Origin: a virus
Length of the DNA: 39,187 nucleotides
Strand: one strand, 5' to 3'
IMG/VR virus record: IMGVR_UViG_3300030333_001790
Span: 1-39,187 of that record
This document shows, piece after piece, positions 1 through 39,187 of the stretch. Each line of letters begins with the position of its first letter. Within the stretch, counting starts at the first letter, position 1. Below the pieces are notes generated by a model. The model was given only the letters and a program-made list of their open reading frames with translations. It made no database searches and was not told where the DNA came from. Both the position numbers and the translations under genes were made by a program.

Positions 1-405
1 CTACAGTTTTGGAACTGTATGGATTATGGAGTCACAGCAATCCAAAAGCAATTCATAGGTTCTATGTCATATGAATTGTATACAAGGGATCATGGGACCA
101 TGAAAGGCACTTATGTTGCCACTCTGGACAACTATCATGACCATCCTGACTTTGTAGATTACTCTACAAGTGAAACACCCGCAGAACACAAGTCACATAA
201 CCTCATTGAACTTGATAATGGGCAGTATGCACTGTACCCAAACAATAGAATGAGAATATATGATAATAGTATTACACCTAAAGAACCTAAACAACCTGAC
301 TTTAAGGTATCTACACAGTACTATCAGGTAGAAAATGGTAGGGAGTATGATGGAATGGGTGATCAGGATGATTATTTTTGGAAGATTGCGAAAGAACGCG
401 AATAA
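1..405 (+). CDS. 3' end of an unidentified phage gene (partial)
   Basis: The reading frame is open from the first base of the window to a TAA at 403-405, so this is the C-terminal part (134 residues) of a longer protein. The ATG at 19 is probably internal. Visible features are a Trp/Tyr/Phe-rich start, a segment reading GSMSYELYTRDHG, a stretch HKSHNLIELDNGQYALYPNN, and a charged end with several Asp/Glu. There is no signal peptide or membrane segment in the visible part. It resembles, from memory, conserved uncharacterised proteins of marine T4-like phages, but I cannot name a family. It lies upstream of gp25 with a 397-nt gap between them, so it may belong to a different transcript from the late cluster. 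Confidence 0.6.
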   Translation, partial: LQFWNCMDYGVTAIQKQFIGSMSYELYTRDHGTMKGTYVATLDNYHDHPDFVDYSTSETPAEHKSHNLIELDNGQYALYPNNRMRIYDNSITPKEPKQPDFKVSTQYYQVENGREYDGMGDQDDYFWKIAKERE

Positions 406-419
406 GTTCTACCTTATTC
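400..419 (+). other. small AT-rich hairpin at the end of the first gene
   Basis: GAATAAG (400-406) pairs perfectly with CTTATTC (413-419) across a 6-nt loop, and the stem includes the stop codon at 403-405. T-rich sequence follows (TTCC then TTTTATAATA) but no clean T-run. It could be a weak terminator for the upstream gene, but the 7-bp stem has only two G-C pairs. Confidence 0.3.
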
Positions 420-544
420 ATAGTATTGTTCCTTTTATAATATCTTTTTGGTTTATAACATCTAGTATTAGACAAATATTCCAATTCTATTGGGAAAATA
501 TACCCCTCCTTTATAGGAGGAGATACTAAATTAATTGTTTTCAT

Positions 545-666
545 AAGACTTCCGATCTTAATTATAAAAGTTATTTAGCGCAATTATACTAGTCGTCAAA
601 AAACACCCTGAAAACAGTGTAAACAGGGTGTTGTGTTGGAAAAAAATTTTGGAGATCGGAAGTCTT
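545..666. repeat. 14-bp perfect inverted repeat enclosing a hairpin
   Basis: AAGACTTCCGATCT at 545-558 is the exact reverse complement of AGATCGGAAGTCTT at 653-666, with 94 nt between. As RNA it would form a long-range stem closing over the inner hairpin at 602-632. The inner 10 nt of each arm (CTTCCGATCT and AGATCGGAAG) also equal the ends of standard Illumina adapters in the orientation that flanks an insert, so an assembly artefact must be considered. The outer 4 bp of each arm do not match those adapters. No flanking target duplication is visible. Confidence 0.7.
598..632 (-). terminator. intrinsic-terminator-like hairpin on the - strand
   Basis: AACACCCTG (602-610) pairs perfectly with CAGGGTGTT (624-632) around a 13-nt loop. 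Six A residues precede the left arm (598-603, overlapping its first bases), so on the - strand the hairpin is followed by a T-run, the form of a rho-independent terminator. On the + strand the following sequence is TTGTGTTGG, a poor U-tract. A - strand terminator here would stop antisense transcription coming out of the late cluster. A bidirectional or purely structural role is also possible. Confidence 0.5.
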
Positions 667-727
667 TGACCAAATTTTGTCCAAACATTATATAATATTA
701 TATATAAAAGTTATATAACCCTTCTAT

Positions 728-735
728 TATAAATA
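728..735 (+). promoter_or_regulatory. T4-type late promoter TATAAATA (gp25 operon)
   Basis: Perfect match to the T4 late promoter octamer TATAAATA, which in T4 is recognised by the phage sigma factor gp55. It lies 67 nt before the gp25 start codon and should give a leader of roughly 60 nt. Confidence 0.65.
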
Positions 736-773
736 GAACCTTTTTAGTTCAATATTTTTTACATTCAAACCCT

Positions 774-781
774 CATAAATA
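774..781 (+). promoter_or_regulatory. late promoter-like CATAAATA (gp25 operon, proximal)
   Basis: One mismatch from TATAAATA. It ends 21 nt before the gp25 ATG, so a transcript from here would have a very short leader. With the perfect motif at 728 it forms a tandem pair. Confidence 0.5.
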
Positions 782-802
782 ACTTATATTTACTGTAGTT
801 TC

Positions 803-1204
803 ATGCCTGTAGAAAGGGTTAGTAGGGGATTTAAGGACCTGAGTATGACATTTCAGGTCAATCCTATCAATTCAGACTTGATCGCAACCAAAAATGAGAC
901 TGCTATTGCTCGTTCTGTAAGGAATTTAGTGATTACTAGACCTGGTGAAAGATTTTTTAATCCAAATCTAGGTTCCAAAGTCTATGAATTGCTATTTGAA
1001 AACATGGATGACATAACTGCTTCTCTAATTGAGGATGAAATTAGGGATACCATTGATAATTATGAACCACGTGTAAGATTAAGATCAGTAAAAGCAATTC
1101 CTGATTTTGAAGGTAATGCTTTTGATGTAAAAATTACATATGATATTATAGGAATTGATGCTAGTCCTCAACAATTAGCATTTGCACTACAGTCAACTAG
1201 ATAA
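803..1204 (+). CDS. 25: baseplate wedge protein gp25
   Basis: Baseplate wedge subunit that joins the inner ring to the tail sheath initiation site in contractile tails. The 133 residues match the family's usual length (T4 gp25 is 132). Visible family features include the segment NSDLIATKNETAIARSVRNL, the following RPGERFFNPNLGSKVYELLFE, and the late YEPRVRL motif, all typical of the gp25/GPW family. No good Shine-Dalgarno sequence precedes the ATG. The start is chosen because the N-terminal MPVERVSRGFKDLS fits the family. The stop codon is directly followed by the ATG of gp6 with no gap, so the two are translationally linked. Two late promoter motifs lie upstream. Confidence 0.95.
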   Translation: MPVERVSRGFKDLSMTFQVNPINSDLIATKNETAIARSVRNLVITRPGERFFNPNLGSKVYELLFENMDDITASLIEDEIRDTIDNYEPRVRLRSVKAIPDFEGNAFDVKITYDIIGIDASPQQLAFALQSTR

Positions 1205-3259
1205 ATGGCACTAGTAAACTTTACAAATCTGGATTTTGATCAAATAAAAACTTCTTTGAAGGATTATTTGCGTGCAAATTCTAATTTCACTGATTATGAT
1301 TTTGAAGGATCTAATCTTTCTAACATACTTGATGTATTAGCATACAATACTTACATCAATTCCTACAATGCTAACATGATTAGCAATGAGGTATTCATTG
1401 ATAGTGCTACTTTAAGAGAAAATGTAGTAGCTTTAGCAAGAAATATTGGATACACACCTAGATCTGTCACTTCTGCAAAGGCAATTGTCTCATTTTTTGT
1501 AGATACAACTGGATTTACCACTAAACCTGTTACACTTACACTTAAAAAAGGCATAGTTGCTACTTCTGCATCTACTTTTGGGTCAGAAAGTTACTCATTT
1601 TGTGTTCCAAGTGATATTACAGTGCCTGTAGTTGATGGAATTGCCACTTTTCGTGATGTTACCATCTGTGAAGGGGCATTTTTAACATCAAATTTTGTTG
1701 TCTCTGCAGAAAACCCTGCACCACCATCAAGATATATCCTTCAAAACCCAAATATTGACACTTCTACCTTAGAAGTGCAAGTTCGCAACACTCAAGCGAG
1801 CACTTCTTCCAAAAAATATGTATTTTCTGATACTTTAATAGAAGTTGACTCCTCTTCATGTGTATATTTCATTCAAGAAGTAGAAGATCAGAGATATGAG
1901 CTAATTTTTGGTGATGGTGTCTTTGGTAAAAAGTTAGAAGCACTTAATTTTATTGAAGTTTCATATATTACAGCTACTGGATCTGCTGCAAATGACATTT
2001 CTTCATTCTCATTCAATGGTAGAATTGTAGATAACAATAATAACCTAGTAAGTAGTGGAATTTCCATATTTACAACCATAAATGGTTCTACAGGTGGTAA
2101 AGAAATTGAATCTGTAGACTCAATTAAGCGTTATGCTCCTAAAATCTACTCTACATTCAATAGAGCAGTTACTGCAGCAGATTATGAGGCACTCATACCC
2201 AAAATATACCCTGAAACTGAATCTGTATCAGTTTTTGGAGGTGAAGATTTGGTTCCTCCAAAGTATGGAAAGGTTTTTATCACTATAAAACCCTTTTTTG
2301 GACCTTTTGTGCCAGATGCAATCAAAAATAACTTAAATAACATTTTAAGAAAATATTCTGTTGCTGGAATAGTCACTGAAATACAAGATTTGAAGTTTTT
2401 GTTTATTGAAGCTGATATCAATGCATATTTTAACCCAAGTTTGACTCAAAGTGCAAATTCTCTTAGAACACAAATATCTAACAATATAAATGCATATGCA
2501 AAATCAACTGAGTTGAATAAATATGGTGCTAAATTTAAATATAGTAGATTTCAAGCAGTTGTAGATAATACAAGTGATTCTGTAACATCAAATATCACAA
2601 AAATTCAAATGCGTCGTGATATGAAACCTGCTTTGAATACAAATGCAGAATATGAGTTATGTTTTGGAAATGCATTCTATGTAAAGAGCATAAATGGGTA
2701 TAATATCAAGTCATCTGGATTTAGAGTGTTTGGACAACCAACAACTGTCTTTTTAAGTGACCTTCCTAATGCAGATAAGAAAACAGGTAATCTATTTTTA
2801 TTCACACTGTCATCTAGAGGAACTCCTGTTATAGTTTCTGGAAATATAGGAACTATTGATTATCAAAAAGCAGAAATATTGATAAAACCAATCAATATTG
2901 TTGGAACATCTAAAAAAGTTCAAGATATACCAATTATAGAAGTTTCTGGATGTCCTAAATCAAATGATGTGATTGGATTAAAAGATTTATATCTACAATT
3001 AGATGTTAGCAATAGCACTATTGATATGGTTGCTGATAATGTTGAATCAGGAGATGATAGATCTGGTGTTAATTACACAGCTACCTCAAGTTATGTAAAT
3101 GGTGACTTAGCTAGACTGACTGAAGATGAGAGGAAAAATATTACCCTTCTTTCCTCAGATACATATGTGATAGGGGACACTAATTTGGAACTTCTAGGTG
3201 GAACTAGCACTGCATCTTCATCATCTTCCTCTTCTACTACATCAATATCATCATATTAA
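1205..3259 (+). CDS. 6: baseplate wedge protein gp6
   Basis: Baseplate wedge subunit; in T4, gp6 dimers link neighbouring wedges into the inner ring. The length of 684 residues is close to T4 gp6 (660). The N-terminal region (residues about 1-90: NFTNLDFDQIKTSLKDYLRA, then LAYNTYINSYNANMISNEVF and ATLRENVVALARNIGYTPRS) is the conserved gp6/baseplate J-like start. The central part has the typical segment around VFGGEDLVPPKYGKVFITIKP (residues about 343-363). The C-terminus ends in a Ser/Thr-rich tail, probably disordered. It starts immediately after the gp25 stop and is followed after a 31-nt gap by the giant gene. Identification rests on recognised motifs plus the gp25-gp6 order. Confidence 0.92.
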   Translation: MALVNFTNLDFDQIKTSLKDYLRANSNFTDYDFEGSNLSNILDVLAYNTYINSYNANMISNEVFIDSATLRENVVALARNIGYTPRSVTSAKAIVSFFVDTTGFTTKPVTLTLKKGIVATSASTFGSESYSFCVPSDITVPVVDGIATFRDVTICEGAFLTSNFVVSAENPAPPSRYILQNPNIDTSTLEVQVRNTQASTSSKKYVFSDTLIEVDSSSCVYFIQEVEDQRYELIFGDGVFGKKLEALNFIEVSYITATGSAANDISSFSFNGRIVDNNNNLVSSGISIFTTINGSTGGKEIESVDSIKRYAPKIYSTFNRAVTAADYEALIPKIYPETESVSVFGGEDLVPPKYGKVFITIKPFFGPFVPDAIKNNLNNILRKYSVAGIVTEIQDLKFLFIEADINAYFNPSLTQSANSLRTQISNNINAYAKSTELNKYGAKFKYSRFQAVVDNTSDSVTSNITKIQMRRDMKPALNTNAEYELCFGNAFYVKSINGYNIKSSGFRVFGQPTTVFLSDLPNADKKTGNLFLFTLSSRGTPVIVSGNIGTIDYQKAEILIKPINIVGTSKKVQDIPIIEVSGCPKSNDVIGLKDLYLQLDVSNSTIDMVADNVESGDDRSGVNYTATSSYVNGDLARLTEDERKNITLLSSDTYVIGDTNLELLGGTSTASSSSSSSTTSISSY

Positions 3260-3290
3260 TTTACTAGCAAGAAATTAACACAACTATAAA

Positions 3291-6200
3291 ATGTCAGACA
3301 ATACAAGAGTCAAAATTAGTTCAGTTGTTAAAAATCAACTGCCAGATTTTATAAGAGCAGATTTTCCACTTGCTGGTGAATTTTTAGACCAATATTATAC
3401 TGCTATAGAAAATCAAGGATCTACACTTGACCTCTTGCAAAATATTGATCAGTATATAAAAATTGATGAGTTAGTAGACCTTGTAGATTCTACCACTTTG
3501 TCTAGTAATGTTGGAATAACAAATGATGTTATAGATGTTAAATCTACCATTGGATTTCCTAAGACATATGGATTGCTTGAGATTGATGATGAGATTATAA
3601 CATATACTGGAATTACAACTAACTCATTTACTGGGTGTGCCAGAGGATTTAGTGGCATTACATCCTATAGAAGTATCAATAAACCAGATTGCCTGGTATT
3701 TTCTCAATCTGGTATTGCCACACACTCTACTGATACAACTGTCAAAAACTTAAGTGTTCTTTTCTTAAAAGAATTTTTTAAAAAGGTAAAAAAACAAATT
3801 ACACCAGGATTTGAAGAGAGACAACTTTCTAGTGGCATAGATAAAAGATTATTCATTAAACAATCAAAAGACTTCTACTCATCAAAGGGAACAGATCAAT
3901 CTTTTGAGATTTTGTTTAGAGCTTTGTATGGAAAAGATGTAGAAGTTATAAAACCAAGGGATTTTCTTTTCATACCATCAAATGCTGACTATAAAGTATC
4001 AAAACAGTTAGTGGTAGAGGCTATTGAGGGTGATCCTCAAGATTTAATTAATAGAAACTTATTTCAAGATAATGTATTCAATTTCCCTAAGGCAAATGGT
4101 GCTATTAGTGGAGTAGAAAAAATTACAAGAGGAGATAAAACTTATCACAGGTTAAGTTTAGATTTTGATTTTAATTTAGATTCAATAAGTGGTGATTTCT
4201 CAATACATCCTAGCACCAAATTAGTAACTTCTGTTTCTGTGGGAGCTACTGTGTTGAATGTGGATTCAACAGTTGGATTTGGAACCACAGGAACTTTGAT
4301 AGCAGATTATATTGATGGATCTTCTAGTACCATAAATTATACATCAAAATCTTTGAATCAATTCTATGGATGCACTGGAATTGATCAAAATATTTCATCA
4401 ACTCAAGATTTAAGAATAGATTCTTTTGCTTATGGTTTTTCTGGAAGAGGAACAGAGGATATAGTAAAAGTTAAGGTTACAGGTGTTTTATCACGTTTAA
4501 ATTATGAATTTGGGGCAAGTTTCTACAATGAAGTAGGAAATATTATTGAACCAAAAGGATTAGGATCTGTTTCTAAAAGTCAAGTAACTGAAAACTTATT
4601 TTCTAATATTTCAGCTACTTATAATGTAGGATCTATTGAACTTATTGACTCATCTAACTTTACATACAAATTAAACCTTATTAATAACCATGATTTTAAA
4701 TCTGGTGATGATGCTTTGATAGATGGACTATCTTGTGAAATTATTTCATTGATAAGTTCTAAAGAAGTATTGATTAAGGGTTCTGGAGAGTTAGATGAAA
4801 ATAGATCATACAAAATTCAAAGATTATTGTCAAATGCTAAATTAAGTAACTATCCTGATGCTAGTATCTTTACCACTAATGTTCAAAACTCTTATTTGGA
4901 CCAAGGTTGTGTTTATATAGCATCTCCATCAATTCCAAGTTACTTTAATGACGCTTTAGACATCAGAGAGACAGATATTAAGTTTTCTGGGTCATTTGTA
5001 GAAGATACTGAAATAACAATTAACAATCATGGACTCATAACAGGTGATAATGTTACTTACGTAAATGGTGGTGATGATAACAAGTTAGATATTGATGAAA
5101 GTGAGTATTTTGTTAAAAAAGTAGATATCAATACCATTAAACTTTCTAAGAGTAGTGCAAATATCTCAAATGACATATTTGTCACATTTAGTGGAACTGT
5201 GACTGATAATAAATTTGAACTCACTAGATTTGCTCAAAAATCAATACAATCTCAAAAATTAATTAGAAAGATTGATACTCCAGTATCTGCTTTGGTCAAT
5301 AAACCCACTCCAAGAGGAAAAATTGGTATTTTGGCAAATGGAGTTGAGATTCTTAATTACAAATCAAATGATGTTGTTTATTATGGTGCTATTGAAGAAA
5401 TTCCAGTTACTAGTGGTGGAGATAACTATGATGTCATAAATCCACCTATTTTAGACATTACAGATGGAGTTGGAGTGGGAGCTTCTGCTTATTGTGAAGT
5501 TCAAGGTTCTGTAGAGAGAATAGATGTAGTAGATGGAGGATTTGACTATCTTGATGTGCCTACTATAAAAGTAAGTGGTGGAAATGGATCTGGATGCATA
5601 GCGTTTGCTAATTTAATTCAAAAAGATCATTCTTTGACATTTGACTCTACTGAAACTGGAGGAAGTGTTAATCTTACAAATAACACAATAGGATTTACCA
5701 CATTTCATAAATTTAGAGATGGAGAACTTGTAACTTATATTACAGATAAACAAACTGCAATATCTGGTTTAACAACCAATGCTCCTTACTTTTGTTCTAT
5801 TAAAGACTCAACCACTGTTTCATTGCATAATAATTTTTCAGATGCTATCTCTGGTATTTCTAGTGTCAACTTAACTGCTTTTGGAGTTGGAATACAAGAG
5901 CTCAAGTGTGCCATTCAAAAAAGAGTTGTTAGTTCTATAAGTATTGGAAGTTCTGGATCTGGTTATACTAACAAGTTAACTTCTGTCACATCTTCTGGAA
6001 TTAACACTGCTACTGGAATAATTAATATTCCTAATCATGGATATAAGACAGGAGAGCTTATCAGATATGATAGTAAGAGCACACCAATAATTGGACTCTC
6101 TACTTTAACTGATTACTATGTTACTGCAGTAGATGGAGGTTCATTTAAATTATCTGCTGTTGGAGTTGGTTCTACGCCAGCTACTTTCCATGTAAGAAAT

Positions 6201-9200
6201 AAGGAATATCTTCAATTATTCTCTGGTGGTTCTGGTATTCATGAATTTAATTATCCACCTGTCACAGTGTCATTAACTGGTCATATAGGTGTATCTACTC
6301 TATCAGGTCAGGACTTTAATGCATCATTACGTCCTGTGGTAAGGGGATTTATAAAATCAGTATATATTGAAAGTGGTGGAATTGGATATGGATCATCAGA
6401 TGTAATCAATTATAATAGACAACCAACTTTCACACCTAAGAGTGGAAAAAATGCTCAATTGATTCCAATCATAAGCATTGATGGTAAATTAACAGAAGTC
6501 ATAGTATTGAATGCTGGAACTGAATATAATTCACCACCAGATATAAAATTAGTAGGAAAAGGAAAAGGAACTAAAATTATTCCAATTTTAAAAGGTGGTA
6601 GTATTGAATCTGTAAAGATAATCAATGCTGGTATAGGACATACATCAACTGATGCTAACATCACAGTAACATCTAATGGAAGTGGTGCTAAATTCTTCTC
6701 CAATCCAAAAACATGGACAATCAATAGTGTTGAAAGATTAATACAAAATGATCAAATTACAACTGATGATGGAATAGTTTCTAATGGAATAAGTGATGAA
6801 TATGGTTTGCAATATTCACACTTATATGCTCCTAGAAAATTAAGACAATCTGTGGTGGTTAAAAAGGCTGTAGGTGATAAAGAAGTTTTTGTTGCTGATT
6901 TAGATTTACAAGAAGATATTGAACAGGTATCTGTCACTCACTCTCCAATAATTGGATGGGCATATGATGGAGCTCCAATTTATGGTCCATATGGATTTAC
7001 TAGAGCTTCTGGAGGTCCAATTAAAATTCTTGAGTCTGGATACTCTCCAACAATATCTAGCGTAAGACCTAATCCTTTAACTGCTACAGGAGAACAAGTA
7101 TACTCTGAGGGATTTTTTGTAGAGGATTACGTTTTTTCTGAGGATAAAGATTTAGATGAACACAATGGTAGATTTTGCAAAACTCCAGAATTTCCTAATG
7201 GTGTTTATGCATATTTTGCGCCAATAAATTCAACTGTAAATGATGATGAAGGTGCATTTAAAAACTTTAGAAGACCACAGTTTCCATATTTCATAGGTAA
7301 TTCATATAAACATGAACCAATTGAGTTTAATTTTAAAAGTACTTCAAATCAAGATCTTTTAGATTTAAATAAAACAAATTTTGTTAGAAACACTGGACCA
7401 TACAATTTTCTTTTAGAAGATACTAGTTATGATTTTCTTATTAATCCTAGTAATATTCATAAACAAAGAACTCTTGTCACATCTACCACTTCAGGAGTTA
7501 TAGATTCTGTAGGAATTAATACTGGTGGATCTAGATATAAGGTTGGAGATGAAGTAGTCTTTGAAGATGCAGGATCAAGTGGATATGGTGCTAAAGCATC
7601 AGTTAAGTTTATTCAAGGTAAAACTATAAATCAAGTTAGTGCTGGATTTACTGAATTTTCTAATGTAGAATTTGTATTAGGAAAATATGCTGGACAATTT
7701 GTTGGGTATACCACTGTACCTCATAGTTTTCATGCTGTAGAAAACGTATTTGTTTCTGGATTAAGCACTGCAGGAATAAAAAATAATTCATCAAAAATTA
7801 TTGGTGTTTCTACTGACACATTTAAATTATTCAAATCAGTTGATGCTTCATCATCAACTGGTATAGTAACTTATTTTAATTTAGATAGTGTTTCATCTAT
7901 AAGAGAGAATGATATTTTAGGAATAGGAACAGAACAGGTAAAAGTATTGAATATTGAGAATGATTTATCTAGAATTAGAGTTATTAGAGAACATAACTCT
8001 ACTGTTGGTAGTGCTCATACAGCAAATAGTCTCATTTCACAAAAACCAAGAAATTTTTCTTTTTCATCTCCAACAAAATTAGAAAATGCTGATTTAAGAT
8101 TGAATAAAGAATTGTATTTTAATCCAGTAGAGTCAGTTGGATTGGGAACTCTTTCTGGTGTTGGAATTGGATCAACTTTATCATTCTCAAATCCAGGTAC
8201 AGGTATAAGTGAGATATTTATTCCTACTAAATCTGTTTTTATTAAAAATCATGGACTATTAACTGGAGATGCTTTAACATATTCTACTAATGCAGGAGCA
8301 GCTGTATCAGTGTCAACTGATGGGATTGATGGATTTGCTTTATCTCAAGGACAAACAGTATTTGCAGCTAGACTTAGTAAAGATTTAATTGGAATCGCTA
8401 CTTCAAGAGTAGGATTAGGTTCTACAGGATCTTTTGTAGGAATTGATAGCACAACAACAGTATCCACTTTATTCTTTATTGGAATAGGAACAGGTGTATC
8501 TCATAGTTTTAAAACCAACTATGATAATGTATTGACAGGTTCAGTAAGTAGATCATCAGTAACAGTATCCACATCTTCTACTCATGGTCTTAAGGTAAAT
8601 GATGATATTGTATTAAATATTCAACCAGGAATAACAACAACTATAAAGGTAGCATATAATGATTATAATAGAAGACTAGTAATTGATCCTAGAACATTTG
8701 CTTCTGGAGATGTAAGTATTGGAAATGATACTATAACAATTGCTAGACATGGTTATAATAGTGGACAAAAAGTTATTCACACTGCAACTACTTCATCTGG
8801 TGGTTTAGTTGACAATAGAATTTATTATGTCGCTGTAATAGATAAAAATACAATAAAGTTATCCAACAATTACTATGATGCAATACACTTAGAACCAAAA
8901 GTAATTAATATTACTAGCGCCTCTGCTGGAACTATTTCTCCAATTAATCCTCCAATAAAATTAGAGAGAAATGAAACAGTGGTATTTGATCTCTCTGATT
9001 CATCTTTATCATTTGTTGATGGTGGAGTTTCATATAGTGCTTTTGATTTTAATCTTTATGATGATTCAAATTTAAGTAATTTATTTGTAACATCAGGAAA
9101 AACAGATGATTTTAATGTAGTTAAAACTGGTGGAGTAGGTATAAACGCTAATTCTAGTTTGACAATTAAAAATGTAGATCAAATTGATAAGGTATTATAC

Positions 9201-12200
9201 TATAACTTAGTTCCAGTAAATAAAACATTAAATTCATCACTCAAAACTGAAATCATTAGAGATACAGAAAATATTAAAAATTCTAATTCTGCTACATTAA
9301 GTCCTAGTGTTTTGACAGGTGCTCATTCTCTAGTAGGAGTTGGAACCACAACATTTTCATTTGTATCTCCTCACCTTCCTCAAAAATTAGAGTATGTCTC
9401 ATCTGATGGTGTATTATCATATGTTACTAATTCTAAGAATGTTGAAGGAGCTATATCTAATGTTCAAGTTGAAGATAGAGGATATCAATATAGAACTCTG
9501 CCTGGAATAAGCACCATAATATCAGAAAATGGTAATAGTGCTATCCTAGAAACTAGAGGAAGATCCATTGGACAAATAAGTAAAACAAATATTCAAGATA
9601 TTGGTTTTGATTATTCTGCAGATAGAACACTTAGACCTGAAGCCAACATACCACAGTTAATTAAATTAGATCTTCTTACATCATTAGATTCTATTGGTAT
9701 TACATCTGTTGGTAACAATTATCTAGAAGCTCCTGATTTGGTTCTTTTAGATGGGTTAACAAATAAAGAAGTTGGAGATGTTGATTTAGAATATAAACTA
9801 GGTGACACTCAAGTTAGTATTTTGAGTAATACTAAAACATTGAATAATGTTACTCCTAAAATTATACCTACTAGCAATTCTAATGGATTTACTATTAATA
9901 GTATAGATTATGATGATGGAAATAAAAATGTAACATTAACAATTGGAGCTAGTTTTAGTAGTGCTGCAGATTACCCATTTGAGGTGGGTAAGAAGGTCAT
10001 GATTGAGGGTGTTAGTGTTGGAGTAGGTAGTACTGGTAGAGGATTTAATAGTGAGAATTATGATTTTAAATTATTTGAAATTCTAGCAACAGATCCTAAT
10101 ATTGGTGGAACATTAGGAACAGTAAGATATAACCTATCAAATATCATAGCAGATGGTGAAACTCCAGGTACTTTCCAACCCAATCTTTCATCAGCTAAGA
10201 TAGTGGCTGAAAAAGACTTTCCAATTTTTGATATCAAATTAAAGGTTGATGAATTTGAAAAAGGTGAGGATGTTGTTTCTGGATCTAAGAGAGGATCTAT
10301 ACAATCTTGGAATAATTCCTATGGTTATCTTAGAGTATCCTCAACACAAAATTTTGAGATTGGAGAATCCTTTATAGGAGAGTCTTCAGGAACCAGAGGA
10401 ACTATAACAGAAGTTTTAGTGGATAATTCTTTATATGATATTAATTCATCCTCCATAGTTCAAGAGGGTTTTCAAAATAACACTGGATTCTTAAATAGTA
10501 ATTTACAAAGGATATTTGATAGTGATTACTATCAGTATTTCTCATATTCTTTAAAATCAGAATGCGAATTTGATAAGTGGAATGAACCAGTCTCTGCTTT
10601 AAATCATACTGCAGGATTTAAAAAATTTAGTGATTTAATCATAAAAAATGAAGTAGGGGTGGGAATAGTAACTTCTCAATCAGAAACTAAATTTGAAGTT
10701 ATCAATGATTTGATATCTGTCATGGATATGAACACAGTATTTGATTTTGACTTAGTAAGAGAAAAAACCTTAACTATTGATTCTAAAGTCATATCTGATG
10801 AATTAGTTTTTGATTCTAAGATCTTAAAAGATTTTAATGAGTCTATTGGTAATAGAGTATTGACTATTGATGATATTAGTACAGATTTCAATAGTAATGC
10901 TAGAACAGACGCTTTCCAATCTGTTGATAGTTTTACTTTAGCAGATGTAAGATATAGAAAATATATTGCTTACATAAGAGATAAAAGATTTACTAAGGAA
11001 AGACAAATTTTGTTAGTTTCTGCTCTTCATGATGATGTTGGTAATATTTTCCTCAATCAGTATGGTAGAGTTGAAACCAACACTGACTTAGGTGAATTTG
11101 GTGGTGATTTAGGTGCATTTGATATGGATGTGGCAGGTGATGATGGAAGATTACTATTCTTCCCTAAAAAGTTTAAATTCAACAATTATGATGTTTCTAA
11201 TGTTGCATTTAATATTTCTGAAAGTGTTGCTGGTGTTGGATCTACTGGATTAGGTGGTATTGTTAATATTGTTAGTAGCACTGCTACCATACCCTTAGGA
11301 ATCACCACACAATATAATATAGTATCTTTTGCTACCACTTACAGAGGGTCAAAGATATTAGTAGCATATGCTGCTAGTGATGCATCATACTGGGAACATG
11401 ATGAGATAACTTTGGTTCATGATGGAACTAATGTAGATTTGGTGGAATATGGTCAATTAACAACATCAAATGTTGGTAGTGCATCTGGTGAACCTGGTCT
11501 TGGAACTTATAGTGCATATATTGCTGGTGGTAGAGTTAATTTAGATTTGCACCCAACAGTAAGCACAGCAAGCACATATGTTGCTAATACAATTCATGTG
11601 GACTTTGGAAATGCTTCATCTGCTGGTATTGGAACCACATCATTAAATACTTCTCAATTAGATTCAAAAGTTACTTCTATATCTGCTAGTGGATCACCAT
11701 CTGCTACTACAGTGGCATCATATGAATCTGAAACCTTTAATGGTGCTTATTACATTGTAAGTGTTGAAGATACCACCAATAGTCAATATCAAATATCTGA
11801 AGTCATATGTGTTGATGATGGCACTGAAACATATGTTACTGAATATGCTATCAATCAAACTAATGCCAATCTAGGTGATTTTAGTGCTGCTATTTCTGGA
11901 GACTTTACTAATCTTACGTTCACTCCATTAGCAAGTGCAAATGTTCAGGTTAGAGTATTCCAAGCTGCTTTAAGACTAGTAAATGAAGCAAGTAATGTTA
12001 CTGAGATAGATTTAACTAATGCTACTATTGATACTGGATTTGGTGCTTATACTGCTACTGAAACTGATGTTAAGAGAGCATTTGAACTTAAGCATAGACA
12101 GTTACCAATATTCAAGAGAGACTTTGTTGGTAGTGCTACCACAACAGTTGATTTAGTTGAAGATACAGTTAGAATACCTGATCATTACTTTGTGACTGGA

Positions 12201-15200
12201 GAAAAGTTAAATTACAGATATACTGGGTCTGGAACTACTTCTGCAATCATAATTGAAGAACAAGCAATAACTGGATATGGCACTACAGATAAGTTACCAG
12301 ATGAGGTTTATGCTATCAAGGTTGATGATTCTACTCTCAGATTAGCTACTTCTGCAGAAAATGCATTAAAAACAAATCCTACTTATTTGGATATCACTGC
12401 AGTTGGTGTTGGAACTTCTCACTCCTTTACTTCTAGCAAACAAAATTCAAGATGTATATTGAGTATTGATAACGTAATTCAATCTCCAATAGTCTCTACT
12501 TCTGTTACTACAACCATTAGTGCTGATGTATCTTCTACCACAGATAAAATTAAGTTATCAGGTATCACATCTATAACTGGTGGTGATATGTTAAAGATTG
12601 GTAGTGAGATTATGAAAGTTAATTCTGTTGGATTGGGTGCTACTAATGTTCTTCTTGTCACTAGACCTTGGATGGGAACAGAAGTAACAACTCATAGTGA
12701 TGGATCTTTAGTCACCAAAGTAGATGGTGCTTTTAATATTGTGGATAGCACAGTTAACTTCTACACTGCCCCTGTTGGATTGACTCCAATTTCAACAACA
12801 ACAAATGAACCAGATGAAAGGGATTTTGTTGGTATAGCAACTCACTCAACATTTAATGCAAGAGCATTTATGAGATCTGGTATCACTGGTAGTTCTGATG
12901 AACCATATGCTGGTAACTTTATATTTGATGATATTTCTGCTAACTTTACTGGTCTAACAACTGAATTTACTCTCCAATCTGAGGGAAGTAATGTAGCAGG
13001 TTTCTCTACAAATAATGCTCTTATATTAGTCAATCAAATTGCTCAAGGACCACAAAGATTTACTGGTGGTGTATCTGTGCCTGGTGATTATACATTGATA
13101 GAGAGTGTAGGAATTACTAGTATTCAATTCACAGGATCTATTTCTTCTGTAGCATCTGATCCTAATAGTTCTAATGTTCCACTTGGTGGTGTTATTGTTT
13201 CTGTGGGATCTACAGAGGGTTTAGGATATCAACCATTGGTTGCTGCAGGTGGTACTGCAGTTGTTTCTGGATTAGGAACAATTAGTTCAATAAGCATTGG
13301 TAATAGTGGTTCTGGTTATAGATCTGGCATTCAGACAGTGGTAAATGTTGGTGTTCAAACATTAAGCACAACAGCACCTAATATTGAGTTTATTGGTACT
13401 GCTGCTATCAGTGGTGGTAATATTGTAAGTGTTGCTATTACTAATCCTGGTACTGGTTATACATCTACCAATCCTCCATTGGTTGTAATAGATGAACCAC
13501 TATCTTATAGTAATATGCCTTTGTTCTATTCTTCAAATCAATCTGGAGTAGGATCTGAAGCTAGAGCAAATGTAGTTGTTGGTTTAGGTGGTAGTGTTAT
13601 TGATTTTGAAATTACAAATCAAGGATATGGTTATGGAGAAACTCAGAAACTAACCATAGGTGTTGGTGGTTCTGTTGGTATTCCAACTGCAGGTGCTGCT
13701 GAGTTTAGAGAATTCCAATTAACTGTTCAGGAAACAGTGAGTGATAGTTTTGTTGGATTTACTGTTGGTGATTTCCAAGTATTAGATCCTCTTGATGATT
13801 TGTTTGATGGTAAAACAGTTTCATTTGCATTAAAACTAAATGGAGCACAACAAACAATTCAAGCACAACCAGGATCAAATATAGATGTTGAAGTTTTAAT
13901 ATTAGTGTTTATTAATGATATTCTTCAAGTTCCTAATGAGGGTTATGAATTTAAAGGTGGTAGTTTCATCACCTTTAAGGAAGCACCAAAAGAGGGTGAT
14001 ACATCCAAGATTCTATTCTATCAAGGAACTGGATCTGTTGATGTAACTAGTGTTGATATTTTAGAAACAGTTAAAGCAGGAGATGAATTAAAATTATATG
14101 ATCAAGATTTTTCTTTGGAAGAAAATGAAAGAACAGTTATTAGTGTTGATTCTTCTGATACTGTTTCTACTAATTTGTACGCTGGACCAGGTATTACTAC
14201 AAATGAAAGTTTCCAAAGAGCTGTAACATGGTCTAAACAAATTGAAGATAAATTTATTGATGGTCAAGCTGTTACTAAAGATAGACCACATTATGAACCA
14301 TTGATATATCCTATTACAAATATCATTCAACCTGTAGGTGTTGGATCTACTGTAATATTTGTCTCTAACATTAGAACCTTCTTTGATAATTCTAAAGAAA
14401 ATTATGATACACAAAATGATATTAGAATTATATCTCAAGATAGTTTAGTTGGAGCATCAGCTACTGCCTTTGTTTCTGTTGCTGGAACAGTCACCTCATT
14501 TGATATAACAAATCCAGGTGTTGGATACACCATAGCACCATCTGTATCTATTACAACTCCTATAGGATTAACAACTTCTCAAGGTGCTAGAGCAACTGCT
14601 ACCATAAGTGGTGTTGGAACTGTCAATGCTATCACTGTTTCTTTTGGTGGAACTACCACTGGATTTGCATATACTAGCACTGCTGCTCCATCAGTTTTAA
14701 TAGGTGAACCAAAATCTATCACATCTTTTGAAACTATTAAGGATGTATCCATATCTGGTGATTTTGGAATCATATCTGGTATTTCTACTACATCTGTTGG
14801 AGTAGCATCCACTGGTATAGTTTTTGATTTATTACTTCCAAAAGATTCTTTATTCAGAGACTCTGAAGTGGTTGGCACTGCTATCACTGTTAGTGGAATA
14901 CAAACTGGATATTACTTTACAGTCTTTAATTCTAATGTAGGTGCTTCAGTAACTTCTCTATATCAAGATGGAACTGTGGTGGGTATTGGAACATCATTTA
15001 TAGATAATGTGTATGAAGTTGCTAAAGTTTCTATTGCTCAAACTATGGGTATAGGAATTGGACTGACCTATGTTGCACAAGTAACAGTCAGTGTCCAAGA
15101 TTATAATGGATTATCTGGACTTGGACATAGTGAGTTCTTTGGAGAGTATAGTTGGGGCAGAATAGTTACTGCACCCAGAGCATCTGCTAGAACATTTAAT

Positions 15201-15296
15201 TCATATGCTGGAAATAGTGATGGTTTAGTTGGCATAACTACCTCAGCTATTATTGAAAGGATCAACCCATTAAGATCTGCAAATTACAACACATAA
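3291..15296 (+). CDS. giant 4001-residue virion structural protein in the gp7 position
   Basis: Its position between gp6 and gp8 is that of T4 gp7 (a wedge protein of 1032 residues), but I see no clear gp7 sequence beyond the N-terminal region, where residues 1-60 look like a conserved baseplate attachment segment. The rest is a mosaic of beta-type repeats. These include: two E-I/Y-x-G 'surface' modules near residues 80-130 and 305-365 and a third near 3080-3150; about eight HG-x-x-TGD modules from residue 580 to 2990; about a dozen GSGYT-type repeats; a YHYH-like domain at about 1215-1345 (GWAYDGAPIYGPYG at 1222-1235, tetrad replaced by YAYF at 1306-1309); and two copies of the DGTN module near 2700-2870. 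No signal peptide or membrane segment is visible. The stop overlaps a late promoter motif. It is probably a very long peripheral baseplate or fibre-like protein. Confidence 0.8.
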   Translation: MSDNTRVKISSVVKNQLPDFIRADFPLAGEFLDQYYTAIENQGSTLDLLQNIDQYIKIDELVDLVDSTTLSSNVGITNDVIDVKSTIGFPKTYGLLEIDDEIITYTGITTNSFTGCARGFSGITSYRSINKPDCLVFSQSGIATHSTDTTVKNLSVLFLKEFFKKVKKQITPGFEERQLSSGIDKRLFIKQSKDFYSSKGTDQSFEILFRALYGKDVEVIKPRDFLFIPSNADYKVSKQLVVEAIEGDPQDLINRNLFQDNVFNFPKANGAISGVEKITRGDKTYHRLSLDFDFNLDSISGDFSIHPSTKLVTSVSVGATVLNVDSTVGFGTTGTLIADYIDGSSSTINYTSKSLNQFYGCTGIDQNISSTQDLRIDSFAYGFSGRGTEDIVKVKVTGVLSRLNYEFGASFYNEVGNIIEPKGLGSVSKSQVTENLFSNISATYNVGSIELIDSSNFTYKLNLINNHDFKSGDDALIDGLSCEIISLISSKEVLIKGSGELDENRSYKIQRLLSNAKLSNYPDASIFTTNVQNSYLDQGCVYIASPSIPSYFNDALDIRETDIKFSGSFVEDTEITINNHGLITGDNVTYVNGGDDNKLDIDESEYFVKKVDINTIKLSKSSANISNDIFVTFSGTVTDNKFELTRFAQKSIQSQKLIRKIDTPVSALVNKPTPRGKIGILANGVEILNYKSNDVVYYGAIEEIPVTSGGDNYDVINPPILDITDGVGVGASAYCEVQGSVERIDVVDGGFDYLDVPTIKVSGGNGSGCIAFANLIQKDHSLTFDSTETGGSVNLTNNTIGFTTFHKFRDGELVTYITDKQTAISGLTTNAPYFCSIKDSTTVSLHNNFSDAISGISSVNLTAFGVGIQELKCAIQKRVVSSISIGSSGSGYTNKLTSVTSSGINTATGIINIPNHGYKTGELIRYDSKSTPIIGLSTLTDYYVTAVDGGSFKLSAVGVGSTPATFHVRNKEYLQLFSGGSGIHEFNYPPVTVSLTGHIGVSTLSGQDFNASLRPVVRGFIKSVYIESGGIGYGSSDVINYNRQPTFTPKSGKNAQLIPIISIDGKLTEVIVLNAGTEYNSPPDIKLVGKGKGTKIIPILKGGSIESVKIINAGIGHTSTDANITVTSNGSGAKFFSNPKTWTINSVERLIQNDQITTDDGIVSNGISDEYGLQYSHLYAPRKLRQSVVVKKAVGDKEVFVADLDLQEDIEQVSVTHSPIIGWAYDGAPIYGPYGFTRASGGPIKILESGYSPTISSVRPNPLTATGEQVYSEGFFVEDYVFSEDKDLDEHNGRFCKTPEFPNGVYAYFAPINSTVNDDEGAFKNFRRPQFPYFIGNSYKHEPIEFNFKSTSNQDLLDLNKTNFVRNTGPYNFLLEDTSYDFLINPSNIHKQRTLVTSTTSGVIDSVGINTGGSRYKVGDEVVFEDAGSSGYGAKASVKFIQGKTINQVSAGFTEFSNVEFVLGKYAGQFVGYTTVPHSFHAVENVFVSGLSTAGIKNNSSKIIGVSTDTFKLFKSVDASSSTGIVTYFNLDSVSSIRENDILGIGTEQVKVLNIENDLSRIRVIREHNSTVGSAHTANSLISQKPRNFSFSSPTKLENADLRLNKELYFNPVESVGLGTLSGVGIGSTLSFSNPGTGISEIFIPTKSVFIKNHGLLTGDALTYSTNAGAAVSVSTDGIDGFALSQGQTVFAARLSKDLIGIATSRVGLGSTGSFVGIDSTTTVSTLFFIGIGTGVSHSFKTNYDNVLTGSVSRSSVTVSTSSTHGLKVNDDIVLNIQPGITTTIKVAYNDYNRRLVIDPRTFASGDVSIGNDTITIARHGYNSGQKVIHTATTSSGGLVDNRIYYVAVIDKNTIKLSNNYYDAIHLEPKVINITSASAGTISPINPPIKLERNETVVFDLSDSSLSFVDGGVSYSAFDFNLYDDSNLSNLFVTSGKTDDFNVVKTGGVGINANSSLTIKNVDQIDKVLYYNLVPVNKTLNSSLKTEIIRDTENIKNSNSATLSPSVLTGAHSLVGVGTTTFSFVSPHLPQKLEYVSSDGVLSYVTNSKNVEGAISNVQVEDRGYQYRTLPGISTIISENGNSAILETRGRSIGQISKTNIQDIGFDYSADRTLRPEANIPQLIKLDLLTSLDSIGITSVGNNYLEAPDLVLLDGLTNKEVGDVDLEYKLGDTQVSILSNTKTLNNVTPKIIPTSNSNGFTINSIDYDDGNKNVTLTIGASFSSAADYPFEVGKKVMIEGVSVGVGSTGRGFNSENYDFKLFEILATDPNIGGTLGTVRYNLSNIIADGETPGTFQPNLSSAKIVAEKDFPIFDIKLKVDEFEKGEDVVSGSKRGSIQSWNNSYGYLRVSSTQNFEIGESFIGESSGTRGTITEVLVDNSLYDINSSSIVQEGFQNNTGFLNSNLQRIFDSDYYQYFSYSLKSECEFDKWNEPVSALNHTAGFKKFSDLIIKNEVGVGIVTSQSETKFEVINDLISVMDMNTVFDFDLVREKTLTIDSKVISDELVFDSKILKDFNESIGNRVLTIDDISTDFNSNARTDAFQSVDSFTLADVRYRKYIAYIRDKRFTKERQILLVSALHDDVGNIFLNQYGRVETNTDLGEFGGDLGAFDMDVAGDDGRLLFFPKKFKFNNYDVSNVAFNISESVAGVGSTGLGGIVNIVSSTATIPLGITTQYNIVSFATTYRGSKILVAYAASDASYWEHDEITLVHDGTNVDLVEYGQLTTSNVGSASGEPGLGTYSAYIAGGRVNLDLHPTVSTASTYVANTIHVDFGNASSAGIGTTSLNTSQLDSKVTSISASGSPSATTVASYESETFNGAYYIVSVEDTTNSQYQISEVICVDDGTETYVTEYAINQTNANLGDFSAAISGDFTNLTFTPLASANVQVRVFQAALRLVNEASNVTEIDLTNATIDTGFGAYTATETDVKRAFELKHRQLPIFKRDFVGSATTTVDLVEDTVRIPDHYFVTGEKLNYRYTGSGTTSAIIIEEQAITGYGTTDKLPDEVYAIKVDDSTLRLATSAENALKTNPTYLDITAVGVGTSHSFTSSKQNSRCILSIDNVIQSPIVSTSVTTTISADVSSTTDKIKLSGITSITGGDMLKIGSEIMKVNSVGLGATNVLLVTRPWMGTEVTTHSDGSLVTKVDGAFNIVDSTVNFYTAPVGLTPISTTTNEPDERDFVGIATHSTFNARAFMRSGITGSSDEPYAGNFIFDDISANFTGLTTEFTLQSEGSNVAGFSTNNALILVNQIAQGPQRFTGGVSVPGDYTLIESVGITSIQFTGSISSVASDPNSSNVPLGGVIVSVGSTEGLGYQPLVAAGGTAVVSGLGTISSISIGNSGSGYRSGIQTVVNVGVQTLSTTAPNIEFIGTAAISGGNIVSVAITNPGTGYTSTNPPLVVIDEPLSYSNMPLFYSSNQSGVGSEARANVVVGLGGSVIDFEITNQGYGYGETQKLTIGVGGSVGIPTAGAAEFREFQLTVQETVSDSFVGFTVGDFQVLDPLDDLFDGKTVSFALKLNGAQQTIQAQPGSNIDVEVLILVFINDILQVPNEGYEFKGGSFITFKEAPKEGDTSKILFYQGTGSVDVTSVDILETVKAGDELKLYDQDFSLEENERTVISVDSSDTVSTNLYAGPGITTNESFQRAVTWSKQIEDKFIDGQAVTKDRPHYEPLIYPITNIIQPVGVGSTVIFVSNIRTFFDNSKENYDTQNDIRIISQDSLVGASATAFVSVAGTVTSFDITNPGVGYTIAPSVSITTPIGLTTSQGARATATISGVGTVNAITVSFGGTTTGFAYTSTAAPSVLIGEPKSITSFETIKDVSISGDFGIISGISTTSVGVASTGIVFDLLLPKDSLFRDSEVVGTAITVSGIQTGYYFTVFNSNVGASVTSLYQDGTVVGIGTSFIDNVYEVAKVSIAQTMGIGIGLTYVAQVTVSVQDYNGLSGLGHSEFFGEYSWGRIVTAPRASARTFNSYAGNSDGLVGITTSAIIERINPLRSANYNT

Positions 15297-15299
15297 ATA
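15292..15299 (+). promoter_or_regulatory. late promoter-like CATAAATA before gp8
   Basis: One mismatch from TATAAATA. The TAA stop of the giant gene (15294-15296) lies inside the motif. The gp8 ATG is 18 nt downstream. Confidence 0.5.
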
Positions 15300-15317
15300 A
15301 CTAAAAAAATAGTTCAA

Positions 15318-16886
15318 ATGTCAGCAATTATAACTGATCAACTTAGAATATTGAATGCGAAGAATTTTGTTTCTGCTGCAACTTCTTCAGTAAATTCATA
15401 TTATTCTTTTGTTGGACTGCCTAATGCTACTAATTATTCCCCAACTTGGGAATCCAATCCTCCTGCTCCAAAAGATAGTTTTGATCAGGAAAATGATTAC
15501 TGGGATACTATGGTAGCTTTGAAGAAGATAACTTCTTCTGATGTGCGTAGAGTGGTTACTAAACACACATGGGCATCAGGTATAACTTATGATATGTACA
15601 GAAGTGATATCAGCAGAACAAATACTTCTAAACCATCTGGAGCTACTAACATATATGCAGCAAAATATTTTGTAGTAAATGAAGATTTTAAGGTTTACAT
15701 ATGCTTGCAAAATGGAACAGATCCAGAAAATTTATCAGGTAGACCATCTCTAGATCAACCAACATTTACTGATCTTGAACCAAAAACAGCAGGAGACAGT
15801 GGTGATGGTTATATATGGAAGTATCTTTATACAATCAAACCAGGTGATATTTCCAAATTTGATTCTACTAATTTTATGCCAGTTCCTACTGATTGGGAGA
15901 CAGGCACAGAGGATGCTGCTGTTAGAGATAATGCAGCTACTAGTGGTCAATTAAAAATTGCTACCATTATCAATAGAGGGTCTGGAATAGGAACTGCAAA
16001 TAGAACATATACTGGTGTGCCTATTAGTGGAGATGGATCAGGAGCAGAGGCAACCATTGTTATTAACAATGATGCTAAAGTAGAATCTATTAATATAGCA
16101 AAAGGTGGATCTGGATATACATATGGAACTGTTGATTTAGTTAAAGGAGGAGTTCCTACTGGAACAACAGTGCCAGTTTTTAATGTAATTGTTCCACCTC
16201 AAGGTGGACATGGAGCAGATATTTATAGAGAATTGGGAGCAACTAATGTATTGATATATTCTAAAATAGAAAATGATAATGAAAATCCTGATTTTATCAC
16301 TGGCAACCAAATTGCTAGAATAGGAGTAGTAGAAAATCCTCATGCTTTTGAATCTAATGCAAACTTAACTTTATCTAAAGCAAGTGCTCTTTATGCATTG
16401 AAATTAGTTGGAGCAGGTTTTACCACTGCTACTTTTGATCTAGATGGTGAATTTACTCAAACTATAGGAATAGGATCTACTGCTGTAGGAAGAGTTGTTT
16501 CTTATGATCAAGTAACTGGTGTATTGAAATATTGGCAAGATAAAAGTTTGGTTGGATTTAATAGTGATGGTTCATTAAAAACTGATCCCACATATGGTCT
16601 TTCATTGCACAGATTTACTGCTAATCCAACTAGTGGAGGAAATGTAAATATAGCTAGTAATGAAGGTACACTAGGAATAGATACTAATTTTGGAACATCA
16701 GGAAGTCCTGGTATAAGTACAGTAATAAATAATAGAAAATATTTTCTTGGACAGAGTTTTGTTCAGGGTGTTGCTAACCCTGAGGTCAAGAAATACTCTG
16801 GAAATATAATTTATGTTGATAACAGACCTTCTATAACCAGGTCTGCAAATCAAAGAGAAGATATCAAAGTTATTTTGCAATTCTAA
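15318..16886 (+). CDS. 8: baseplate wedge protein gp8, enlarged
   Basis: Baseplate wedge subunit; in T4, gp8 dimers contact gp7, gp10 and gp6. Two segments line up with T4 gp8 as I remember it. DGYIWKYLYTIKPGD (residues about 162-176) matches the DGYVWEYLFEIPPD region, and the C-terminal YVDNRPSITR ... EDIKVILQF matches YMENRPPI ... EEINILFTF. The N-terminal half also has the expected DYWDTMVALKKI region. The protein is 522 residues against 334 in T4. The extra length includes a GSGYT-type module near residues 215-285 (GGSGYTYG at about 262). It lies between the giant gene and the DUF4815-type gene, with only 6 nt before the next start. A late promoter motif precedes it. Confidence 0.88.
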   Translation: MSAIITDQLRILNAKNFVSAATSSVNSYYSFVGLPNATNYSPTWESNPPAPKDSFDQENDYWDTMVALKKITSSDVRRVVTKHTWASGITYDMYRSDISRTNTSKPSGATNIYAAKYFVVNEDFKVYICLQNGTDPENLSGRPSLDQPTFTDLEPKTAGDSGDGYIWKYLYTIKPGDISKFDSTNFMPVPTDWETGTEDAAVRDNAATSGQLKIATIINRGSGIGTANRTYTGVPISGDGSGAEATIVINNDAKVESINIAKGGSGYTYGTVDLVKGGVPTGTTVPVFNVIVPPQGGHGADIYRELGATNVLIYSKIENDNENPDFITGNQIARIGVVENPHAFESNANLTLSKASALYALKLVGAGFTTATFDLDGEFTQTIGIGSTAVGRVVSYDQVTGVLKYWQDKSLVGFNSDGSLKTDPTYGLSLHRFTANPTSGGNVNIASNEGTLGIDTNFGTSGSPGISTVINNRKYFLGQSFVQGVANPEVKKYSGNIIYVDNRPSITRSANQREDIKVILQF

Positions 16887-16892
16887 AGACTC

Positions 16893-19800
16893 ATGCCACA
16901 GGAAACAAATCTAAACGTCGCTCCTTACTTTGACGATTTTGATGCAAAAGATACTTATTGTAAAATATTATTTAAACCAGGATTGCCAGTTCAAGCAAGA
17001 GAACTGACAGGAGTACAATCTCTTCTCCAAAATCAAATTGAAAAATTTGGTCAACATATATTTAAAGATGGTGCCTCAGTAACTGGAGGTGGAATTAGAT
17101 ATAATGGTGCTTATGATTCAATTAGAATTCAAGTATCAAATGAAGGTATAAATGTAGAATCATATCTAGATGATTTACTAGGCAAAGTAGTAATAGGTAG
17201 CGCATCTGGAGTAAAGGCAAAAATAAAATCATACATAGGAAGAGTTACTGGTGGCAATTGGTATGTTTTATTTGTTACATATTTGAACACTGCTGGAGAG
17301 GGTAATGAGGTATTTACACCTGGAGAGAGTTTATTATTAGATAATAATTCAATAAGCACCAGAACAGGAGTTATATTTCAACCAGGTGAACCTGTTGCTC
17401 AATTAACAACTGAAGCATGTTCTTTTATTGGATCTGCTGCTGTTTTGTCTGAGGGTATCTATTTTGTAAGAGGATATTTTTTAGAAGTAAAATCTCAAAC
17501 TTTGATATTAGATCCATATCGTAATGATGGTAATTTTAATGTTGGATTGCGTATTCAAGAATCAATTGTTACTTCTGATTTAGATGAATCTTTAACTGAC
17601 AACGCTTCTGGATTTAGTAATTTTACAGCACCAGGTGCTGATAGACTAAGTATATCTGTGCGTTTAACATCTCTTCCACCAGAGGAAACTAAACCATCAA
17701 ACTTTATAAATTTGATGGAAATCAGAGGTGGTGAATTAATATATGTACGTAGAGAAAGTGATTATAATGAGTTGGGAGATGAATTAGCAAAAAGAACTTT
17801 TGATGAGTCTGGAAACTATTACATTAGACCATTCTCATTAACTGCCAAAAATACATTGAATGATTTTGAAGGTAATAATGGTATATTTAATTCAAATCAA
17901 AAAACTTATAACAATAATACTCCAAGTGATGATTTAGGAACTTATAAGTTATCACCAGGAAAAGCATATGTGGAAGGATATGATATAGAAACTATTGTTC
18001 CTACATTTTTAGATTTTGATAAACCAAGAACAACAAAACTTTTAGAATCTCAAAGTATTAATTATGTTACAGGACCTACTTTTACTTTAAATAGAGTTTC
18101 TGGCTCTCCTATCATAGGAATAGGAACAGATTATACTGTAAGTTTAAGAGATCAAAGAATAGGGGCTGCTTCAACTACTGCTGCTGGTAAAGAGATAGGA
18201 TTAGCACGTGTATATGATTTTGCTCTAGAGTCTGGATCATATAATAGTTCAGTCCCCACAGAGAATGAGTGGGATATAGCTTTGTATGATATACAAACCT
18301 ATACTAATTTAACTTTAAATACTAATCCAAAAGATGCTCTAGTTGTTCCTACACATATCAAAGGTAAGTCTAGTGGAGCTACAGGTTTCTTAAGATATAA
18401 TTCTGTTGGAACTGCTGTTACTGCGTATAATACTAAGGGTAAGTTTATACCTGGAGAACAATTAATTTTTAATGGAATAGAGAGTGGAAATGTTGCTGCA
18501 GCATCTACATCCTTTACTACTAGTGATATCAAATCTATTAATGGAACTGTAAGCACAGCAAGCACTTTTAATGCTGACGTAAAACAAACTTTATTTTCTA
18601 ATCTTGGAGAAGTTAATATTAGTGCAGCAACAACTTCAGGAGCTTCTCTAGGAATTTCAACAGTTACTAGTGCAGATCCAAGTAAGTTTTTTATTGGAAT
18701 TGCAACAGTTGGAAATATCGTAGAATATAGTAATCCAGGTAAAAGTATAGTATCCTATGCAAGAGTTGAAAGTGTTTCTCAAAATTCTCTTACCATATCT
18801 GGAGTAACCACAGTTGGTGGTGTTTGTGATGGTGGTCTTCCCACAGTAATAGCTGGTGATGCTACTTCTGGAGAGATAAATCCCTCTAATTTTAAAATAT
18901 TAACTTCACAATTCCAATCTTCTACTGACAATGATTTATATACTCATCTACCCAAGAAAAATGTATCTAATGTAGATTTAACAAATTCTCATATTACTAT
19001 TAAAAAACAATTTGATGTTACCATTACTGGAAATTCTACTGGAACAATCAGCAGTGGAAGTTCTGATGAAACTTTCTTACCTTATGATGAAGAAGATTAC
19101 ACATTAATAAGAACTGATGGTAGCACTGAACCTTTATCTTCAGATAAATTTGTTTTTAACTCAGGTTCTACTCAAGTGACAATTAATGGACTAGGAACTG
19201 ACAGTCCAGCAAAATTGATAGCCACATTGAGAAAAATAAATGTAAAATCAAAAATAAAAGAAAAACAAAAAATTAATTTATTAACTGTAGTAGGTTCAGC
19301 TAATTCAACATCTGGTATTGGAACAACCACATTAAATGATGGATTAACTTTTAATTCAGTTTTTGGAACAAGGGTTCAAGATGGTGAAATTTCTTTAAAT
19401 GTTCCTGATGTCACAGAAGTATTTGGAATATATGAATCCTCTAATGTCAATGATCCAACTCTACCAATATTAACTTTAACTTCTATTAATAGTTCTACAG
19501 GTAGAACTGGTGATCTTTTGATTGGAGAAAAATTTGTTGGAGATACAAGCAAGTCAACTGGAATATATGTTAAGAAAAGCACTGACGCTGCTATTGAATT
19601 TACTCTATTAAATGATTTTGATCTTCAGATAGGAGAAATAGTAACTTTCCAAGAGTCTGGAATTAGAGCAACAGTTGGAGCTGTGGCATTAAGTTCTAAT
19701 AATATAACTGATGAATTTACTTATGATGATGGTCAGAGAAATACAATCTATGATTATGCCAGAATAGTGAGAAAATCTGGATATGATGCACCCACAAAGA

Positions 19801-22800
19801 GAATAAGCATAATATTTGAATCTGCATTTTTTACTGCAGCAGACACTGGAGATATCACAACTGTCAATTCATATGATAATTTTGATTATGGTGATTTACA
19901 TGTAATCAATAATTGTAGAGTAAGTGATCTCATTGATATTAGACCTAGAGTTTCTGATTTTACAGGAACATCTCGTTCTCCATTTGAGTTTTTAGGTAGA
20001 TCATTTACCTCATCAGGAAATTCTGCTAAGAATATTTTAGCATCTGACAAATCTATATTATTAGATTACTCTTTCTTCCTTCCTAGATGTGATAAAATTT
20101 ACTTATCTAAAAATGGTGAGTTTCAATTAATAAAAGGAATTCCTGCTGAAACTCCAGAGTTTCCAGTGCCAATAGATGGTGCATTAGAAATAGCATCAAT
20201 TAAATTACCTGCTTACTTATTTGAAGTGAATAATGCAAGTATTACTCTTGCAAACTATAAGAGATATCAAATGAGTGATATCAATAAACTTGAGAAAAGA
20301 ATTGAAAACTTAGAATTTTTCACATCTCTTTCTTTGTTGGAAAGTGATACATTAAACATGCAAATTACTGATACAGATGGATTAAATAGATTTAAATCTG
20401 GTTTCTTTGTTGATGATTTTTCCAATACAGAAAATCAACTTAAAACCACCATAGTTAAAAATTCTATAGATTATCATAATGGAGAGTTAAGACCATCTCA
20501 TCATACCACTGAATTAGATCTTAAATTAGATTTAAATAGTGCTAATGGTATTAGAAAAACTGGAAGAGTATTAACTTTAGATTATGATGAAGTTGTACAT
20601 ATTGAACAACCTTTTGCTACAAGAGTTGAAAATATAACACCTTACTTAGTAAGTTATTATGGTGGAACTGTAGATCTAGTTCCAGATAGTGACATATGGC
20701 TTGATGAAGTTACATTAGAAGCTAAGCATGATGATTTAGTAACTTACACAAATACCTCTGAACAATTAGATGCCGCAGGATTTGATTCTAGAACTGGATA
20801 TGGTCCTGTAACATGGAGTTCTTGGTCTGATAATTGGACTGGATATAAAGAAAACTGGTCAGACACAACTAATGATTGGGTTCATGATCAACTTATTCAA
20901 ACCACTACTGTAAATCAACAAAGAGTTGGACAATCTAGTAGAACAGCAAGTAAAAGTTTAGTTAGAGAAACATTTAGCACTATTAATGAAGGTCCAAAGG
21001 TAATCAACACGCAGATTGCCTCTAACATGAGGTCTAGAAATATTAAATTTGATGCTAGAACTTTAAAACCATCAACAGGACTTTTTGCTTTCTTTGATGG
21101 TCAAGATGTATCAAAGTATATAATTCCTAAACTTCTTGAAATTACAATGACTACTGGTACATTCCAAGTAGGTGAAACTGTAATAGGAACCACTGCTAAT
21201 GGTAAGGAGTTGATAAGATTTAAGGTAGCACAATCAAATCATAAACGTGGACCTTTTGATGCTCCTACACAAACTTATAAATCTAATCCATATTATCAGT
21301 TTACTCCTCTCTTTTCAGGTGGAACTGGAAGAACTTTGGGTGCAGTTATAGTAGATAACATAGTACCAGAATCATCTACTACAACTTCTAACACATCTTC
21401 TACTTCATCAGATTTAGTTGATGTTCCTGAATTGTATTCCTCTACATCTAGCCTACTAAACATAGATTTAGATACTCTAGCAGAAAAAGCAGATAATACA
21501 TTCTTTGGACATGTTGAAACTGGTCTTACATTGGTTGGAGAAACATCAAGTGCTCAAGCTACAATTTCTAATTTAAGATTAAGAAGTGATGTGGTTGGTA
21601 GTGTTCTTGGATCTTTCTTTATTCCTGATCCTAATGAGATTACTTCACCAAAATTTGAAACAGGGAAGAAAGTTTTTAGACTTACTAGTAGTAATGTTAA
21701 TAGTCAAATATCAGCAAATGTTTCTACTGATGTTTCAAAGGTATTTGAATCTAGTGGAACTATTAACACCCTACAATCTACCATCATTAGTGTAAAAAAT
21801 ATAGCAACTGATGTTTTAACTAAAGTTGAAAGTAAGTCCATATCAGGTCCTATTACCACAACTTCATCTAGTAAAACAATTAGCACTAGACCTACAGAGC
21901 AAACTGTTCATTACATAGAGGAAGTCAAGGATGTCGTAGTGGATGTCACTGGTAATAATGAAGTGACTGACACTTTCTCAGAACAACCAACATTTATTGG
22001 TAAATTAAGTGATCAAGAATCATATAACACTGGTATTGTTCCTGTTACTGATGAAAACAATAATGTAACAATTCAAGTTAATGATCCTATTGCTGCTGCC
22101 TACGCTAAGTTTGAAGATGTTGGACAAGCACCACCAGATCAAGGTGCTGTAAAATATTGGACTGCAGCAATTGCTTTAGAATTAGGTGCTGATGCTAGTT
22201 CATCTGATATTCAAGCAAGAATGGAGGAGCATCTTGAATTTGCTCAAGATAAAGAGGCAGTGGCAGATTTTGAAGCAAGTGAAGCAGGTAAAGCTGCAGC
22301 TGGAGAAACTTTTGCAGCTATTGCAGCAGAAACTGGTATAACAGATAAAGGTGGTTATGCTGCATTAACTAAAGAATGTGGATTTGGTGTTAGAGACCCT
22401 CTTGCTCAATCATTCTTTGTAGGTAATGCAATATATGTAACTAAGGTAGATCTTTACTTTGGATCAAAAGATCAATTCTTACCATGTAGTGTTCAATTAA
22501 GAACAATGAATCTTGGAGTTCCTACCACAGAGATAATTCCTTTTGGTGAGGTAGTGTTAGATCCTGAAGATATTAACATATCTGATGATGCATCTATTCC
22601 TACTACAGTAACATTTCCATCTCCAGTATATTTACCAGAAAATAAATCTTACGCAGTAGTTTTATTATCTACAAGTAATGAATATACTGCTTGGATTTCT
22701 AGAATGGGTGAGACTGATGTTCAAACTAGAGATAGACCTGAAGCAGAGCAAGTGGTTGTTAATCAACAACCCACTCTAGGTTCTTTATTTAAATCACAAA

Positions 22801-24848
22801 ATGGAGAGACCTGGAATGCTAGTCAGTATGAGGATCTTAAGTTTACTCTTTATAGAGCAAGATTTAGTGAGAGATCTGGAACCATCAATTTTGTAAATCC
22901 ACCTTTGGTTACATTCTCTGATGATGTTCCACCTCTTCTTAAAGATTCATTTGAAATTAAATCAAATAAAATTAGAATTGGTTTTAACACAACCATATCT
23001 GATACTGGAATAACAATTGGAAATATTGTTCAACAAAATGGTAGCAATGCCACAGGAAGATTTGTTGGTGCTGCAGGAACAGCAACTGGCAATTTAACAA
23101 TCACTAACTCTGGTATTGGATATACACCCTCATCTGGTAGTGAAACATATAATCATGTTCCTATGGTGACTCAAACTGGGGGTGGAAGAAATGGAACATT
23201 GAACATGACTATAACCAATGGAGTGGCAGTTGCTGCTACTGTTGTTAATGGTGGAACTGGATATTCCATTGGAGATGTGGTTGGAGTATCCACTGTGGGA
23301 TTAACATCATTGGGACAAGGTATTAAATTCTCAATTGCTTCCATCACTGGAACTAATGAATTTGTTCTTGACAATGTTCAAGGTGATTTTGAAACTGGTT
23401 CTACTAAAACTATTCAATATGTCACAGGTGCTGGTGTAACCACACTAAATCACTCTGCTGGTGGAAATGTTTTATTGTCAGATTCTCCTGTAACTATTGA
23501 TGATGGACTTCATATAAAAGTCAATCAAAAAAATCATGGAATGTATTCAACTCAAAATGTAGTTGCTATAAATGATGTAACCTCAGATGTTCAACCAACT
23601 GTCTTAGCTGCAGATTATGATTCAGCATCAACTGGATCTATATCTTTAGATGATGCTACAGATTTTGCTGAATTTGAAAGTGTGGGTGTTGGTTCTACCA
23701 ATCTAGGTTATGTCAAGGTTGGAAGTGAGATACTTTCTTACAGTGGAGTAAGCAATAACACTTTAACTGGAGTTACTAGAGGAGTTGATTCAACCAAAAC
23801 ACTATCACACAGTGCTCTTGATATAGTCAACAAATATGAGTTAAATGGTATTTCATTGAGAAGAATTAATACTAATCACAATTTAGCAGATGCTACTGTG
23901 ACCAATCCTCAAGGTTTAGATTTCTTCAATATAAAAATTGACACATCTGCTAATGGAGTGGATAGATCTGTAGGAACTAGTCTTCCAAAATTAAAATTCA
24001 AACAAACCAAATCTTCTGGTGGATCAAAAATTGTATCTACTGAAAATATACCATTTGAAATAATAACTCCCATAGTTCAAAATGTTACTCCAGCAGGAAC
24101 TACTTTAACAGCACAAGTAAGAACCATTACATCATCTAGTGTTGATGGATCAGAACCTCCATTTGTTGATAAGGGATTTGAAAATATTAGTCTAGAGGGT
24201 GATAACTATATGTCTACCCCTAGAATGATAGCTTCTAGAGTTAATGAGACAACATCATTGCCAAATCTTCCAGATAATAAATCACTCACTATGAGTTTAT
24301 CTTTCTTTGGAGCAGATCCAACTCTTTCTCCAATAGTTGATTTAGATAGGATTGGGGTCATATTATGCTCTAATAGATTGAATCAACCAATCACTGATTA
24401 TGTGACAGACAATAGAGTTAACACACTGAAAGATGATCCTAATGCATTTGTTTATGCATGTAAACCAATCACTTTGAAATCTGGAGCTACAGGAATTAAG
24501 ATTCACATGGAAGCACACATTAATGTTACTAGTGACATAAGAGCATTCTATGCTGTTTCAGAGGGTCCTAATGATGAGTTAATCTATCAACCATTTCCTG
24601 GTCATACCAACTTATTGACAACTGGACAAATTATAGATCCAGCAAAAAATAATGGATTACCTGATACTTTAACTGCTAAAACAGATGTTATAGCATATAC
24701 AGCAAATCAAGTAATTTATAATGATTATGAGTTTACTATTGATGATTTACCAACCTTTAGATACTTTAGTATCAAATTAGTGGGAACTGGTACTAATCAA
24801 GCTCAACCACCTAGAGTTAAAAACCTTAGAGTTATTGCACTTGCATAA
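16893..24848 (+). CDS. giant DUF4815-type virion structural protein (2651 residues)
   Basis: The N-terminus carries the DUF4815 signature: FDDFDAKDTYCKILFKPG, then LPVQARELTGVQSLLQNQI (residues about 14-50) and a Gly-rich GGGIRYNG. Further along are LEKRIENLEFFTSLSLLE (about 1132-1150), a Trp-rich stretch (five Trp near 1307-1330), and a conserved RSRNIKFDARTLKPSTG followed by FFDGQDVSKYI (about 1380-1410). Then come an Ala-rich helical insert (about 1731-1831) and a domain beginning DPLAQSFFVGNAIYVTKVDL (about 1835-1945). The last third has two GSGYT-type repeats, an HG-type repeat and a SEILSYSG module. It occupies the gp9-gp12 region of the T4 order, so a role as peripheral baseplate or tail fibre connector is likely but inferred. 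Confidence 0.8.
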   Translation: MPQETNLNVAPYFDDFDAKDTYCKILFKPGLPVQARELTGVQSLLQNQIEKFGQHIFKDGASVTGGGIRYNGAYDSIRIQVSNEGINVESYLDDLLGKVVIGSASGVKAKIKSYIGRVTGGNWYVLFVTYLNTAGEGNEVFTPGESLLLDNNSISTRTGVIFQPGEPVAQLTTEACSFIGSAAVLSEGIYFVRGYFLEVKSQTLILDPYRNDGNFNVGLRIQESIVTSDLDESLTDNASGFSNFTAPGADRLSISVRLTSLPPEETKPSNFINLMEIRGGELIYVRRESDYNELGDELAKRTFDESGNYYIRPFSLTAKNTLNDFEGNNGIFNSNQKTYNNNTPSDDLGTYKLSPGKAYVEGYDIETIVPTFLDFDKPRTTKLLESQSINYVTGPTFTLNRVSGSPIIGIGTDYTVSLRDQRIGAASTTAAGKEIGLARVYDFALESGSYNSSVPTENEWDIALYDIQTYTNLTLNTNPKDALVVPTHIKGKSSGATGFLRYNSVGTAVTAYNTKGKFIPGEQLIFNGIESGNVAAASTSFTTSDIKSINGTVSTASTFNADVKQTLFSNLGEVNISAATTSGASLGISTVTSADPSKFFIGIATVGNIVEYSNPGKSIVSYARVESVSQNSLTISGVTTVGGVCDGGLPTVIAGDATSGEINPSNFKILTSQFQSSTDNDLYTHLPKKNVSNVDLTNSHITIKKQFDVTITGNSTGTISSGSSDETFLPYDEEDYTLIRTDGSTEPLSSDKFVFNSGSTQVTINGLGTDSPAKLIATLRKINVKSKIKEKQKINLLTVVGSANSTSGIGTTTLNDGLTFNSVFGTRVQDGEISLNVPDVTEVFGIYESSNVNDPTLPILTLTSINSSTGRTGDLLIGEKFVGDTSKSTGIYVKKSTDAAIEFTLLNDFDLQIGEIVTFQESGIRATVGAVALSSNNITDEFTYDDGQRNTIYDYARIVRKSGYDAPTKRISIIFESAFFTAADTGDITTVNSYDNFDYGDLHVINNCRVSDLIDIRPRVSDFTGTSRSPFEFLGRSFTSSGNSAKNILASDKSILLDYSFFLPRCDKIYLSKNGEFQLIKGIPAETPEFPVPIDGALEIASIKLPAYLFEVNNASITLANYKRYQMSDINKLEKRIENLEFFTSLSLLESDTLNMQITDTDGLNRFKSGFFVDDFSNTENQLKTTIVKNSIDYHNGELRPSHHTTELDLKLDLNSANGIRKTGRVLTLDYDEVVHIEQPFATRVENITPYLVSYYGGTVDLVPDSDIWLDEVTLEAKHDDLVTYTNTSEQLDAAGFDSRTGYGPVTWSSWSDNWTGYKENWSDTTNDWVHDQLIQTTTVNQQRVGQSSRTASKSLVRETFSTINEGPKVINTQIASNMRSRNIKFDARTLKPSTGLFAFFDGQDVSKYIIPKLLEITMTTGTFQVGETVIGTTANGKELIRFKVAQSNHKRGPFDAPTQTYKSNPYYQFTPLFSGGTGRTLGAVIVDNIVPESSTTTSNTSSTSSDLVDVPELYSSTSSLLNIDLDTLAEKADNTFFGHVETGLTLVGETSSAQATISNLRLRSDVVGSVLGSFFIPDPNEITSPKFETGKKVFRLTSSNVNSQISANVSTDVSKVFESSGTINTLQSTIISVKNIATDVLTKVESKSISGPITTTSSSKTISTRPTEQTVHYIEEVKDVVVDVTGNNEVTDTFSEQPTFIGKLSDQESYNTGIVPVTDENNNVTIQVNDPIAAAYAKFEDVGQAPPDQGAVKYWTAAIALELGADASSSDIQARMEEHLEFAQDKEAVADFEASEAGKAAAGETFAAIAAETGITDKGGYAALTKECGFGVRDPLAQSFFVGNAIYVTKVDLYFGSKDQFLPCSVQLRTMNLGVPTTEIIPFGEVVLDPEDINISDDASIPTTVTFPSPVYLPENKSYAVVLLSTSNEYTAWISRMGETDVQTRDRPEAEQVVVNQQPTLGSLFKSQNGETWNASQYEDLKFTLYRARFSERSGTINFVNPPLVTFSDDVPPLLKDSFEIKSNKIRIGFNTTISDTGITIGNIVQQNGSNATGRFVGAAGTATGNLTITNSGIGYTPSSGSETYNHVPMVTQTGGGRNGTLNMTITNGVAVAATVVNGGTGYSIGDVVGVSTVGLTSLGQGIKFSIASITGTNEFVLDNVQGDFETGSTKTIQYVTGAGVTTLNHSAGGNVLLSDSPVTIDDGLHIKVNQKNHGMYSTQNVVAINDVTSDVQPTVLAADYDSASTGSISLDDATDFAEFESVGVGSTNLGYVKVGSEILSYSGVSNNTLTGVTRGVDSTKTLSHSALDIVNKYELNGISLRRINTNHNLADATVTNPQGLDFFNIKIDTSANGVDRSVGTSLPKLKFKQTKSSGGSKIVSTENIPFEIITPIVQNVTPAGTTLTAQVRTITSSSVDGSEPPFVDKGFENISLEGDNYMSTPRMIASRVNETTSLPNLPDNKSLTMSLSFFGADPTLSPIVDLDRIGVILCSNRLNQPITDYVTDNRVNTLKDDPNAFVYACKPITLKSGATGIKIHMEAHINVTSDIRAFYAVSEGPNDELIYQPFPGHTNLLTTGQIIDPAKNNGLPDTLTAKTDVIAYTANQVIYNDYEFTIDDLPTFRYFSIKLVGTGTNQAQPPRVKNLRVIALA

Positions 24849-24849
24849 T

Positions 24850-25062
24850 ATGAAAGTAGAAGGACATGTCAATCTTAAACGTGATGACAATAGCAATGCC
24901 ATTGTGAACACTAGTAGTAGTGAATATAATAATTATATTTCACTACGTAATAAAAAAAGACAAGGATCTAATAGAATAGATAATATGGAGAATGAATTGA
25001 AAGATTTAAAGAATGATATTAATGAAATCAAAAATTTACTAAGAGCATTGTCTAATGGCTAA
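24850..25062 (+). CDS. small coiled-coil protein
   Basis: A 70-residue protein read from the ATG at 24850, 1 nt after the stop of the DUF4815-type gene. An in-frame ATG at 24835 would overlap that gene, but the start MKVEGHVNLKRD looks like the N-terminus of small proteins I remember at this position in marine T4-like phages, so I prefer 24850. The C-terminal half (NRIDNMENELKDLKNDINEI) has heptad-like hydrophobic spacing and is probably a coiled coil. It overlaps the next gene by 8 nt. Function unknown; it is probably a minor structural or assembly protein, given its neighbours. Confidence 0.75.
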   Translation: MKVEGHVNLKRDDNSNAIVNTSSSEYNNYISLRNKKRQGSNRIDNMENELKDLKNDINEIKNLLRALSNG

Positions 25063-25441
25063 AAACACTTTTACTTTTGATCCTAGTTCAGGTGTTGCAT
25101 ATGGTGTTAATCTCACCATCAATACAGGGGCAGATTTAGATGCTGACTACACTGTAGTTGGGACTTCTGGAACTGCTTTTGATTTTACTGGATATACTGG
25201 TTCTGCTCAACTTGCAAAGAGTGTTGCCATTGGTGCAACATTAGGTGCTCAAGCAACATTCAATGTTGGTTTCACTAGTGCTAAAGGTGGAGAGTTTAGA
25301 TTATCATTGGGATCTACTGCCACTAGAACTTTGAAGGAAGGTAGATATGTATATGATGTCTTGGTTGGTTCTGGATCATCAATTTTTAGAATAGTGTCAG
25401 GAGATGTGTTAGTAATAGCTGGTATTTCATCAGCACCATAA
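25055..25441 (+). CDS. small beta-rich structural protein, BppU N-domain-like
   Basis: The protein is 128 residues and overlaps the previous gene by 8 nt. The pattern (FDFTGYTGSAQLAKSV, a central strand AQATFNVGFTSAKGGEFRLS, then LKEGRYVYDVLVGSGS and a final GDVLVIAGIS) resembles the immunoglobulin-like N-terminal domain of phage baseplate upper proteins (BppU type). It consists of that domain alone, so it could be a decoration or adaptor subunit. This is pattern recognition, not a search result. The stop codon at 25439-25441 lies inside a late promoter motif that precedes gp13. Confidence 0.75.
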   Translation: MAKNTFTFDPSSGVAYGVNLTINTGADLDADYTVVGTSGTAFDFTGYTGSAQLAKSVAIGATLGAQATFNVGFTSAKGGEFRLSLGSTATRTLKEGRYVYDVLVGSGSSIFRIVSGDVLVIAGISSAP

Positions 25442-25444
25442 ATA
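25437..25444 (+). promoter_or_regulatory. late promoter-like CATAAATA before gp13
   Basis: One mismatch from TATAAATA; it contains the stop codon of the upstream gene and lies 24 nt before the gp13 ATG. Confidence 0.5.
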
Positions 25445-25468
25445 AACTTATAATAGTAAAGTAGATAG

Positions 25469-26302
25469 ATGGCGCAACCCTCCACTAGATCAGAACTCAT
25501 TGATTACTGCAAAAGAAAACTTGGTGCGCCTGTTCTAGAAATAAATGTTGCTGATGAGCAAATAGATGATTTGATAGATGATGCTATTCAATATTTTCAA
25601 GAAAGACATTTTGATGGAGTATATCAAACTTATTTAAAGTACAAGATAACTCAAGAAGATATTGATAGAGGAAAAGCAACTGGTGGTGCAGGTATAACCA
25701 CTAGCACAGTCAACACCACAGTTGGTGTTACCACTCAATTTGATTATACTGAAAATAGCAACTTCCTTCCTATCCCTCCAGAAGTATTAGGAGTAACTAA
25801 AATTTTTCATTTTGATGGAAGTAATACTATCACCAACAACATGTTTAGTGTGAAGTATCAGTTGTTTTTGAATGACATATATTATTGGGGTGCTACTGAA
25901 CTTCTTTCATATGCTATGGTAAAAACTTATCTGGAAGATATTAACTTTTTACTTACCACAGAGAAACAGATAAGATTTAATAAGAGACAAGATAGATTAT
26001 ACTTAGACCTTGATTGGGGTAGTTTATCTGTTGATGATCATCTAGTAATTGATTGCTTTACACTTCTAGATCCAGATTCATACCCTAGAGTCTATAATGA
26101 TTCATTCTTAAAACCATATGCCACTGCACTTATTAAAAGACAGTGGGGACAAAACCTTATGAAGTTTCAGGGAGTTAAGTTGCCAGGTGGAGTAGAATTA
26201 AATGGAAGGGAGATATATGAGGATGCTGAAAAAGACTTAGATAAGATAAGGGAAATGATGTCTAATACTTATGAACTTCCTCCACTAGATATGATAGGTT
26301 AA
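25469..26302 (+). CDS. 13: neck protein gp13
   Basis: Head completion/neck protein that joins the portal vertex to the tail connector. It is 277 residues against 309 in T4. The start SRSELIDYCKRKLGAP-like segment (here TRSELIDYCKRKLGAP, residues 5-20) followed by INVADEQIDDLIDDAIQYFQ is the family hallmark in T4-like phages. The C-terminal part includes ALIKRQWGQNLMKFQGVKLP, a conserved helix-plus-loop. It is followed 4 nt later by gp14, and the gp13-gp14-gp15 order is the same as in T4. A late promoter motif lies just upstream. Confidence 0.93.
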   Translation: MAQPSTRSELIDYCKRKLGAPVLEINVADEQIDDLIDDAIQYFQERHFDGVYQTYLKYKITQEDIDRGKATGGAGITTSTVNTTVGVTTQFDYTENSNFLPIPPEVLGVTKIFHFDGSNTITNNMFSVKYQLFLNDIYYWGATELLSYAMVKTYLEDINFLLTTEKQIRFNKRQDRLYLDLDWGSLSVDDHLVIDCFTLLDPDSYPRVYNDSFLKPYATALIKRQWGQNLMKFQGVKLPGGVELNGREIYEDAEKDLDKIREMMSNTYELPPLDMIG

Positions 26303-26306
26303 TAAT

Positions 26307-27695
26307 ATGGCACTCAATCCTTTCTTTTTACAAGGGTCTTCTGGTGAACAAAATCTAGTTCAGAGTTTAATTAATGAACAGATTAAAATGTATGGAGTGG
26401 AGATTTTCTACATTCCTAGAAGATACATCACGAAAAATACTGTAATACAGGAAGTTATAGAATCTAAATTTGAAGAGGCAATACCACTTGAAGCATATGT
26501 GGATACCTTTGATGGATATGAAGGACAAGGTTCTCTTCTATCTAAGTTTGGTGTGCAGGCACTTGATGATCTTACACTTATCATCTCAAGAGATAGATTT
26601 GAAAATTATATCACACCACTCATCAAAAATATACCTAATATAGAATTAGCAACTAGACCTAAAGAGGGAGACTTAATATACTTCCCACTAGGTGATAGGT
26701 TATTTGAGATTAAGTTTGTAGAACATGAGAAACCATTCTACCAGTTAAAAAAGAACTATGTATATGAACTCAGATGTGAACTTTACAGATATGAAGATGA
26801 AGTCATAGATACTGGAGTTGGAGATATTGATGATAATTTAGAAGAGGCAGGTTATATTGAAACACTTACTCTAGTGGCATCAGGAACACCTGCAGTGCTT
26901 ACAACTGGCATAGTGGATGGTGGAGTATCTTTTGTCACAATATCTAACAGGGGAGAAGATTATACTAGTCTTCCAAGAGTGGCAATTTCATCTGCACCTG
27001 CAGGAGGAATAACTGCTATTGGTATAGCATCCATGACAGATGATATAGTTGATTATGATGGAGTTAAATCATCTAAGATACAAAGAATTGATATTATTAA
27101 TCCAGGTTCTGGATATACAGTTGCTCCAAGTGTAGTGGTTGTTGGTGGTGGAGGAGCAGGTTTTGCTGCTACTGCAACAATCAATGATGGCACACTAGGA
27201 GTTGTTACATTTACTGGTGGTAGTGGATATTCTACTGCACCAACAATTACTTTCTCAGCACCACCAGGATCAGGCACAACAGCAACTGCAATTGCGTATG
27301 TAGGTAGTGGTAATACAGTAGGTATTGTTACACAAATTGGAATTACTAATGGTGGTTCTGGATACACCAGTGCTCCTACTGCAACAGTTACTTCACCATT
27401 TACAGGTGGTTCTGGAAATTACATATTCAATGAAGTTGTAACTGGTGCTGCAAGTAGCACAACTGCTAGAGTTAAATCATGGGATGCATCTACTAGAGAA
27501 CTTAAAGTTTCTATTACAAGTGGTGAATTTACAGTTGGAGAAGTTATCACAGGTAGTACATCAGGTGCTACTTATGAGTATCAAATAGTTGCTGCTACAA
27601 ATGATGATGATGGATTTGCAGAGAATACACCAATACAAAGTGCTGGAGATGATATAATAGACTTTACAGAGACCAATCCATTTGGAATGCCATAA
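26307..27695 (+). CDS. 14: neck protein gp14 with a repeat-bearing C-terminal extension
   Basis: Residues 1 to about 185 are a standard gp14 neck protein (NEQIKMYGVEIFYIPRRY, then the FGVQALDDLTLIISRDRFE region). Together with gp13 it forms the neck ring where the tail attaches. The protein has 462 residues against 256 in T4. The extra C-terminal part has four GSGYT-type repeats (near residues 215, 266, 305 and 350: GEDYTSLP, GSGYTVAP, GSGYSTAP, GSGYTSAP). These are followed by a V-V-x-G ... SW ... GEVITGSTSG module (about 375-430) and an acidic tail. The same modules occur in the giant baseplate proteins of this window. The stop codon lies inside a late promoter motif that serves gp15. Confidence 0.9.
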   Translation: MALNPFFLQGSSGEQNLVQSLINEQIKMYGVEIFYIPRRYITKNTVIQEVIESKFEEAIPLEAYVDTFDGYEGQGSLLSKFGVQALDDLTLIISRDRFENYITPLIKNIPNIELATRPKEGDLIYFPLGDRLFEIKFVEHEKPFYQLKKNYVYELRCELYRYEDEVIDTGVGDIDDNLEEAGYIETLTLVASGTPAVLTTGIVDGGVSFVTISNRGEDYTSLPRVAISSAPAGGITAIGIASMTDDIVDYDGVKSSKIQRIDIINPGSGYTVAPSVVVVGGGGAGFAATATINDGTLGVVTFTGGSGYSTAPTITFSAPPGSGTTATAIAYVGSGNTVGIVTQIGITNGGSGYTSAPTATVTSPFTGGSGNYIFNEVVTGAASSTTARVKSWDASTRELKVSITSGEFTVGEVITGSTSGATYEYQIVAATNDDDGFAENTPIQSAGDDIIDFTETNPFGMP

Positions 27696-27698
27696 ATA
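27691..27698 (+). promoter_or_regulatory. late promoter-like CATAAATA before gp15
   Basis: One mismatch from TATAAATA; it includes the gp14 stop codon (27693-27695). An AAAGG ribosome binding site (27706-27710) lies 9 nt before the gp15 ATG. Confidence 0.5.
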
Positions 27699-27719
27699 TA
27701 ATATAAAAGGATTATAAAA

Positions 27720-28721
27720 ATGTTTGAATATTTTTATCACGAAATAATGAGAAGAACCATTATTGCTTTTGGTTCTATCTTTAACAACATTAATATTCAA
27801 CATACTAGTGATGATGATTCAGTTGTTAGTAATACTAAAGTGCCTTTGGCATATGGTCCTACACAAAAATTCTTAGCAAGATTAGAGCAAGTACCTGATC
27901 TCAACAGACCAGTTCAAATTACATTACCAAGAATGTCATTTGAGTTAAATGGTCTTAGTTATGATCCTGCAAGAAAATCAACAACCACTCAAACATTTTT
28001 AAAAGGTGTAAAAGGTGATAAAAGTACCATTGCAAAAACATTTTTACCTGTACCATACAATCTAGATTTTGAACTTAGTATCTTCACTAAACTGAATGAT
28101 GATATGCTTCAGATAGTGGAACAAATACTCCCATACTTTCAACCTGCATATACTGTATCAGTAGACCTAGTTGATACTATTGGAGAGAAAAGAGATATTC
28201 CCATAGTATTAAATTCTATCACTACTAGTGATGATTATGAAAGTGATTTTTCTACTAGGAGAGCACTTATCTATACTATGAGATTTACTGCAAAGACTTA
28301 CATGTTTGGTCCTGTCAACACAGATGTATCCAAAGATATTATCAAAAAGGCATCTATTGGATATGTTGCTGGTTCAAAAACTACAACTCCAGTTAGAGAA
28401 GTTACTTATAGTGTTGTTCCTAGAGCTACTAAAGCATATGGAGATACAGTTACTACAAATCTAAGTGAAAATATAGACGATGAAGTAGCAATCTTTAGTG
28501 TTAACAGTGTTGATGGCATACAGAAAACTAATTACATATACATAGATCAAGAGGAGATGTTTGTAGAGTCTATCTCTGGCACAACACTAACTGTCAAGAG
28601 AGCACAAGACAATACAACTGCAGCATCTCATGTTCTTGGTGCAGAAATTAAAGTTATCACTGCTAGTGATAATAGTGCCATAGAATTTGGTGATGACTTT
28701 GGATTTGATGGAACCATCTAA
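27720..28721 (+). CDS. 15: tail sheath stabiliser / tail terminator gp15
   Basis: Gp15 caps the tail tube and sheath and joins them to the neck. The N-terminus MFEYFYHEIMRRTIIAFGSI and NLDFELSIFTKLNDDMLQIVEQILPYF (middle) are characteristic of the family. It is 333 residues against 272 in T4. The extra C-terminal segment (about 255-315) has a module, IYIDQEEMFVESISG followed by TLTVKRAQDNT and an Ala-Ser-His segment, that also occurs in the giant proteins. A ribosome binding site AAAGG is 9 nt upstream. The stop TAA overlaps the gp16 ATG by one base, so translation is coupled. Confidence 0.9.
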   Translation: MFEYFYHEIMRRTIIAFGSIFNNINIQHTSDDDSVVSNTKVPLAYGPTQKFLARLEQVPDLNRPVQITLPRMSFELNGLSYDPARKSTTTQTFLKGVKGDKSTIAKTFLPVPYNLDFELSIFTKLNDDMLQIVEQILPYFQPAYTVSVDLVDTIGEKRDIPIVLNSITTSDDYESDFSTRRALIYTMRFTAKTYMFGPVNTDVSKDIIKKASIGYVAGSKTTTPVREVTYSVVPRATKAYGDTVTTNLSENIDDEVAIFSVNSVDGIQKTNYIYIDQEEMFVESISGTTLTVKRAQDNTTAASHVLGAEIKVITASDNSAIEFGDDFGFDGTI

Positions 28722-29146
28722 TGACTAAAAACTTTGACAAATTAAATGATGCATTTAATGTTACTGGGGAAGTAGTCTCTACTGAAACCACTGAAGTTGG
28801 AATCACTAAACCTGAGAAGCATGAAAGATCAGATATAGAAAGAGATTATGAATATACAAGAGGTAATCTATACAGTATAATAGAGAAAGGACAAGAAGCA
28901 ATTGATGGTATTCTTGAGCTAGCTCAAGACAGTGAAATGCCTAGAGCATATGAAGTTGCTGGTCAGTTAATTAAAAGTGTATCTGATGCAACTGATAAGT
29001 TGATGGATTTACAAAAGAAATTAAAAGATGTAGAAGAAGATAAAGTATCTAAAGGTCCCAACACTGTCAACAATGCCTTGTTTGTTGGATCAACTGCAGA
29101 GTTGCAAAAATTATTAAAGAATAGCATTCCAAAAGATTCTAAATAA
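28721..29146 (+). CDS. 16: small terminase subunit gp16
   Basis: DNA-packaging regulator that works with gp17. The protein is 141 residues (T4 gp16 is 164). The central segment RDYEYTRGNLYSIIEKGQEA, followed by ILELAQDSEMPRAYEVAGQL and a long helix SVSDATDKLMDLQKKLKDVE, is typical of the family in T4-like phages. The C-terminal VNNALFVGSTAELQKLL is the usual end. The gene is joined to gp15 by a one-base overlap. Unlike T4, where gp16 and gp17 overlap, about 2.1 kb with three other genes separates gp16 from gp17 here. Confidence 0.92.
   Translation: MTKNFDKLNDAFNVTGEVVSTETTEVGITKPEKHERSDIERDYEYTRGNLYSIIEKGQEAIDGILELAQDSEMPRAYEVAGQLIKSVSDATDKLMDLQKKLKDVEEDKVSKGPNTVNNALFVGSTAELQKLLKNSIPKDSK
29138..29145 (+). 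promoter_or_regulatory. possible late promoter TCTAAATA
   Basis: One mismatch from TATAAATA, at the second base, overlapping the gp16 stop codon. It lies 43 nt before the next ATG. Support is weaker than for the CATAAATA motifs. Confidence 0.3.
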
Positions 29147-29188
29147 AACATAGGGAGAGAAATCCCAAAGTACTAAGATACTCATAAC

Positions 29189-30907
29189 ATGTCTGACGAC
29201 TATAAAAATTTGCCATCTATTGACGACTTTTCAGAAAGTTCAGAGGAACTCCCATCAGTTGTTGATTTATTAGAAGAAGAAGATTTACCATCAGTAGAAG
29301 GATATATTGAAGTAGAAGAGGAAGTTCAAACTATAGAGGATGCTAGTGGAGAAACATTTGCAGAAGTAAAGGATATTGTTCCTCCTTGGCCTGAGTTATT
29401 ACGTTTAGTAAATGACGTCAAAGAGAGTATACCTGAGATACCTGAGATAAAATCATATGACAATGAACTTCAAGAACTTTTAACACATATTGAGCAAGTA
29501 AAGGAAAGCATTCCAGAAGTTCCTGAAGTAAGATATTATGAGGATGATATACAATCACTAAAAGAAGATATTCAAGGAGTAAGAGAGGATATACCTAAGT
29601 TTCCTAAGTGGGTAAATGAAGTAAATGAAGTTCCTGATTTTTCTTGGATTGGAAAAACTTTTAGTGTTATAGATGATGATTTTGATAGAGTTAATGATAA
29701 TCTTAGAACTCTCAAAGATACATTCAATCAAGACATTGAAAATCTAACAGAAAGTTTTGATACTAAAGATTTTGAAAAGAAAGTTGAAATTAAAGAAGTA
29801 AAAAAATATTTACAGGAAACAAAAGATAAAATATATGAAGAACTAAAAGAAACTGCCCTTAAGATATATGAGCATAGGAATCAATTTAAAGATGATGATA
29901 GATTACTGAAGAAAAGTGTATTAAGTAAATTAAATGAAGCAAAACAAAATATTGAAAAAAAGATAAGTGAGTCTAATAGTAAATATAGAGATGCTAATAA
30001 AGAAATAAAAAACTACTTTAATGGATTAAAAGAAGAAGTTGCCAATCTGCCAGAGGTAAAATATTATGATAAAGATATTAAAAAGTTAAGTGATAAAGCA
30101 GAGACTCATACTATCAATATTGCAGAACTTTATAAAATTGTAGAGGATATAAAAGGAACTCAACAAACTTTGAGTGAGGAGATAGTTAATAATCGTCCTA
30201 TTGCACCTGACCCATCTGAAAAACAAGGAGATGATCCCCTCACTCCTACAGATCAAAAATTTGCTACTCTTCAAGATTTAGCAGCAAACTATAGACTATT
30301 TGTAAACAGAGTTGAACAACAGTTATACACCATTGGTGGAGGTGGTGCTGGATTCATCAAAGATCTTGATGATGTAAGTTTTGATCAAACTACAGGAACA
30401 AATGAATTACTAATTTACAGTGGTGATAAGTGGGTTGGTATAGCAAGCACAGCACTAGGTAGCAGCACTCTTACAGGATTAGATGATGTTGATGATTCTA
30501 ATTTAGGTGATGGTAGATTCTTAAGATATAATGCAACAGAAGAAGAGTTTACCTTTGAACCAGTATCTGCTACTAATTTAGAATTGATTGCTGGTGATAT
30601 TCAATCTGGTGTAAAGACTACTTCTGCTACAGGACAAGCAGTTGTAATGTCAATTAGTGCCTCCACTTATAGGTCTGTTAGTTATCAGATACAGGCAGTT
30701 CAAGGATCTAATTTTAATATGACAACCATCAATGTAATTCATGATGGTACAAATACATATATGAATGAATTTGGAACTATCAATCAACCAACAGGTATAG
30801 CAACATTCTCCACTGACATCAATAGTGGTGCTTTGAGATTGCTTGGATTTCCTGCATCATCAAGTTCTACCACATTCAAGGTCATTTTCACAGCACTACA
30901 AGTGTAA
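29189..30907 (+). CDS. coiled-coil virion structural protein between gp16 and gp17
   Basis: The 572-residue protein has three parts. Residues 1-70 are very acidic. About 70-330 is Lys/Glu-rich, helical and probably coiled coil (for example VKESIPEIPEIKSYD and QNIEKKISESNSKYR), with repeated ESIPE/PEV-type turns. The rest is beta-type: two LDDV motifs (FIKDLDDVSFDQ near 392, LTGLDDVDDSNLGDGRFLRY near 430) of the kind common in phage fibre proteins. It ends in a domain with a DGTNTYMNEFG motif (near 520) that matches a module in the 4001-residue protein. The architecture suggests a fibre or whisker-like protein. A role similar to T4 fibritin is only a possibility. It splits the terminase gene pair. 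Confidence 0.75.
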   Translation: MSDDYKNLPSIDDFSESSEELPSVVDLLEEEDLPSVEGYIEVEEEVQTIEDASGETFAEVKDIVPPWPELLRLVNDVKESIPEIPEIKSYDNELQELLTHIEQVKESIPEVPEVRYYEDDIQSLKEDIQGVREDIPKFPKWVNEVNEVPDFSWIGKTFSVIDDDFDRVNDNLRTLKDTFNQDIENLTESFDTKDFEKKVEIKEVKKYLQETKDKIYEELKETALKIYEHRNQFKDDDRLLKKSVLSKLNEAKQNIEKKISESNSKYRDANKEIKNYFNGLKEEVANLPEVKYYDKDIKKLSDKAETHTINIAELYKIVEDIKGTQQTLSEEIVNNRPIAPDPSEKQGDDPLTPTDQKFATLQDLAANYRLFVNRVEQQLYTIGGGGAGFIKDLDDVSFDQTTGTNELLIYSGDKWVGIASTALGSSTLTGLDDVDDSNLGDGRFLRYNATEEEFTFEPVSATNLELIAGDIQSGVKTTSATGQAVVMSISASTYRSVSYQIQAVQGSNFNMTTINVIHDGTNTYMNEFGTINQPTGIATFSTDINSGALRLLGFPASSSSTTFKVIFTALQV

Positions 30908-30912
30908 ATTTT

Positions 30913-30920
30913 AATAAATA
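30913..30920 (+). promoter_or_regulatory. possible late promoter AATAAATA
   Basis: One mismatch from TATAAATA, 25 nt before the next ATG, in the short gap after the coiled-coil gene. Confidence 0.35.
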
Positions 30921-30945
30921 TTAAAGTAAATGATGTTCAAATATA

Positions 30946-31191
30946 ATGATTTCCTTTAGAGAGGCAACTAAATTAAGAGCTAGAATAGGAAATGTAATTG
31001 ACGTTTATTTGTCTTGGAGAGGCAAAAACTACATGCTAAAAATGTTTTTCCCTTCAATCAAAAAACCATCACGCAGAGAAGTTCAGGATCAAGTGGTAAA
31101 AGTGTATCCTGGCGCAAAACTCTGGAATTACCAAGTTTCAACCTATGAACCAGGAGAACCACTCCTCCAAACAGGAGGATCAGCGTACTAA
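30946..31191 (+). CDS. small conserved protein upstream of gp17
   Basis: 81 residues, basic in the middle: SFREATKLRARIGNVIDVYL, then FFPSIKKPSRREVQDQVVKV and LWNYQVSTYEPGEPLLQTGG. No membrane segment and no known motif. Proteins of this type sit next to gp17 in marine T4-like phages as far as I recall, but their function is not known to me. The last 47 nt are shared with a small gene in another frame (31145-31291). Confidence 0.7.
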   Translation: MISFREATKLRARIGNVIDVYLSWRGKNYMLKMFFPSIKKPSRREVQDQVVKVYPGAKLWNYQVSTYEPGEPLLQTGGSAY

Positions 31192-31291
31192 GGATTTAGA
31201 AAAGAAAGTTAGACAGTTAGAAAGAATTATAGATATGACTATGAAGACAAGAGAACATGATCTTAAGTTTGGCAAGTATGAAATGATGTAG
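31145..31291 (+). CDS. 48-residue helical protein overlapping the previous gene
   Basis: This is a reading frame of 48 codons from the ATG at 31145 to a TAG at 31289-31291. The product starts MNQENHSSKQEDQRTK and continues DLEKKVRQLERIIDMTMKT, then REHDLKFGKYEMM. It is highly charged, with Leu/Ile/Val spacing of a short coiled coil. It overlaps the 81-residue gene by 47 nt, and its stop codon overlaps the strong gp17 ribosome binding site, a compact arrangement that favours a real gene. If it were not coding, about 100 nt before gp17 would be empty, unusual in this tight cluster. Function unknown. Confidence 0.65.
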   Translation: MNQENHSSKQEDQRTKDLEKKVRQLERIIDMTMKTREHDLKFGKYEMM

Positions 31292-31295
31292 GAGG
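31291..31295 (+). promoter_or_regulatory. strong ribosome binding site of gp17
   Basis: GGAGG at 31291-31295, 5 nt before the ATG at 31301. Most genes in this window have weak or no Shine-Dalgarno sequence, so this one stands out. It fixes the gp17 start. Confidence 0.75.
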
Positions 31296-31300
31296 TTATC

Positions 31301-33004
31301 ATGGCAGACAACATTTATCTAGGCAATCCCAATCTAAAAAAAGCAAACGTACAACAAGAGTTTACCCAAGAACAAATTCTTGAGTTCTATGCTTGTAGAA
31401 ATGATCCAATTTATTTTGCAGAACAATATGTAAAGATTGTAAGTTTGGATGAAGGTCTGACAGCATTTAAACCTTATCACTTTCAGAAGAAATTAATTAA
31501 AAATTTCCATGAGTCTAGATTTAACATCTGTAAGATGCCTAGACAAACGGGTAAGTCAACCACCTGTGTTGCATATCTCTTACATTATGTTGTTTTTAAT
31601 GATAGTGTTAATGTTGGTATACTAGCAAACAAAGCAGCAACTGCTAGAGAACTGCTAGGTAGATTACAAACTGCATATGAGAATTTACCTAAGTGGATGC
31701 AACAGGGTATCATAGCATGGAATAGGGGAAGTTTAGAATTAGAGAATGGATCTAAGATTCTTGCTGCTTCTACATCAGCATCTGCTGTTAGGGGTATGTC
31801 ATTCAATATCCTATTCTTGGATGAATTTGCTTTTGTACCTAATCATATTGCTGACCAATTCTTTAGTTCAGTTTATCCTACTATTACCTCAGGTAAGAGC
31901 ACAAAGGTTATCATAGTCTCCACTCCTCATGGTATGAACCACTTCTATAGGATGTGGCATGATGCAGAGCAAGGAAAAAATGAATATGTTCCTACTGATG
32001 TGCATTGGAGTGAAGTGCCTGGTAGGGATGATAAGTGGAAAAAATCTACAATTGCCAACACCTCAGAGGCACAATTTAAAGTTGAATTTGAGTGTGAGTT
32101 TTTAGGATCTGTTGATACTCTTATTGCTCCCAGTAAGTTGAGAGCATTAGTTTATGATGAACCACAAACCAGAAGTGCTGGATTAGATGTGTATGAGGTA
32201 TGTAAGAAAGGACATGATTATGTTCTTACAGTTGATGTAGCAAGAGGAGTTGGAGGTGATTATTCTGCTTTTGTAGTTATTGATATCACTGAGTTTCCAC
32301 ACAGAGTAGTGGCTAAATTTAGAAATAATGAGATTAAACCCATGCTATTCCCAAATGTTATATGGGAGGTGGCAAAGAGTTATAACAATGCCTTCATATT
32401 ATGTGAGGTAAATGATGTAGGAGATCAAGTTGCTTCTATTCTTAATTTTGATTTAGAGTATGAAAATTTATTGATGTGTTCTATGAGGGGTAGGGCAGGT
32501 CAAATTGTAGGACAAGGATTCTCTGGTAAGAAGACACAACTAGGTGTTAAGATGTCAAAAACTGTGAAGAAAGTTGGTGCTCTTAACTTAAAAACTTTGA
32601 TAGAGGAGGACAAACTTACATTTAGAGATTATGAGATATTAAGTGAGTTGACTACCTTTATTCAAAAACATAATTCATTTGAGGCAGAGGAAGGATGCAA
32701 TGATGATCTTGCTATGTGTCTTGTAATATATGCATGGTTGGTAGCGCAAGATTATTTTAAAGAACTTACTGATCAAGATGTAAGAAAAAGATTATATGAA
32801 GAACAAAAAAATCAGATAGAACAAGATATGGCTCCATTTGGTTTTATTATGGATGGTTTAGATGATGAAACTTTTGTTGACTCTGATGGAGATACTTGGA
32901 AAATAGATAATGGCACTTTAGAACTAGATAGATTGGCAGGTACACCTGGTTCTTGGAACACTGATGAGTATGGTGATCGCTCTTACATGTGGGATTATAG
33001 ATAG
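31301..33004 (+). CDS. 17: large terminase subunit gp17
   Basis: Packaging motor ATPase and headful nuclease. At 567 residues it is slightly shorter than T4 gp17 (610). Visible motifs are: Walker A RQTGKST (81-87); Walker B ILFLDEFAF with D174/E175; coupling motif STPHG (207-211); and a nuclease domain starting LTVDVARGVGGDYSAF with Asp312, then Glu369 in ILCEVNDVGDQ and Asp468/469 in GCNDDLAM. These match the order of the T4 catalytic residues (D401, E458, D542). All key residues are present, so it should be active in both ATPase and nuclease roles. The stop overlaps a GTG start of the next gene. Confidence 0.97.
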   Translation: MADNIYLGNPNLKKANVQQEFTQEQILEFYACRNDPIYFAEQYVKIVSLDEGLTAFKPYHFQKKLIKNFHESRFNICKMPRQTGKSTTCVAYLLHYVVFNDSVNVGILANKAATARELLGRLQTAYENLPKWMQQGIIAWNRGSLELENGSKILAASTSASAVRGMSFNILFLDEFAFVPNHIADQFFSSVYPTITSGKSTKVIIVSTPHGMNHFYRMWHDAEQGKNEYVPTDVHWSEVPGRDDKWKKSTIANTSEAQFKVEFECEFLGSVDTLIAPSKLRALVYDEPQTRSAGLDVYEVCKKGHDYVLTVDVARGVGGDYSAFVVIDITEFPHRVVAKFRNNEIKPMLFPNVIWEVAKSYNNAFILCEVNDVGDQVASILNFDLEYENLLMCSMRGRAGQIVGQGFSGKKTQLGVKMSKTVKKVGALNLKTLIEEDKLTFRDYEILSELTTFIQKHNSFEAEEGCNDDLAMCLVIYAWLVAQDYFKELTDQDVRKRLYEEQKNQIEQDMAPFGFIMDGLDDETFVDSDGDTWKIDNGTLELDRLAGTPGSWNTDEYGDRSYMWDYR

Positions 33005-33234
33005 TGGAATTAGATAGTCAGATAAGACTAGGACACTTATTACTCTCTGATAGAAAGTGTAGAGTATGTAAGGAGACAAAAAATTTAATAGATGGATTTT
33101 ACTTAACACGTAAAGATAGAGGAACATTAGCATCCTCTTATTCATATGAATGTAAGGTATGCACCATAAGAAGAATTATGGATTCTAGAAAAAAATCAAA
33201 CCCTTATACAGATTGGAACTACCCAGACTGGTAG
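33004..33234 (+). CDS. small Cys4 zinc-finger protein with a GTG start
   Basis: 76 residues. The best start is GTG at 33004, which overlaps the TAG stop of gp17 by one base. The protein has CRVC near residue 19 and CKVC near residue 51, giving a Cys-X2-Cys ... Cys-X2-Cys zinc-binding layout with conserved basic residues (FYLTRKDRGTLASSYSYE) between them. The fold resembles the zinc-binding half of recombination endonuclease VII/HNH-type proteins, but the catalytic His-Asn residues are not evident. Similar small proteins occur near gp17 in marine T4-like phages as I recall. It may be a nucleic-acid-binding accessory factor. Confidence 0.75.
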   Translation: MELDSQIRLGHLLLSDRKCRVCKETKNLIDGFYLTRKDRGTLASSYSYECKVCTIRRIMDSRKKSNPYTDWNYPDW

Positions 33235-33272
33235 TGTTCATGCGTTGTTTCCCCAATGAAAACATAGAAAAC

Positions 33273-33280
33273 AATAAATA
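33273..33280 (+). promoter_or_regulatory. possible late promoter AATAAATA before gp18
   Basis: One mismatch from TATAAATA, 32 nt before the gp18 ATG, in a 78-nt gap. A GAGG ribosome binding site follows at 33300-33303. Confidence 0.45.
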
Positions 33281-33312
33281 TTTTCAGATAAACTGAGACG
33301 AGGCTAGACGAC

Positions 33313-35469
33313 ATGGCGACTCCACAATTATCTCCTGGAGTATTAGTAAGGGAGGTGGATCTGACTGTAGGGAGAGCAGAAAATGTATTAGATAACATTG
33401 GCGCCATTGCTGGTCCATTTGAAATTGGACCTATTGATGAAGCTATTGACATTACAAATGAAACTGAACTAATTAAAACTTTTGGAAAACCACTAGGAAC
33501 TGATGCTCAATATGAGTATTGGATGAGTGCTTCATCCTTCCTTTCTTATGGAGGGGTTCTTAAAGTAGTAAGGACTGATGATGATGATCTAGTAAATGCT
33601 AATGGCAATAGATCTCATGAAGTTAATGTTACTGATCTTAAGATTAAGAACTATGATGATTACATAGCAAACTATGCTGGTGTAGGTCAGACATTTGGAT
33701 ATGCTGCTAAAACACCTGGTACATGGGCGAACAACCTTAAGGTTTGTACCATTGACAATCAAGCAGATCAAAGAATTGGTATAGGAACAACAACTGGTGT
33801 ATCAGTTGGTATGGGTGTTAGTGTTTCACTTACTAATGAAATCATAGCAGGAGTAGGAGGAACTTCTGAGTTTACAGGACACATCAAAGGTATCATTACT
33901 GGACTTGGAGCAACAACTATTGATGTTAAGATAACCAACAGAGTTACCACTGCTGGAGTCTCAACTGATATAACTTATGCTCAAGGAGATCAAGCAAGGT
34001 CTGTCATAGCAGGTAATACCATTACTATTGTTAACTCTTCTGCTGTAGGAATTGCTACATTTGCCACTGTGGGTGGTAACTTTGTTAAAGATTGGTATGA
34101 TGAGCAAACTCTTGGATTAACAAACTCAACAGTATTCTGGAAAGCAATTTCTCCTAGACCAGACACAAGTGTGTGGGCAAGTGATAGATCTTCCAAGAAT
34201 GATGGAATGCATGTGGTGGTTGTAGATGATCTTGGAGATGTAACAGGAATACAAGGTAACATTCTTGAGAAAAACTTAAATCTATCTAAGGCAACTGATG
34301 CAGTTTCCTCAGAAAATGCACCTCAGAAGATATTCTATAAAGATTGGTTGGCACTCTATTCACAATACATCTATGCAGGAGATGATCCTTCAGATGGTTC
34401 TGATGGATTTGTAGCTGCATCAGGTTTCAGTTCTGGTTATACTCCTATAACCACTGCATCTGGTGGATGGAATAGAAATGCACAAGGTATTACTTTCAAT
34501 GTAGTTGGAAATAATACATACACACTTACTGCTGGTGCAGATTACTCTGCCACTGGTGGATTCCAAGCAACTCTTGGTAATCTAATCACATCTTATAACT
34601 TATTCTCTAATAAGGATGAGATAGCAGTTGATTACTTAATCATGGGACCTGGATTAAGTGGTATAAATGACTCTCAAGCAAAAGCAAATAAACTAATCTC
34701 CATAGCTGGTGATAGAAAAGATTGCATGGCAGTCATTTCACCTCATAGGACTGGGGTTGTGAATATCACAAATACAGATACTCAAACAGACAACATAATT
34801 AAATTCTATAGTCCTTTATCATCATCTTCATATGCAGTATTTGATACTGGATATAAGTATATGTTTGATAGGTTCAATAACACATTCAGATTCATCCCAA
34901 CTAATGGTGATGTTGCTGGATTGATGGTAAGAACAAGTATCAATTCATTCCCTTGGTTCTCACCTGCTGGACAACAAAGAGGAATCTTGAATAATGCAAT
35001 CAAACTTGCATACAATCCAAATAAAGCACAAAGAGATCAACTGTATCCACTTAGAATTAACTCCATAGTTAATCAACCTGGAACTGGTATTCTACTCTTT
35101 GGTGATAAAACTGGATTGGCATTTGCATCTGCATTTGATAGAATTAATGTTAGAAGATTATTCCTAACAATTGAACAATCACTAGAAAAAGCAGCAGAGG
35201 CACAACTCTTTGAACTCAATGATCAGGTCACAAGAGCAAACTTTGTTAATATTGTTGAACCATTCCTAAGGGATGTGGAAGCAAAGAGGGGACTAAATGG
35301 TTTCCTAGTTATTTGTGATGAGACAAACAACACTCCTGATGTGATTGATAATAATGAATTTAGAGCAGACATCTTCTTGAAGCCTGCTAGATCAATCAAC
35401 TATGTTACTCTTACATTTGTTGCCACCAGAACTGGTGTTAGCTTTGAAGAAGTAGCAGGTAGAGTTTAA
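33313..35469 (+). CDS. 18: tail sheath protein gp18
   Basis: Contractile sheath subunit. The start MATPQLSPGVLVREVDLTVG and the C-terminal EPFLRDVEAKRGLNGFLVICDETNNT, then FLKPARSINYVTLTF, are hallmarks of the myovirus sheath family. It has 718 residues against 659 in T4. The variable middle (about 130-250) has several VGVSTG-like beta segments, the outer domain exposed on the sheath surface. The conserved C-terminal part (about 480-718) forms the core that contacts gp19 and neighbouring subunits. A ribosome binding site GAGG lies 9 nt upstream. It is followed 37 nt later by gp19. Confidence 0.96.
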   Translation: MATPQLSPGVLVREVDLTVGRAENVLDNIGAIAGPFEIGPIDEAIDITNETELIKTFGKPLGTDAQYEYWMSASSFLSYGGVLKVVRTDDDDLVNANGNRSHEVNVTDLKIKNYDDYIANYAGVGQTFGYAAKTPGTWANNLKVCTIDNQADQRIGIGTTTGVSVGMGVSVSLTNEIIAGVGGTSEFTGHIKGIITGLGATTIDVKITNRVTTAGVSTDITYAQGDQARSVIAGNTITIVNSSAVGIATFATVGGNFVKDWYDEQTLGLTNSTVFWKAISPRPDTSVWASDRSSKNDGMHVVVVDDLGDVTGIQGNILEKNLNLSKATDAVSSENAPQKIFYKDWLALYSQYIYAGDDPSDGSDGFVAASGFSSGYTPITTASGGWNRNAQGITFNVVGNNTYTLTAGADYSATGGFQATLGNLITSYNLFSNKDEIAVDYLIMGPGLSGINDSQAKANKLISIAGDRKDCMAVISPHRTGVVNITNTDTQTDNIIKFYSPLSSSSYAVFDTGYKYMFDRFNNTFRFIPTNGDVAGLMVRTSINSFPWFSPAGQQRGILNNAIKLAYNPNKAQRDQLYPLRINSIVNQPGTGILLFGDKTGLAFASAFDRINVRRLFLTIEQSLEKAAEAQLFELNDQVTRANFVNIVEPFLRDVEAKRGLNGFLVICDETNNTPDVIDNNEFRADIFLKPARSINYVTLTFVATRTGVSFEEVAGRV

Positions 35470-35478
35470 AACATCATA

Positions 35479-35486
35479 TCTAAATA
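35479..35486 (+). promoter_or_regulatory. possible late promoter TCTAAATA before gp19
   Basis: One mismatch from TATAAATA at the second position. An AAGGAGATT ribosome binding site (35491-35499) lies between it and the gp19 ATG. Confidence 0.35.
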
Positions 35487-35506
35487 ACCAAAGGAGATTC
35501 TAAAAA

Positions 35507-36121
35507 ATGGCAACAATCCCACAGAGAACTATTTCTCAATTTAAATCCAAACTGATTGGTGGTGGTACTCGCCCCAATCTGTTTGAGGTGCAAGTTAACT
35601 TTCCTGATACAGTGAACCTTGGAATACAAGGTGATGGTGATGGTCAATTTGATGGAGATAGATTTAGATTTTTATGTAAAGCAGCACAATTACCTGCATC
35701 AAATGTGGGTGTATTAGAAGTTCCTTTTAGAGGACGTGTGATGAAAGTTGCTGGTGATAGAACATTTGACCCTTGGACTGTTACAGTAATCAATGATCAA
35801 GATTTTGGTCACTACAGAGCATTCCAAGCATGGGCTCAAAATATAGCACAGTATGGAGATTCATCAGGTTTAACTGACCCATCATCTTACATGGGACAAG
35901 CAACAGTTTATCAACTTGGTAGAAATGTAGCTAGCCAACAAGGTTCTAATAGTCCTGCCACTGATAGCACTATTCTTGCACAGTATAAGTTTGTGGATAT
36001 ATTCCCAAGCACAGTTTCTTCTATTGATCTATCATATGATAGCTCTGATGCCATAGAAGAATTCACAGTTGACTTCCAAGTACAATACTGGTTCCCTGAG
36101 GCAGCAGGTTCTGGAGCTTAA
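35507..36121 (+). CDS. 19: tail tube protein gp19
   Basis: Subunit of the inner tail tube around which the sheath contracts. It has 204 residues against 163 in T4. Typical segments are the N-terminal QFKSKLIGGGTRPNLFEVQV, the FLCKAAQLPASNVGVLEVPF region, then GDRTFDPWTVTVINDQDF and the final FTVDFQVQYWF. An extra acidic loop (GIQGDGDGQFDGDRF) sits near residues 38-52. The strong ribosome binding site AAGGAGA fits the high copy number of tube protein. The stop overlaps the promoter-like motif of gp20. Confidence 0.95.
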   Translation: MATIPQRTISQFKSKLIGGGTRPNLFEVQVNFPDTVNLGIQGDGDGQFDGDRFRFLCKAAQLPASNVGVLEVPFRGRVMKVAGDRTFDPWTVTVINDQDFGHYRAFQAWAQNIAQYGDSSGLTDPSSYMGQATVYQLGRNVASQQGSNSPATDSTILAQYKFVDIFPSTVSSIDLSYDSSDAIEEFTVDFQVQYWFPEAAGSGA

Positions 36122-36127
36122 TAAATA
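36120..36127 (+). promoter_or_regulatory. possible late promoter AATAAATA before gp20
   Basis: One mismatch from TATAAATA; it overlaps the gp19 stop codon and lies 24 nt before the gp20 ATG. AAGG at 36135-36138 is a weak ribosome binding site. Confidence 0.4.
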
Positions 36128-36151
36128 AACATATAAGGTTAACTTTTAATA

Positions 36152-37807
36152 ATGGCAAGGTTATTTGGATTTTCTATAGAGGATACTGAGAAGATATCAC
36201 CCAGTGTGGTATCTCCAGTTCCTGAAAATAATGCAGATGGATCTGACCACTATTTAACTAGTGGTTTTTTTGGGTCGTATGTAGATATAGAGGGTGTATA
36301 TAGAACTGAATTTGATTTAATAAAACGATATAGAGAAATGGCACTACACCCTGAGTGTGATAGTGCAATAGAGGACATAGTAAATGAAGCAATAGTATCA
36401 GACACAAATGATTCTCCAGTAGAAATAGAATTATCAAATTTAAATGCTAGTGATGGTATAAAGAAAAGACTTAGAGAAGAGTTTAAAGTAGTAAAAGATT
36501 TGCTGGACTTTGATAAGAAGGCACATGAAATATATCGTAACTGGTATATAGATGGTAGATTGTACTACCATAAAGTTATTGATATGAAAAAACCAGAGGA
36601 GGGTATAGTTGAATTAAGATATATTGATTCTATGAAGATGAGATATGTTAGGCAACAAAAGAAACAGGATAAAACTCAAAGACTAGCAACTATTAATAAT
36701 GACAATCCTATGGAATATGAATTTCCTGAGATTGAAGAATATTTTGTATACAGTCCTAAGTCAACCTACCCTTCTCAATTACCATCAGCTATTACTGGAG
36801 GAAATAAAGGAATTAAGTTTACTAGGGATTCCATAGCATATTGCACTAGTGGATTAGTTGATAGAAATAAAGGATCAAACTTATCATACTTACATAAAGC
36901 AATTAAAGCAGTCAATCAACTTAGAATGATTGAAGATAGTCTTGTCATATACAGACTATCAAGAGCACCAGAAAGAAGAATCTTCTATATTGATGTAGGT
37001 AATCTACCAAAAATTAAGGCAGAACAATACCTCAGAGATGTGATGATGAGGTATAGAAATAAATTAGTATATAATGCTGACACTGGTGAGATAAGAGATG
37101 ATAAGAAATACATGAGTATGCTTGAGGATTTCTGGTTGCCAAGAAGAGAGGGTGGTAGAGGAACTGAAATTACTACACTACCAGGTGGACAAAATTTAGG
37201 AGAGATCACAGATATAAAGTATTTTCAAGAAAAATTATACAAATCATTGAATGTTCCTCCTAGTAGAATAGGTGGAGAAAGTGGTTTTAACTTAGGAAGA
37301 TCATCTGAAATCTTAAGAGATGAAGTTAAGTTCTCAAAATTTGTGGGTAGACTAAGGAAGAGATTCTCTAATCTATTCAATGATATTCTTAAGACACAAC
37401 TACTACTTAAAAATGTCATAACCCCAGAAGACTGGGAGATAATGAGTGAGCATATTCAATATGACTTCCTCTATGACAACCATTTTGCAGAACTCAAAGA
37501 GTCTGAATTAATGGCAGAAAGACTAACTATGGTGGCATCTGCTGAACCATATGTTGGTAGATACTTCTCACAAGATTATCTAAGACGTAAGATTCTTCGT
37601 CAAACTGATGAGGAAATTATTGAACAAGATAAGTTGATGAAGAAAGAAATTGCTGATGGGGTAGTCCCTGATCCAGCAATGATGATGGACCCCAATATGG
37701 CAGGAGGTTCTGGTGGTGATCTGGGTAAACCAGTAACAGAACCAGATTTAGAATCTCAAGGAGCTGCAACAGAAGCTCCAGAATTGCCTAAAGGTGGAGA
37801 AATCTAA
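36152..37807 (+). CDS. 20: portal vertex protein gp20
   Basis: Dodecameric portal through which gp17 pumps DNA. The protein has 551 residues against 524 in T4. Recognised segments are YREMALHPECDSAIEDIVNE (about 62-81), then YNWYIDGRLYYHK-like RNWYIDGRLYYHKVID and RRIFYIDVGNLPKIKAEQYL. After these come the MLEDFWLPRREGGRGTEITT stretch, the usual landmark of the family, and LNVPPSRIGGESGFNLGRSS. The C-terminus is Met/Gly/Glu-rich and probably flexible. The prohead core and protease genes follow directly. Confidence 0.96.
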   Translation: MARLFGFSIEDTEKISPSVVSPVPENNADGSDHYLTSGFFGSYVDIEGVYRTEFDLIKRYREMALHPECDSAIEDIVNEAIVSDTNDSPVEIELSNLNASDGIKKRLREEFKVVKDLLDFDKKAHEIYRNWYIDGRLYYHKVIDMKKPEEGIVELRYIDSMKMRYVRQQKKQDKTQRLATINNDNPMEYEFPEIEEYFVYSPKSTYPSQLPSAITGGNKGIKFTRDSIAYCTSGLVDRNKGSNLSYLHKAIKAVNQLRMIEDSLVIYRLSRAPERRIFYIDVGNLPKIKAEQYLRDVMMRYRNKLVYNADTGEIRDDKKYMSMLEDFWLPRREGGRGTEITTLPGGQNLGEITDIKYFQEKLYKSLNVPPSRIGGESGFNLGRSSEILRDEVKFSKFVGRLRKRFSNLFNDILKTQLLLKNVITPEDWEIMSEHIQYDFLYDNHFAELKESELMAERLTMVASAEPYVGRYFSQDYLRRKILRQTDEEIIEQDKLMKKEIADGVVPDPAMMMDPNMAGGSGGDLGKPVTEPDLESQGAATEAPELPKGGEI

Positions 37808-37813
37808 TAAATA
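37806..37813 (+). promoter_or_regulatory. possible late promoter AATAAATA before the gp67-like gene
   Basis: One mismatch from TATAAATA, overlapping the gp20 stop codon. AAGGA at 37820-37824 lies 10 nt before the next ATG. Confidence 0.4.
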
Positions 37814-37834
37814 AACTGTAAGGATTTTAAAACA

Positions 37835-38086
37835 ATGGATGAATTAATGGATATGATTACTCAGGATGAAAGTCCTTCAGGTATCAGTGATGCTATCAAA
37901 GATATGCTATATGCTAAGTCTGCTGAAAAAATAGGTGATCATAAAGATGCTGTTGCAGCATCACTTTTTGGTGATTCTTCAGAAGAACCAGAAGAGGTAG
38001 AAGCAGAAGTAGATACTGAAATAGAGGCAGAAGCAGAATTAGATTCAGAGGAAGAGGTAGAAGAAGTAGAAGATGACGAAGAATAA
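37835..38086 (+). CDS. 67: prohead core protein, gp67-like
   Basis: The 83-residue protein sits between gp20 and gp21, the place of T4 gp67 (80 residues). It has the same make-up: a short helical N-terminal part (MDELMDMITQDESP, then AIKDMLYAKSAEKIGDHKDA) and a tail from about residue 48 that is almost only Glu, Asp, Val and Ala. In T4, gp67 is part of the internal scaffold and is cut by gp21 in the maturing head. The assignment rests on position, size and composition, as the sequence itself is too low in complexity to be decisive. Confidence 0.75.
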   Translation: MDELMDMITQDESPSGISDAIKDMLYAKSAEKIGDHKDAVAASLFGDSSEEPEEVEAEVDTEIEAEAELDSEEEVEEVEDDEE

Positions 38087-38087
38087 T

Positions 38088-38095
38088 TATAAATA
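38088..38095 (+). promoter_or_regulatory. T4-type late promoter TATAAATA
   Basis: Perfect octamer, 1 nt after the gp67-like stop codon and 26 nt before the next ATG. A second overlapping AATAAATAA follows, and GAAGAG at 38115-38120 may be the ribosome binding site. Confidence 0.6.
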
Positions 38096-38121
38096 AATAA
38101 AATGATTCCTTATAGAAGAGA

Positions 38122-38691
38122 ATGACGTTAGCTACGGTTGGAGCGGGAACTTCAATAACTACTGGTACAGCAACTCAAAAGTCAATACCTATATCTGGTA
38201 AATCTAGTGCTTTGAGAGTGGTTGCTACTGGACAAAATACTTTTGTTGCTATTGGAACTGAACCAGCTGCGACAGCTACTGATTTTATTTTACCAGCAAA
38301 TAGTTCTGCTGTGCTATCTATCAATAGTGCATCAGCTAGGATTGTTAGTTATACCAAAGGATCAACTACTATTTTAGATTTTCCTGAAGGTACATCTTCT
38401 CCATTTGTTGCTGGTCAATTTGTTAGTTTAAGTTGTAGTACACAAACTGATTTTGATTTTACTCATAAGAGAGTTAAAACTGTATTTAATCAGGCACGTA
38501 CATCACAATCTTTTGCAGGTGAAAATTTCTTTGGACAAAGAATCATAGTTGAGCATAACAGTTCTGGAGTTAGTGGAACATTTAATGATCCAGATGCTAC
38601 TTTGAGAAGTTCTTTCAAGGTAGCTGCCATGACAGATACTGGTTCTGGCAAATTGCACATCCAACAAGTTCAAATTGCAGGTCAAGCCTAA
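38122..38691 (+). CDS. unknown virion-type protein between gp67 and gp21
   Basis: The 189-residue, Ser/Thr/Ala-rich protein is probably all beta. It begins with a small-residue stretch (MTLATVGAGTSITTGTATQK), then LRVVATGQNTFVAIGTEPAA and FILPANSSAVLSINSASARI. This is the layout often seen in small phage head decoration or fibre-tip domains that carry a ligand-like 'value, offset, noise' pattern. It ends with FGQRIIVEHNSSGVSG and LHIQQVQIAGQA. I do not recognise a family. In T4 this place is taken by gp68 (141 residues), which is not similar in composition. A perfect late promoter lies upstream. Its stop TAA overlaps the gp21 ATG by one base. Confidence 0.7.
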   Translation: MTLATVGAGTSITTGTATQKSIPISGKSSALRVVATGQNTFVAIGTEPAATATDFILPANSSAVLSINSASARIVSYTKGSTTILDFPEGTSSPFVAGQFVSLSCSTQTDFDFTHKRVKTVFNQARTSQSFAGENFFGQRIIVEHNSSGVSGTFNDPDATLRSSFKVAAMTDTGSGKLHIQQVQIAGQA

Positions 38692-39187
38692 TGAAACTCA
38701 TCAGAGAAGAGATAGAAACAGTTGAATTTATTGTTGAAAACAGAGGCGGTAAAAAACAACTGTATATAGAAGGAGTATTCCTTCAAGGGAACATAAAGAA
38801 CAGAAATGGTCGTATGTATCCTATGGAGACTCTTCGTAGAGAAGTTTCTCGTTATAATGAGAATCATGTGGCATCAGGTAGAGCACTTGGAGAACTGGGA
38901 CATCCAGAAGGTCCAACTGTTAATCTTGATAGAGTATCTCATAAAATTACCTCACTTAAAGAAAGTGGTTCTAATTTTATAGGTAAAGCAAAAATCCTCT
39001 CTACTCCAATGGGTAAAATTGCATCTTCATTGATAGGTGAAGGTGTAAAGTTAGGTGTTTCTTCAAGGGGTATTGGTTCACTGAAGCAAACTCGTGAGGG
39101 AATTAATGTTGTTGGTGAAGACTTTATGTTAGCAACAGCAGCAGATATAGTAGCTGATCCTTCAGCACCAGATGCATTTGTTTCTGG
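38691..39187 (+). CDS. 21: prohead protease gp21 (5' part, cut by the window edge)
   Basis: 165 codons are visible and the frame is open at the window end. Prohead protease of the T4 gp21 type, a herpesvirus-like serine protease that cleaves scaffold and capsid precursors. The segment GNIKNRNGRMYPMETLRREV (residues 34-53) and GRALGELGHPEGPTVNLDRV (63-82) are family signatures. His71 is the probable catalytic His. The motif GVSSRGIGS (122-130) carries the catalytic Ser, residue 124 or 125. It starts in a one-base overlap with the previous gene. T4 gp21 is 212 residues, so about a quarter of the protein may lie outside the window. Confidence 0.95.
   Translation, partial: MKLIREEIETVEFIVENRGGKKQLYIEGVFLQGNIKNRNGRMYPMETLRREVSRYNENHVASGRALGELGHPEGPTVNLDRVSHKITSLKESGSNFIGKAKILSTPMGKIASSLIGEGVKLGVSSRGIGSLKQTREGINVVGEDFMLATAADIVADPSAPDAFVS

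Follow-up and report, generated by a model that had tools for sequence, protein, structure and literature searches.

In T4-like phages, a group whose cyanophage members are common marine viruses, gp14 acts as the gate between head and tail. The T4 protein (PF11649, PHROG 679; PDB 9lu4, 9mkb) has 256 amino acids including a 78-residue C-terminal arm, and has neither a barrel module nor repeats. According to a preprint (PMC12270204), residues 178–256 of T4 gp14 are disordered in isolated necks, in the virion they make extensive contact with residues 203–245 of gp15, and residues 193–238 of gp13 form the fibritin-binding domain. Fibritin (wac), of which the T4 whiskers are made, is a protein in its own right, a trimeric fibre attached to gp13. 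In the accessible part of a neck classification (PMC4362835) no insertions are mentioned for cyanophages.

The stretch of DNA analysed here, 39,187 nucleotides long and called the window below, belongs to a virus record of 40,124 bases. On its + strand gp13, the head-tail adaptor Ad2 (25469..26302; PHROG 211), precedes gp14, the head closure protein Hc2 (26307..27695 with the stop codon; 462 amino acids; PHROG 460, PHROG 679, Pfam PF11649 and T4 gp14 in the PDB), and then gp15, the tail terminator or sheath stabiliser (27720..28721; Pfam PF16724), in which a DDFGF segment is preceded by a C-terminal insertion. From the PHROGs of the neighbouring ORFs, the order gp13-gp14-gp15-gp16 (small terminase) is that of T4. 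The window gp14 matches phrog_460 at E 1e-134 and phrog_679 at E 1e-55; its residues 3–171 score 113 bits with the Pfam T4_neck-protein family, for which the curated cut-off is 25, and in a PDB sequence search residues 3–168 match T4 gp14 at E 4e-28. With core sequence, core fold and gene order in common with T4, it is by homology a normal neck protein of a T4-like myovirus of the cyanophage type, and ordinary for its clade. Could its length be an artefact of fusion or frameshifting? That is ruled out, full-length forms being present in many independent records, and since the ORF is under purifying selection the protein is real. Near the start of the window (19–405), just upstream of the baseplate genes, there is a phrog_3704 ferredoxin-like protein.

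The initial annotation had described a gp14 nearly doubled in length, its first 185 residues ordinary and the rest a repeat arm, and much of this stands. The length is 462 amino acids against 256 in T4, and a T4-type core occupies residues 1–178 (26307..26840), as delimited by Pfam, Foldseek, VIA-align and a low dN/dS. The T4 gp14 structures are the best match of the predicted core (Foldseek, 9mkb_0, E 2e-9), and its superposition on 9lu4_M by VIA-align gives Z 9.9 and 3.6 Å over 97 residues with a model core of modest confidence. Two AlphaFold2 models were made, one of the window gp14 and the other of the repeat-less S-PM2 gp14. As the core is weak in both (pTM 0.49 for the window, 0.34 for S-PM2), the models do not fix the orientation of what follows it. 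Residues 190–430 of the window protein are nevertheless confident relative to its weaker core, with block means mostly 77–92, and so is the segment from about 181 to 252 of S-PM2 (pLDDT 81–91), the remainder of that model being poor.

The predicted strands of these confident segments are at 182–186, 199–202, 208–215, 220–224, 235–238 and 244–252 in S-PM2, and at 184–190, 377–380, 386–393, 398–405, 413–416 and 422–426 in the window. The strand order of the S-PM2 barrel is thus equal to that around the window repeats, which places the latter between barrel strands 1 and 2. Alignment and models together indicate that the core is followed by one small six-stranded beta-barrel, from which the repeats are looped out between strands 1 and 2, so that the array would be tethered at both ends. 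Strand 1 of this clade-wide C-terminal barrel (residues 184–190; 26856..26876) is assigned from AlphaFold2, the S-PM2 strand at 182–186 and motif comparison; the insertion in the loop after it (residues ~191–372; 26877..27422) from the models and motif comparison; and strands 2–6 (NEVVTG ... VKSWD ... GEVITGSTSGA, residues 373–430; 27423..27596) from AlphaFold2, with pLDDT block means of 77–88. An acidic linker with a predicted helix (residues 431–446; 27597..27644), recognised by conservation, AlphaFold2 and charge, is the least conserved segment, and the protein closes with a conserved C-terminal peptide ending DFTETNPFGMP (residues 447–462; 27645..27692). The GEVITGSTSG module and acidic tail noted earlier are therefore both present, the net charge over residues 431–462 being -8. 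What is not supported is the notion of an added arm running to the C-terminus: the array interrupts a barrel domain found throughout the clade, and the last residues belong to the conserved end of gp14.

How distinctive is this barrel? Residues 183..429 of the window model superpose on single barrels in VIA-align with 69 residues aligned and Z ~6. The S-PM2 barrel has among its best fold matches residues 760–850 of 5iv5_BJ (Z 7.6, 3.9 Å over 83 residues, 8% identity) and also matches 9f4a_A0 (Z 8.1), both of them chains that we take to be T4 gp7, a baseplate protein; it aligned on translation-factor barrels too. Matches of Z 6–8 are middling and may reflect only a common arrangement, and the likeness to the gp7 domain, a common fold in a baseplate protein as the model has it, is no proof of common function. 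Within residues 185–462 there is no Pfam match at E <= 1, with which a distant relation is still compatible, and no PDB sequence relative of the extension below E 0.9, two chance matches to replication factor C apart. The repeats gave no clear fold match; they were folded only within the whole of gp14, so this is silent on fold novelty. Neither the PDB sequence matches nor the literature search yielded a cyanophage neck structure of this type, and in that search, which covered titles and abstract openings and extended to few subscription papers, no published description of such a gp14 layout was found.

The claim of four GSGYT repeats holds up, the first of the four being degenerate. With a repeat HMM they lie at residues 204–244 (GEDYT; 26916..27038), 256–293 (GSGYT; 27072..27185), 294–333 (GSGYS; 27186..27305) and 339–379 (GSGYT; 27321..27443, the HMM match extending into barrel strand 2). 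The HMM was built from 61 family members and for the window gp14 is in-sample. Independently of it, the summed pairwise score of the four repeats is 338 versus 151 +/- 12.5 for shuffled sequences, of which the highest reached 199 and none of 1000 reached 338. Several GSGYT-type repeats resembling those of gp14 also occur in a 4001-aa baseplate-wedge-type protein of the window (3291–15296), where the HMM gives nine weaker, out-of-sample matches, five of them at domain E-values <=4e-3. One stretch of the gp14 array is matched by a protein of Xanthomonas phage X1 annotated as tail sheath, with 54% identity over 57 query residues.

For the comparison with relatives, gp14 genes were gathered with six anchor queries, the best 80 loci each being kept, together with 21 loci of named phages and the window, so that the sampling was not random. 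Among 503 records, seven lacked a complete gp14 (four no usable start, two cut, one no match) and one (L089) was the window's own copy and was left out. The start codons of the resulting 495 proteins were script-chosen and may differ from annotation by some residues. Clustering at 85% identity reduced them to 113 rows, 102 of cyanophage type and 11 of outgroup, and rows remain related to one another. Cyanophage-type gp14, the barrel form, is recognised by a barrel module and an NPFG end, and the window protein has both. The closest named relatives, matching over the full length, are P-TIM68 and S-SM2. While the gp14 core matches 2329 records, the C-terminal 101 residues match 457 phage records, the names of which are all Synechococcus, Cyanophage, Prochlorococcus or Marine.

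Other phages thus have the extension too: the conserved end is present in every one of the 102 non-redundant cyanophage-type rows, as NPFG in 101 and as DPFG in one. According to the initial annotation, an extension both universal in its clade and buried in the neck would have told against projecting domains; universality is what is found in these 102 rows, and a beta-repeat loop lying outside the barrel could well project. Like the window gp14, T4 gp14 has an acidic C-terminal region, there from about residue 178, with SPF near its end; [NST]PF is found near the gp14 end in 7 of 9 Straboviridae and in neither of two further outgroup rows, one an Ackermannvirid and the other an unclassified Vibrio phage. 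Homology of the cyanophage C-terminal peptide to the T4 end is thereby suggested by position and a three-residue motif, and residues 447–462 are probably the tail-docking end.

What varies is the array. By HMM and eye, the 102 rows have 0 (21), 2 (11), 4 (67), 8 (2) or ~10 (1) repeats; two rows had their count set by eye, L261 from 2 to 4 and L175 from 9 to 10, and one row of ~644 amino acids counts 7 by HMM. Core, barrel and NPFG end are common to the window protein and to those of P-TIM68, P-SSM2 and S-SM2, which differ from it in repeat sequence and exact length only; P-TIM68 gp14 (471 amino acids, 58% identical to the window's) and P-SSM2 gp14, both of PHROG 460, have their four repeats in the same loop as the window. 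The same three parts are shared by S-PM2 and Syn30, which have no repeats, and by S-RIM2 and ACG-2014e, which have two in the loop between strands 2 and 3. In these 2-repeat forms the array lies between the strand-2 motif (in S-RIM2, FTVGEEIVGD) and strand 3 (AEVKSW), unlike the 4-, 8- and 10-repeat forms, where it is in the loop between strands 1 and 2. The regular expression used for placing loops left 14 of the 113 rows unplaced (the 11 of outgroup and L023, L067 and L073) and misfiled three (L037, L048, L062), and for these six cyanophage-type rows the loop was assigned by eye.

Since two different loops are used, the alignments point to at least two separate insertions of repeats in the gp14 barrel. 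In a quick tree of the core, without bootstrap, with the insertion left out and the groups named before the tree was made, a single clade of 4-repeat rows is compatible (p 0.63) and one of 2-repeat rows is rejected (p 9e-49), because 2-repeat rows mix with 0-repeat rows. Cores of repeat-less and repeat-bearing rows are up to 92% identical, the figure for a 0-repeat and a 2-repeat row. Recombination between phages could explain this mixing as ably as repeated gain and loss. In a matrix of similarity by repeat position, the third and fourth repeats of the 4-repeat forms come nearest to the pair of the 2-repeat forms, which could reflect positional orthology and could weaken the case for wholly independent origins of the repeats as sequences.

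Constraint along the protein has been gauged from dN/dS among 14 close relatives, the core being taken on the 59 of 91 pairs with dS between 0.02 and 1.5. On those same 59 pairs it is 0.049 for the core versus 0.26 for the repeats; barrel and linker (367–446) have 0.19 on 58 of them, and for the C-terminal peptide a set of 45 pairs of its own gives 0.086. Conservation by column is 0.78 for the core, 0.60–0.66 for the repeats, 0.56 for the linker and again 0.78 for the C-terminal peptide. The protein is a relaxed middle between two constrained ends, and the repeats, though relaxed, are below 1. On alignment and prediction, then, the feature is real and clade-ordinary, and in its architecture a constant barrel, at the tail-docking end of gp14, bears a repeat loop that is exchangeable. 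In place of a doubled neck protein there is a testable layout, of constant core, barrel and end plus an exchangeable loop, for the function of which natural phage pairs differing by the entire loop are ready controls.

How might such a protein work? Barrel, acidic linker and C-terminal peptide (DFTExNPFG) occupy the position of the T4 C-terminal docking arm. Like that arm, the NPFG peptide would dock on gp15, so that six copies of the barrel would surround the head-tail joint. The four beta-repeats, which on sequence and prediction are inserted in the loop from strand 1 to strand 2 with both ends of the array held, would point outward as decoration, optional for viability, and candidate roles for this include a coat acting by steric hindrance or charge, weak contacts with surfaces and support for other neck parts. 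The array is most likely surface decoration without a host-specific role, and the fuller proposal, of a barrel at the tail-docking position whose tethered loop is dispensable outward decoration, we regard as reasonably probable. That exactly four repeats are kept in 67 of the 102 rows hints at a use for the array, which is not easily reconciled with its being optional.

A more particular version of the decoration proposal can be based on repeat number. The barrel would have acquired GSGYT arrays on two or more occasions, using two loops, and always with an even count (2, 4, 8, ~10), because only even arrays return the chain to the barrel. The six tethered loops would form a clade-specific crown around the head-tail joint, a place where whiskers of the T4 type are missing. 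That all four array sizes are even is suggestive, with four size classes of which one was counted by eye; taken whole, this version is rather doubtful.

Alternatively the array may be a structural clamp that strengthens the head-tail joint by lying flat against gp13, gp15 or the first ring of the sheath. It is at the tail-docking region of gp14, many of these phages have a C-terminal insertion in gp15, the lengths of gp14 and gp15 are correlated (Spearman 0.63 over 101 non-redundant rows), and a four-repeat array is retained throughout one large group. The correlation, however, is confounded by ancestry, and individual phages depart from it: Syn30, with 0 repeats, has a gp15 of 309 amino acids as annotated or 342 by ORF call, P-SSM2 with four has one of 280, and close relatives differ by an entire array. 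In related phages gp15 has either ~261–280 or 310–359 amino acids, which, with the presence of its extra C-terminal module gauged by length, suggests that the module is present or absent without a strict link to gp14 repeat number. A clamp is to be thought unlikely, and decoration is preferred to it.

The initial annotation had suggested a surface sensor or adhesin in place of the missing whiskers; on this reading six projecting arms could touch the host or keep hold of the long tail fibres. The absence on which this builds is confirmed. A search for the fibritin family phrog_1056 was positive for all four Straboviridae, for none of the 10 cyanophage genomes and not for the single Ackermannviridae genome; it is imperfectly specific in that one of 14 control genomes (Haloferax volcanii) also matched. 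The family has no match in the 17 window proteins scanned, and among the 1428 records matched by T4 fibritin in tblastn no cyanophage word is among the ten commonest first words of the names. The fibritin-binding domain III of gp13 is, by alignment, absent from 5 of 5 cyanophage-type rows including the window and present in 4 of 4 Straboviridae rows. The loss of a T4-type whisker system in cyanophages is real as far as homology reveals it, and a proponent could add that no part of gp14 evolves faster than the array and that the 4001-aa baseplate-type protein has repeats of a similar kind. Yet the array and the T4 whiskers have only a neck location in common, and Syn30, S-PM2 and S-CREM2 lack fibritin and repeats alike, as is also so of an Ackermannvirid with a gp14 of 213 amino acids, so repeats are not needed to compensate for whisker loss. 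Nor does the host record favour an adhesin setting host range: Synechococcus WH7803 is listed for Syn30 and S-PM2 (0 repeats, the latter from its reference record), for S-RIM2 R21_2007, the gp14 of which is 100% identical to the 2-repeat query, and for S-SKS1 (4 repeats), and one strain for phages with 0, 2 and 4 repeats is evidence against a host-specific role. A dN/dS of 0.26 leaves no diversifying selection visible over the array as a whole, and in cyanophage A-1(L) the distal carbohydrate-binding module of the true neck fibre did not bind the host (PMC10966104). A sensor or adhesin that replaces the whiskers is on this evidence improbable, and outward decoration is again the better reading.

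That barrel and loops are a docking platform for another virion protein, such as a clade-specific neck fibre or collar, with the repeats setting reach, is more improbable still, for though 5iv5_BJ is among the best fold matches of the S-PM2 barrel and a review (PMC2984593) cites an unpublished observation of whiskers on one cyanomyovirus, no partner gene has been identified and none shown to track repeat number.

Some further forms deserve mention. A 546-aa gp14 (L211:2495-4132) and those of similar loci have, by eye, a third insertion site close to the barrel's end, where ~80 residues are added to a protein with four repeats. The S-CREM2 gp14 (L084:1489-2532) has, also by eye, an insertion not of GSGYT type in the loop between strands 2 and 3, as in the 2-repeat forms; a 'stopper' is among the S-CREM2 virion proteins detected by mass spectrometry (PMC10665884). 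The longest gp14 seen (L175:2495-5050), of 852 amino acids, has an unrelated stretch inside its array of about ten repeats. In the window itself, the small terminase is directly followed by a 572-aa protein (29189–30907) that matches only 18 phage records, and the last 97 residues of which are similar to an S-SM2 tail-fibre-like protein.
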